A stretch of 44,535 nucleotides of DNA, taken from NCBI RefSeq assembly GCF_015354405.1, contig NZ_JADKYP010000053.1, positions 1 to 44,535 of the forward strand, given 5' to 3'. Below are positions 1 to 44,535 of this stretch, piece by piece. Every line of letters starts with the position of its first letter. The stretch's first letter is position 1. Source of the DNA: Nocardia sp. BSTN01. GTDB taxonomy: Bacteria > Actinomycetota > Actinomycetes > Mycobacteriales > Mycobacteriaceae. The notes beneath the pieces are model-generated. The model saw nothing but the letters and a program-made list of their open reading frames with translations. It ran no database searches and was not told the DNA's origin. A program made the position numbers and the translations under genes.

Positions 1-2310
1 GCGAACCACGCCCGGGCTGGTCACCGGCGCGCCGAACACTCCGGTCGCGGGTGCGGAATCGATACGCTCCGAGGCCGAGGTGAACCAGGCCGAGCGCCGG
101 GGGCTCAGGTCCGGATCCGCGGTGGGCGGCGGCGCGAGGTCGGTCGCCGGCGGAACATCCTCGGCGACAATCACTTCCGCACGGGCCGCGGATGCGTTGG
201 TCACCGGCCCCAGAACGGCGAACTCCCCGGTGGCGGGTCCCGGATCCTCGAAATCCGTACCGTTCACCTCACCGGCTTCCAGCACCGGCGTGCCGATCAG
301 CACCACCGCGCGCACGCCGCCGTACACCGATTCGCGCAACTTCACCGAAATACCGTGGCGGTTGGCAAGTTTAGCGACCACGAACAGGCCCAGCCGGGTA
401 TCGGTGGACAGCGCCGCCACACTGAATTCCGGCGGATGCGACAACATCTCGTTGCGCCGGTCCAGTTCGTCGGCGGTCATACCCAGACCCTGGTCGACGA
501 TCTCCACCGCGACACCGCGGCCCACCACGGCAGCGTGTACCTCCACCCGCGCCTGCGGCGGCGAATACGAGGTGGCGTTGTCCATCAGCTCGGCCAGCAG
601 GTGGATCAGGTCGGCGACCGCGGTGCCCATCACCCGGGTGCGCGGAATACGGCCGATGCGAATTCTGGTGTAGTCCAGACTTTCCGCGACCGCGCCGCGA
701 ATCACCTCGATCAGCGGAACCGGATTTCGCCAGCGCCGGCCCGGCTGTTTGCCGCCGAGGATGATCAGATTCTCGGCGTTGCGGCGGGCGCGGGTCGCCA
801 AATGGTCGAGCTGGAACAGCAATTCGAGCTGGTCGGCGTTCTCCTCGCGCCGCTCGGCCTGGTCCAGCAGAGCCAGCTGGCGATGCACCAGCGCCTGGCT
901 GCGATGGGCGATATCCAGGAAGATCGTGTTGATACCGGCGCGGGTATTCGATTCCGCGACCGCGGCCGACACCGCCGCCACCTGCGCTCGGTTGAACGCC
1001 TGCGCGACCTGGCCGAGTTCGTCGGAGCCGAAGTCCAGTCGCGACACCTCCATCGGAGCATCCACCGTCTCACCGGCCGAGACCCGGCGCATGATGTCGG
1101 GCAGCCGCTCGTCGGCCAATTCCAATGTGTCGCGGCGCAATCGGCGCATCCGGCCGATGAACCGGTTCGCCAGCACGAGTGAGGCGAGGAAGGCCAGAAT
1201 CGACACCAGCAACACCGCACCACCGCCGGCGAGTGATCCGATGGCGGTGCGGTCACCCTGATCCCGCGCCTCGGCGTGCGCGTCCCGACTCTTGTCCTGC
1301 CACAGCGTCAGCAGTCCGGAGCCGAGCTGTGCCGAGCTGTCCTGCCAGGCCTGCACGGTCATCGGCAGCGGTTTCGCGGATTGCCGGCTCGGGCGCGACC
1401 GCGTCGAATCGCCGGTCCGCGTGCTCGGGTCGGAATCGTCGGTGGCCGACATCGGACCGCGCGCGGCGACCACGTCGGCCATCTCGTTGATCTGGGCCCA
1501 CGCCGGGCTGTTCACGATCGCCTGGAGCTGATCCGCGCGTCCACCCTTCAGCACCGACCGCGCATAGGCGATCTGGCCGCGGAATTCACCCAGGAGGTTG
1601 GTGTACTGGGTCCACTGCGCGGGCGTCGAAGTGCCTGTCACCAGAAATAATTCACCCAGCGTCGTGGCTTCGGACAGCGCCTCCGCCGCGCGCAACACCT
1701 CGACCGCATAGCCGAGTTGGACGGCGATGCCGGCATCCGGTGCGACCCGGGCGCCCAGCATCGACGCATCGATGATCGCCGCGGTGAAGCGGCTGAACAG
1801 CCCGAAGACCTGATCGGCCGGCGCCTGGCCGGAATCGATGCCGCGACGCACCAGCGGCAACTGCGCGAGCAGCTGACCGTAGGCGGCGATATCGGCGCCG
1901 GAGTTGTCCGGATTCATCTTCTGCGCCTCGTCGCCCTTGGCGGTGAGGGCGGCCAGCGCCGCATCCGAGCGCTGCCGCGCGGCCGTCAATTGCGCTGTGG
2001 CGCCGGGATCGCCCGCCAGTTGCAGCATCGAGAGCCGGCGCTCCTCACCGAAGGTCTCCATGATCGCGACCGCGGGAGCGGCGGTGCTGCTGGCCAATTC
2101 GGCCCACTGCCGGGCATCGCGGCCCGACCGCACCAGATACGACGCCGCGCCCACACCGATGGCGAGCAGCGTGATGCTGGAGATCAGCACGATCGCGAGC
2201 AGGCGCACGCGCACGCTGACCCGTCCGCGCACACCCCGGCTCATCAGGCCGAACCAGCGCGAATCCTTCGTGTTCACAGGCAATCCAGGAAGCTTCGACC
2301 ACTCAACCAC
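1..2310 (-). CDS. Nitrate-sensing (conservon CvnA-type) sensor histidine kinase, C-terminus beyond window
   Basis: The reading frame runs off the left edge, so the C-terminus is missing. About 770 codons are visible. A basic N-terminus is followed by a membrane segment (about residues 37-60), a long helical extracytoplasmic region resembling the nitrate/nitrite-sensing domain, a second membrane segment (about 357-385), a HAMP-like linker and a HATPase domain. The N-box reads ELMDNATSYSPP, the G1 box EIVDQGLGMT and the G2 region DTRLGLFVVAKL. The phospho-acceptor region (LDHLATRARRNAENL) lacks a classical H-box, as in Streptomyces CvnA conservon kinases. The family usually sits beside roadblock, DUF742 and GTPase genes, which would lie left of the window. 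GTG at 2310 was chosen because AGGAAG lies just upstream; GTG 2277 and ATG 2244 are alternatives. Ligand unknown. Confidence 0.85.
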   Translation of the reverse strand, partial: MVEWSKLPGLPVNTKDSRWFGLMSRGVRGRVSVRVRLLAIVLISSITLLAIGVGAASYLVRSGRDARQWAELASSTAAPAVAIMETFGEERRLSMLQLAGDPGATAQLTAARQRSDAALAALTAKGDEAQKMNPDNSGADIAAYGQLLAQLPLVRRGIDSGQAPADQVFGLFSRFTAAIIDASMLGARVAPDAGIAVQLGYAVEVLRAAEALSEATTLGELFLVTGTSTPAQWTQYTNLLGEFRGQIAYARSVLKGGRADQLQAIVNSPAWAQINEMADVVAARGPMSATDDSDPSTRTGDSTRSRPSRQSAKPLPMTVQAWQDSSAQLGSGLLTLWQDKSRDAHAEARDQGDRTAIGSLAGGGAVLLVSILAFLASLVLANRFIGRMRRLRRDTLELADERLPDIMRRVSAGETVDAPMEVSRLDFGSDELGQVAQAFNRAQVAAVSAAVAESNTRAGINTIFLDIAHRSQALVHRQLALLDQAERREENADQLELLFQLDHLATRARRNAENLIILGGKQPGRRWRNPVPLIEVIRGAVAESLDYTRIRIGRIPRTRVMGTAVADLIHLLAELMDNATSYSPPQARVEVHAAVVGRGVAVEIVDQGLGMTADELDRRNEMLSHPPEFSVAALSTDTRLGLFVVAKLANRHGISVKLRESVYGGVRAVVLIGTPVLEAGEVNGTDFEDPGPATGEFAVLGPVTNASAARAEVIVAEDVPPATDLAPPPTADPDLSPRRSAWFTSASERIDSAPATGVFGAPVTSPGVVR

Positions 2311-2412
2311 GGGTGATCTTCCTGTTGTCGGGCGACGTCCGCGCGCATTCGGACCTCGGCGCACCCGAGCCAACCGGCCAGCTGAGCAACCGGCCCCCAC
2401 TTCCTAACCACA

Positions 2413-2427
2413 CCGCCCGCCGGGCGG
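2413..2427. other. GC-rich hairpin in the kinase / membrane-gene intergenic region
   Basis: A 6-bp stem CCGCCC/GGGCGG with a 3-base loop lies between the kinase start (2310) and the stop of the downstream-facing membrane gene (2532). A second short stem ACCGG-CA-CCGGT (2520-2531) touches the stop codon of that membrane gene. Either could help end transcription of the mshB-side operon. Neither has a clear T-run, so the role is uncertain. Confidence 0.3.
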
Positions 2428-2531
2428 CAGAACCACAGATAACGCCTGAGAGACTAACCGACCCTCCGGCCCGCTACAGCCGTTCGCCGATATCTCTTTC
2501 CGGCAAGACCTTCCGGACGACCGGCACCGGT

Positions 2532-2966
2532 TCAGAGTGTGACGGGGGTGACTTTCGGACGCAGGAACGCCCGCCGGAACAGATAGAGACCCACCGGCAC
2601 GATGCCGCAGGCCAGCAGCAGTGGCGAGGTCCAGGAGTCGGTCAGCAGCACATCGCCGCCGGGCCCGGTGGTGGAGCAGATCAGGAAACCGAACAGCCAC
2701 GCGATCACCGGCAGGCCCATCGCGGCCGGGCGCGACACGACCACACCCATTCCCCGCGCCAGCAGCACGTTCACCACCGCGGCGACCAGGGCCGCGATCG
2801 GGAAGGGCGTGGCGCCGATGTAGAGCGGCAGATACAGCACCTCGAGCACCACCGAGAGCAGCCCGTCGAACACCAGGACCGCCGCCAGCACGCCTCCGAG
2901 CACCGGCCAGGCATACTTCGACCCGCCGGGCACATAGGCGGTCCGGCTGGTCGTCGCGGCCGTCAC
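2532..2966 (-). CDS. Small four-helix membrane protein (Rv1171-like by position)
   Basis: 144 residues, starting at GTG 2966, which overlaps the TGA of the preceding small gene (GTGA overlap), implying translational coupling. Four hydrophobic segments are visible at about residues 20-45, 50-70, 80-97 and 105-130, with a short basic C-terminus (RRAFLRPK). No catalytic motif is seen. In M. tuberculosis a membrane protein of similar size (Rv1171) lies directly beside mshB; position and size suggest this is its counterpart, but function is unknown. Last gene of the lpqW-mshB-side cluster on this strand. Confidence 0.75.
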   Translation of the reverse strand: MTAATTSRTAYVPGGSKYAWPVLGGVLAAVLVFDGLLSVVLEVLYLPLYIGATPFPIAALVAAVVNVLLARGMGVVVSRPAAMGLPVIAWLFGFLICSTTGPGGDVLLTDSWTSPLLLACGIVPVGLYLFRRAFLRPKVTPVTL

Positions 2967-3145
2967 GGTACCGGCGGGAAGCCGAGCAGGGTCAACAGAT
3001 GACTCTGCATATCGACGAATCCGTAGAGCACCGACAGGTACAGATCGTGCTGCGCCTGCCAGTTCGGCTTCTGGCTCTCGACGAACGCGACGATGGCGTC
3101 CTGCAGGCTCCAGTTGTACATGCCCAGCAGTCTAAGCCGACCCAC
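2963..3145 (-). CDS. Conserved small protein, 52-60 residues, unknown function
   Basis: A 60-residue frame with a soluble amphipathic look and many aromatic residues (YNWSLQDAI, KPNWQAQHDLY). Its stop overlaps the GTG start of the four-helix membrane protein downstream, and it sits 36 bases after mshB, so it is probably part of the same transcript. The start may be ATG 3145 or, more typically for such a short helical protein, ATG 3121 (MYNWSLQDA). I do not recognise a domain. The overlap and operon position are the main support for its being real. Confidence 0.65.
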   Translation of the reverse strand: MGRLRLLGMYNWSLQDAIVAFVESQKPNWQAQHDLYLSVLYGFVDMQSHLLTLLGFPPVP

Positions 3146-3181
3146 CCACGATTCGACCAGCCCGAGTGCCGGCTGCCGCGG

Positions 3182-4081
3182 TCAATCCAGTCCGGCGAAC
3201 AGATCGTCCTCGTGTCCGTCCGGGCCCACCGGCCCGATCCGCCCACGCACCAGCACGTAATGCTCCTCCGGCAGCACCGGCTGGGCGATGTTGTTCGACA
3301 GCGCGAATTCGCGGCCCGAGGGCGCGACGGTGACCTGGGTGGCATGGGCGCGCAGGGCGGCGCGTTTGGCCGCCAGCACGTCCGAGACGTCGATCGTGGT
3401 GGTCACCGTCGCACTCGCCACACACGCCAGCTCGCCGAACGCCGGCAGCCGCCAACCGCTCGGCAGCGCCCCGGGCAGGCGGTCGACCGTGCGGCGGGCC
3501 AAGGCCTCGGTATGCCGGCGCAGTACATCGGCATCGGTCACCGTCCAGTACACCTTCGGTGTGTCCCAACCCTTTTCGGCCGCCGCGGCCACCGCGTCCA
3601 TGGTGACCCGGTGGGCGCGTATATGGTCCGGATGGCCGTAACCGCCGCGCGGGTCGTAGCCGACCACCACGCGCGGGCGCAGCCGCAGCAGCACCTCGCT
3701 CAACTCCGCCACCGCGGCCGGGCCGGAATCGACGAAGGCACGCGGGTGCGTCGGCACCATGGGCTTGGGGTCCGCGGTCGTCCCGCTCATCCCGGAATCC
3801 CGCCAGCGGCCCGCGCCGCCGAGAAAATGCGGCGCGTCGACACCGAGGGCGGCCAGCGCGGCGGTCAGCTCGTGGATGCGAAAGCCGCCCAGCTGATCGG
3901 CGTGGGCGCTGGTCAGCTGTTGCCATCGCGCCCCGATGACCTCGCCCTCCTCGCCCAGCGTGCAGGTCACCACGGTCACCGGAACGCCGCGAGCCCGGTA
4001 GTGCGCGATGGTGCCGCCGGTGGTGATCGACTCGTCGTCGGGATGGGCGTGTACCAGAACCAGACCGCCGGTTCCGGTCAC
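3182..4081 (-). CDS. mshB: N-acetyl-1-D-myo-inositol-2-amino-2-deoxy-alpha-D-glucopyranoside deacetylase (mycothiol biosynthesis)
   Basis: 299 residues from GTG 4081, close to the roughly 300 residues of M. tuberculosis MshB. The enzyme removes the acetyl group from GlcNAc-inositol, giving GlcN-Ins for ligation to cysteine by MshC. The zinc site of the PIG-L/LmbE family is visible: AHPDDE near residue 13 supplies the metal-binding His and Asp and the general-base Asp, and GGYGHPDH near residue 155 supplies the third metal ligand. The stretch [19 protein letters not shown] is typical of MshB. The GTG overlaps the lpqW stop by 4 bases (GTGA), so the two are coupled. A longer upstream extension in frame (to 4219) lies inside lpqW and is rejected. 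Confidence 0.95.
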
Positions 4082-5877
4082 GACAGCCGCCGCCAGGTAC
4101 TCGCGCCGCCGAAGATCCCGACCTGGATCGAACCGCTCAGCGAGACACCGTCCATCCGCGAACTCGCCGCGGCGACACCGGTGTCCTGCACGATCGGCAA
4201 CACGGTGGCCAGATCCCACAGCTTCGGCTCCGCGTCACCGATCGCTCTGGGCACATCCACCCCGCGCAGCGCCGCATCGATCTGCGGTTGCAGCGACGGA
4301 TCACAGATCCCCGACACATTGCTCGGCGCCTTGCGGATGGCATCGACGTGCGAGGTGTCCTCCTGCCCGGGCGCGGCCACCGGCGGGCAGCCGTACCGCG
4401 AGGACAACATCGTCGCCGGATCCTCACCGGCCCGCTCCCAGCCGACCACCGCGTCGACGGTCCCGTCCGCCAGATCCTTACCGTAGAGCTCGTCGGCGGG
4501 CAGGCTGCGCACCGACGCATCGATTCCGGCGCTGCGCAGCTGGTCGGCGGCGGTATTCGCGACCGCCAGCGTGGTCGGGTCCTTATCCACCGCGCCGATC
4601 CGGATCGTCAGAGTCCGGCCGTTCTTGGCGACCGGGCGCGGCTGCGGCGCCGGCGACGTCGTCGGATTGCCCGATGCGGGAGTCTCCGGCGCACGGCCGA
4701 ATCCGGCCTCGGCCAGCAGCCCGAACGCCTGGTCGGGAGACGGGCGCGGCGGCGCCGTCGGCGCGTACCCCGGATCCGAGGGCGCCAGGATCTGCGCCCG
4801 CACCGGATCCACCCACGCACCCGTCTCGGCGCCCACCGAGGCCAGCAACGCCGGATCGAGCAGACCCAGCACCGCGTGGCGCACCCGCGGATCGGCCAGA
4901 TCCCCGGTCCGCCCGTTCAGCACCATCTGCATTTCCCGCGCCTGCGGCATGATCGCGGTCCGCACCTGCGGAATCGCCGCCAGCTGCGCCTGCGTCGCGA
5001 CACCGCCGTGCACCAGCGCCATCTGAGCGTCACCCGCGCGCAGCGATTCGGCCAGCTGCGCCGGAGTACCGCCACGCCGCAACAGAATCTGATCCGGCAC
5101 CGCCGGAGTACCCCAGTAGCGGTCGTTGCGTTCGAGCAGAATCTCCTCGCGGCCCGCGTCGGCCTGCTTCACCCGGAACTGCCCGCCGGAAATCGGATTC
5201 TGATCGATCAGGCCACGCTCCACGGCGAGCGCCCGCTGAAATCCACCGGGCGCGTCCTTCAGCAGATGCGACGGCAGCAGATCCGAAAACAGTTGCCGCC
5301 AAGCCGGATACGGCTGACTCATCGTCACCGTGACCGTCTTGCCGCCCTCCGAGGACTTCACATCGTTGATCAACCGGTAGCCCGCCGGATCCACCACCCC
5401 GGGCTGGCTGATCATCTGCTGCCACAGATACCGGAAATCCTCGGCCGCGATCGGCGCACCGTCCGACCACGACGCCTGATTCTGAATCTTGTAGGTCAGC
5501 GTGAACTGATCCGGCTGCGACGGATCGGACGGCGTCACATCCGCCGACACCATCAACGCCGCATCCGGAACCCAATCCGTACCCCCCGGCACCGTCGGCG
5601 ACGGCACCGGGCGAAACGGACTCGGAAACACCAACGAGGCAACGGCATTCGTCGCCGGTGACTGATTCGACCGCAGATGCGGATTGAATCCGATCCCGAT
5701 ATCGTCCACCGCGACCACGACCGTGGACTTCGTCGGCGTCGCCGGAGTCGTCTTCGGACTGTCGGTGCTCTCGATCGGCGGCGGCGGATTGGCGGTGCAC
5801 GCGGTGAGTACCCCGAGCGCCAGCATCAGCACCAAGACCACGCGCCGCCCCGCACGCATTCGAACTCCCGACATCAC
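4078..5877 (-). CDS. lpqW: LpqW-like lipoprotein, extracellular solute-binding family 5 fold
   Basis: 599 residues. A lipoprotein signal peptide is present (basic MRAGRR, hydrophobic core, LTAC lipobox with Cys at about 27), followed by a Pro/Thr-rich tether and a dipeptide-binding-protein (SBP family 5) fold. In mycobacteria LpqW does not import peptides; it steers phosphatidylinositol mannoside flux between polar PIMs and lipomannan/lipoarabinomannan. Adjacency to mshB and proximity to typA and pimE match the mycobacterial order, which supports the assignment. It is the first gene of the lpqW-mshB-small-protein-membrane-protein group on this strand. A low-complexity Pro/Ser/Thr insertion lies at about residues 385-415. 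Confidence 0.9.
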
Positions 5878-5890
5878 GGCTCGTACTCTA

Positions 5891-6014
5891 GTGTTGTTGG
5901 CCTCCGCTTCGCTTCGGCGGGGTTTCGGCCCCTTGGGCCTCGATTTTTCACTCCTCCGCTCAGTCGCTGCGCTCCCTCGCTCCGTCGCTCCAAAATCGAG
6001 GCGGGCCGAAACCC
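5891..6014 (+). repeat. Dispersed structured repeat, copy A
   Basis: About 120 bases closely matching the reverse complement of 10143-10263. It folds on itself: outer arms GGGTTTCGGCCC (5920-5931) and GGGCCGAAACCC (6003-6014) are perfectly complementary, and inner arms CCTCGATTTT (5938-5947) and AAAATCGAGG (5992-6001) are also perfect. They enclose a 44-base pyrimidine-rich, conserved loop built from CGCTC-like words. The left flank GGCCTCCGCTTCGCT is also shared between copies. Lies between the lpqW start and the typA stop. Confidence 0.85.
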
Positions 6015-6170
6015 ACCGTGGTGTACGGCTCGTGGATGTATGCCGGGTCGTCTACTCGATAAAAGCGAGTGCACATGTCGCAGATGTGCGCCCTGACGGA
6101 CCGATCCGTGGCCACCGGGTTGCCCTCATCGCAGATCTACACCCACACCGGCTACCCGGCGCTGGAACGA

Positions 6171-6204
6171 CAGAGGCGCACGTCTCGTGGAACGTGCGCC
6201 TCTG
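6171..6204 (-). terminator. typA terminator hairpin
   Basis: Perfect 12-bp inverted repeat CAGAGGCGCACG (6171-6182) and CGTGCGCCTCTG (6193-6204) with a 10-base loop, starting 22 bases past the typA stop. There is no strong T-run on the minus strand, as is common for actinobacterial terminators. Confidence 0.75.
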
Positions 6205-6225
6205 GGGTTCTCAGGGGTGTGCGCC

Positions 6226-8127
<1,902 letters not shown>

Positions 8128-8223
8128 GTTGAATCCTCCTGCTGAATGAATGGGTTGCGGCCGACCCGCGCCGTAGCGGGTCCGAACAAGGCAGGTGGAC
8201 TGATCTCACCGGACATGCGGCCA

Positions 8224-8236
8224 GGTACACAGTACC
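8224..8236. promoter_or_regulatory. Short palindrome in the typA / small-basic-gene divergent region
   Basis: GGTAC-ACA-GTACC is a perfect 5+3+5 inverted repeat in the 162-base divergent region. It could be an operator for either gene. Length alone gives only weak support. Confidence 0.25.
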
Positions 8237-8276
8237 GAAACACGCCTCGGCCGCCGTTTCCGGCATCATGATTGGT

Positions 8277-8282
8277 TACCCT
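8277..8282 (+). promoter_or_regulatory. -10-like box of a probable leaderless promoter
   Basis: TACCCT matches TAnnnT and ends 7 bases before ATG 8290, which would place the transcription start at or next to the start codon. Confidence 0.4.
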
Positions 8283-8289
8283 GGGCCCC

Positions 8290-8466
8290 ATGGGCAAGGT
8301 GAAGGCCAAGGAGGTCGCACACCTCAAACCGAAGAAGAAGTGCTGCCGCAAGAAGAAGCGCTGCCTGAAATGCCCTGTCGTGGTCTCGAAAATGAAGAAG
8401 TGTGAAGCCGCGGGGGTCAAGGGCAAAGATCTCAAAAAGGCTCTCAAACTCGCGCGTGCGGCCTGA
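8290..8466 (+). CDS. Small, very basic Cys-rich protein (putative metal-binding)
   Basis: 58 residues from ATG 8290. About a third are Lys or Arg, and four Cys form a CC-X5-C-X2-C pattern (KKCCRKKKRCLKCP), which suggests a small zinc-binding knuckle able to touch RNA or DNA. I recall similar short CC/RCxxCP proteins in other actinobacteria, without known function. No Shine-Dalgarno is present; instead TACCCT (TAnnnT) lies 7 bases before the ATG, the geometry of an actinobacterial leaderless promoter. An upstream in-frame TTG at 8272 is less likely. phhB follows after 29 bases on the same strand. Confidence 0.7.
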   Translation: MGKVKAKEVAHLKPKKKCCRKKKRCLKCPVVVSKMKKCEAAGVKGKDLKKALKLARAA

Positions 8467-8495
8467 GCCGCGACCGCTGGGGTAGAACCGAGAGT

Positions 8496-8789
8496 ATGAG
8501 TACCCCATTGCTCTCCGACAGCGAGATCGCCACTGGGTTGCGCGAACTACCCGCCTGGACCCACACCGGCAGCAGCATCTCCCGAACCGTCGAGGCTCCG
8601 TCGTTCCTGGCCGGCATCGAACTCGTGCGACGGGTGGCCGACTCCGCCGAGAAGGTCAACCACCACCCCGACATCGATATCCGGTGGCGGCGAGTCACCT
8701 TCACCCTCTCCACCCACTCCGAGGGCGGCATCACCCGCAAGGACCTCGCGCTGGCCGGCCAGATCGACCGCCTCGCCGACCAGAGCTGA
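8496..8789 (+). CDS. phhB: 4a-hydroxytetrahydrobiopterin (pterin-4a-carbinolamine) dehydratase
   Basis: 97 residues, the normal length of the PCD/DCoH family. The signature KVNHHPDIDIRWRRVTFTLSTH contains the active-site His-His pair and the later conserved His; a further His follows in STHSEGGIT. The enzyme dehydrates 4a-hydroxy-pterins during recycling of pterin cofactor; where no aromatic amino acid hydroxylase is present its substrate is unclear. It lies between typA and pimE as in mycobacteria (Rv1159A beside Rv1159). Its stop is 5 bases from the convergent pimE stop. Confidence 0.95.
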   Translation: MSTPLLSDSEIATGLRELPAWTHTGSSISRTVEAPSFLAGIELVRRVADSAEKVNHHPDIDIRWRRVTFTLSTHSEGGITRKDLALAGQIDRLADQS

Positions 8790-8794
8790 ACGGC

Positions 8795-10069
8795 CTAACC
8801 CGCCCGGACCGAACCCGCCGCGACCGCGGGCGCCGACACCGGTGAGCCCGGCCGCCCGCGCTGCGCGCCCGCCCAGATGATCCACAGGTAGGTCGCGACC
8901 ACGCCGAAAACGTAGATCGCACCCAGCCAGGCCAGAACGGCCGGCCGGGAGATCTCCCAGATCGTCGGCTGGAAGAAGGTCAGGATCCACGGAATGCCGA
9001 CCAGCGTGGTCACCAGCCAGAATCCGGCCACCACCCGCGCCCCCGCGATCGAACGCAGCGGGCCGTGCACCAGCCACATCATCAGCGGCAGCAACCACAC
9101 CCAGTGGTGTGACCACGAGATCGGCGACACCATCAGACCGAACAGCTGCACCACCAGCAGTACGCCGAGCCGGTCGTCGAAATCGACCGCGCGCCAAGCG
9201 AACCAGGCCAGTACGACGGTCAGCAGCACCGCGCCCAGCCACCACGGCCCGAACGGGACGCGATGCCCCGCCAGATACCAGGGCGCCCCCGCGTCGTGGC
9301 CGAGAATGCGGCTCAATGCCCCGCGCAGCGACTGATTGACCACCGAACCGACCGGGCCGATGCGGTTGGCGTCACCGATCAGCGGTCCGAAATAGGTGCG
9401 AGTCTCCGGCGGCGAGATCAGGAAACTCACGCCGATCGTCGCCGCGAACACCACCGCCGACCACACCGCGGCCGACCACCGCCGCCGCGCCAGGAAATAC
9501 AAGCCGGTGATCCCCGGCGTCAGCTTGACTCCGGCGGCCACACCCACCAGCAGTCCCGACAGCCACCAGCGCGCGGAATACGCCGCCGCCAACCCCGCCA
9601 GCAGCAGGAACACATTCACCTGCCCGTAATCGAGCGTGGTCCGCGTCGGCTCCAACCAGAGGCCCAGCGCGGTCCACAACATCGCCGCCGCCCGCCGATT
9701 CGGTTCCGCCACCGCCGCCTTCGGCAACAGCGCGAAGGCGATCCGCACCGAGGCGTAGAGCGCGACCACGATCAACCCGAACCACAGCAGCGTCACCAGC
9801 CCGAACGGCAGGAAATGCAGGGGGTAGAACACCAGCGCGGCGAACGGCGGATAGGTGAACGGCAGTGGGAAATCGGGAGTCTTGTCGGCATAGACGAAGT
9901 CGTAGAGATGCCCACTGCCCAAATTGGCCGCGCCCTCGACGTATACGCGCAGGTCGACCACGTCGAGACCGTGTGGGAGCACGAACATCAGCACCAGACG
10001 GGCCACGACCGAAACGGCCAGAACAGCCCCGGCCACGCGGATGTCGGCCAAACGGAGGTGTCGGGTCAC
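8795..10069 (-). CDS. pimE: Polyprenol-phosphate-mannose-dependent alpha-1,2-mannosyltransferase PimE (GT87)
   Basis: 424 residues from GTG 10069, close to mycobacterial PimE. It has about ten membrane helices and the GT87/DUF2029 fold. An acidic VVDLRVYVEGA motif in the first external loop corresponds to the region holding the catalytic Asp of mycobacterial PimE. The protein adds the fifth mannose (alpha-1,2) to PIMs on the outer face of the membrane. The neighbours typA, phhB and lpqW agree. The frame stays open upstream into repeat copy B, giving a spurious N-terminal extension to 10282; the extension is repeat sequence and lacks a credible start. The Shine-Dalgarno at 10069 is weak, so the exact start is uncertain. 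Confidence 0.88.
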   Translation of the reverse strand: MTRHLRLADIRVAGAVLAVSVVARLVLMFVLPHGLDVVDLRVYVEGAANLGSGHLYDFVYADKTPDFPLPFTYPPFAALVFYPLHFLPFGLVTLLWFGLIVVALYASVRIAFALLPKAAVAEPNRRAAAMLWTALGLWLEPTRTTLDYGQVNVFLLLAGLAAAYSARWWLSGLLVGVAAGVKLTPGITGLYFLARRRWSAAVWSAVVFAATIGVSFLISPPETRTYFGPLIGDANRIGPVGSVVNQSLRGALSRILGHDAGAPWYLAGHRVPFGPWWLGAVLLTVVLAWFAWRAVDFDDRLGVLLVVQLFGLMVSPISWSHHWVWLLPLMMWLVHGPLRSIAGARVVAGFWLVTTLVGIPWILTFFQPTIWEISRPAVLAWLGAIYVFGVVATYLWIIWAGAQRGRPGSPVSAPAVAAGSVRAG

Positions 10070-10142
10070 GGGCTGTAATTCTGCCTTCGCTTCACGGCGT
10101 GCGAACCCCCGGGCATACGTCGACGATTCGTCCACCCTCAGC

Positions 10143-10263
10143 GCGTCTCGGCCCGCCTCGATTTTGGACTGACGGAGCGAAGGAGCGCAGCGACTGAGCG
10201 GAGGAGGGAAAAACGAGGCCCAGAGGGCCGAGACCCCGCCGGAGCGAAGCGGAGGCCAAAAAC
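10143..10263 (-). repeat. Dispersed structured repeat, copy B (inverted relative to copy A)
   Basis: Reverse complement of 5891-6014 with scattered changes. Outer arms GTCTCGGCCC (10143-10152) and GGGCCGAGAC (10223-10232) pair perfectly. Compared with copy A, one T:A pair in the stem has become C:G on both arms, a compensatory change that keeps the pairing. Inner arms at 10154-10163 and 10207-10216 pair with one mismatch. The loop sequence is nearly the same as in copy A. Confidence 0.85.
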
Positions 10264-10378
10264 ACAGGTTATGTTCGGACAACGCGCCGGGCGGGGTGAT
10301 CGGAATTGCCGAGCGGTGCAGGCAAGATCACACCCACGGCTGTACAACACGGCGGCACTGTCTTTAGAGTGTCGCGAA

Positions 10379-10412
10379 GCGATGCCCCCATCGCGCGATG
10401 TTCTCGCATCGC
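10379..10412 (+). promoter_or_regulatory. Four-arm GCGATG/CATCGC array in the 5' leader
   Basis: Arms GCGATG (10379), CATCGC (10389), GCGATG (10395) and CATCGC (10407) allow either two adjacent hairpins or a central 12-base palindrome (10389-10400) with outer arms paired. It sits 39 bases before GTG 10451. It could be an operator or an RNA switch-like leader. Confidence 0.4.
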
Positions 10413-10450
10413 ATGACGAGGTAACCCCGAGGTTAAGGACGGCAACACCA

Positions 10451-11329
10451 GTGCTTCGCACCAGAGGAACGCGGTTCGCATTGTCCGTGCTGGCCCTGAC
10501 AGCCGGCGCGACACTCGCCGCGTCGACGATCGCGGTTGCCGAACCGGCACCCAAGCCCCAGGCCGCCGATGTCCCGCTGGTCCCGGAGGGCGTGCCGGTC
10601 GATGCGATCGCGTCGCTGGCTCCGGCCATCGTCGGCGCCGCCGCCCAGGCGGGCAATATCGCCTCGCCGGGCACTCAGACCATCCTCGATCAGGCGATCC
10701 AGCTGCTCGATCGGGCCGGTTTGCCGCCACAGGTCAAGCAGACGCTCGAGGCCATCGTCGCCTTCCTCGACGGCAGCGGTGGCGGCGGCCCGGACATCCC
10801 GAAGAACGGTCCGGCCATCGCGCAGTTCCTGTACCCGACCATCGGTAAGAACTGCATCGGACCCGGTTCCGACTCGGTCGGCACCGCGCTCGCGGTTCCG
10901 GGTCCGGCCGAACTGCCCCCGCCCGGACCGGCTGCCGGTCAGGCCGGCTTCGTCTTCACCGCGCTGGGCACCAAAGGCCTGACGCCGCAGCAGAATCCGC
11001 CGATGACCGTCCAGTGGTACAACCTGGACAACCACCGCGGCGGCACCGTGGCGCTGACCGACGAGGCGCATATCAACCCGGATGGTCCGGCCACCCTGTC
11101 GGCCATCGTCGACACCGGGCCGGGTCGCGTGATCTCCGTGGTCGCGGGTTCGCTGACCACGCAGCCGGCGGCCGATCAGGCGCCGATCACCTGCTCGTTC
11201 CTGCCCACGCTGGGTCTGTTCACGGTCGCATCCGGCCCCGCCCAGGCCGCGGCTCCGGTGAACCCGGCCGGCACGGTGCCCGCCGCACACGTGGTGCAGC
11301 AGCCTGCCGCGGTACTCCCGCAGCACTGA
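10451..11329 (+). CDS. Secreted Ala/Pro-rich protein (Rv1157c/Rv1158c-like by position)
   Basis: 292 residues from GTG 10451. The N-terminus is a Sec signal peptide: basic RTRGTR, hydrophobic LSVLALTAGATLAAS, and a probable cleavage after AVA before EPAPK. The mature part is Ala/Pro/Gly-rich with a compact core containing a possible disulphide pair (KNCIG and ITCSF) and ends in a Pro/Ala/Val tail. M. tuberculosis encodes Ala/Pro-rich secreted proteins at the same place beside pimE. Function unknown. AAGGA lies about 11 bases upstream; the frame opens further upstream, but the signal peptide fixes the start near here. A strong terminator follows. Confidence 0.8.
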   Translation: MLRTRGTRFALSVLALTAGATLAASTIAVAEPAPKPQAADVPLVPEGVPVDAIASLAPAIVGAAAQAGNIASPGTQTILDQAIQLLDRAGLPPQVKQTLEAIVAFLDGSGGGGPDIPKNGPAIAQFLYPTIGKNCIGPGSDSVGTALAVPGPAELPPPGPAAGQAGFVFTALGTKGLTPQQNPPMTVQWYNLDNHRGGTVALTDEAHINPDGPATLSAIVDTGPGRVISVVAGSLTTQPAADQAPITCSFLPTLGLFTVASGPAQAAAPVNPAGTVPAAHVVQQPAAVLPQH

Positions 11330-11343
11330 ATTTCAGGCTCCCG

Positions 11344-11386
11344 ACGGCCCGGAGATGTCGCTGAGACGACACTCCGGGCCGTTTGC
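11344..11386 (+). terminator. Rho-independent terminator of the secreted-protein gene
   Basis: Outer arms ACGGCCCGGA and TCCGGGCCGT pair perfectly. A second inner stem TGTCG/CGACA closes a CTGAGA loop, and GTTTG follows the 3' arm. It starts 14 bases after the stop codon. Confidence 0.85.
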
Positions 11387-11432
11387 TGTCAATGCGCCAT
11401 GGGATGTCCCGGACTGTGGTAGACCGCTAGGT

Positions 11433-11843
11433 ATGTCGACTGTCGATCAGCTCGAACGGTCTGCACCCACCACCTCGGGCACCGGCGCGGGGATTCGCGT
11501 CCGGCGCGGTAGAGCCGGGCATTCGGTGATGTCGCGACGGTCCTACCGATCGGTGTTGTCCACCCGATCGCATCGCTCGATCCTGTCGTTCCGGTCCGAA
11601 CGGTCGATCCTCTCGATCGGCTCGGCCTACTCCGTCCTCTCGATCGGCAGCGTCGGATCGGTGCTGTCGGTCGGTTCGGCCGGCTCGTTCTTCAGTCTCG
11701 GCTCAGCGTTCTCGGGCCTGTCGCGATGGTCGCTGCTGTCGTGGATGGGCGTGCGCGACGCACCCGAGGCGCGGCCGACGCTCACGGTCGTGCCGGACGA
11801 ACCCGATCTCGTCGCCGACCCCACCTGCCACTGCCAGACGTAG
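11433..11843 (+). CDS. Serine-every-third-residue (xxS)n repeat protein
   Basis: 136 residues from ATG 11433. From Ser31 to Ser103 every third residue is Ser, 25 in a row. The triplets group into nine-residue units of the form [V/I]LS-xRS-xxS in the first half and [V/I]LS-[I/V]GS-xGS in the second. Positions between serines are mainly hydrophobic or Arg/Gly, giving a basic first half and a Gly-rich second half. A Pro-rich acidic tail ends PTCHCQT. No signal peptide is seen. Such a period suggests a regular extended or solenoid structure. I do not recognise a characterised family. It stands alone; the next gene is convergent. Confidence 0.75.
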   Translation: MSTVDQLERSAPTTSGTGAGIRVRRGRAGHSVMSRRSYRSVLSTRSHRSILSFRSERSILSIGSAYSVLSIGSVGSVLSVGSAGSFFSLGSAFSGLSRWSLLSWMGVRDAPEARPTLTVVPDEPDLVADPTCHCQT

Positions 11844-11871
11844 GTAACCGCAGATTCATCGCTGCACGGAT

Positions 11872-12603
11872 TCACCACTGCCCGTACTGCGCGGTGAGGA
11901 TGTTGTTGACATCCACCCCCACGCCGTCCACGGTGCGATCGTCGATTTCGATCTGGTGCAGGTTCGCCGCGGGATGCACGAAACCCTTCGGCGTGCCCCA
12001 ATTGTGTTGCCAGTACCAGGAACCCAGGCCGGCGACCGTGGCCAGTTCGATGGTCGGCGCGTTGGCGTAGACGCCGACATTCTCGTTGCCGAGCACCGAT
12101 TCCCAGCCCGCGAGGTAGGGCGCGATGAGGGTGGCGAAGTCGACCGGCGTCGGATTGTCGTCGATGGAGGCGTAGATCGGCACCCCGTCCGGCCCACCCG
12201 CATCGCGGTGGAGCTGCAGTCCGCGGTCGGCGTGGCGCTTGCCGGCCTCGAGCCCGCCCTTCCAATCCGCGGTGGCGCCCTTGCCGAATTGGTAGCACGA
12301 CACCACGGTGAGGCCGGCCGCGTGCAGCGCGTCGACCTCGCTCGCGCGCAACGGCTTTCCGGTCATCCACTCCGCGCCCGGGCGCCGGTCGGAGACATAG
12401 CGAATCGCCCCGGCATGCCCGGCGGCGCGGATGGCCGCCGCGTCGGGCACGCCACCGGCATAGTCGAGCAGGGTTCCGAGGACGTTGTCGGCGGCGGCGG
12501 GCGGCGCGAGAACACCCGGTGTGAGCGCGGCCAGACCGGCGGCGGTCGCGGCGGCACCGGCATATCCGAAGAGGGTGCGGCGGGTCATCGGAACGGAACG
12601 CAT
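11872..12603 (-). CDS. Tat-exported DUF1906 glycoside-hydrolase-like protein (Rv2525c-type)
   Basis: 243 residues from ATG 12603, preceded by AAGGAG at ideal spacing. The N-terminus MTRRTLFGYAG is a twin-arginine signal followed by an Ala-rich core ending APPAAADN. The mature domain begins LLDYAGGVPDAAAIRAAGHAGAIRYVS and continues with YQFGKGATADW and IYASIDDNPTP, typical of the DUF1906 TIM-barrel related to GH25-like lysozymes. M. tuberculosis Rv2525c is a Tat substrate of this family linked to the cell envelope; catalytic activity in the family is uncertain. A longer in-frame start at 12642 is less likely because the Shine-Dalgarno sits directly before 12603. Confidence 0.88.
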   Translation of the reverse strand: MRSVPMTRRTLFGYAGAAATAAGLAALTPGVLAPPAAADNVLGTLLDYAGGVPDAAAIRAAGHAGAIRYVSDRRPGAEWMTGKPLRASEVDALHAAGLTVVSCYQFGKGATADWKGGLEAGKRHADRGLQLHRDAGGPDGVPIYASIDDNPTPVDFATLIAPYLAGWESVLGNENVGVYANAPTIELATVAGLGSWYWQHNWGTPKGFVHPAANLHQIEIDDRTVDGVGVDVNNILTAQYGQW

Positions 12604-12818
12604 CGAAAACTCCTTCGCGCTGCAGCGATATAGAGATCTCACCTGATGCCGGCCACCCCGCGGACCGGTGCAAATGCAAGCGTGTCCGGCGCGCCTTCCC
12701 CGACGACAACAGTGCTGTCATCCACGCGCCGGAAGCCTCGAACGTGGACTCATTTCACCATATGCACATATGAACCGCTAGGCCAATCCGGTCACATCAA
12801 CACCACAAGTAACAGGTG

Positions 12819-13949
12819 TCAGGAGGTGGCCGCATCGATGCGGCCGGCGACGTCGATGGTGCGGCCCCGCGGGTCTGCCAGTTCCGCCCGAATGACCTGT
12901 GCGACCTGCACGGCGATCTGGCGGCGGATCTTGCCGACCGAACCCAGCACCTTCGCGCGCCATCCCTCGGCCTGCAGGTCGACGACGACGTCGGCGCTGC
13001 GCGGCGGCGTCACGTCGATGACGATGAGCAGCGGTTCAGCGGCCCGCGCCACCAGCAGCAACCCGACCTCCACCTCCGCGCGATACCGATTCGCCTTGAG
13101 CACGTCGACGGTGATGTCGAGCCCGACCGGAATGGTCAGGTCGAACGACACCGGATGGTCACCCTCCCGCCGGGCCAGCCGCGGCATCCGCACGGCCCCC
13201 CGCACCTCGACCGTCGCCGCGTCACCGGGCCCGGTGCGCAGCGGGCCCACCTCGACCGCGCGGCCGGCCAGACCTTCCACCACGTCGCGCACCCGATCCG
13301 GGGTGACGATCAGCGGGAAGAAACGTCGCCCGAACTCCGCGTACTCGATCCATTCGAAGTCCGTGCGCAGCACATGCTCCGAACGGGTGCCGTTCATGAT
13401 CGCCTCGATATCGAATACCCGCCCACGCCGCGCCGCGGGATCGGCGAGCATGGCGTTGAGCCGGCTCGCGACCTCACGCTGGACCAGGTTCGCGATCGGG
13501 TCGAGCAGGACGTCGACGGCGGCGCCGACCGCCTCCGCCCGGACGGCGAAACTCACGTCGCGCGCACGCACTCGCGGAATGTCGATGACGATCAGCAGCG
13601 GATCGGCGGTCCGCGCGTGCAGGGTGAGGTCGATCTCGACGGTGGCTTCGATCCGGAACTGCTGTCCGCCGAGGGTGACCGTGAGATGCATCGACACCGG
13701 CACCCGGACCTCGAAGGTGACGTGTGGTTCGCTGCGGGCGATCACCGGCTTGCCGACCTTGCCCTCCGCCACCAGGCCGGCCAGTCCCGCCGGGCCGATC
13801 GAGAACGGCCCGATACTCATCCCCCGTCCGGCCATCCCGGACACGGCGGCCTCGATCCGGTCCCGGTTGACGGCGTGGACGACGAAACGTTCGCCGAATT
13901 CGGAGTAGTCCATCCATTCGGCCTCGTCGTGCGCGCCCGGCTCTGCCAT
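12819..13949 (-). CDS. Hypothetical protein made of two tandem copies of one domain
   Basis: 376 residues from ATG 13949 (GTG 13967 is possible). Two copies of a domain of about 188 residues follow each other: WMDYSEFGERF at 12 aligns with WIEYAEFGRRF at 200, and ADPLLIVIDIP at 116 aligns with AEPLLIVIDVT at 304, with an exact 188-residue offset. Each copy starts with the aromatic/acidic motif, has a beta-rich centre, and ends in a helix (REVASRLNAMLADP; AQVIRAELADP). No signal peptide, membrane segment or catalytic motif is seen. A lipid- or ligand-binding role is possible but not shown. Confidence 0.8.
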   Translation of the reverse strand: MAEPGAHDEAEWMDYSEFGERFVVHAVNRDRIEAAVSGMAGRGMSIGPFSIGPAGLAGLVAEGKVGKPVIARSEPHVTFEVRVPVSMHLTVTLGGQQFRIEATVEIDLTLHARTADPLLIVIDIPRVRARDVSFAVRAEAVGAAVDVLLDPIANLVQREVASRLNAMLADPAARRGRVFDIEAIMNGTRSEHVLRTDFEWIEYAEFGRRFFPLIVTPDRVRDVVEGLAGRAVEVGPLRTGPGDAATVEVRGAVRMPRLARREGDHPVSFDLTIPVGLDITVDVLKANRYRAEVEVGLLLVARAAEPLLIVIDVTPPRSADVVVDLQAEGWRAKVLGSVGKIRRQIAVQVAQVIRAELADPRGRTIDVAGRIDAATS

Positions 13950-14128
13950 CTGCTCCCACTCCTCCACCGATCACCTACACACGCAGCTCCCCGTCCTACC
14001 CGATGAGGGGCCGCCAGGGCGGGGACCCGCAACGGCGGCGCTGCCGGGCGCCACCAGCTACATCGTAGGGTCCGGTGTCGCGGCACCACCCCCACCGACG
14101 CGATCGCCCGCCACTGGACGAAAACGTT

Positions 14129-14737
14129 TCACATATGGCCGAATCCGACGATACCGGCAATCCCGGCCGGGTCGTAACGGTGAATGCGCACCGAGCCCCG
14201 CTCGTTACCGCCGATCGTGGTCAGGCTGTGCTCACCGGCGGCCAGCACGATATTCGTGTGCTGCCCGAACGGGCTGCCGGGGGCATAGATCACGACATCA
14301 CCCGGGCGCGGCGAATATCCGGAACCCACCGCCGAAAATCGGCCGTTCGCTTCGAAATACTCCTGCAGGGTCGCCACACCGGGAATCCGCCACGATCCGG
14401 AATTCGGATTGGACAGCGGCTGCCCGGCCTGACGCATGGTCCAGCTGACGAAATCGGCACACCATGGCTCATCCACGCCCTCTGCGTATGTGGGCCCGTC
14501 GCCGGGATGCGCGTATTCCGTGCGCAGCACCGTGACGATCCGACTCCGATTCGAATCCAGCGCGGCGACATCGACATCCGGGAAATCGTCCAGCAGCTGC
14601 CCGGCGATGGCGGCCGTGCGATCGTGCCACCAGGGCAGAGCCACCACGACACCGACTGCCAGCACGCCGATCACCACCAGGACCGACAGCACTGTCCAGC
14701 GCGTGCGCCCGAACCTCCGATCCTGCGTGGTACTCAT
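14129..14737 (-). CDS. Membrane-anchored CHAP-domain amidase/peptidase
   Basis: 202 residues from ATG 14737 with GGAGGG upstream. One N-terminal membrane helix (about 14-35) leaves the rest outside. The CHAP/NlpC-like core has Cys93 in EPWCADFVSW and His160 in FGQHTNIV, the expected nucleophile and partner, then an Asn/acidic region in GGNERGSV. Such enzymes cut peptidoglycan cross-links or peptide stems. The divergent neighbour is the betaine transporter operon. A longer in-frame start at 14830 is unlikely because that extension is low complexity. Confidence 0.88.
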   Translation of the reverse strand: MSTTQDRRFGRTRWTVLSVLVVIGVLAVGVVVALPWWHDRTAAIAGQLLDDFPDVDVAALDSNRSRIVTVLRTEYAHPGDGPTYAEGVDEPWCADFVSWTMRQAGQPLSNPNSGSWRIPGVATLQEYFEANGRFSAVGSGYSPRPGDVVIYAPGSPFGQHTNIVLAAGEHSLTTIGGNERGSVRIHRYDPAGIAGIVGFGHM

Positions 14738-14934
14738 GAATCCCTCCGTCCCCGACCGGAATCGACCTCCTGAGATGTAGGACGCGCGAGGGACCGCCAT
14801 GGTTCCGCCACCGTCGCCGCCGACGCACACCGGTCCCGCTCATTGCCTGCGCCCGCGGCGCGGGATCGATAGACTGCTCGGACGCCGCCGAGCTCTGGGA
14901 GGACATCGCCCTGGATACTCTGTGGACCTTTCTG

Positions 14935-15553
14935 GTGGACCATCGCAGACAACTGCTCACCGATTCCTACCTGCACGTATCGGCCGTCGTGCAATCGGTG
15001 CTGATCGCGACCGCGGTGGCGGTGTGCCTGGGCATCGCGGTCTATCGCAGCCCGTGGGGTTCGGCGGCGGCCACGGCGGCGGCGAGCATCATCCTCACTG
15101 TGCCGTCGTTCGCGCTGCTGGGACTGCTCATCCCCGTACTGGGCCTGGGCGTGCGGCCGACGGTCACCGCGCTGGTGCTCTACGCGCTGCTGCCGATTCT
15201 GCGCAACACCATCATCGGGCTGGCGTCGGTGGATCCGGCGGTCTCGGATGCCGCGCGCGGGGTCGGCATGAACCGGGTGCGCATCCTGGCCCGGATAGAA
15301 ATGCCGCTGGCCTGGCCGTCGATTCTGGCCGGGATGCGGATCAGTACCCAGATGAGTATGGGCATTCTGGCGATGGCGGCCTATGCGAAGGGTCCGGGGC
15401 TGGGCAATCTGATCTTCACCGGCCTGGCCCGGCTGGGCAGTCCGACCGCCGTCCCGCAGGCCCTGTCCGGCACGGTGCTGATCATCGTGCTGGCGTTGCT
15501 GCTCGATGCCGTCCTCGTGGGCGTCGGCCGGCTCACCACCTCGAGGGGAATCC

Positions 15554-15561
<8 letters not shown>
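14935..15561 (+). CDS. Osmoprotectant (betaine/choline/carnitine) ABC transporter permease 1
   Basis: 208 residues from GTG 14935, the first conventional start. It has five to six membrane helices and the permease EAA-type loop (DAARGVGMNRVRILARIEMPLAWPSI), typical of OpuCB/ProW relatives. The frame continues upstream to a CTG at 14911 which, unlike GTG 14935, is preceded by GGGAGGA at 7 bases and would give LDTLWTFLV, a typical N-terminus for the family; the true start may be this CTG. The stop overlaps the ATPase gene by 8 bases. First gene of the four-gene operon. Confidence 0.88.
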
Positions 15562-16740
<1,179 letters not shown>

Positions 16741-16744
<4 letters not shown>

Positions 16745-17496
16745 GCCCCGCCCGCGGACACGAGCGGCGCGCCGACCGGATCCGGTTGTTCATCCAGCCG
16801 GTGCTGGCCGTGGCGTTGGCGGCCGGCGTGCTGGTGTGGGCTTTCGACCGCACCCTCACCGCGACGCAGCAGGCCAGTATCAATCCCACCACCATCGGCA
16901 CTGTGGTCCGCCAGCACGTGGCGATCACCGCGACCGTGGTGCTGATCGTCGTCGCGGTCTCGGTTCCGTTGGGCACCTTGCTGACTCGGCCGCGCTACCG
17001 GCGTCTCACACCGCTGTTCGTCGGCGTCGCCAATATCGGTGCGGCGGCACCGGCGATCGGCCTGATCGTGCTCACCTATCTGTGGACCGAGAAGACCGGC
17101 TTCTGGGTGGGGGTCGCGCCGATCGCGTTCTATGCGCTACTTCCCGTGCTGCGCAATACGATTCTGGGATATCAGCAGGTCGATCCCGCTCTCGTCGACG
17201 CCGGCCGAGGGCAGGGCATGTCGGCGATGACAGTGCTGCGCCGCATCGAATTCCCGCTCGCGGTGCCCTACATCCTGGCCGGGCTACGTACCTCGCTGGT
17301 GCTGGCGGTCGGCACGGCCACACTGTCGTTCCTGGTCAGCGCCGGTGGTCTGGGGATTCTGATCGACACCGGCTACAAGCTGCGCGACAACGTAACCCTG
17401 TGGGTGGGAGCGATTCTCGCGGTGGCGCTGGCACTGCTGGTCGACTGGCTGGGTGCGCTCGCCGAACAATTTCTCGGACCACGGGGGTTGCGATGA
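16741..17496 (+). CDS. Osmoprotectant ABC transporter permease 2
   Basis: 251 residues. An N-terminal helix and long external loop precede five further helices, and the EAA-type cytoplasmic loop reads DAGRGQGMSAMTVLRRIEFP. This second permease of an OpuC/OsmU-type importer pairs with permease 1 as a heterodimer. Its ATG overlaps the ATPase stop and its own stop overlaps the substrate-binding gene (ATGA), so all four genes are translationally coupled. Confidence 0.94.
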
Positions 17497-18485
17497 AGCG
17501 GCGGGCAAGCGGCGCAGCGCGACGCGCGGCCACCGCGGCGGCGACGCTGCTGGTCGCCGTGGCCGCTGCCTGCGGTCTCGAGGCCGGCGGCGCCGTACCG
17601 CTGCCGGTCGGGCCGGGCAGTATCGAGCCGATTCCCGCCCTCGACGGTGTGCAGATCACCGTGGGCTCCAAGGATTTCACCGAGCAGAACATCCTCGGCT
17701 ACCTCATCGAATTCGCGCTCACCGCCGCCGGAGCTCAGGTCCGTGATCTCACCAATATCACCGGATCGAACAGTCTGCGCGATGCGCAATTGCACGGCCA
17801 GGTCGATATCGCTTACGACTACACCGGAACCGGATGGATCAATTATCTGGGTAACGAGACACCGATTCCCGACTCCACGCGGCAATTCGAGGCGGTGCGC
17901 GATGCGGATCTCGCACAACACGGCATGGTCTGGGCCGATCCGGCCCCGATGAACAACACCTACACGATGGTCACCGGTGCGGGCAGCGCCGCCCGCACCG
18001 GCGCGAAAACGATCTCCGACTATGCCCGTCTGGTGAATACCGACCCGAGTACTGGCCCGACCTGCCTCGGGACCGAATTCAGCGTCCGCCAGGACGGATT
18101 TCCGGGCCTGGCCCGCAAATACGGTATCGACCTCGGCAAGGTGCACAAGCAGATCATGCAGGATTCGCTGGTGTATTCGGCCGTCGCGAACGGCACCTGT
18201 CAATTCGGCGACGTCACCGCGACCGACGGCCGCACCAAGGCGCTGAATCTGGTGCAGCTCATCGACGATCTGAACTTCTTCCCCAAATACAATGCGGCAC
18301 TGGTGATGCGGAAATCCTTCGCCGACGCGCATCCGCAGGTGGCGCAGGTCATGGCGCCCATCTCCGCGCTGCTCACCAACGAGACGATCACCGAGTTGAA
18401 CCGGAAGGTCGACGTCGACGGTGCCGAGCCGGCCACCGTCGCGCGCGAGTGGCTGATCCGGCAGGGGTTCGTGACCGCGGGCTGA
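17493..18485 (+). CDS. Osmoprotectant-binding lipoprotein (OpuAC/OsmF-type)
   Basis: 330 residues from ATG 17493. A lipoprotein signal (RRASGAARRAATAAATLLVA with lipobox AAAC) anchors it outside the membrane. The mature protein begins ITVGSKDFTEQNILGYL, the hallmark of OpuCC/OsmX/ProX-like binding proteins for glycine betaine, choline or carnitine, and has the expected YDYTGTGW segment. Last gene of the importer operon. Its TGA lies 2 bases from the stop of the convergent gene, leaving no room for an ordinary terminator. Confidence 0.95.
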   Translation: MKRRASGAARRAATAAATLLVAVAAACGLEAGGAVPLPVGPGSIEPIPALDGVQITVGSKDFTEQNILGYLIEFALTAAGAQVRDLTNITGSNSLRDAQLHGQVDIAYDYTGTGWINYLGNETPIPDSTRQFEAVRDADLAQHGMVWADPAPMNNTYTMVTGAGSAARTGAKTISDYARLVNTDPSTGPTCLGTEFSVRQDGFPGLARKYGIDLGKVHKQIMQDSLVYSAVANGTCQFGDVTATDGRTKALNLVQLIDDLNFFPKYNAALVMRKSFADAHPQVAQVMAPISALLTNETITELNRKVDVDGAEPATVAREWLIRQGFVTAG

Positions 18486-18487
18486 GA

Positions 18488-19051
18488 TCAGGCCAGTGCC
18501 GTCCGCACCGCGAGCCAGCGACCACCCGGATCGGCATAGCCGTGATACATCAGCGGAATCCGCTGGTCCACACCGAAATAGCGGAAGACCGCCAGCATCG
18601 CCTGCCGCACCGAGTAGTCGGCGAAGTCGTCGATGCGGCGCGGGCCGATCGCGCGTTCGGGCAGCGCGGCCAGCCGCGCCATCTCCTCCGGATCGCAGAC
18701 GTCGAGGCCCATCGGCCCGTCGGCGATGTAGTGATCATGGAAGATGTGACGCAGCTGCGACGCATCGGCATGCCGAGAGACGCAGGGCAACAACCGAATT
18801 GCCGCGCCCGGCAGCGTCGACGCTTCCAGTGCGGCGGTCAGCTCGGGATCCGGCGCCGGCGCGTCACGCACCGGCACCTGCTCGAGCAGATGCAGCATGG
18901 ACGCGCCCCGGACTCGCGGCTCCGGCACCAGGAACAAACTCACCATCGGTCCGGTGTGGGCGGCATCGGTCAGGCATATCCGCGTATGTGATCGATCGGG
19001 CGAAGGGGGCGCGGCGGGCGGGGGCTGGGGCGTGGTGATCGGGTCGGACAT
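18488..19051 (-). CDS. Hypothetical protein, 187 residues
   Basis: Starts at ATG 19051 behind AGGAGA. A Pro-rich N-terminus (about 25 residues) leads into a globular soluble domain with RIFHDHY-like and YHGYADPGGRW stretches; several His residues (RHADASQLRHIFHDHYI) might bind a metal. No signal peptide or membrane helix. I do not recognise the family. It converges on the betaine-transporter operon with 2 bases between stops. The frame remains open upstream to 19198, but the Shine-Dalgarno favours the shorter start. Confidence 0.75.
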   Translation of the reverse strand: MSDPITTPQPPPAAPPSPDRSHTRICLTDAAHTGPMVSLFLVPEPRVRGASMLHLLEQVPVRDAPAPDPELTAALEASTLPGAAIRLLPCVSRHADASQLRHIFHDHYIADGPMGLDVCDPEEMARLAALPERAIGPRRIDDFADYSVRQAMLAVFRYFGVDQRIPLMYHGYADPGGRWLAVRTALA

Positions 19052-19243
19052 GCGGTCTCCTGGAGGGGAGGGCGAGCGACCCTCCCGCGAACGCGCTGGT
19101 ACGAGGTCCGAAGCTGCGCCGGCCGCCGAGTTACCCGACTCGGACCGATCTCCTCGACGTCCGACCGTTGTGCCATGAATTATAGGAGCCGGGGGCACGA
19201 CGCGACATCCGGAATTCGCTATCCGGTTGCTTCGTCCGTGCGA

Positions 19244-19909
19244 TCAGGCGTTCAGCAGCCGCGGGAGTCCGCCCAGCTCCGTATCGATGCGCCGGCGCAC
19301 CGCCGGCCATTCCTCGTCCAGGATGGAATAGAACGCGGTGCTGCGCACGGTGCCGTCCAAGCCGCGCGAATGTGCCCGGCGGACGCCATCGCTGGTCGCG
19401 CCCAGACGCTCGATCGCCTTGCGCGAGCAGACGTTTCGCACATCGGCGCGCAGCGCGATCCGCCGGACCCGCCACACGTCGAAGGCGTGCTCGAGCAGCA
19501 ACAGTTTCGACTCCAGATTGATACCGGCGCCGCGCGCCTGTGCGCAGAGCCAGGTATTGCCGATCTCGGCGGCATCGGGCACCGCGAGCAGTGGATCTCC
19601 GGTGGGCATCCCGTGCACGACCGGCCATACCATCGGCCCCTGCCAGTAGTCGAAGCGGCAGAAGCGCGTCGAACCCAGGACCCGGTTGTCGGCCGTGGCG
19701 ACGACCGCGAAGGCCAGTGCCGAACCGACCGCGTGCGCCGCCGCGGCCTGGGCGACGTAGTCCGCCGCCTCGGCGGGGCCGTGCGGTACGGGGGTGAACG
19801 CGAATGCATCGCGATCCGCGGCGCCCGCCTCGGCGAGCCCCGGAACATGGTGCGGTGCCAAAGGTTCCAGCCGCACGAGGCGGCCGGTCAGGATGACGGG
19901 TGCAGGCAC
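19244..19909 (-). CDS. GNAT-family N-acetyltransferase (RimJ/RimL-like)
   Basis: 221 residues from GTG 19909, with GAGGGA upstream. The fold is recognisable from LTGRLVRLEPLAPHHVPGL at the start, GSTRFCRFDYWQ, the strand EIGNTWLCAQARGAGINLESKLLLLEHAFD (acetyl-CoA loop region) and VRRIALRADVRNVCSRKAIERLGA near the end. Members acetylate N-terminal amines of proteins or small-molecule amines; the target here is unknown. The frame continues upstream to 20014 but only in intergenic-like sequence. Confidence 0.9.
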   Translation of the reverse strand: MPAPVILTGRLVRLEPLAPHHVPGLAEAGAADRDAFAFTPVPHGPAEAADYVAQAAAAHAVGSALAFAVVATADNRVLGSTRFCRFDYWQGPMVWPVVHGMPTGDPLLAVPDAAEIGNTWLCAQARGAGINLESKLLLLEHAFDVWRVRRIALRADVRNVCSRKAIERLGATSDGVRRAHSRGLDGTVRSTAFYSILDEEWPAVRRRIDTELGGLPRLLNA

Positions 19910-20238
19910 GTTCCCTCGATCTTTCGGGACGGACTCCGGTAACGCCCAACGATCGTCACACCGGCCTACAACGCTCCGGATCGACGACCAGTCCTGGCGC
20001 GCCGGCAGCAGCATCGGACAGTGAGATGAACGATAACCGAACGTGTGCCGTCGTCAATGCAGGTGCGGCTTAAATTTTACGGGATTGCTCGCGTGTCGCT
20101 CGGCGCGTCGTTGGGCGGTTTTCGGCGCCTTTTTCGGTGCGTTCGCCCGGTTATCGGGTCGACATGAAACCGTTGCCGCGAGTGGCGGACTCCTCCCGAT
20201 GTGACGTCGTAGCCTGGTAGGAGCGAACGGGGGGCGTC

Positions 20239-20784
20239 ATGACCGAAACATCACGCGCGGCGATCCTGCTCGATGTCGATGGCCCCCTCAATCCCTACCC
20301 CCGGCCCACCCATCCGCCCCCGCACGGCTACCGGCCGTATGTGTTGCAGCACAGCATCATTGCCGCGATTCCGCCCATCGACCAGCAGGTGCTGCTCGAT
20401 GCCGCCGTCGGTGCGCGACTGCTGGAATTGGCCGCGATCACCGATGCCGAACTCGTGTGGGCGACCGCATGGGAGTACGCGGCGAATACGGTCCTCGGTC
20501 CCGTGCTCGGACTGCCGCCGCTGGAAGTGATCATCTTCGAGGACACCGGAATTCGGCATCGCGAGGGCCACCACGGAAAGCTTCCGACCATCGACCGCTG
20601 GGCCGGACGTCGGCCGCTGTGCTGGTTCGACGACGAATTCCAGCCCGCCGACCAGGGCTGGGCCCAGCGCCGCACCGATACCGTCGCACCCACCCTGCTC
20701 GTCCCGGTCGATCGGCACACCGGTCTGACGTCCGACCACCTCGAGGTCGCCAGGGCGTTCCTGGAGCCGCTTCGCGGGCCGTGA
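20239..20784 (+). CDS. HAD-fold protein of the Swiss-Army-Knife RNA-repair type
   Basis: 181 residues, ATG after a GGGGGG-rich Shine-Dalgarno. Motif I is LLDVDGPLNP (DxD nucleophile pair), the second motif is ATAWEYAAN, and WFDDEF provides the acidic motif IV. The arrangement fits the HAD_SAK-like family often annotated simply as HAD domain-containing protein; the family relation to RNA-repair polynucleotide phosphatases is by homology only. Its stop is 5 bases from the convergent desaturase-like gene. Confidence 0.85.
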   Translation: MTETSRAAILLDVDGPLNPYPRPTHPPPHGYRPYVLQHSIIAAIPPIDQQVLLDAAVGARLLELAAITDAELVWATAWEYAANTVLGPVLGLPPLEVIIFEDTGIRHREGHHGKLPTIDRWAGRRPLCWFDDEFQPADQGWAQRRTDTVAPTLLVPVDRHTGLTSDHLEVARAFLEPLRGP

Positions 20785-20789
20785 GCTCG

Positions 20790-22148
20790 CTAGAGCGGCG
20801 GCAGTCGCAGCAGCGCCGCCACCGCCTTCGAGGCGCTCTGAACAGCGCTTTCCATGGTGGCCGACCAGTCGGTGCGGGTCCAGTCCCCCGCCAGCATCAG
20901 TGTGGGCACCGAGGTGCGCTGATCCGGCCGCAACCCGTCGGTGCCGAGGGCCTGGGAAAAGGTCGCCTTCGGCATCTTGACCACATGACCGTGCACCACC
21001 CGCGCATCAGCCGCGTCGGGGTAGTAGCGGCGCAGCAGTGCCATCTGCTCGTCGAGGATGTCGTCGCTGCTCTTGTGGATCTGCTCGTAGGCGCCGCTGG
21101 TGGTCAGGCAGTAGAGCCAGGTGCCGTCCGGTTCGCGGCCGTGCATGCGCTGCCGGTCGAACACCTCGTCGATCACCCCGGTTCCGCCGATGATCGCCTC
21201 CATCGCGCTGCGGGTGCCGAGCGGGCGGTCCAGATACAGATTGGTGCTGACGATCGGGGTGGCACCCAATTTGTCTGCGGCGGCGTAGATTTCGGCGTGT
21301 TCGGGCAGATCGTCGAGCAGGCCGTGGATCCGGGAATTGGGTACGGCGCAGATCACGGCATCGGCCGGGACCGTGCTGCCGTCCACCAGATCGACACCGG
21401 TCACCGCCCCGTCCTCGATCCGGATCCGGTCCGCCACCGCGCGATAGCGGACCTCGACGCCGTGGCGGCGGAACACGTCCTCCGCACCGGTGATGTAGAG
21501 CGTATCGAGGTCGACGGTCGGATAGCCGATGGTGACCGCGCGCCGATCCCGCACCCCCAGCCGAATGCCGGTGGCCAGCACATCGGCGAAGACCTTCGCG
21601 CATTCGCGCTGCACCGGCTCGGCAGCGATGCCCAGCGCGAGCCAATCCCACAGCGCTTCACGGGCTTTCGCGGGCATACCGATGCGCTCGAACCACTGCT
21701 CGGTGGTGATGTCGGCCAGATCCGCGGGCTGGAACAGACATTGCAGACCCAGCCGCATCGTCGCCCGCGCCGCGGCCAGTCGCTCACCCAGCCCGGCATC
21801 CGGATGGGCGCCCAGCAAGGTGCCGAACGCCCGGATACCTCTGGTGTGCAACGCCGTTGCGCGACCGTCCGGCCAGCGCAGCGTGCCTCCGGCGGGGAAT
21901 TCCAGGTACTTCTCGGTGCCGACGCTCGCGAGGTACCGGAAGAGGTGGTGGTATCCGCTGGCGATCACATGCTGGCCGTTGTCGGGAGTATCGCCGACCT
22001 CGGCGACAGTCATCGCCTGGGTGCGACCACCGAGCCGGGCCCGGCGTTCCAGCAGTGTCACTCGCTTGCCGGCCTCGGCCAGCCAGACGGCCGAGGCCAG
22101 CCCGGCCAGACCGCCACCGATCACCACGAACCGACGAGCGTCGTTCAT
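20790..22148 (-). CDS. FAD-dependent desaturase/hydroxysqualene dehydroxylase-like oxidoreductase
   Basis: 452 residues from ATG 22148 with GGAGGA at 5 bases. N-terminal FAD-binding GGGLAGLASAVWLAEAGK is followed by LLERRARLGGRTQAM, and the C-terminal FAD motif is LAGDWTRTDWSATMESAV. Together these match the phytoene-desaturase/HpnE group. HpnE converts hydroxysqualene to squalene; related proteins desaturate carotenoids. No hpnC, hpnD, crtB or cyclase gene is nearby, so the substrate cannot be assigned from context. Confidence 0.85.
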   Translation of the reverse strand: MNDARRFVVIGGGLAGLASAVWLAEAGKRVTLLERRARLGGRTQAMTVAEVGDTPDNGQHVIASGYHHLFRYLASVGTEKYLEFPAGGTLRWPDGRATALHTRGIRAFGTLLGAHPDAGLGERLAAARATMRLGLQCLFQPADLADITTEQWFERIGMPAKAREALWDWLALGIAAEPVQRECAKVFADVLATGIRLGVRDRRAVTIGYPTVDLDTLYITGAEDVFRRHGVEVRYRAVADRIRIEDGAVTGVDLVDGSTVPADAVICAVPNSRIHGLLDDLPEHAEIYAAADKLGATPIVSTNLYLDRPLGTRSAMEAIIGGTGVIDEVFDRQRMHGREPDGTWLYCLTTSGAYEQIHKSSDDILDEQMALLRRYYPDAADARVVHGHVVKMPKATFSQALGTDGLRPDQRTSVPTLMLAGDWTRTDWSATMESAVQSASKAVAALLRLPPL

Positions 22149-22360
22149 CCGATCCTCCGTGTGCAACAGCGAGTTTCGACCCGCGGCGACCGCGATCCGA
22201 AGGCCGAGCCGCACAGAGCGGGTTCCGATCACTGTAGGCAGGTCACCATCGACGGTCAACGGTGAGCGAAAAGATGTCACATTCTCTCACCCGGCGCATG
22301 CTCCGTCGGCCGTCGGCGAGGGAGAATGGTCGCCTCAACTCGACAAGATCCGGAGTCGCA

Positions 22361-22645
22361 ATGCAATTCATGGTTCTCTCCCGCCGGCGCACCGAGACGT
22401 TCAGCGATGCGGACTTCGAGGAGGTGCTCCCGGCTGAAACCGACCATGTTCGCAAGCTCTACCTCGACGGCGTGGTCCGCCAGATCTGGCTGCGCGGCGA
22501 TATCGCCGGCGCCTGCTTCACGATCGAGGCGGCCGATGCCGAACAGGCGAATACCATCGTCGCGCAACTGCCCATGGCCGCGGCCGGAGTTTCCGAATTC
22601 ACCGTGATCCCGCTGAGCCCCTACCGCGGGTTCGGCGGGGCCTAG
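22361..22645 (+). CDS. YCII/muconolactone-isomerase-like small protein
   Basis: 94 residues, ATG preceded by GGAG at 6 bases. The MQFMVLSRRRTETF start, central strand LDGVVRQIWLRGDIAGACFTIEA and end VIPLSPYRGF suggest the ferredoxin-like dimeric alpha/beta barrel shared by YCII and muconolactone isomerases. No catalytic claim can be made. Divergent from the desaturase-like gene. Confidence 0.75.
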   Translation: MQFMVLSRRRTETFSDADFEEVLPAETDHVRKLYLDGVVRQIWLRGDIAGACFTIEAADAEQANTIVAQLPMAAAGVSEFTVIPLSPYRGFGGA

Positions 22646-22672
22646 CGGAGTGCACGGTGGCGCGGCGCACGC

Positions 22673-23512
22673 CTACTTGAGCATGCTGCCCGCGTCGACG
22701 GTCACCGGCAGGCCGGTGATGTAGCGCGATTCGTCCGAGGCCAGGAACAGCACCGCGTTGCTGATATCCACCGGCTCCACCCAGCCGACCGGCAGCACGT
22801 GCATGAACTTCGCCACCGGTTCGAAATCCTCGACGCCCGGATTCTCCAGATCCGGGCGGAACATCTTCATCGTGCCCTCGTTCATGAACATCGGGGTGTT
22901 GACGTTGGTCGGGTGCACGGAATTGACCCTGATCGAATTCGCGCCCAGTTCGACCGCGAAGGTCCGCATCAGGCCGACCACACCGTGCTTGGCGGCGACG
23001 TAATGCCCGGTGTTCGGATAGGCCTTGAGTCCGCCGACCGAACTGGTCAGGATGATCGAGCCACCGTTTCCGCCGGAAATCAGGTGCGGTACACCGGCTT
23101 TCACCGTCTTCCAGACCCCTTCCAGGTTGATGCCGATCATCGTGTTCCAGTCCTGCTCGCTGGTTTCGGCCAGGGTCGCACCCCCGTTGCCGATGCCGGC
23201 GTTCGCCACGATGATGTCGAGCCGGCCCAACTGCTCGACCCCGTTGTCCACGGCGGCCTTCAACGCGTCGAAATCGCGGACGTCGACCTCGGCGGTGACG
23301 ATGCGGCGCCCGAGACCCTTCACCAGCTCCACCGTCTCCGCCAGATCGGCCGGGGTCGAGGACGGAATCAGATCGGTGCCGCTCACCGGTTTGCAGACGT
23401 CGACGGCGATGATGTCGGCGCCCTCCTCCGCGAGCCGCACCGCATGACTTCGTCCCTGGCCGCGTGCCGCACCAGTGATGAAGGCGACCTTGCCCTCTAC
23501 CCGCCCAGCCAT
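22673..23512 (-). CDS. Mycofactocin-coupled SDR family oxidoreductase
   Basis: 279 residues. The cofactor motif TGAARGQGRSHAVRLAEEGADIIAVD, the NAGIG motif, catalytic Ser in LTSSVGG and YVAAKHG (YxxxK) are present. The RGQGRSHA variant and the insertion after VDVCKPVSGTD mark the mycofactocin-associated SDR subfamily (carveol dehydrogenase-like), which keeps its nicotinamide tightly bound and is thought to pass electrons to mycofactocin. Substrates are typically secondary alcohols. An inverted repeat lies about 95 bases upstream. Confidence 0.92.
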   Translation of the reverse strand: MAGRVEGKVAFITGAARGQGRSHAVRLAEEGADIIAVDVCKPVSGTDLIPSSTPADLAETVELVKGLGRRIVTAEVDVRDFDALKAAVDNGVEQLGRLDIIVANAGIGNGGATLAETSEQDWNTMIGINLEGVWKTVKAGVPHLISGGNGGSIILTSSVGGLKAYPNTGHYVAAKHGVVGLMRTFAVELGANSIRVNSVHPTNVNTPMFMNEGTMKMFRPDLENPGVEDFEPVAKFMHVLPVGWVEPVDISNAVLFLASDESRYITGLPVTVDAGSMLK

Positions 23513-23604
23513 AACGCACCTCGTTCATTGCCACTCGAGCACACCGATGCCCGATGTCGGATTGCCGACCACCCGCGCCGAGCGATCGCTCACTTGCTAA
23601 TGGG

Positions 23605-23623
23605 ATTCTCCAACATCGAGAAT
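23605..23623. promoter_or_regulatory. Candidate operator upstream of the mycofactocin-type SDR gene
   Basis: ATTCTC-N7-GAGAAT is a perfect inverted repeat, and the palindrome AGCGATCGCT lies at 23581-23590. Both sit in the SDR upstream region. TetR-type regulators often control this subfamily, but none is adjacent. Confidence 0.35.
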
Positions 23624-23652
23624 GAAATTTCCACACCCGGCGCCCGTGCGGT

Positions 23653-24351
23653 TCAGTGGCCGGCGCTCGCCTGCTGCCGGATCCACCGCAGCAGGGTGGG
23701 ATTGCCGGAATCTGTGGTGATCACCCCAACCGCGGCGCGGACGAAGCGACCCTCGGTGACGGCGGCCAGCATGCTCGCGGCGAGATCGCTACGGGCGGTG
23801 AATATCCCGTCGGCGTGCCCCTCGACCATCGTGTAATCGGTGACGTCGGGACGGTCGTAGAGTCCGCTCGGGCGCACCACCGTCCAGTCCCGATCACTGT
23901 CGCGCAGCAGCGCTTCCATCCGCCGCATATCGTCGTACAGCGTCTTGCCCGCCACCCGCGTCACATACGGCACCAGCAGCCGGTTGAAGAGGAAGCCGCC
24001 CTCGCTGTAGGGGCGCGGATCGACCCCGGCCGAACTCACCACCACGATCCGGCGCACGCCGTGGCGCCGCATCGCCGTCACGATGTTCGACACACCGTCG
24101 GAGTAGGTGGTGATCGGTTCCTTGCTCGGCGGCACCCCGAGCGCGGACAGCACCGCATCCCGCCCCTTCACCGCGGTGTCGACCGCCCCCGGATCGAGGA
24201 CATCGGCGCCGATCACCTCGAGCCGATCATCGCGCAGCGGGAATTCGCCCGGCCGCCGCGTCACCGCCGCGACCTGATGCCCGGCCGCCAGAGCCTGGGC
24301 GGTGAGCCGGCGACCGGTGGGACCGTTGGCCCCGAAAATCGTGATACGCAT
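23653..24351 (-). CDS. NAD(P)H-binding NmrA/SDR-like protein
   Basis: 232 residues from ATG 24351 with GGAAAG upstream. The Rossmann motif is MRITIFGANGPTGRRLTAQAL, followed by VAAVTRRPGEFP, VIGADVLDPGAVDTAVKGRDAVLSALG and VVRPSGLYDRP, typical of atypical SDRs (NmrA-like, biliverdin-reductase-B-like). The YxxxK motif is absent (YDDMRRME), so it may be a redox sensor or a reductase of unknown substrate. The upstream frame to 24480 is unlikely coding. Confidence 0.88.
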   Translation of the reverse strand: MRITIFGANGPTGRRLTAQALAAGHQVAAVTRRPGEFPLRDDRLEVIGADVLDPGAVDTAVKGRDAVLSALGVPPSKEPITTYSDGVSNIVTAMRRHGVRRIVVVSSAGVDPRPYSEGGFLFNRLLVPYVTRVAGKTLYDDMRRMEALLRDSDRDWTVVRPSGLYDRPDVTDYTMVEGHADGIFTARSDLAASMLAAVTEGRFVRAAVGVITTDSGNPTLLRWIRQQASAGH

Positions 24352-24600
24352 GGTCTTTCCTTCGGACAGAGGAGGCGGACCGGCGACGGCGAGACAGCCG
24401 CCGAACCCTCGTTGCCTGGACGCACACAAGACGCCCGCCGCGCTCATCGCGTAACAACCCGCGACGGTGATCTGCATCACCGGCGGTGGTCACCGATTGC
24501 TCCGTGACGTCTACGTCGGCGCAGCGGCGTGCCGCAGGCAAACGGTAGGCTCTTCACCGCTTGTCGGATCGAAGGGCCGTCTCGGCGGGGAGGGATTGGG

Positions 24601-25305
24601 ATGAGGCTGTCGATGGGGAAGGCCGCCGATATACGAACGAACAGGCGCGGATCGGTCTGGAGGATCTCCGGCACGTCCGGCCGGCCGGACGGACACGGAA
24701 ACACCGGGCCCGCAATCGCTCCCGTCTACGCGGAGCGCGATATGCCCGCAGACGGATTCGCGGAATACGACGACCTGCGCAAACAGGGTGGCCGGGCCTT
24801 CGTCCTCTGGGCGGACACCGACCGGCGCCGAATGTTCGCTCGCGTCGTCACCAAGAGTGCCGAACGCCGCGGAACCGCACACTTCGACATCCTGGGCGCC
24901 GCGGGCGAACCCGTCGGCACCGTGGTTCGGGAGCCGGGATGCCGTGGCGGACGGTTCCGCACGCGCTGGACGGTCACCCCGGTGGGCCGCGAACCGCTCG
25001 TCGGCCACAAAGGCCAGTCCGGCTGGTGGGTCGTGTGGTGGCTGTTCTTCCCGATCCAACTGGCCCTCGGCGTACTCATCGTCGCGTCGATCTTCCTCGG
25101 CGGCGGCGACGGCGACCTCGCTCGCATGCCCCGCCGGATCCGCTGGCGCGACAACGCGAACGGCACGGTGCCGCTGGACTTCTCCGACGACGTCCTGCGC
25201 GTCGACGGCCACTGGGATCCACGGCTGGTGACGAGCCTTCTCGCACTGCTCGCCACTTATCCGGGGCTGCTCGGCACGTCCGCGTGGGATACGGGGCGGG
25301 ACTGA
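24601..25305 (+). CDS. Hypothetical protein with one membrane hairpin
   Basis: 234 residues from ATG 24601, preceded by GGGAGGG. A basic soluble N-terminal half carries beta-like FVLWADTDRRRMFARVVTKSAE and FDILGAAGEPVGTVVREPG. A hydrophobic segment WWVVWWLFFPIQLALGVLIVASIFL lies at about residues 142-166, and a soluble tail ends in LLALLATYPGLLGTSAW. No family recognised; the layout resembles membrane-tethered proteins of unknown function in Nocardia. Converges on the GAP-family gene with 8 bases between stops. Confidence 0.75.
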   Translation: MRLSMGKAADIRTNRRGSVWRISGTSGRPDGHGNTGPAIAPVYAERDMPADGFAEYDDLRKQGGRAFVLWADTDRRRMFARVVTKSAERRGTAHFDILGAAGEPVGTVVREPGCRGGRFRTRWTVTPVGREPLVGHKGQSGWWVVWWLFFPIQLALGVLIVASIFLGGGDGDLARMPRRIRWRDNANGTVPLDFSDDVLRVDGHWDPRLVTSLLALLATYPGLLGTSAWDTGRD

Positions 25306-25313
25306 ACCGCAGG

Positions 25314-25994
25314 CTATCCCGACGTCAAGGCTTCGATCGCCCGGCCGATCAGCATCGTTCCCACGAGGACCAGCAGCACCATCATCACGGTTCGATCGTT
25401 GGCGACCAACCAGGTCTTGGTGGTGGCCAGGGGTCGGTCGAGCCGATCGCCCGCGACCAGGTAGGCGGCGACCGGCGCGATGCACGAGGCCAGCGCGATC
25501 ACGAGGAAGATCGCACCGGCGCCCAGCGCTCTGGGCGCCGAAAGCCGCGCCTCCGCGATATCGAGCCCGCCCATGACGGCGGGCACGAGCGTGCTGACAT
25601 CGACGATCACGAACGCCACGCCGAGTCCGAAGGCGCCCACCGGAGTCACGCGGTCGACTCGGTCCCACAGTTTCCGCGGCTTCTCCTCGCCGCGTGTGCG
25701 CTGGTACCCGAACCACACCGCGATACCGAGCAGCCCGATCCCGCAGCAGAGCCGGATGAGCGAGGTCGCGGTCGAGGCGTGATGCGGATGCAGATGTTCG
25801 GCGGCGGACGCGCCGATCAGCAGCGCCACCGCGGCGACGAGCACCGCGAATCCGCAGATCCGCCCGAGCAGATATCCGCTGCTCTTCGCTCGCGCCTGCC
25901 CGGACACCAGCATCAGCACCGCGACGATCAGCGGCAGCGGACTCACCGCGATCGCGGCGGCCAATGGCAGGGTCCTGCCGATCACGGTGCCCAT
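25314..25994 (-). CDS. GAP-family (Sap-like) integral membrane protein
   Basis: 226 residues from ATG 25994 with AGGAA upstream. Six membrane helices, beginning LPLAAAIAVSPLPLIVAVLMLVSG, with a conserved SPxP helix and a cytoplasmic loop rich in charged residues (RTRGEEKPRKLWDRVDR). This fits the peptidoglycolipid-addressing (GAP/Sap) family, which in mycobacteria is linked to surface export of glycopeptidolipids and related lipids. The divergent gene is an amidohydrolase. Confidence 0.82.
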   Translation of the reverse strand: MGTVIGRTLPLAAAIAVSPLPLIVAVLMLVSGQARAKSSGYLLGRICGFAVLVAAVALLIGASAAEHLHPHHASTATSLIRLCCGIGLLGIAVWFGYQRTRGEEKPRKLWDRVDRVTPVGAFGLGVAFVIVDVSTLVPAVMGGLDIAEARLSAPRALGAGAIFLVIALASCIAPVAAYLVAGDRLDRPLATTKTWLVANDRTVMMVLLVLVGTMLIGRAIEALTSG

Positions 25995-26041
25995 CCGCCG
26001 TTCCTTTCGCCCCACCCGAGCGAATATTTGCCAAGAACTCG

Positions 26042-26058
26042 CTGTAATGTGGTTACAG
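26042..26058. promoter_or_regulatory. Candidate operator between the GAP-family and amidohydrolase genes
   Basis: CTGTAA-TGTGG-TTACAG is a perfect 6+5+6 inverted repeat in the 177-base divergent region. It is AT-richer than its surroundings, as expected for a regulator site. No regulator gene is adjacent. Confidence 0.45.
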
Positions 26059-26171
26059 GTTCGAAACTGCGACCATTTCCGCCAATCTAGCTGGGACTAT
26101 AGGCCATACTTGAGGCCCTCAGCTGGAATTGCCAGAGATTCCCTAGTCGGTATTTCGGATATGGAGGCGCG

Positions 26172-27797
26172 ATGTCGGCCGCCGATCTCGTAGTCCTGGG
26201 CACCACGGTCACCGTCGACGAGCGCCGACCGCGCGCGCAGGGTGTGGCGGTCGCCGGCGGCCGGATCGCCGCTGTCGGCAGCCGGAAGGAACTGAGGTCG
26301 TGGATCGCGGACGCGACCGAAGTGGTGGACATCGGCGAGGGGTGCCTGCTGCCCGGATTCGTGGAGGCCCACGGGCATCCGCTGATGGAAGCGATCGTGC
26401 TCTCGGACCGGATGGTCGATATCCGGCCGGTCACCACGACCGACGCCGGCCGGGTCGTCGACGCGATCCGGCGGGAGGTCGCGGACCGCGGACCCGAGGG
26501 CGCCTACCTGGTGGGATGGGATCCGTTGTTGCAGCACGGACTTCCGGAGCCGACCCTGGCCTGGTTGGACGATATCGCGCCCGCCCACCCGCTGGTCGTT
26601 CTGCACAATTCCGGACACCTCGCCTACTTCAATTCGGCTGCGGCACAACAGGCCGGCATCGACCACACGACACCGAACCCGAAGGGCGCCGCCTTCGGCC
26701 ACGATGCCGAGGGTGCGCTGGACGGCCGCGCCTACGAGACGGGTGCGGTATTTCCACTGGTGGCCGGGGCCATCGCCAATCCCGCCGCCTACCCCGCGAT
26801 GCTGCGCGCCGAATGTGCGCGGCTGAACCGGGCGGGACTGACGACGTGTTCGGAAATGGCGTTCAGTCCACGATTTCGCCCGGTGCTCGAGGGGATGCGC
26901 GCCGCCGACGAGCTGACCGTCCGGTTCCGGACCTACGAGATCTCCAACCCGGACATGACCACCGCGGTGACGCCCGGTGCCGGCGACGACATGCTGCGAC
27001 AGGTCGGCATCAAGATCTGGGTCGACGGCTCACCGTGGATCGGCAATATCGCGCTGTCGTTCCCGTACCTCGACACCGACGCCACTCGCACCATCGGTGT
27101 CATCCCCGGCTCGTGCGGCCACGCCAACTACACCGCCGACCAGCTGCGCGAGATCGTGCACGCGTATTTCCCCCAGGGCTGGCCGATGGCCTGCCACGCG
27201 ATGGGCGATGTCGCGATCGACATGATCCTCGATGTCTACGCCGACGTCCTGGACCGGTATCCGCGCACCGATCACCGGCTGCGCCTGGAACATTGCAGCG
27301 CGATCCGGCCCGACCAGCTCCGCCGCGCCGCCGAACTCGGCGTGACGTGCAGCTTCTTCGTCGACCAAATCCATTACTGGGGCGATGTTCTCGTGGACGG
27401 CCTGTTCGGACCCGAACACGGTTCGCTCTGGATGCCGGCGGGCAGCGCCGTGGCGGCCGGACTGCGGATCTCGTTGCACAACGATCCTCCGGTCACTCCG
27501 GAAGAACCGTTGCGCAACATCAGCGTCGCGGTGACACGGACGGCGCCGAGCGGTCGCGTCCTGGCCCCGCAGGAGCGATTGACCGTCGAGCAGGCGATCC
27601 GGGCGCAGACGATAGATGCCGCATGGCAACTGTTCTCGGACGACGTCATCGGATCGCTCGAGGTCGGTAAGTACGCGGATATGGTCGTGCTGTCCGACGA
27701 TCCCTGGGCAGTCGCGCCCGAAGACATCGCAGCCTTGGAGGTTCGGGCGACCTATCTGGCGGGACGACTCGTGAGCGACCGCGTGCCCCAAACCTGA
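26172..27797 (+). CDS. YtcJ-like amidohydrolase
   Basis: 541 residues, ATG after GGAGG. The N-terminal beta domain (LVVLGTTVTVDERRPRAQGVAV) leads to the metal-binding motif LLPGFVEAHGHP (HxH). Later metal or substrate residues appear in CHAMGDVAID, RLRLEHCSAI and LHNDPPVTP. The C-terminus ends in the usual LEVGKYADMVVLSDDP strand. These zinc- or iron-dependent hydrolases act on amides, formamides or cyclic ureas; substrate unknown. Confidence 0.9.
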   Translation: MSAADLVVLGTTVTVDERRPRAQGVAVAGGRIAAVGSRKELRSWIADATEVVDIGEGCLLPGFVEAHGHPLMEAIVLSDRMVDIRPVTTTDAGRVVDAIRREVADRGPEGAYLVGWDPLLQHGLPEPTLAWLDDIAPAHPLVVLHNSGHLAYFNSAAAQQAGIDHTTPNPKGAAFGHDAEGALDGRAYETGAVFPLVAGAIANPAAYPAMLRAECARLNRAGLTTCSEMAFSPRFRPVLEGMRAADELTVRFRTYEISNPDMTTAVTPGAGDDMLRQVGIKIWVDGSPWIGNIALSFPYLDTDATRTIGVIPGSCGHANYTADQLREIVHAYFPQGWPMACHAMGDVAIDMILDVYADVLDRYPRTDHRLRLEHCSAIRPDQLRRAAELGVTCSFFVDQIHYWGDVLVDGLFGPEHGSLWMPAGSAVAAGLRISLHNDPPVTPEEPLRNISVAVTRTAPSGRVLAPQERLTVEQAIRAQTIDAAWQLFSDDVIGSLEVGKYADMVVLSDDPWAVAPEDIAALEVRATYLAGRLVSDRVPQT

Positions 27798-27828
27798 TCG
27801 GCGCGGGCCGAATTCGCGAGCGTATCGC

Positions 27829-28194
27829 TCACAACCACACGGTGGACAACCACGCGGCGATGACGGCGAGTACCAGCAGGACGACATTCAGGCCGATCAG
27901 CTTCACCTCGCCGCGGCGCAGATGCAGCACGAGCGCACCGACCTGCACCAGCGCCAATCCGACGGCGGCCACGAGCGCGAGAACCACGGCGATGCCGGTC
28001 AGCGGCGGCAGGATCAGCCCGGCCGCGGCGAGCACCTCGCTCACACCGATGCCGCGCACCAGCCCCAGTGGCACGGTATCGATCCACCCCATCATCGGCC
28101 GGAGCTGATCCTTCGACCGCAGAATCTTGATTCCGCCCGAGTAGAGGTAGAACACCGCCAGCAGCGCCCCGACGATCCAGTACGCGATTTCCAC
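27829..28194 (-). CDS. DoxX-family membrane protein
   Basis: 121 residues with four membrane helices: AYWIVGALLAVFYLYSGGIKI, then PLGLVRGIGVSEVLAAAGLILPP, VVLALVAAVGLALVQVGALVLHLRRGE and a C-terminal helix. The FYLYSGGIKI and EVLAAAGLILP motifs are typical of short DoxX/DoxD relatives. In mycobacteria a DoxX protein works with SodA and SseA in thiol homeostasis; this short version has no assigned role. Divergent from the MpaB-type gene. Confidence 0.85.
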   Translation of the reverse strand: MEIAYWIVGALLAVFYLYSGGIKILRSKDQLRPMMGWIDTVPLGLVRGIGVSEVLAAAGLILPPLTGIAVVLALVAAVGLALVQVGALVLHLRRGEVKLIGLNVVLLVLAVIAAWLSTVWL

Positions 28195-28270
28195 CGCAGC
28201 CTCCCAAGTTACGAACAGTAAGCAGCAGCATCATCCGCCGGAATAGTGCAGCAGCGCATCTGCGCCTCAC

Positions 28271-28321
28271 TTCTGGCAGGCGACCTTGCCAAAAACGAAT
28301 TTCTGGTAGAGGATCTTGCCA
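28271..28321. promoter_or_regulatory. Tandem TetR-type operators before the MpaB-type oxygenase gene
   Basis: Two 21-base units 30 bases apart (28271-28291 and 28301-28321) share TTCTGG at the left and CTTGCCA at the right. Each is an inverted repeat TGGYA-N8-TGCCA, perfect in the first and with one mismatch in the second. The second ends 22 bases before the GTG start, so a bound repressor would cover the promoter. GGAGG follows at 28332-28338. Confidence 0.6.
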
Positions 28322-28343
28322 GATCTTCGATGAGGAGGACCCC

Positions 28344-29567
28344 GTGACGCCCACCGTTCCGCTGCGGCACCCGAGCGCACCGCGCCCCGTTCCGGGCCCC
28401 GGCCTGGGCACCCTCGCCCGGATGCTCGGGCTCAGCACACCGGGCCCGGAGGAATTTCGCGAGCTGGGCGAGGCCCTGACCGTGGGCGACCGGCCGATGG
28501 ACGAGCTCGTCGAGTGGATGTACCGCGAGGGGATGGCCACTACCCGGCCGCTGTTCGAACGCGCCCTGCGGGAGGGCATCGCCGCGGTGCCGGAAGCCCC
28601 GGAGCCGCTGCGCGAATTCTTCGAATACGTCGAAACGGTGCCCGAGTGGGTCGATCGGCGAAAGATCCGCCATGCCGAGCGCGTCTCCTGTCTCGGCGGC
28701 CGCGACGGGATCTACGTCGCCCGCGACATGTCGTTCCTCGGCGGCTACCTGGCCTCCGGTTTCAACAAGACCCTGCTGCGCACCGGCGCCTTGGAGAAAG
28801 GCCCGGCGAAACGGTTCGCCGAGACCACTCAGTGGGCGATGGATGTCACCGCACCCGGCGGAATGGCATTGCGGGGCAGCGGTTTTCGCTCGACCGTGCA
28901 CGTCCGGCTGATCCATTCGCTGGTGCGCCGGCACGTGGCCGCGATGCCGGACTGGCGGGCCGAGGAGTGGGGACTGCCGATCAATCAGACCGATATGGCC
29001 GCCACACTGGTCGGCGCGGTGATCGCTCCGATGATCGGCGCCATCGGCATGGGAGTCGTGATCACGCCCCGCGACGCGGACGCCATGGCCCATCTCGCCC
29101 GCTACGTCGGCTGGGTGATGGGTGTCGAGGAACGCTTCCTGCCCACCGACTTTCGCGACAGCGTCCGCATTCTCTACCACACGTTGACCGCCATCACGAA
29201 CCCCGACGACACCTCCCGCCAGCTCGCGATCCCGATGCGCGACGAACCGCTCGGCTGGCACTACGACCATCTGCAGGGGCTGCGGCGACGGATCGCCCGA
29301 TCCCAGCATCTGTCGATCGCGATGATGTATCTGGGCCCGTCCGCGATGAAACGACTCGGACTGCCCAGTCGCACCCTGCCCTGGTATCCCGTGCTGCGCA
29401 TACCGATCAACCTCGCGCGGTCGGCGCGGGCCCGGCTGATTCCCGGGCAGTTCGAGCGCGTCGTAGCCGAAGGCCGGGCCGCGCAACTGTCGTTCATCCG
29501 CACCCTCGCCGGCCCCGACGCCGCGGTGATCGGCGGGTCGGCCGAGCACATCACCCCGGCCGCCTGA
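28344..29567 (+). CDS. MpaB-family (DUF2236) oxygenase-like protein
   Basis: 407 residues from GTG 28344 behind GAGGAGG. The long N-terminal region with PLRHPSAPRPVPGPGLGTLARMLGL and the core with VARDMSFLGGYLASGFNKTLLRTGAL and RVRLIHSLVRRHV-like segments place it in DUF2236, which contains the latex-clearing protein Lcp and fungal MpaB. Characterised members bind haem b and cleave C=C bonds oxidatively. Candidate haem ligands here are the His residues in RLIHSLVRRH. Upstream tandem operators suggest ligand-dependent control. Confidence 0.85.
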   Translation: MTPTVPLRHPSAPRPVPGPGLGTLARMLGLSTPGPEEFRELGEALTVGDRPMDELVEWMYREGMATTRPLFERALREGIAAVPEAPEPLREFFEYVETVPEWVDRRKIRHAERVSCLGGRDGIYVARDMSFLGGYLASGFNKTLLRTGALEKGPAKRFAETTQWAMDVTAPGGMALRGSGFRSTVHVRLIHSLVRRHVAAMPDWRAEEWGLPINQTDMAATLVGAVIAPMIGAIGMGVVITPRDADAMAHLARYVGWVMGVEERFLPTDFRDSVRILYHTLTAITNPDDTSRQLAIPMRDEPLGWHYDHLQGLRRRIARSQHLSIAMMYLGPSAMKRLGLPSRTLPWYPVLRIPINLARSARARLIPGQFERVVAEGRAAQLSFIRTLAGPDAAVIGGSAEHITPAA

Positions 29568-29580
29568 ACCGCTCGCCCGG

Positions 29581-30807
29581 CTACTCCGCGACATCCGTCC
29601 ATGTCACCGGAAGTTCGTGCACCCCATAGATATTCATATCGGTCCGCAACCTCACCGCATCGGCCGGGACGGCCAGGGCCAGGGTCGGGAAGCGGCGTAG
29701 CAGGCCGGCGAATCCGGCGCGCATCTCGATCCGGGCGAGTTGCTGGCCGAGGCACAGGTGCATGCCGTGCCCGAAGGACAGGTGGCCGCGGGCCGTGCGG
29801 TGCACGTCGAGGGTGTCGGGGTCGTCGAAGCGGCGTGGGTCGCGATTGGCGGCCAGCAGCGAGACGACGACGGTCGAACCCTTGCCGATGGTTTCGCCGC
29901 CGAGCTCGATGTCCTCGGTGGCGTAGCGGTAGAAGATGTCGGCGACCGAGAGGTAGCGCATGAGTTCTTCGACCGCATCGGGAACCAGGGCCGGATCGGC
30001 ACGCAGCTCCGCCGCCTGTTCCGGATGCTCGAGCAGCGCGAAGGTGCCGAGCCCCAGCATGTTCGCGGTGGTCTCGTGCCCCGCCAGCAGGAGCAGGAAG
30101 GCGATGCCGGTCAGTTCCTCGACGGTGAGATCGTCGTGGCGGGCCAGGTCGGAGAGGATGTCCTCACCCGGTTCGGCGCGCTTGCGGACGACGAGTTCGG
30201 CGAGATAGGACGTCAGCGCGCCGTAGGCCGCCATCTTCTCCTCGAGCGCCTGGTCCTTGACGAGGAACTTGGCCGAGTTGACCTGGAAGGTGTCGCGATC
30301 CTCGTAGGGAACCCCGAGCAGTTCGCAGATCACCAGCGAGGGCACCGGCAGGGCGAACTCCGCTACCAGATCGACCGGCGGGGTCAGCCGCGCCATCGCC
30401 TCCAATTGCGCCTCGACGATGTCCACGATGTGGTCTTCGAGCTGCTTCATCCGTCTGACGGTGAAGGCGCCGACGAGCTTGCGCCGCAACCGGGTGTGGT
30501 CCGGCGCGTCCATCGCGATGAACACGCCGGGGATCTGCGGTGAGGGCTCGGTGGCGGCGGGCATGCCCGGAATCTCGTAGGGCACATGCAGAACGCCGAT
30601 GTCCTGACGTGAGCTGAACCGGGAGTCGGCCAGGAGGCTGCGCACCTCGTCGTAGCCGGTGACCAGCCAGCCCTCGTGTCCGTCGGGAAAGATCATCGGA
30701 CTGACGGGGTGAGCATCACGCAGCCGGGTGATCTCGCGGGGCGGATCGAAGGGGCCCGCATTGCGGTCCATGGGCAGGCCGTGCGGGACCGAAACCGTTC
30801 GGGTCAT
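29581..30807 (-). CDS. Cytochrome P450 monooxygenase (CYP107-like)
   Basis: 408 residues from ATG 30807 with GAGGAA upstream. The I-helix oxygen-activation motif is LLLAGHETTANML (about 240), the K-helix ExxR is EELMR, and the haem-binding loop is FGHGMHLCLGQQLAR with the axial Cys at about 350. Short soluble bacterial class I P450, needing separate ferredoxin and reductase, neither of which is nearby. It lies 46 bases behind the DUF4097 gene and probably shares its promoter and the CTGA-repeat operator. It may act on a substrate handled by the DrrAB-like exporter; this is inference from shared regulation. Confidence 0.95.
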   Translation of the reverse strand: MTRTVSVPHGLPMDRNAGPFDPPREITRLRDAHPVSPMIFPDGHEGWLVTGYDEVRSLLADSRFSSRQDIGVLHVPYEIPGMPAATEPSPQIPGVFIAMDAPDHTRLRRKLVGAFTVRRMKQLEDHIVDIVEAQLEAMARLTPPVDLVAEFALPVPSLVICELLGVPYEDRDTFQVNSAKFLVKDQALEEKMAAYGALTSYLAELVVRKRAEPGEDILSDLARHDDLTVEELTGIAFLLLLAGHETTANMLGLGTFALLEHPEQAAELRADPALVPDAVEELMRYLSVADIFYRYATEDIELGGETIGKGSTVVVSLLAANRDPRRFDDPDTLDVHRTARGHLSFGHGMHLCLGQQLARIEMRAGFAGLLRRFPTLALAVPADAVRLRTDMNIYGVHELPVTWTDVAE

Positions 30808-30853
30808 GGCGTTTTCCTCTCGGGAGAGATGGATCGGCGGAGATCGAGGGGAA

Positions 30854-31498
30854 CTAGGCGGCGGACGCGTGCTGGATAACGACGTTGCCGAGGGCGCTGC
30901 GCGCGTACACCCGCACGGTGTGCTCGTCGTCCTGGGCGCCGTCGACCGGCCCCAGCTGGTTGTGCACGGCGCCGCTCGCGACCATGGTCTCCAGCCGCGC
31001 CGCGCTCCCCGGACGGATGCCGACCTCCAGATCGCCCACCGAGGTCTCCAGCCGCAGCACACCGCGGGTGGCCTCGCCGATCCGGATATTGCCCTGGGCG
31101 GTCTTCGCGGTCACCGAACCGAGCGGACGCTCGACGACGATGTCACCGGCCGACACCTCCAGCACGCAGTCGCCGAGCTCGCCGGCGCCGAGGATTCGGC
31201 CCACACCGGCGGTGCCCTGGACGCGGGAGCCGGTCGGCACCTCGATGGTCACCTCGATCGACGGATTGCCGCCGAAGGGGGTGTAGGTCCGCCAGTCCTT
31301 CGGCGTCGTCACGGTCAGGGTGCCGTCGGCGAAGTCGACCCGAGTCTGCTCGGCGGCGCGCACATCGGCCTTCTTGGCCGGATCGGCGGGGCGGACCGCG
31401 ACGACGGTGTCGGTGCGATCGGAGGCGATGACGGTGACGTTGCCGGACAGCACCTCGACGGCGACGGCGATCGGTTCCGGGGTCTGGAAAGTAGACAT
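30854..31498 (-). CDS. DUF4097-family beta-rich protein
   Basis: 214 residues from ATG 31498 behind CAGGAG. It is built of repeated short strands with alternating hydrophobic residues (VAVEVLSGNVTVIAS, LEVSAGDIVVERPLGSVTAKTAQGNIRIG, LETSVGDLEVGI), the right-handed beta-helix style of DUF4097. The frame stays open without a stop to GTG 31591. Residues VNSTAI there match the first residues of the DrrA-like ATPase 5 kb away, and that GTG lies at the leaderless position of the shared promoter, so a 245-residue form or a translated leader is possible. In actinobacteria such proteins often travel with BTAD regulators and ABC exporters. Function unknown. Confidence 0.82.
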   Translation of the reverse strand: MSTFQTPEPIAVAVEVLSGNVTVIASDRTDTVVAVRPADPAKKADVRAAEQTRVDFADGTLTVTTPKDWRTYTPFGGNPSIEVTIEVPTGSRVQGTAGVGRILGAGELGDCVLEVSAGDIVVERPLGSVTAKTAQGNIRIGEATRGVLRLETSVGDLEVGIRPGSAARLETMVASGAVHNQLGPVDGAQDDEHTVRVYARSALGNVVIQHASAA

Positions 31499-31598
31499 GG
31501 TGTTCTCCTGGGTTCTGCTGGGAATCGGGCGGCGGGATCGGGTGATCCGGCCGGTGAACCGGTCCGCGGGGCGGATCGCTGTGCTGTTCACGAGAACT

Positions 31599-31604
31599 AC
31601 TGTC
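31599..31604 (-). promoter_or_regulatory. -10-like hexamer of the DUF4097-P450 promoter
   Basis: On the minus strand it reads GACAGT (xAxxxT), 7 bases before GTG 31591 and 10 bases from the nearest CTGA repeat. The same hexamer (CACAGT) occurs at identical spacing before the exporter gene at 36807-36812. Confidence 0.5.
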
Positions 31605-31614
31605 GCCACCCCGG

Positions 31615-31654
31615 CTGATATCGGGCTGACGCCGGCCTGACATGCCCGCTGACA
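31615..31654. promoter_or_regulatory. SARP-type operator 1: four CTGA direct repeats
   Basis: CTGATA (31615), CTGACG (31626), CTGACA (31637) and CTGACA (31649) are spaced 11, 11 and 12 bases, about one helical turn. BTAD/SARP and AfsR-type winged-helix regulators bind direct repeats with an 11-base period upstream of the -10 region. It lies between the divergent DUF4097-P450 and BTAD-regulator genes and is repeated at 36823-36862. Confidence 0.7.
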
Positions 31655-31753
31655 TCATGTTTCCGCTGGTCGAGGCGGTCGAATGTGATGTCGCACGAGC
31701 TCTTGTCAGCCCTGGGCCGGGCGATCTCACACCGGTCGGCCGGCCACGGCAGA

Positions 31754-34700
31754 ATGATCGGGGTGCGAATCGGGATGCTTGGAACGCTCGACATCCGGGC
31801 AGATGACGGTGAAATGATCGAAATACCGGGCGTCCGGTTGCGGGCGCTGCTGATCGCCCTCGCACTCGAACCGGGCCGCGCGGTCCCGAAAGCGTCACTG
31901 GTCGACTGGATCTGGGGCGAGCAACCACCCGCCGATGCCGCGAATGCGTTGCAGGCGTTGGTCTCCCGGTTGCGGCGGGTGCTGCCGGACGGTTCGCTCG
32001 ACGCGCAGGCGGGCGGTTATCGGCTGGCAGTGGACCCGAGCACGGTCGACGCGTTGCGGTTCGAACGGCTTCTCGATCAGGCCCGCGGCGGTGACGTCGT
32101 CCGGCAGACGCACCTGCTGCGCGAGGCCCTGGACCTGTGGCGCGGGGCGCCGATGCAGGACCTCGATGCCGGCGACAACGAGGCGGTCGCGGCGGTGGTC
32201 ACCCGCTTCGAGGGTTTGCATCTGGCCGCGCTGGAAGATCTGTACGAAGCCGAGATCCGTCTCGGTCGCGGACCGGATCTGGTCGCCGAACTCACCGAGT
32301 CGGTCGCCCGGCATCCGGTCCGGGAGCGGTTGGTCGCCGCACTGATGCGGGCATTGGCCGCCGCCGGGCGCGGCGCCGAGGCGCTGCTGGTCTATCAGCG
32401 AGCTCGGGAGGCACTCGCCGACACCCTGGGCGTGGATCCCGCACCGGAACTGTCCGATCTGCACGTGGCTCTGCTGCGGGGCGAAGCGGGGCCCCGAGAC
32501 ACCGAACGCAAGACCAACCTCCGCGCCGAATTGACCACCTATGTAGGCAAATACACCGATATCGCCGCCGTGCGCGAACTCATCGCGAACCATCGGCTCA
32601 CCACCTTGACCGGTCCCGGCGGCTCGGGGAAGACCCGGTTGGCGCTGGAGACCGCGCGCACCCTGCTCGACGATCTGCCGGACGGGGCGTGGCTGGTGGA
32701 ACTGGCCTCCGTCGGGGCCAGCGGAGACGTGGCGCAATCGGCCCTCGCCGCCTTCGGGCTCCGGGACGCCCTGCTCGGCGGGGCACCGGACGCGGAACCG
32801 ATGGACCGGCTCGTCGCGGCGATTCGCGATCGCGAGACCTTGCTGGTCCTGGACAACTGCGAGCATGTGATCGATGCGGCGGCGGCCTTCGCCCACCGGG
32901 TGCTCGGAGAATGCCGGGGTCTGCGGATCCTTGCCACCAGCCGGGAACCACTGGGCATCACCGGTGAGGCGTTGTGGCAGGTAGCACCGCTGGCACTGCC
33001 CGCCGAGGACGCGGATCCGGCCGAGATCGAATCCTCCCCCGCCGTGCAGTTGTTGCGCGACCGGGCCGGTGCGATCCGCACCGATCTGGATACGGCGAAT
33101 CCCGGCACCCTGTCGACCATCGCGCGCGTCTGCCGCGCCCTCGACGGCATACCGCTCGCCATCGAACTGGCCGCGGCCCGGTTGCGCACCATGTCGCTCG
33201 ACCAACTCGCCGACCGCCTCGACGATCGCTTCCGCCTGCTCACCGGCGGCAGCCGCACCGCCATCCCGCAGCACCGGACGTTGCGCGCGGTGGTCGATTG
33301 GAGCTGGGAGCTGCTCACCGATGCCGAGCGGATGGTGCTGCGCAGGCTGGCGGTGTTCGCCGGCGGCGCGAGTCTCGAGGCCGCCGAGCAGATCTGCGCG
33401 GGCGTATCCGGCGCACCGGGGGAAGTCGAGCAGTGGGAGGTGCTCGAACTGCTGACGGCGCTGACCGAGAAGTCGCTGCTGCTCACGGCGGCCGACAGCG
33501 AACCCCGCTACCGGATGCTCGAGACGATCAGGCGGTACGCCGACGATCGCCTGGTCGAGGCGGGCGAATCGGAACCTCTACGACGGCAGCATCTTTCGTA
33601 CTTCACGACGCTCGCCGAGACCGCGGAGCCGCATCTGCGCCGCGCCGAGCAGCTGGAGTGGCTCGCGAGGCTCGAGGCCGAACACGACAACATCGCGCTG
33701 GCCCTGCGCGGCGCGCTCGCCGACGACGACGCGGCGGGAGCGATGCGGCTCGCGGCGGCCGCCGGCTGGTACTGGTGGCTCGGCGGGCACAAAGCCGAAG
33801 GTATGGAACTGATCACCGCCGCGGCACGCATCGGCGGGCACGAAGGCGGCAGCGAAGCGTCACCACGCAGTGCCCTCGACAGTGCCGCCAATGACCCAGC
33901 ACGCATCGGCGGGCACGAAGGCGGCAGCGAAGCGTCACCACGCAGTGCCCTCGACAGTGCCGCCAACGACCCAGCACGCATCGGCGGGCACGAAGGCGGC
34001 AGCGAGAATGCTTGCACCGCAAACGATTCGGGTGACGACGAATTCCGGGCCAGGGTCTACGGCTTGATCGTGCATTTCATGAGTTCCGGGCCGAACGACG
34101 AACACCAGGTGGCGGAATGGGTCCACAAGGCCTACCAGCTCGGCCGGAACGGCGAATCCGACTATCCGCTACTGGCTTTCATCGGCGCGTTGGAGCGCAT
34201 GTTGCGCGGCGGAGACGAATTCCTGACCGCATTCGAACCGCTGCTCACCCACGACGATCCCTGGGTGCGGGCGCTGGCACGGCTGCAGGTGGGCAAGGCG
34301 CGCATCGCCCTCGGCTTCCCCGGCCGGGAAGCCGACGACCATCTCGAGACGGCACTGGCGGAGTTCCGGGCGCTCGGCGAGCGCTGGGGCATGTCGTTCG
34401 CGCTGACCGAACTGGCCAACAGGATCGCCATGCGCGGCGAATTCGCCACGGCCGGTGCCTATCTGGACGAGGCGATCGCGGTGGTCACCGAAGTCGGCGC
34501 CATCGAGGACGTGTTCCTGATCCGGGCGCGCCAGGCTCAACTGTATTGGCTGCAGGGCGATGCGGAGGCGAGTGCCGACGCCATGTCCGAAGCGCAGCGG
34601 TACGCGGACCGGTCCGCCTGGCCGAACGCACTGGCCGAATTCGCGTTCACGAAGGCGGAGCTGGCGCGGTGGCAGGGCGATACGGAACAGGCCCTCCGGC

Positions 34701-35107
34701 AGATCGAGATCGCGACGTCCGCGCAGGGCAGCGACGCCGGCCAGAGCTACGTCGACGCCTTACGGAACCACCAGATGGGTTGTCTCACAACAGATCTGAA
34801 TGCCGCTCGTACGCTGCACGCCGCGGCGTTCCGCGCCGCGACCGGCGCCGGCTACGCACCTCTCACCGCCCTGATACTGGTGGGGATCGCGGATCTGGCG
34901 TCGCGGGCCGAGCAGGACGAACAGGCGGTCCGGTTGCTGGCGGCCAGCGCCGCGATTCGCGGCCTGGTCGACCGGTCTCAGCCGGATGTGGCGCGGATCG
35001 AGCAGACAGCACGACGCCGCCTCGGTGACCAGCGGTTCACCGAGGCGACGAAGGAAGGGGCAGAGGGAAACTGGGAGGAATTGGTGGCGACTACGCTCGC
35101 TTGTTGA
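31754..35107 (+). CDS. BTAD (AfsR/SARP-type) regulator with NB-ARC ATPase and TPR domains
   Basis: 1117 residues from ATG 31754; GTG 31763 (VRIGMLGTLDIR) is also plausible, and no strong Shine-Dalgarno is seen. Domains in order: winged-helix DNA-binding (about 1-95, RLRALLIALALEPGRAVPKASLVDWIWGE), BTAD (about 100-245), STAND/NB-ARC ATPase with P-loop TGPGGSGKTRLA near 286 and Walker B LLVLDNCEHV near 362, a winged-helix/arm region, then TPR-like helices to the end. A linker of two and a half 25-residue units lies at about 691-752. These proteins activate transcription when ATP and an inducer release autoinhibition. The likely targets are the two CTGA-repeat promoters in this window. The 3' end overlaps the exporter permease stop by 17 bases. 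Confidence 0.93.
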   Translation: MIGVRIGMLGTLDIRADDGEMIEIPGVRLRALLIALALEPGRAVPKASLVDWIWGEQPPADAANALQALVSRLRRVLPDGSLDAQAGGYRLAVDPSTVDALRFERLLDQARGGDVVRQTHLLREALDLWRGAPMQDLDAGDNEAVAAVVTRFEGLHLAALEDLYEAEIRLGRGPDLVAELTESVARHPVRERLVAALMRALAAAGRGAEALLVYQRAREALADTLGVDPAPELSDLHVALLRGEAGPRDTERKTNLRAELTTYVGKYTDIAAVRELIANHRLTTLTGPGGSGKTRLALETARTLLDDLPDGAWLVELASVGASGDVAQSALAAFGLRDALLGGAPDAEPMDRLVAAIRDRETLLVLDNCEHVIDAAAAFAHRVLGECRGLRILATSREPLGITGEALWQVAPLALPAEDADPAEIESSPAVQLLRDRAGAIRTDLDTANPGTLSTIARVCRALDGIPLAIELAAARLRTMSLDQLADRLDDRFRLLTGGSRTAIPQHRTLRAVVDWSWELLTDAERMVLRRLAVFAGGASLEAAEQICAGVSGAPGEVEQWEVLELLTALTEKSLLLTAADSEPRYRMLETIRRYADDRLVEAGESEPLRRQHLSYFTTLAETAEPHLRRAEQLEWLARLEAEHDNIALALRGALADDDAAGAMRLAAAAGWYWWLGGHKAEGMELITAAARIGGHEGGSEASPRSALDSAANDPARIGGHEGGSEASPRSALDSAANDPARIGGHEGGSENACTANDSGDDEFRARVYGLIVHFMSSGPNDEHQVAEWVHKAYQLGRNGESDYPLLAFIGALERMLRGGDEFLTAFEPLLTHDDPWVRALARLQVGKARIALGFPGREADDHLETALAEFRALGERWGMSFALTELANRIAMRGEFATAGAYLDEAIAVVTEVGAIEDVFLIRARQAQLYWLQGDAEASADAMSEAQRYADRSAWPNALAEFAFTKAELARWQGDTEQALRQIEIATSAQGSDAGQSYVDALRNHQMGCLTTDLNAARTLHAAAFRAATGAGYAPLTALILVGIADLASRAEQDEQAVRLLAASAAIRGLVDRSQPDVARIEQTARRRLGDQRFTEATKEGAEGNWEELVATTLAC
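33824..34007 (+). repeat. 75-base in-frame tandem repeat inside the BTAD regulator
   Basis: Units start at 33824, 33899 and 33974, an exact 75-base period. The first two are complete and differ by one synonymous Asn codon change (AAT/AAC); the third stops after about 33 bases. Each codes for 25 residues beginning ARIGGHEGGSEASPRS. The period is a multiple of three, so copy-number change would keep the frame. A shorter related word (GGCGGGCAC followed by AAAGCCGAAGG) occurs just upstream at 33782. Confidence 0.92.
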
Positions 35108-35858
35108 ACGTGGCACGCGACCAGAGGAATCCGACCACGGCGAATCCGGCGCACCAGGCCAGCGCGGCGGCCGTATAACCGCCGGACGGGTGGCCTTCGA
35201 GAAATCCGCGCAGCGATTCGATGATCGGCGTGAACGGCTGGTACTGCGCGAACTGCCGGATACCCTGGCCCATCTTGTCGGCCGGCACGATCGCACTGCT
35301 CACGAAGGGCAGCATGATCAGCGGCACCACGCTCATACCGGCGGATTCCGGTGTTTTCGCGGCCATTCCGAGTGCGACGGTGAGCCAGGATGCCGCGAAC
35401 GAGGTCGCGACCATGATGCCGACGGCGGCGAGCCAGTCCGTCGCACTGGCCGGCGGTCGGAACCCCAGCGCGAAGGCCACACCGATGACGGCCGCGATGG
35501 CGACCAGGTTGGTCAGCATGGTCGCCGCCACATGACCGATCAGGATGGCGCTGCGGGAGACGTCCATGACCTTGAACCGGTTGATGATGCCCTTCGCCAT
35601 ATCGGAGCTCACCGACACCGCGGTGCCGGACAGGCCGTAGCTGATGGCCAGCAGGATCAAACCCGGTGTGGCGTAATCGATGTAATGGCCGCCGACATCG
35701 AAGGCATTGCCGAAGACGTAGACGAAGATCAGCATCATCACGACCGGCATCAGTGCGGCGTTGAAGATGGTGACGGGGGTGCGGGCGATGTGGGTGAAGT
35801 TGCGGCCCAACATCATCGACGCGTCGGACAGCGATGCGGGCATGGTGATCGTACTCAT
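35091..35858 (-). CDS. DrrB-like ABC-2 type exporter permease
   Basis: 255 residues with six membrane helices typical of ABC-2 permeases. Recognisable parts are NFTHIARTPVTIFNAALMPVVMMLIFVYVFG, ATPGLILLAISYGLSGTAVSVSSDMAKGIINRFKVMDVSRSA (coupling region) and a final basic KRA. It forms the membrane channel for the ATPase encoded just upstream, with a 4-base overlap (ATGA at 35855-35858). Such exporters give daunorubicin-type drug or lipid efflux. Its stop lies inside the end of the BTAD regulator gene on the other strand. Confidence 0.93.
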   Translation of the reverse strand: MSTITMPASLSDASMMLGRNFTHIARTPVTIFNAALMPVVMMLIFVYVFGNAFDVGGHYIDYATPGLILLAISYGLSGTAVSVSSDMAKGIINRFKVMDVSRSAILIGHVAATMLTNLVAIAAVIGVAFALGFRPPASATDWLAAVGIMVATSFAASWLTVALGMAAKTPESAGMSVVPLIMLPFVSSAIVPADKMGQGIRQFAQYQPFTPIIESLRGFLEGHPSGGYTAAALAWCAGFAVVGFLWSRATFNKRA

Positions 35859-36799
35859 CGCGGGGAAACCTCCGTGGTCGCGTGACCGGTCAGGGAAAGG
35901 AAAACGTCGTCGAGATCGGGGGTGTGGACGGTGACCTCCTCGGCCTCGACCGAGGACTCGGCGAGCCGATCCAAAAGGTGGCGCAGGGATTTCGTGCCGC
36001 CGTTGCCGGGGACGCGCAGGGTCAGCGCGCTGTCGTCACGGGTGGCGCCGGGCAGGCTGCGCGCGGCGACATCCAGTTCCCCGGGTTGGGTGAAACGAAG
36101 CCGGATGTGGCTGCCGGGCACCAGGCGCTTGAGGTCGTCGGGTGTGCCTTCGGCGACGATGCGCCCCTGGTCGAGTACCGCGATCCGGTCGGCCAGCTGG
36201 TCGGCTTCCTCGAGGTACTGGGTGGTGAGGAAGATCGTCACACCCTCGGAAGTCAACTCCCGCACGATGTCCCACATCGTGCGCCGGCTGCGCGGGTCCA
36301 GTCCGGTGGTCGGCTCGTCGAGGAAGACGATCTGCGGTTTGGTGATCAGCGTCATCGCCAGATCCAGCTTCCGGCGCATACCGCCGGAATAGGTCGCCGC
36401 GCGCTTACCCGCGGACTCCACCAGATCGAATCGCTCCAGCAGGTCGGCCACCACCCGCTTGCCCGCATCTCCGCGCAGGCGATGCAGGCCCGCCATCAGG
36501 CGCAGGTTCTCCTCCCCCGTCAGCAGATCGTCCACCGCGGCGAACTGCCCGGTCACCCCGATCGCCGCCCGCACGGCCTTGCCCTCGGTGGCGAGATCGT
36601 GCCCCGCGATTCGCGCCGTCCCGCCGTCGGCCTTCGCCAACGTGGTCAACACGTTCACGGTCGTCGTCTTGCCGGCCCCGTTCGGACCGAGCAGCGAGAA
36701 GATGGTCCCGGCCTCGATGGTCAGATCGATCCCGTCGAGGATCGTCTTGTCCCCGTATGCCTTCCGCAACCCGGAGGCGGCAATTGCTGTGCTGTTCAT
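35855..36799 (-). CDS. DrrA-like ABC exporter ATP-binding protein
   Basis: 314 residues from ATG 36799. Walker A GPNGAGKTTTVNVL, signature YSGGMRRKLDLAM, Walker B IVFLDEPTTGLDPRSRR, and the DrrA-type C-terminal extension after about 220. It has no Shine-Dalgarno: a -10-like CACAGT lies 7 bases before the ATG, so the message is probably leaderless. The CTGA-repeat operator immediately upstream matches that of DUF4097-P450, as do the first codons (MNSTAI), indicating shared control by the BTAD regulator. Confidence 0.95.
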   Translation of the reverse strand: MNSTAIAASGLRKAYGDKTILDGIDLTIEAGTIFSLLGPNGAGKTTTVNVLTTLAKADGGTARIAGHDLATEGKAVRAAIGVTGQFAAVDDLLTGEENLRLMAGLHRLRGDAGKRVVADLLERFDLVESAGKRAATYSGGMRRKLDLAMTLITKPQIVFLDEPTTGLDPRSRRTMWDIVRELTSEGVTIFLTTQYLEEADQLADRIAVLDQGRIVAEGTPDDLKRLVPGSHIRLRFTQPGELDVAARSLPGATRDDSALTLRVPGNGGTKSLRHLLDRLAESSVEAEEVTVHTPDLDDVFLSLTGHATTEVSPR

Positions 36800-36806
36800 G
36801 GGGACA

Positions 36807-36812
36807 ACTGTG
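36807..36812 (-). promoter_or_regulatory. -10-like hexamer of the DrrA-like gene
   Basis: Reads CACAGT on the minus strand, 7 bases before ATG 36799 and 10 bases from the nearest CTGA repeat; spacing is identical to 31599-31604. Confidence 0.5.
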
Positions 36813-36822
36813 CGGCGGACGG

Positions 36823-36862
36823 CTGATACGCCCCTGACGCCGGCCTGACACGACCACTGATA
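36823..36862. promoter_or_regulatory. SARP-type operator 2: four CTGA direct repeats
   Basis: CTGATA (36823), CTGACG (36834), CTGACA (36845) and CTGATA (36857), again spaced 11, 11 and 12 bases. The whole 80-base region 36783-36862 aligns without gaps to 31575-31654 (58 of 80 identical by eye), with differences concentrated in the spacers between repeats and before the -10 box. Confidence 0.7.
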
Positions 36863-36884
36863 CGGAGTTTTACCTGGTCAGGCC

Positions 36885-37325
36885 TCAGCCGATCTCCTCG
36901 GCCAAGCCGACGATGATTCCCTCGGGACCACGGACGTAGCAGAGCCGGAAAATCTGTTCGTACTGCTCCACCGTGCCGACGAGTTCGGCGCCGTGCGCAC
37001 GCAGGCGGGAGATGACGTCGTCGATATCGTCGACGGCGAACATGATGCGGCGAATGCCGAGAGTATTGGCGGGCGCGTGCTGCGGCTCGGACCGGACCGG
37101 TTGCGGCTGATGGAACATCGCGAGCTCCACCCGGCCGCGGCCGTCGGGAGTTCGCAGCATCGCGACCTCCTGCCGCACATCGTCGACTCCGATGATGCGT
37201 TCCACCCACCGCCCCTCGACCGGCCCCTTGTTCTCCAGCTCCATACCGAGTTCGACGAAGAATGCGATCACCGCGTCGATGTCCTCGACCACGATGAGCA
37301 CGTTGTCCATCCGCTTGATCGCCAC
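36885..37325 (-). CDS. VOC-family (glyoxalase-like) protein
   Basis: 146 residues from GTG 37325 behind GGAGGAGA. Two beta-alpha-beta-beta-beta modules are visible: IKRMDNVLIVVEDIDAVIAFFVELGMEL in the first and LGIRRIMFAVDDIDDVISRLRAHGAELVG in the second, ending with the typical RGPEGIIVGLAEEIG. Possible metal ligands are Glu/His residues (ELAMFH and the final GPEGI), but the substrate is unknown. The stop lies about 22 bases from the CTGA-repeat region of the exporter. Confidence 0.88.
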   Translation of the reverse strand: MAIKRMDNVLIVVEDIDAVIAFFVELGMELENKGPVEGRWVERIIGVDDVRQEVAMLRTPDGRGRVELAMFHQPQPVRSEPQHAPANTLGIRRIMFAVDDIDDVISRLRAHGAELVGTVEQYEQIFRLCYVRGPEGIIVGLAEEIG

Positions 37326-37462
37326 AGTCTCTCCTCCGATCGCAGGCCCACGCGGTCTTCGTGAGTCCGCGAATCATGACGCGCTGCCGCACCGAAACTC
37401 ATCGGTGGGATCAGTGGCGGGGACGACGGCCGAACCGGGTCGTCCTGAGCGCCCATAATCGT

Positions 37463-37497
37463 GCCGGGCCGAGCAGGGAACTCCTATACGGCCCGGC
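37463..37497 (-). terminator. Hairpin between the WYL-regulator and VOC genes
   Basis: GCCGGGCCG (37463-37471) pairs perfectly with CGGCCCGGC (37489-37497) over a 17-base loop, 42 bases past the WYL-regulator stop. It has no T-run on the minus strand, but its position fits the end of that gene. Confidence 0.55.
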
Positions 37498-37538
37498 CTT
37501 TGCGGCCGAACGGTACGGGTTGTCGCGTGCCCCGACCT

Positions 37539-38498
37539 CTATCCACCGGCCGCCCGGGTGAATCGGCCCACGAGGGCCCGGAGATGTTCCACCAGTTCCG
37601 GCGGCGATTCGACCTCGAATTCCACATCGAGCATGCCGACCACCAGGGCCACCAAAGCGTAGGAGTCCGAACCCATTTCGAGGCGGCAGGTGCGCTCGTC
37701 GATCGGCGTGACCAGGCCCTCGATGCGCCCGGCCAGTTGTTCCGCGGGGACGTGGACGCGCATGACCGACCGGTACGGCCACATCGCGAACCCCATGGTG
37801 CGACGCAGGTAGGCGACGACATCACCGTCGGGAGACGGACGGTGTGTGAAGCGCGGGCCGTTGGGGGTCCGCAGCGACATGCGGTCGACGCGGAAGGTGC
37901 GCCAGCCGGCGCGGTCGCTGTCCCAGCCGACGAGATACCACCGATGACTCCAATGTGCGATGCGATGCGGCTCCACGGTGCGCCGGGTGTCCTCGCCCGC
38001 ATGACTGTGATAGTCGAAGCGCAGCGTTTCGGCGTCGCGAATGGCGGCGGAGATGGCGGTGAGCTGCGCGGCGTCGACAGCGGGGCCCGGATCGTAGCGG
38101 GGTGGCATGGCGACCACGGCGCCGCGCAGCGCGTCGACGCGATGGCGCAGCCGGGCCGGCAGTACCTGCTCCATCTTCGTCAGCGCGCGCAGCGAAGTTT
38201 CCTCGATGCCGGCGACATTGCCGGTGGTGTTGGTCTGCAGTCCGATCGTGACGGCCACCGCTTCGTCGTCGTCCAGCAGCAGCGGCGGGAGTGACGCACC
38301 CGCGCCCAGACGGTAGCCGCCGTCCGGCCCCATCACGCCGTGCACGGGATAACCCAACTCGCGCAGGCGTTCCACGTCGCGCCGGACGGTGCGAGTGGTG
38401 ACGTCGAGTCGTTCGGCCAGCTCCGTTCCGGTCCAGTCGCGAGGTGTCTGCAACAGCGACAGCAATCGCAACAGCCGCGCCGGCGTGGTTTCGGGCAT
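37539..38498 (-). CDS. HTH/WYL-domain transcriptional regulator (YafY/DeoR-like)
   Basis: 319 residues from ATG 38498. The N-terminal winged helix reads [46 protein letters not shown]. The central WYL domain contains [47 protein letters not shown] (the WYLV stretch is the namesake), followed by the WCX C-terminal domain. Many such proteins bind nucleic acid or small ligands and control neighbouring genes. It is divergent from the epoxide hydrolase with a 61-base gap holding a perfect palindrome, so self- and cross-regulation is likely. Confidence 0.93.
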
Positions 38499-38518
38499 GG
38501 ATCGATCATCCCGCACGA

Positions 38519-38539
38519 GTAGGACCGTTTCCGTCCTAC
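38519..38539. promoter_or_regulatory. Operator palindrome between the WYL regulator and epoxide hydrolase
   Basis: Perfect 7-bp arms GTAGGAC and GTCCTAC with a 7-base centre, 21 bases in all, 20 bases from both divergent start codons. Best explained as the binding site of the WYL regulator. Confidence 0.6.
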
Positions 38540-38559
38540 ACGGGGTGGATGCTCCTTTC

Positions 38560-39711
38560 ATGACCGATACGACGATCACCCCGTTCCGCATCGACATCCC
38601 GCAGGAAGACCTGGACGAACTCAACTTTCGGCTCGCGCGTACCCGATGGACCGATGCCCTGCCGGGTGTCGGCTGGTCGTACGGGGTCGATCGCGACTAC
38701 CTGATCGATCTGGCCGAGTACTGGCGCACCGGCTACGACTGGCGCGAATACGAGTCGAGGTTGAACAAGGTCCCGCAGTTCGTCACCGAAATCGATGGGC
38801 AGACAGTGCATTTCATGCATGTCCTCTCTCCGGAACCGGACGCGACGCCGCTGATTCTCACCCACGGCTGGCCCAGCACGCCCGCCGACTTCCTCGACAT
38901 CCTCGGACCGCTGTCCGATCCGCGCGCGTACGGCGGGGATCCGGCCGACGCGTTCCATGTGGTGGCACCGTCGGTGCCGGGCTTCGGCTTCTCCGGCCCG
39001 ACGCACGAAACCGGTTGGGACGTACCGCGAATCGCGCGCACCTGGGCGACGCTGATGGAACGACTCGGCTACGAACGCTACGGCGCCCAAGGGGGCGACT
39101 ACGGCAGTCTCATCTCCCCCGCCCTGGGCCGGGTCGCACCGGACAAGGTCATCGGCGTGCACGTCAACGCACTGGCCGACGCCGCGACCGCGACCGGGTC
39201 CGGCCGGGAACTCGACGAACTGTCGGAAGCGGACCGCGCGAAGGCCGTCGCGAACCAGATGTGGTGGTACGGCCACAACGGTTACGCGACCCAGATGGCG
39301 TTGCGGCCGCAGACCATCGCCTACGCCCTCAACGACTCACCGGTCGGCCAGCTCGCCTGGAATCTCGAATGGTTCGTGGACTGGGATCCGACGGCCACCG
39401 ACCAGGCGCCGGTCGATCGCGACATCATCCTGACCGACGTCACGACCTATTGGCTCACCGGCACCGCCGGTTCCGCGGCCCGGATCTATCGGGAGTCCGG
39501 GGCGTCGTGGGGCAGCAGACCCGCGCCGTCGGGTGTGCCCACCGCGGTCGCGAACTTCCGCGGCGATCGGGCCGTTCGCGGCTTGGCGGAGTCGGCCAAC
39601 ACGATCGTGCGCTGGAACGAGTACCCCGGGGGCGGCCACTTCGCTTCCCTCCAGGCGCCCGCGGAACTCGTCGCCGATATTCGCGAATTCTTCCGATCGG
39701 TCACCGGCTGA
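38560..39711 (+). CDS. Epoxide hydrolase (EPHX1/microsomal-type alpha/beta hydrolase)
   Basis: 383 residues from ATG 38560. The N-terminal EHN domain ([23 protein letters not shown]) is typical of microsomal-type epoxide hydrolases. The core shows the oxyanion motif HGWPST, nucleophile Asp in [12 protein letters not shown], and catalytic His in [11 protein letters not shown]; a Tyr in [11 protein letters not shown] is a candidate ring-opening acid. The enzyme adds water to epoxides to give diols. A longer open frame upstream (to 38389) overlaps the regulator gene and is rejected. Control by the divergent WYL protein is likely. Confidence 0.94.
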
Positions 39712-39748
39712 GCGGCCGGAATCGATTCCGGCGTGGGAGGTAAATCGC

Positions 39749-40126
39749 TTATCCCGCAGCGGGTTCGGTCCCCGGCGCGACCGCCCAGGCAGCCTCGATC
39801 ATCGCGAAGATCTCGTCCACCGCAGCATCCGGATCGGCCGACTCGCGGGCCAGTGCGTAGGCGTCGATCACGAATCTCGCGATCGTCCGGCAGGCCGTCG
39901 GAGTGGGAGACAGTCCGGGGTTCGCCGCGATGGCCGTCGCCAGCGACTCGGCGTGCCGCAGCCGCATCGACTCCTCGTACTGCCGCAGCGCGGGTGAGTC
40001 GTCGATCATGCGCCAGATCGGGTCGGCGCCGTCCGCCGTGCAATGCCGGAGCAACGCGAGAATCTCGCGCCGCAGCACCGGCATGAGCGGCTCACCCGCC
40101 GCCCGGTCGGTCACCGCGGCCCACAT
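39749..40126 (-). pseudogene. C-terminal remnant of a TetR-family regulator
   Basis: 125 residues that correspond to the ligand-binding C-terminal half of a TetR protein (PVLRREILALLRHC, then PALRQYEESMRLRHAESLATAIAAN and ending EIFAMIEAAWAV). The helix-turn-helix N-terminus is missing: the frame begins where the sequence becomes an oxidoreductase fragment on the opposite strand. Without the DNA-binding domain it cannot be a normal repressor. Confidence 0.7.
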
Positions 40127-40542
40127 GCCCGACGGGCTCGCGTTCGAGGAGGCGGCCGGCTATCCGTCCGTGGTGGAGACGGCGTTGCGCATCATCGACC
40201 AGGTGGGCGCGCGGCCCGGGCACACGCTGCTGGTCAGCGGCGCGTCCGGCGGAGTCGGATCGGCCGTGCTCCAGATCGCCCGCGAGCGCGGCATCACGGT
40301 GATCGGCACGGCCGGGGCGGCGAACCAGGACTACCTGCGCAGCCTCGGCGCCATCGCCACCACCTACGGCGAGGGCTGGGTGGAACGAGTGCGCCGACTC
40401 GGTCGCATCGACGCCGCCCTCGATCTGGCCGGCTCGGGAGTCATCGGCGAACTCGTCGAACTGACCGGAGATCCACAGCGAGTGATCACCATCGCCGACC
40501 TCGATGCACCGGAGTTCGGCGCAGGTCAACGACGACCATGAC
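40120..40542 (+). pseudogene. Internal fragment of an NADP-dependent quinone oxidoreductase
   Basis: About 140 codons covering the nucleotide-binding middle of a zinc-independent MDR protein: LAFEEAAGYPSVVETALRIIDQVG, SGASGGVGSAVLQIARERG, GAIATTYGEGWVERV and ITIADLDAPEFG. Roughly the first 110 and last 60 residues of the normal protein of about 310 are absent. The left end meets the TetR remnant, and the right end runs into the YefM-type coding sequence. Frames extending left to 39903 simply read through TetR antisense DNA. Confidence 0.75.
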
Positions 40543-40725
40543 ACGGTCACCGTGGTGACGAAGAGCGGTGAAAACGCGGTTCTGGTCGCGGAATCCGACT
40601 GGAATTCCATCCAGGAAACGCTCTACGTCCTCGCGACTCACGGCGGGGTTCGCCTGCTGGAGTCGGCGCGCGAAGCGCAACGAGGCGAGATCGAAGCGCG
40701 AGAGCTGCTGGACCCGGATGCCTGA
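40504..40725 (+). pseudogene. yefM: N-terminally truncated YefM-type antitoxin
   Basis: 73 residues. From QVNDDHDTV (about residue 7) the sequence follows YefM/Phd antitoxins: TVVTKSGENAVLVAESDWNSIQETLYVLATHGGVRLLESAREAQRGEIEARELLDPDA. The usual first 20-25 residues, which form the Phd fold core and contact DNA, are replaced by MHRSSA read from the oxidoreductase fragment in another frame. The toxin-binding C-terminus is intact, so it might still bind toxin. The stop overlaps the toxin ATG by 8 bases, the normal arrangement for this family. Confidence 0.75.
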
Positions 40726-40987
40726 CCGGAAGCTGGTCTTCACGTCCTACGGCTGGGAGACCTACTCGTCGTGGCTCACTCGCGATCGAACGGTGTTGCG
40801 GGCGGCGAACAGACTGATCACCGCGGTCCTGGCCGACCCTTTCCGAGGCATCGGAAAACCCGGGCCACTGAAACACCAGCTCGCCGGAAACTGGTCGAGA
40901 CGAATAACCCGGGAACATCGCTTGATCTACTACGTGACCGAAACCGAGATCGTGATCATCGGTGTGGGCGGGCATTACGACGATTGA
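40718..40987 (+). CDS. yoeB: YoeB/Txe-type toxin with catalytic Glu replaced by Gly
   Basis: 89 residues, normal YoeB length. The fold is clear: VFTSYGWETYSSWLTRDRTVLRAANRLI, GIGKPGPLKHQLAGNWSRRI, EHRLIYYV and a final GGHYDD. In E. coli YoeB the ribosome-dependent mRNA cleavage uses Glu46, Arg65 and His83. Here Arg68 and His86 are kept but the Glu of KPEPLKH is Gly49 (codon GGG, one base from GAG). The toxin is therefore probably weak or inactive. It sits behind the truncated antitoxin. Confidence 0.9.
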   Translation: MPDRKLVFTSYGWETYSSWLTRDRTVLRAANRLITAVLADPFRGIGKPGPLKHQLAGNWSRRITREHRLIYYVTETEIVIIGVGGHYDD

Positions 40988-41050
40988 CGGCCGAGCGTGA
41001 CGGCGGATTCTCGCCAGCACGGGAATGCGACGACGACCAAGATCGTGGGC

Positions 41051-41467
41051 ATGTCAGCGGATGTGATGACCACCTTGCGAGCGTTCTATGCGGCCGAAGC
41101 GGCCTACCTCACCGACGGCGCCGAGTTCGGGGAGATGGCTCGGCACCTGGCATCCGATGTGGTCATGTACCAAGCGTCGAGCCTGCCCTACGGCGGTGAA
41201 TGGCGCGGACACGACGGCTTCCGGAAGTTCATCGCCGCGATGAGCGACAGCTGGGACGGTTTGTGGTTCGACGATCAGCAGTTCCTCAGCGACGGCGGCC
41301 GGGTGGTCGTCCACAGCCGAGGCCGGTTACGGGCGCGCCGCACCGGCCGTGAACTGAAAACCTCACTGCTGCAATGGATCAGCTTCCGAGACGGGCTGAT
41401 CACGGAGTTCCGGCCCTACTATCACGACACCTCGGCCGTCCTGGCCGTTCTGGACGAGCAGGTATAG
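41051..41467 (+). CDS. SnoaL-like/NTF2-fold protein
   Basis: 138 residues from ATG 41051; an earlier GTG at 40997 is possible. The NTF2/SnoaL cone fold is suggested by LRAFYAAEAAYLTDGAEFGEMARHLASDVVMYQASSLPYGGEWRGHDGFRKFIAAM and the following strands VVVHSRGRLRARRTGRELKTSLLQWISFRDGLITEFRPYYHD. Family members are polyketide cyclases, isomerases or simple binding proteins. Stops 6 bases from the convergent sigma-factor gene. Confidence 0.82.
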   Translation: MSADVMTTLRAFYAAEAAYLTDGAEFGEMARHLASDVVMYQASSLPYGGEWRGHDGFRKFIAAMSDSWDGLWFDDQQFLSDGGRVVVHSRGRLRARRTGRELKTSLLQWISFRDGLITEFRPYYHDTSAVLAVLDEQV

Positions 41468-41473
41468 GCACGG

Positions 41474-42415
41474 TTACCACGATTCGATCAGCGGGACATC
41501 GTGGTCCTGCCGCTGCCATTCCTCGGTGAGGCGGCCGAGCCGGTGCCGGGCGGCGATGCCGCGCACGCCCGCGATCTTGTCGCCGCGGACCTCCAGGATC
41601 AGCACACCCACGACCCGGTCGTCGAGCGTGGCGAGCATGGCCGGACAGCCGTTGACCACGGCGGCATGGATAGCCGGCGAGCCACCGGCGAGTTTGCGCT
41701 TCGCAGGAGACGGTTTGAAGCCGGCCCGCACCGCGCCGGCGATCCGCTCCGGCGTCGCGTACCGGATGAGTTTCGCGGCCCATCCCAGGCCGGCGCCGTC
41801 GGAGACGCCGGTCGCGTCGGCGGTCAGCAACGCCACCAGCCGTTCGGTCCGGCCCGAGGAGGCGGCCGCGACGAACGCCTCGACGATCCGGCGCGCGGAT
41901 GCCCGGTCGGTCTCGGTGGTCGTGCCGACGGCGGCGATTCGGCGCCGCGCCCGATGCAGATATTGCTGACTCGCCGATTCGGTGATCTCGAGGATGTCGG
42001 CCGTCTCGGCGTGACTGTACGAAAACGCTTCGCGCAGTACGTAAACGGCGCGTTCGATCGGCGACAGGCGCTCCATGAGCACGAGTACCGCCAAGGTCAC
42101 CGATTCGCGCTGCTCGACGGTGTCGGCCGGGCCCAGCATCGGGTCGCCGTCGAGCAGCGGTTCGGGCATCCAGGCGCCGACCGCGCGTTCACGCCGCGCC
42201 GTCGCCGACCGGAGCCGGTCCAGCGCCAGATTGGTGACGACCTTGGTCAGCCACGCCTCGGGCACCTCGACGAACTCCCGGTCGGCGGCCTGCCACCGCA
42301 GGAACGCGTCCTGCACCGTGTCCTCGGCGTCGGCGGCCGAGCCGAGTAGACGGTAGGCGAGCGAGGCCAGCCGATTCCGGCTGGACTCGAAACGCGCCAC
42401 GGTGGCGGTATCCAT
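41474..42415 (-). CDS. ECF41-type (SigJ-like) RNA polymerase sigma factor
   Basis: 313 residues from ATG 42415 (GTG 42421 is less well placed after AGGG). Region 2 is FESSRNRLASLAYRLLGSAADAEDTVQDAFLRWQ. Region 4 is LVLMERLSPIERAVYVLREAFSYSHAETADILEITESASQQYLHRARRRI. A C-terminal SnoaL-like domain (about 185-305) replaces an anti-sigma factor, as in ECF41; the usual linker motif DGGGK is here DGAGLGWAAK. Ten bases separate it from the upstream flavoprotein gene, the standard partner of ECF41 sigmas, which probably shares its promoter. Confidence 0.92.
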   Translation of the reverse strand: MDTATVARFESSRNRLASLAYRLLGSAADAEDTVQDAFLRWQAADREFVEVPEAWLTKVVTNLALDRLRSATARRERAVGAWMPEPLLDGDPMLGPADTVEQRESVTLAVLVLMERLSPIERAVYVLREAFSYSHAETADILEITESASQQYLHRARRRIAAVGTTTETDRASARRIVEAFVAAASSGRTERLVALLTADATGVSDGAGLGWAAKLIRYATPERIAGAVRAGFKPSPAKRKLAGGSPAIHAAVVNGCPAMLATLDDRVVGVLILEVRGDKIAGVRGIAARHRLGRLTEEWQRQDHDVPLIESW

Positions 42416-42425
42416 GAGCACGACC

Positions 42426-43616
42426 CTATGCGGCGACCACGCGCGGTGAATGCTCGCGGGCTGCGACCGCGCGGTACGTGTGACTCGGCTTTCCGAAGGT
42501 CGGATGGCTCAGGGTCCAGGCGGCGGTGTCGAGGATCGTCGACTTGACGCGCGCGGCCGTCCGTCCGCACAGGGCCCACGACCTCACGTGCGCGTCGCCG
42601 TCGACCAGCTGGAAGATCCCGTCCCTGCGGCCGAGGCTGATGTGGTTGCCGACATACGACAGCGAGGTCGTCGATATCTTGCGCCCGGTCCGGTCGCCGA
42701 TGATCGCCGCCGTCGCCTGCATAGCGGTGAATCCGGCCGACGCACAGGACATCGGCAACGGCCGGCCGTTCTCGCCGATGACGAAGACACTGTCACCGGC
42801 GACGTAGACATCCGGATGCGAAACCGACCGCATCTGACGGTCGACGGTGATCTGACCGTTGGCGATGACCTCGAGCCCGCTCGCGCCGGCGATTGGATGC
42901 ACGGCGAAACCCGCGGCCCACACGGTCACGTCCGAAGTGAAAACCGTGCCATCGGTGGCGACGGCGGCGTCCTTCTCGACCCGCCCGATCGTGGTGTGTT
43001 CGTGAACGGAGATATCGAATCGCTCGAACGCGCGCAATAGGTGGCGGCGAGCCTTCGCGCCCAGCCAGCCGCCCAGCTCTCCGCTGGTGACGAGACCGAC
43101 GCGCAGCCCCGGGCGGGATTCGGCGAATTCGGTGGCAGCCTCGATCGCGGTCAGGTTTCCGCCGACGACCAGCACCTTCCCGTCTTCGCCCAATTCGTCG
43201 AGGCGGGTGCGCAGGCGCAGCGCGGACGGCCGCGCGGCCACATGGAAGGCATGCTCGTGGACATCGGGAACACCCTGATCGGCGGCAGTGCTGCCGAGCG
43301 CGTAGACGAGGGTGTCATATCCGAGTCGGTCGATGCCGTCACCATCGGCGACCGTGACCGTCCGGTCCTCGACGTCGACCGCGGTTACTCGTGCCACTCT
43401 CAATCGGACGCCCGTACCCGCGAATACCTCGGCCAGCGGCCGGTGGCGCAGCTCCTGTCCGGCGGCGAGCTGATGCAACCGCAACCGCTCGACGAAATCG
43501 GGTTCGGCATTGACGACCGTGATCTCGAAGTCGTCCGGGTGCAGTTGGCGGGCCAGGTATCCGGCGGAGAAGGCTCCGGCATATCCGGCCCCGAGAACGA
43601 CGATGCGGTGCTTCAT
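42426..43616 (-). CDS. NAD(P)/FAD-dependent oxidoreductase (NDH-2-like), ECF41 partner
   Basis: 396 residues. FAD motif IVVLGAGYAGAFSAGYLARQL at the start, NAD motif VLVVGGNLTAIEAATEFAE near 150, and a C-terminal FAD motif DVYVAGDSVFVIG. This is the type II NADH dehydrogenase-like fold without an obvious C-terminal membrane anchor. ECF41 sigma factors are commonly encoded next to such oxidoreductases and activate them. Candidate ECF41-like promoter elements lie just upstream. Confidence 0.92.
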   Translation of the reverse strand: MKHRIVVLGAGYAGAFSAGYLARQLHPDDFEITVVNAEPDFVERLRLHQLAAGQELRHRPLAEVFAGTGVRLRVARVTAVDVEDRTVTVADGDGIDRLGYDTLVYALGSTAADQGVPDVHEHAFHVAARPSALRLRTRLDELGEDGKVLVVGGNLTAIEAATEFAESRPGLRVGLVTSGELGGWLGAKARRHLLRAFERFDISVHEHTTIGRVEKDAAVATDGTVFTSDVTVWAAGFAVHPIAGASGLEVIANGQITVDRQMRSVSHPDVYVAGDSVFVIGENGRPLPMSCASAGFTAMQATAAIIGDRTGRKISTTSLSYVGNHISLGRRDGIFQLVDGDAHVRSWALCGRTAARVKSTILDTAAWTLSHPTFGKPSHTYRAVAAREHSPRVVAA

Positions 43617-43648
43617 GGTTCGCTCCTGTCTGGTTCACGTGCTCCCTG

Positions 43649-43675
43649 AACGAGACAGGGCGCGAATTCCTGACA
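43649..43675 (-). promoter_or_regulatory. Candidate ECF41 promoter of the oxidoreductase-sigma operon
   Basis: On the minus strand TGTCAGG (43675-43669) is followed after 16 bases by CGTT (43652-43649). ECF41 promoters have TGTCACA at -35 and CGTC at -10 with similar spacing. Another TGTCT word lies in between. Confidence 0.45.
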
Positions 43676-43712
43676 GGAACGAATGGTGATGTGCGTCACC
43701 GCCGAGAAACGA

Positions 43713-44048
43713 TCAGCCCTTGCTCGCCGGTTCCGCGAGTTCGGGGGGTCGTCCCGCACGCTGCGCCTTGATGCTCGCCTGCCACTTCTCGAAGTCCGCG
43801 CGCATCACAGAGATCTGCCGTTCGAGCGCTTCCTGGGTGTCCGACCACCAGCTCTGCGCGGCATCCCGGAGTTCCGCCGCGGTCTTCTCGAACTCGTGCC
43901 CCTCATGTTCGAGAGTCGCGGTCAGCTTTTCCCGCCGAGCCTGCAATGCGGCACGGCTCTTGTCCCGCGCCCCGGCGGAGGAGTCTTCGAACTGCTTCAC
44001 CCGGACCGCGAGATCCATCAGTGATTCCGACAACGGTTTCATATTCAT
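43713..44048 (-). CDS. Small coiled-coil protein
   Basis: 111 residues from ATG 44048 with GAGAGG upstream. Almost entirely helical and rich in Glu, Lys, Arg and Ala with hydrophobic heptads (LSESLMDLAVRVKQFEDSS, LQARREKLTATLEHEGHEFEKTAAELRDAAQSW, LERQISVMRADFEKW), ending in a Pro-rich tail. It resembles the small coiled-coil stress proteins found in many actinobacteria; no enzymatic role is expected. Divergent from a small ORF. Confidence 0.78.
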   Translation of the reverse strand: MNMKPLSESLMDLAVRVKQFEDSSAGARDKSRAALQARREKLTATLEHEGHEFEKTAAELRDAAQSWWSDTQEALERQISVMRADFEKWQASIKAQRAGRPPELAEPASKG

Positions 44049-44217
44049 GCCCTCTCGAAGCGGTGCGATCCTCGGCAGGATCCCGGTTGTCGCTGTCCAG
44101 CGTTGCCGCTTCGCTGGGCGGGACCAAGGGCAGAACGTCCTCTGATGTCCCGCGCTGGAGGTGGCCTTCGGCCCGGCCTTCGGGGAAGCGCAGGTGGGGA
44201 ATGCTCCGGCCGACACC

Positions 44218-44223
44218 GGGTAT
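44218..44223 (+). promoter_or_regulatory. Possible SigB/SigF-type -10 box (GGGTAT)
   Basis: GGGTAT matches the -10 of alternative stress sigma factors and lies 39 bases before ATG 44263. A GTTT-type -35 is not clear. Confidence 0.25.
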
Positions 44224-44262
44224 GCGCGAGGCAAGAACAGTCGTCCGATGAGGAGTAGTCCG

Positions 44263-44460
44263 ATGTCAGGAATCGCGACCCAATTGGGGCATCGAATATC
44301 GGCCGCGGCACATTCGGCCTGGGCCATGGTCCACCATCCCCGCCGCGAACCGAGCACCGATCTCGCCGCCGAACACCACTCGACCACGAGCGACCCGACC
44401 GGCGGTCGCCAGGGCGAACCCGAGTCCTCGCCCCGCGGTCTCGGTGGCATGGACTTCTAG
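44263..44460 (+). CDS. Small hypothetical protein, 65 residues
   Basis: ATG 44263 follows AGGAG at about 7 bases, which is the main support. The N-terminal 30 residues form a possible amphipathic helix (SGIATQLGHRISAAAHSAWAM). The C-terminal half is polar and low in complexity (Ser, Thr, Gly, Pro and Glu, ending LGGMDF). No domain is recognised. It diverges from the coiled-coil gene. 44461-44535 shows nothing further. Confidence 0.5.
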   Translation: MSGIATQLGHRISAAAHSAWAMVHHPRREPSTDLAAEHHSTTSDPTGGRQGEPESSPRGLGGMDF

Positions 44461-44535
44461 CGGCCCTGGCCGCGGGGGTGGCGTTCGACCGCTGCCTGAA
44501 CAAATCGTGCAAACCTCGCCGCTTTATGCGGTTTT

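Follow-up and report, generated by a model that had tools for sequence, protein, structure and literature searches.

A four-repeat operator-promoter predicted to define the regulon of an AfsR-like large SARP in Nocardia

The window (the whole stretch of 44,535 nucleotides that was analysed, from Nocardia sp. BSTN01) carries a regulator gene, an exporter gene pair and a DUF4097-cytochrome P450 gene pair. The features of the locus are as follows:

29581-30807, minus strand: cytochrome P450 gene, behind the DUF4097 gene in the same direction (PF00067, 9.6e-27).
30854-31498, minus strand: gene of a DUF4097 (toastrack) protein (PF13349, 7.2e-9), with AGGAG before ATG 31498.
31574-31591, minus strand: probable drrA-start relic carried with a duplicated promoter, GTGAACAGCACAGCGATC; identical to the drrA start at 16 of 18 letters.
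31599-31655, minus strand: predicted operator-promoter 1 (DUF4097-P450); TCAG words at 31652-31649, 31640-31637, 31629-31626 and 31618-31615, -10 box GACAGT at 31604-31599.
31750-31755, plus strand: CAGAAT, the likely -10 box of the regulator gene, whose GTG follows after 7 bases; no TCAG array in this direction.
31763-35107, plus strand: BTAD/SARP regulator gene (1114 aa; winged helix, BTAD domain, P-loop ATPase region), the proposed activator of both promoters.
35091-35858, minus strand: drrB, ABC-2 permease gene (ABC2_membrane, 2.3e-22).
35855-36799, minus strand: drrA, ABC exporter ATPase gene with a probably leaderless ATG.
36807-36863, minus strand: predicted operator-promoter 2 (drrAB); TCAG words at 36860-36857, 36848-36845, 36837-36834 and 36826-36823, -10 box CACAGT at 36812-36807.

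The start of the regulator was taken as GTG 31763. Profile searches reported Trans_reg_C (3e-7), BTAD (3.1e-33) and AAA_22 (27.1 bits, cut-off 27), and the P-loop reads GPGGSGKT. The protein thus has the SARP layout (N-terminal OmpR-type winged helix, then BTAD domain) together with the ATPase/NOD region of a large SARP; no TPR family was reported at its C-terminus in the domain-profile search. Chains of AfsR (Streptomyces coelicolor), which likewise combines winged helix, BTAD domain and ATPase region, were matched at 5e-32 and aligned up to regulator residue 594; EmbR was also aligned. The Nocardia regulator differs from AfsR in its predicted targets and is not an AfsR equivalog by NCBIfam (NF053617: 149 bits, cut-off 1430). 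On our reading of the alignment, the base-contacting T88 of AfsR is replaced by alanine and R92 is kept. Among 29 loci, 26 carry GGCAGAATG ahead of the regulator start, and one of the remaining three is truncated at a contig end; the 60-bp stretches examined upstream of the regulator showed no array on its strand that could serve autoregulation. Like the ATPase of the DrrAB daunorubicin exporter, the window drrA scores above the subfamily cut-off of TIGR01188 (322.8 bits, cut-off 312.45); the window drrB differs in falling below the subfamily cut-offs (TIGR00025, DrrB-family efflux: 65.9 bits, cut-off 146.9).

The original prediction described a gapless alignment of 31575-31654 with 36783-36862, in which both copies carry four CTGA repeats and a NACAGT hexamer 10 bases further on. 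The alignment was reproduced and the coordinates were recovered: on the plus strand the CTGA words start at 31615, 31626, 31637 and 31649 (promoter 1) and at 36823, 36834, 36845 and 36857 (promoter 2), spaced 11, 11 and 12. In the direction of transcription (minus strand), both promoters have the form TCAG-12-TCAG-11-TCAG-11-TCAG, followed by 10 bases, a [GC]ACAGT -10 box, 7 bases and a start codon (GTG 31591 for promoter 1, ATG 36799 for promoter 2). A matrix built from 18 sites of the SP133 family, a ~133-residue protein encoded elsewhere in the genome, was used to scan the window and found exactly two sites, promoter 1 (53.7 bits) and promoter 2 (43.9 bits), the next place scoring -11.4; the 18 training sites include the SP133 site of the own genome and sites before the hydrolase gene that heads some SP133 operons. 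Three exact four-word arrays were counted in the 7.79-Mb genome (both window sites and one on another contig), and the reversed-pattern control gave none. The observation in the window is real and far above chance. A three-word match (L112, on contig C130 of the own genome) lacks the fourth word.

The two promoters share more than their words. Their homology extends into coding sequence (GTGAACAGCACAGCGATC versus ATGAACAGCACAGCAATT), so that promoter 1 is a copied promoter that took the first drrA codons with it; in 2500 shuffles of 25 DUF4097 leaders, 14 or more matches to the drrA start were never reached. The DUF4097 promoter derives by duplication from that of drrA and retains a piece of its coding sequence. 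The spacing of 7 bases from hexamer to start codon, also part of the original prediction, is present in both copies; GTG 31591 is probably the relic of a drrA start, and the DUF4097 gene has its own AGGAG followed by ATG 31498. Such a remnant is what would be expected if the likeness of the two promoters reflected recent duplication only, the words themselves having no function. This reading is almost certainly wrong, since the differences avoid the informative positions and the same words precede other genes in other genomes and genera. Promoters 1 and 2 differ at 0 of 27 informative positions and at 18 of 30 others (p 3e-7). When the 16 TCAG letters, on which the pair had been picked, were left aside, the differences still lay in the spacers, as had been claimed (0 of 11 informative positions against 18 of 30 others, p 8e-4). 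"Informative" was defined from 91 distinct sites, chosen by their TCAG words alone, both window sites being among them; the -10 box keeps its A and T in 91/91 sites.

For the assessment of conservation, 47 of 49 regulator orthologue places outside the own genome were taken in (those of G009, at a contig edge, and G032 were left out), and a gene of the cassette (drrA, drrB, DUF4097, P450) was counted as covered when it had its own site or stood behind a gene with one. Under this definition 132 of 135 cassette genes in 48 loci lie under a site, with the gene order shuffled between loci; two of the 47 places (L106 and L111) lack all four cassette genes and do not contribute to the 135. With the SP133-trained matrix, drrA has a site above 10 bits in all 32 loci that hold the gene (reversed loci: at most -2.9), including two with weak drrA sites, L104 and L105; the P450 site is absent in L104. 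The lack of repeats upstream of orthologous genes, named beforehand as the outcome that would speak against the regulon, was therefore not what was found. The drrA start codon lies 6 nt (11 loci) or 7 nt (21 loci) past the -10 box in 32/32 loci, a spacing as in leaderless genes, and the drrA transcript very probably begins at its start codon (the transcript start itself being assumed).

The proposed regulon of DUF4097, P450 and DrrAB-like exporter held in that these genes lie under sites, and proved incomplete: the regulon further takes in the 133-residue protein and hydrolases (an alpha/beta hydrolase and serine hydrolases), with a ferredoxin added in some species. In the reverse test, a matrix was built from the other 73 sites and applied to 30 SP133 loci, one per genome, of the 37 genomes with a match. 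A site was found within 300 bp of the SP133 gene in 22 of the 30; in five it lay farther upstream (410-1016 bp), with a hydrolase match in the interval, and in three there was none. The SP133 copy tested in genome G002 has no site, yet two other places in that genome (L114 and L115) have one. No family was found in Pfam or NCBIfam for the own copy, and a sequence search against solved structures returned mostly designed helical proteins (E 0.002 or worse); the protein is a predicted new family. The functions assigned to the regulon (exporter, oxidase, hydrolases) are putative and rest on family names only.

The scan of related genomes that had been suggested as a check detected the array with up to one mismatch in 121 of 149 Nocardia genomes, the own included (reversed control: seven matches in six genomes). 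Orthologues of the regulator in Nocardia were called above 900 bits, a threshold set after inspection of the scores, which drop from 920 bits to 533 bits at the next separate locus. Among 59 Nocardia, by counts compiled by hand, 47 have both array and orthologue, two the regulator only, one the array only and nine neither (p 4e-8, common descent ignored). Three genomes with the regulator (G018, G028 and G054) have weak cassette sites only, and a perfect site in G022, where the regulator is absent, is read as a relic. In the class sample (own genome included; orthologues called at E up to 1e-220, which also admits 60-62% matches), the array occurs in 8 of 18 genomes with the orthologue and in 4 of 179 without (p 4e-7, common descent ignored). 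The one-mismatch matches in those four (G460, G555, G589 and G607) were rejected at -6 to -24 bits, the other class-sample arrays scoring 29 bits or more. Array-bearing genomes of Kibdelosporangium, Amycolatopsis, Catenulispora and Glycomyces hold an orthologue at 68-73% identity, and by score a site is present at 14 of 20 distant regulator loci and absent at six (four of the 20, L371-L374, came from genomes picked by their array, and one, L377, is the second copy within G569). The GTDB array scan is a sample, 80 of at least 116 stretches. An exact array in Streptomyces varsoviensis (L192) was rejected as an 11-base tandem repeat, GCTCAGGGGCC: no place there scores above -26.5, and the best regulator match of that genome is 46%.

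The array in much of Nocardia and in some distant relatives very probably answers to the adjoining regulator gene. The SP133 family is missing from the ten regulator-free Nocardia as well, and their drrA matches do not exceed 68%, a value that a second copy in G018 also reaches. The array therefore tracks the module as a whole, and co-occurrence by itself cannot identify the BTAD protein as the reader, although we take it to be the one DNA-binding protein known in the module. OmpR-type response regulators such as PhoP and MtrA, whose boxes are likewise direct repeats with a period of about 11 bases, are expected throughout the Mycobacteriaceae. A box for one of them would suit an array that co-occurs with the whole module and not with the BTAD gene alone; the afsS repeats are used by PhoP and AfsR in competition (PMC10972967). 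The distribution speaks against this, and an OmpR-type reader was rejected as highly improbable: the exact array is present in 22 of 29 genomes of the genus and in 0 of 272 genomes of 30 other Mycobacteriaceae genera (the presence of PhoP and MtrA there being general background), so the expected family-wide pattern is lacking, and beyond the family the array recurs with the BTAD orthologue. A BTAD protein that binds the array but represses, to be freed by a ligand, is also improbable. An exporter with enzymes would suit derepression, with nothing specific in its favour otherwise; the words precede the -10 box and overlap the place of a -35 element, in the register of the activator AfsR.

That register is seen at the afsS promoter, where 11-bp direct repeats precede a weak -10 box (CACTGT in afsS, GACAGT here) and the -35 element TTCAGC at -38 to -33 sets the TCA of one repeat at -37, as in the Nocardia array (PMC10936776). 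The operator at afsS differs in having two repeats, CGTT[T/C]ATCGNN (PMC10972967), against four TCAG words at 12-11-11 here. Among the sites described in that review, those of DnrI, ActII-ORF4, VlmI and FdmR1 have three heptamers and those of SanG, PolR, CcaR and PieR have two; they are likewise direct heptamers over the -35 region, and their regulators differ in serving antibiotic gene clusters. PimR-type SARP-LALs resemble the Nocardia regulator in joining a SARP to a large ATP-binding part, and their operators, three heptamers with four-base spacers, differ in having no -35 overlap and another word (PMC10972967). The SARP-site section of the review lists no four-repeat site, and among the matches listed in a literature search no published description of this four-repeat switch was found. 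The array has the 11-bp direct repeats at a fixed distance from the -10 box that mark SARP sites, and it would be a new form of a known SARP-type switch.

The BTAD gene between the promoters had been put forward as the reader of the array; co-distribution with its orthologue and the AfsR operator register support this, and from these we infer binding. With good confidence, both sequences are predicted to act as operator-promoters in a conserved regulon under the control of the intervening BTAD gene, an AfsR-like large SARP that would activate exporter, oxidase and helper genes. Two protomers would bind next to each other on the pair of words nearest the -10 box (TCAG at -26 and -37), replacing a -35 contact and recruiting RNA polymerase in the manner of AfsR at afsS; the outer words (-48 and -60) would hold a second protomer pair, perhaps brought by the ATPase region, which a signal would switch. 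drrAB would be activated as leaderless genes, along with DUF4097-P450, the ~133-residue protein and the hydrolases. New targets may have joined the regulon through copying of the drrA promoter and first codons in front of them. The putative targets (DrrAB-type exporter, P450 with a ferredoxin in some species, DUF4097, 133-residue protein and hydrolases) would most simply form a response that modifies, hydrolyses and exports a toxic small molecule.

The SARPs with listed sites in PMC10972967 serve antibiotic clusters, and the targets here are not evidently in one. One orthologue group of large SARPs gains a sharp, predictive putative operator and a defined target set, with a conserved new protein family as co-target and a visible route of gene recruitment. 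A bolder version is tentative, and we rather doubt it as a whole: a tetra-repeat operator would be read by two SARP dimers, joined by the ATPase region only after a toxic compound is sensed, and the detoxify-and-export regulon, with the 133-residue new family at its heart, would have expanded one gene at a time, and crossed from one actinobacterial order to another, through copying of the leaderless drrA promoter and first codons. The minus-strand ORF 28209-29594 was considered as a member of the P450 operon and rejected; the plus-strand ORF 28344-29567 encodes an oxygenase.

The two operator-promoters of the window face the same way, and the gene for the BTAD/SARP regulator (1114 aa, AfsR-like) lies between them in the opposite direction:

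31599-31655, minus strand: promoter 1, preceding the DUF4097 and P450 genes
31763-35107, plus strand: regulator gene
36807-36863, minus strand: promoter 2, preceding drrA and drrB

Read on the minus strand from far to near, both share one layout: an array of four TCAG words spaced 12, 11 and 11 (start to start), ten bases, a (G/C)ACAGT hexamer, seven bases and a GTG or ATG codon. Mismatches between the two copies fell at 0/27 informative positions versus 18/30 others; when the 16 TCAG letters, on which the pair had been noticed, were left out, the comparison was 0/11 versus 18/30 (p = 8e-4). A held-out matrix, trained on 18 sites of the off-locus SP133 family, gave promoters 1 and 2 scores of 53.7 and 43.9 bits, against -11.4 for the third-best place in the 44.5 kb. 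The exact four-word array occurred 3 times in the 7.79 Mb genome and the reversed pattern 0 times. The original prediction was right to see two promoters of one design, and their likeness is far above chance. An MPAB_Lcp_cat (rubber-oxygenase-like) protein is encoded at 28344-29567 (plus strand), convergent with the P450 gene.

Array and cassette genes (drrA, drrB, DUF4097, P450) were compared with the held-out matrix in 48 loci (47 fetched plus the window; two without a cassette gene). Genes were counted as covered when they had their own site within 520 bp, or came after a gene that had one and pointed the same way. Every drrA had its own site (32/32 loci), the weak ones being those of loci L104 (16.3 bits) and L105 (13.7 bits); reversed loci reached -2.9 at most. 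All drrB genes (32/32) lay behind a sited gene, DUF4097 had its own site in 25 cases, was behind a sited gene in 12 and uncovered in 1, and for P450 these counts were 19, 12 and 2. Overall, 132/135 cassette genes were covered, and the three exceptions were in L104 and L105. Because gene order varied (DUF4097 before P450, 12 times; P450 before DUF4097, 7 times; DUF4097 behind drrAB, 5 times), the array tracks the set of genes and is not tied to a single position. The repeats are thus conserved upstream of orthologous genes, and the proposal of a small BTAD/SARP regulon of DUF4097, P450 and a DrrAB-like exporter holds up at the sequence level, the predicted regulon being larger and more widespread than claimed.

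Scanning of the own and related genomes (at most one mismatch) bore out the predicted array in 121/149 genomes of the genus, counting the own one; the reversed control gave 7 matches in 6 genomes. Among 59 Nocardia genomes, 47 had array and regulator orthologue, 2 the regulator alone, 1 the array alone and 9 neither (Fisher 4e-8, which ignores common descent). The single site of the array-alone genome (G022) is identical to that of locus L212, which precedes a decayed drrA start, and was read as a remnant after loss. The nine Nocardia with neither array nor orthologue still had no array at two mismatches. Across 197 genomes sampled from the class (own included), 8/18 with the orthologue carried the array at one mismatch, versus 4/179 lacking the orthologue, and the latter four matches scored far below the rest. 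Among the matches listed beyond Nocardia, the array stood upstream of drrA, DUF4097 or SP133 relatives in Kibdelosporangium, Amycolatopsis, Catenulispora and Glycomyces, each with an orthologue of 68-73% identity. A match in S. varsoviensis was rejected as a plain tandem repeat; the best regulator match there was only 46%. Of 20 distant regulator loci fetched, 4 of them from genomes found by the array, 14 had a site by score and 6 had none.

The association of array and regulator recurs in several families, with p values that ignore common descent. SP133 was likewise absent from the ten Nocardia genomes that lack the regulator, and their best drrA match (61-68%) was comparable to a second drrA copy in G018; the array therefore goes with the whole module, in which no DNA-binding protein other than the BTAD protein is known. 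Cassette sites were weak in genomes G018, G028 and G054 despite the presence of the regulator. In G028 (locus L108), the regulator orthologue is broken by TAG stop codons and the arrays each deviate at one or two positions, which looks like a joint decay of regulator and sites.

Off-locus sites stand before SP133, a family of about 133 residues present in 37/59 Nocardia genomes with up to five matches each; the own copy matched no family in Pfam or NCBIfam:

C163:19727-19764: own-genome SP133 site
C163:19858-20256 (= L113:6120-6518): own-genome SP133 gene

In the reverse test, 30 kept SP133 copies were scored with a matrix built on the 73 remaining sites: 22 had an array at most 300 bp upstream, in five more it lay 410-1016 bp upstream and was separated from SP133 by an alpha/beta-hydrolase match (fragmentary in L129), and 3 had none. 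L209 and L226 encode longer fusions of SP133 with another domain, which in L226 is a PF00144 serine hydrolase, and in L219 and L225 a PF00144-type hydrolase, judged by the look of the sequence, follows the site alone.

The consensus was derived from 91 distinct sites chosen by their TCAG words (at most one mismatch), so that TCAG constancy is built in and that of the rest of the site is not. The repeat unit was approximately GTGTCAGgnCG, and in the GACAGT box the A at position two and the T at position six were invariant, which fits a -10 box of the sigma-70 type. Since the drrA start codon follows this box by 6 nt (11 loci) or 7 nt (21 loci) in 32/32 loci, and in 30/30 with a stricter score cut-off, drrA is very probably leaderless. 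Several sites of G019, G028 and G054 have ACAG, GCAG or more changes at the third word, a possible lineage-specific shift.

Counted from an assumed transcript start at the drrA start codon, the four TCAG words have their first bases near -26, -37, -48 and -60. For the solved AfsR complex, the afs box is placed at -40 to -19 and the -35 element TTCAGC at -38 to -33 (PMC10936776), which also puts TCAG at -37, as in the Nocardia array on that assumption. The SARP sites in one section of a review comprise two or three heptamers, none having four, unlike the four words here (PMC10972967). By analogy with the AfsR complex, two regulator protomers would occupy the words at -37 and -26 and contact both sigma region 4 and core RNA polymerase, standing in for the -35 contact; the outer two words, spaced 12 and not 11, would hold a second protomer pair.

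The leaders of 8/25 DUF4097 and 10/18 P450 sites begin like drrA, matching its start in 14 or more of 18 letters (shuffled leaders, 0 and 0.3%), and 16/40 leaders aligned with drrA DNA with an E value of 1e-3 or lower. The L069 P450 leader, MNSSAIAASGLRKAYRDKTILDG, runs through more than 20 drrA codons and then breaks off. SP133 sites kept little drrA remnant (1/18 at 14 letters or more). In a good part of cases, therefore, the promoter was copied before new genes with the beginning of drrA. Its leader indicates that promoter 1 of the window is such a copy, with VNSTAI remaining. For the window DUF4097, ATG 31498, preceded by a ribosome site of its own, is the probable start; the in-frame GTG 31591, which would add 31 residues, is a less likely alternative. 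Decayed drrA beginnings follow the operators of L212, L240 and L120 (orphan promoters). In L074, L078, L080, L083, L097, L098 and L110, a small protein whose Cys pattern resembles that of ferredoxins is encoded in the P450 leader, downstream of the operator; some of these proteins begin in a drrA remnant, and that of L097 matches Fer4 families in Pfam. Judged by family names, an exporter together with P450, hydrolases and, in some species, ferredoxin suggests the handling of a toxic small molecule. The growth of the predicted regulon is more interesting than could be foreseen from the window sequence alone.

The regulator combines three parts (winged helix, BTAD domain, P-loop ATPase region), and its residues 2 to 594 can be aligned with AfsR. 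It differs in being no AfsR equivalog and, by our reading of the alignment, in having alanine for AfsR T88. A conserved GGCAGAATG block precedes its gene (window 31750-31765; 26 of the 29 loci printed), which looks leaderless. No array lies within 60 bp before its start, so the gene is probably not autoregulated through the array. Within the gene, a 75-bp tandem repeat (33824-34005; 2.4 copies at 99%) encodes a repeated 25-residue stretch between the ATPase and C-terminal parts, present in one to two copies in the close relatives L065-L068 and absent from L070.
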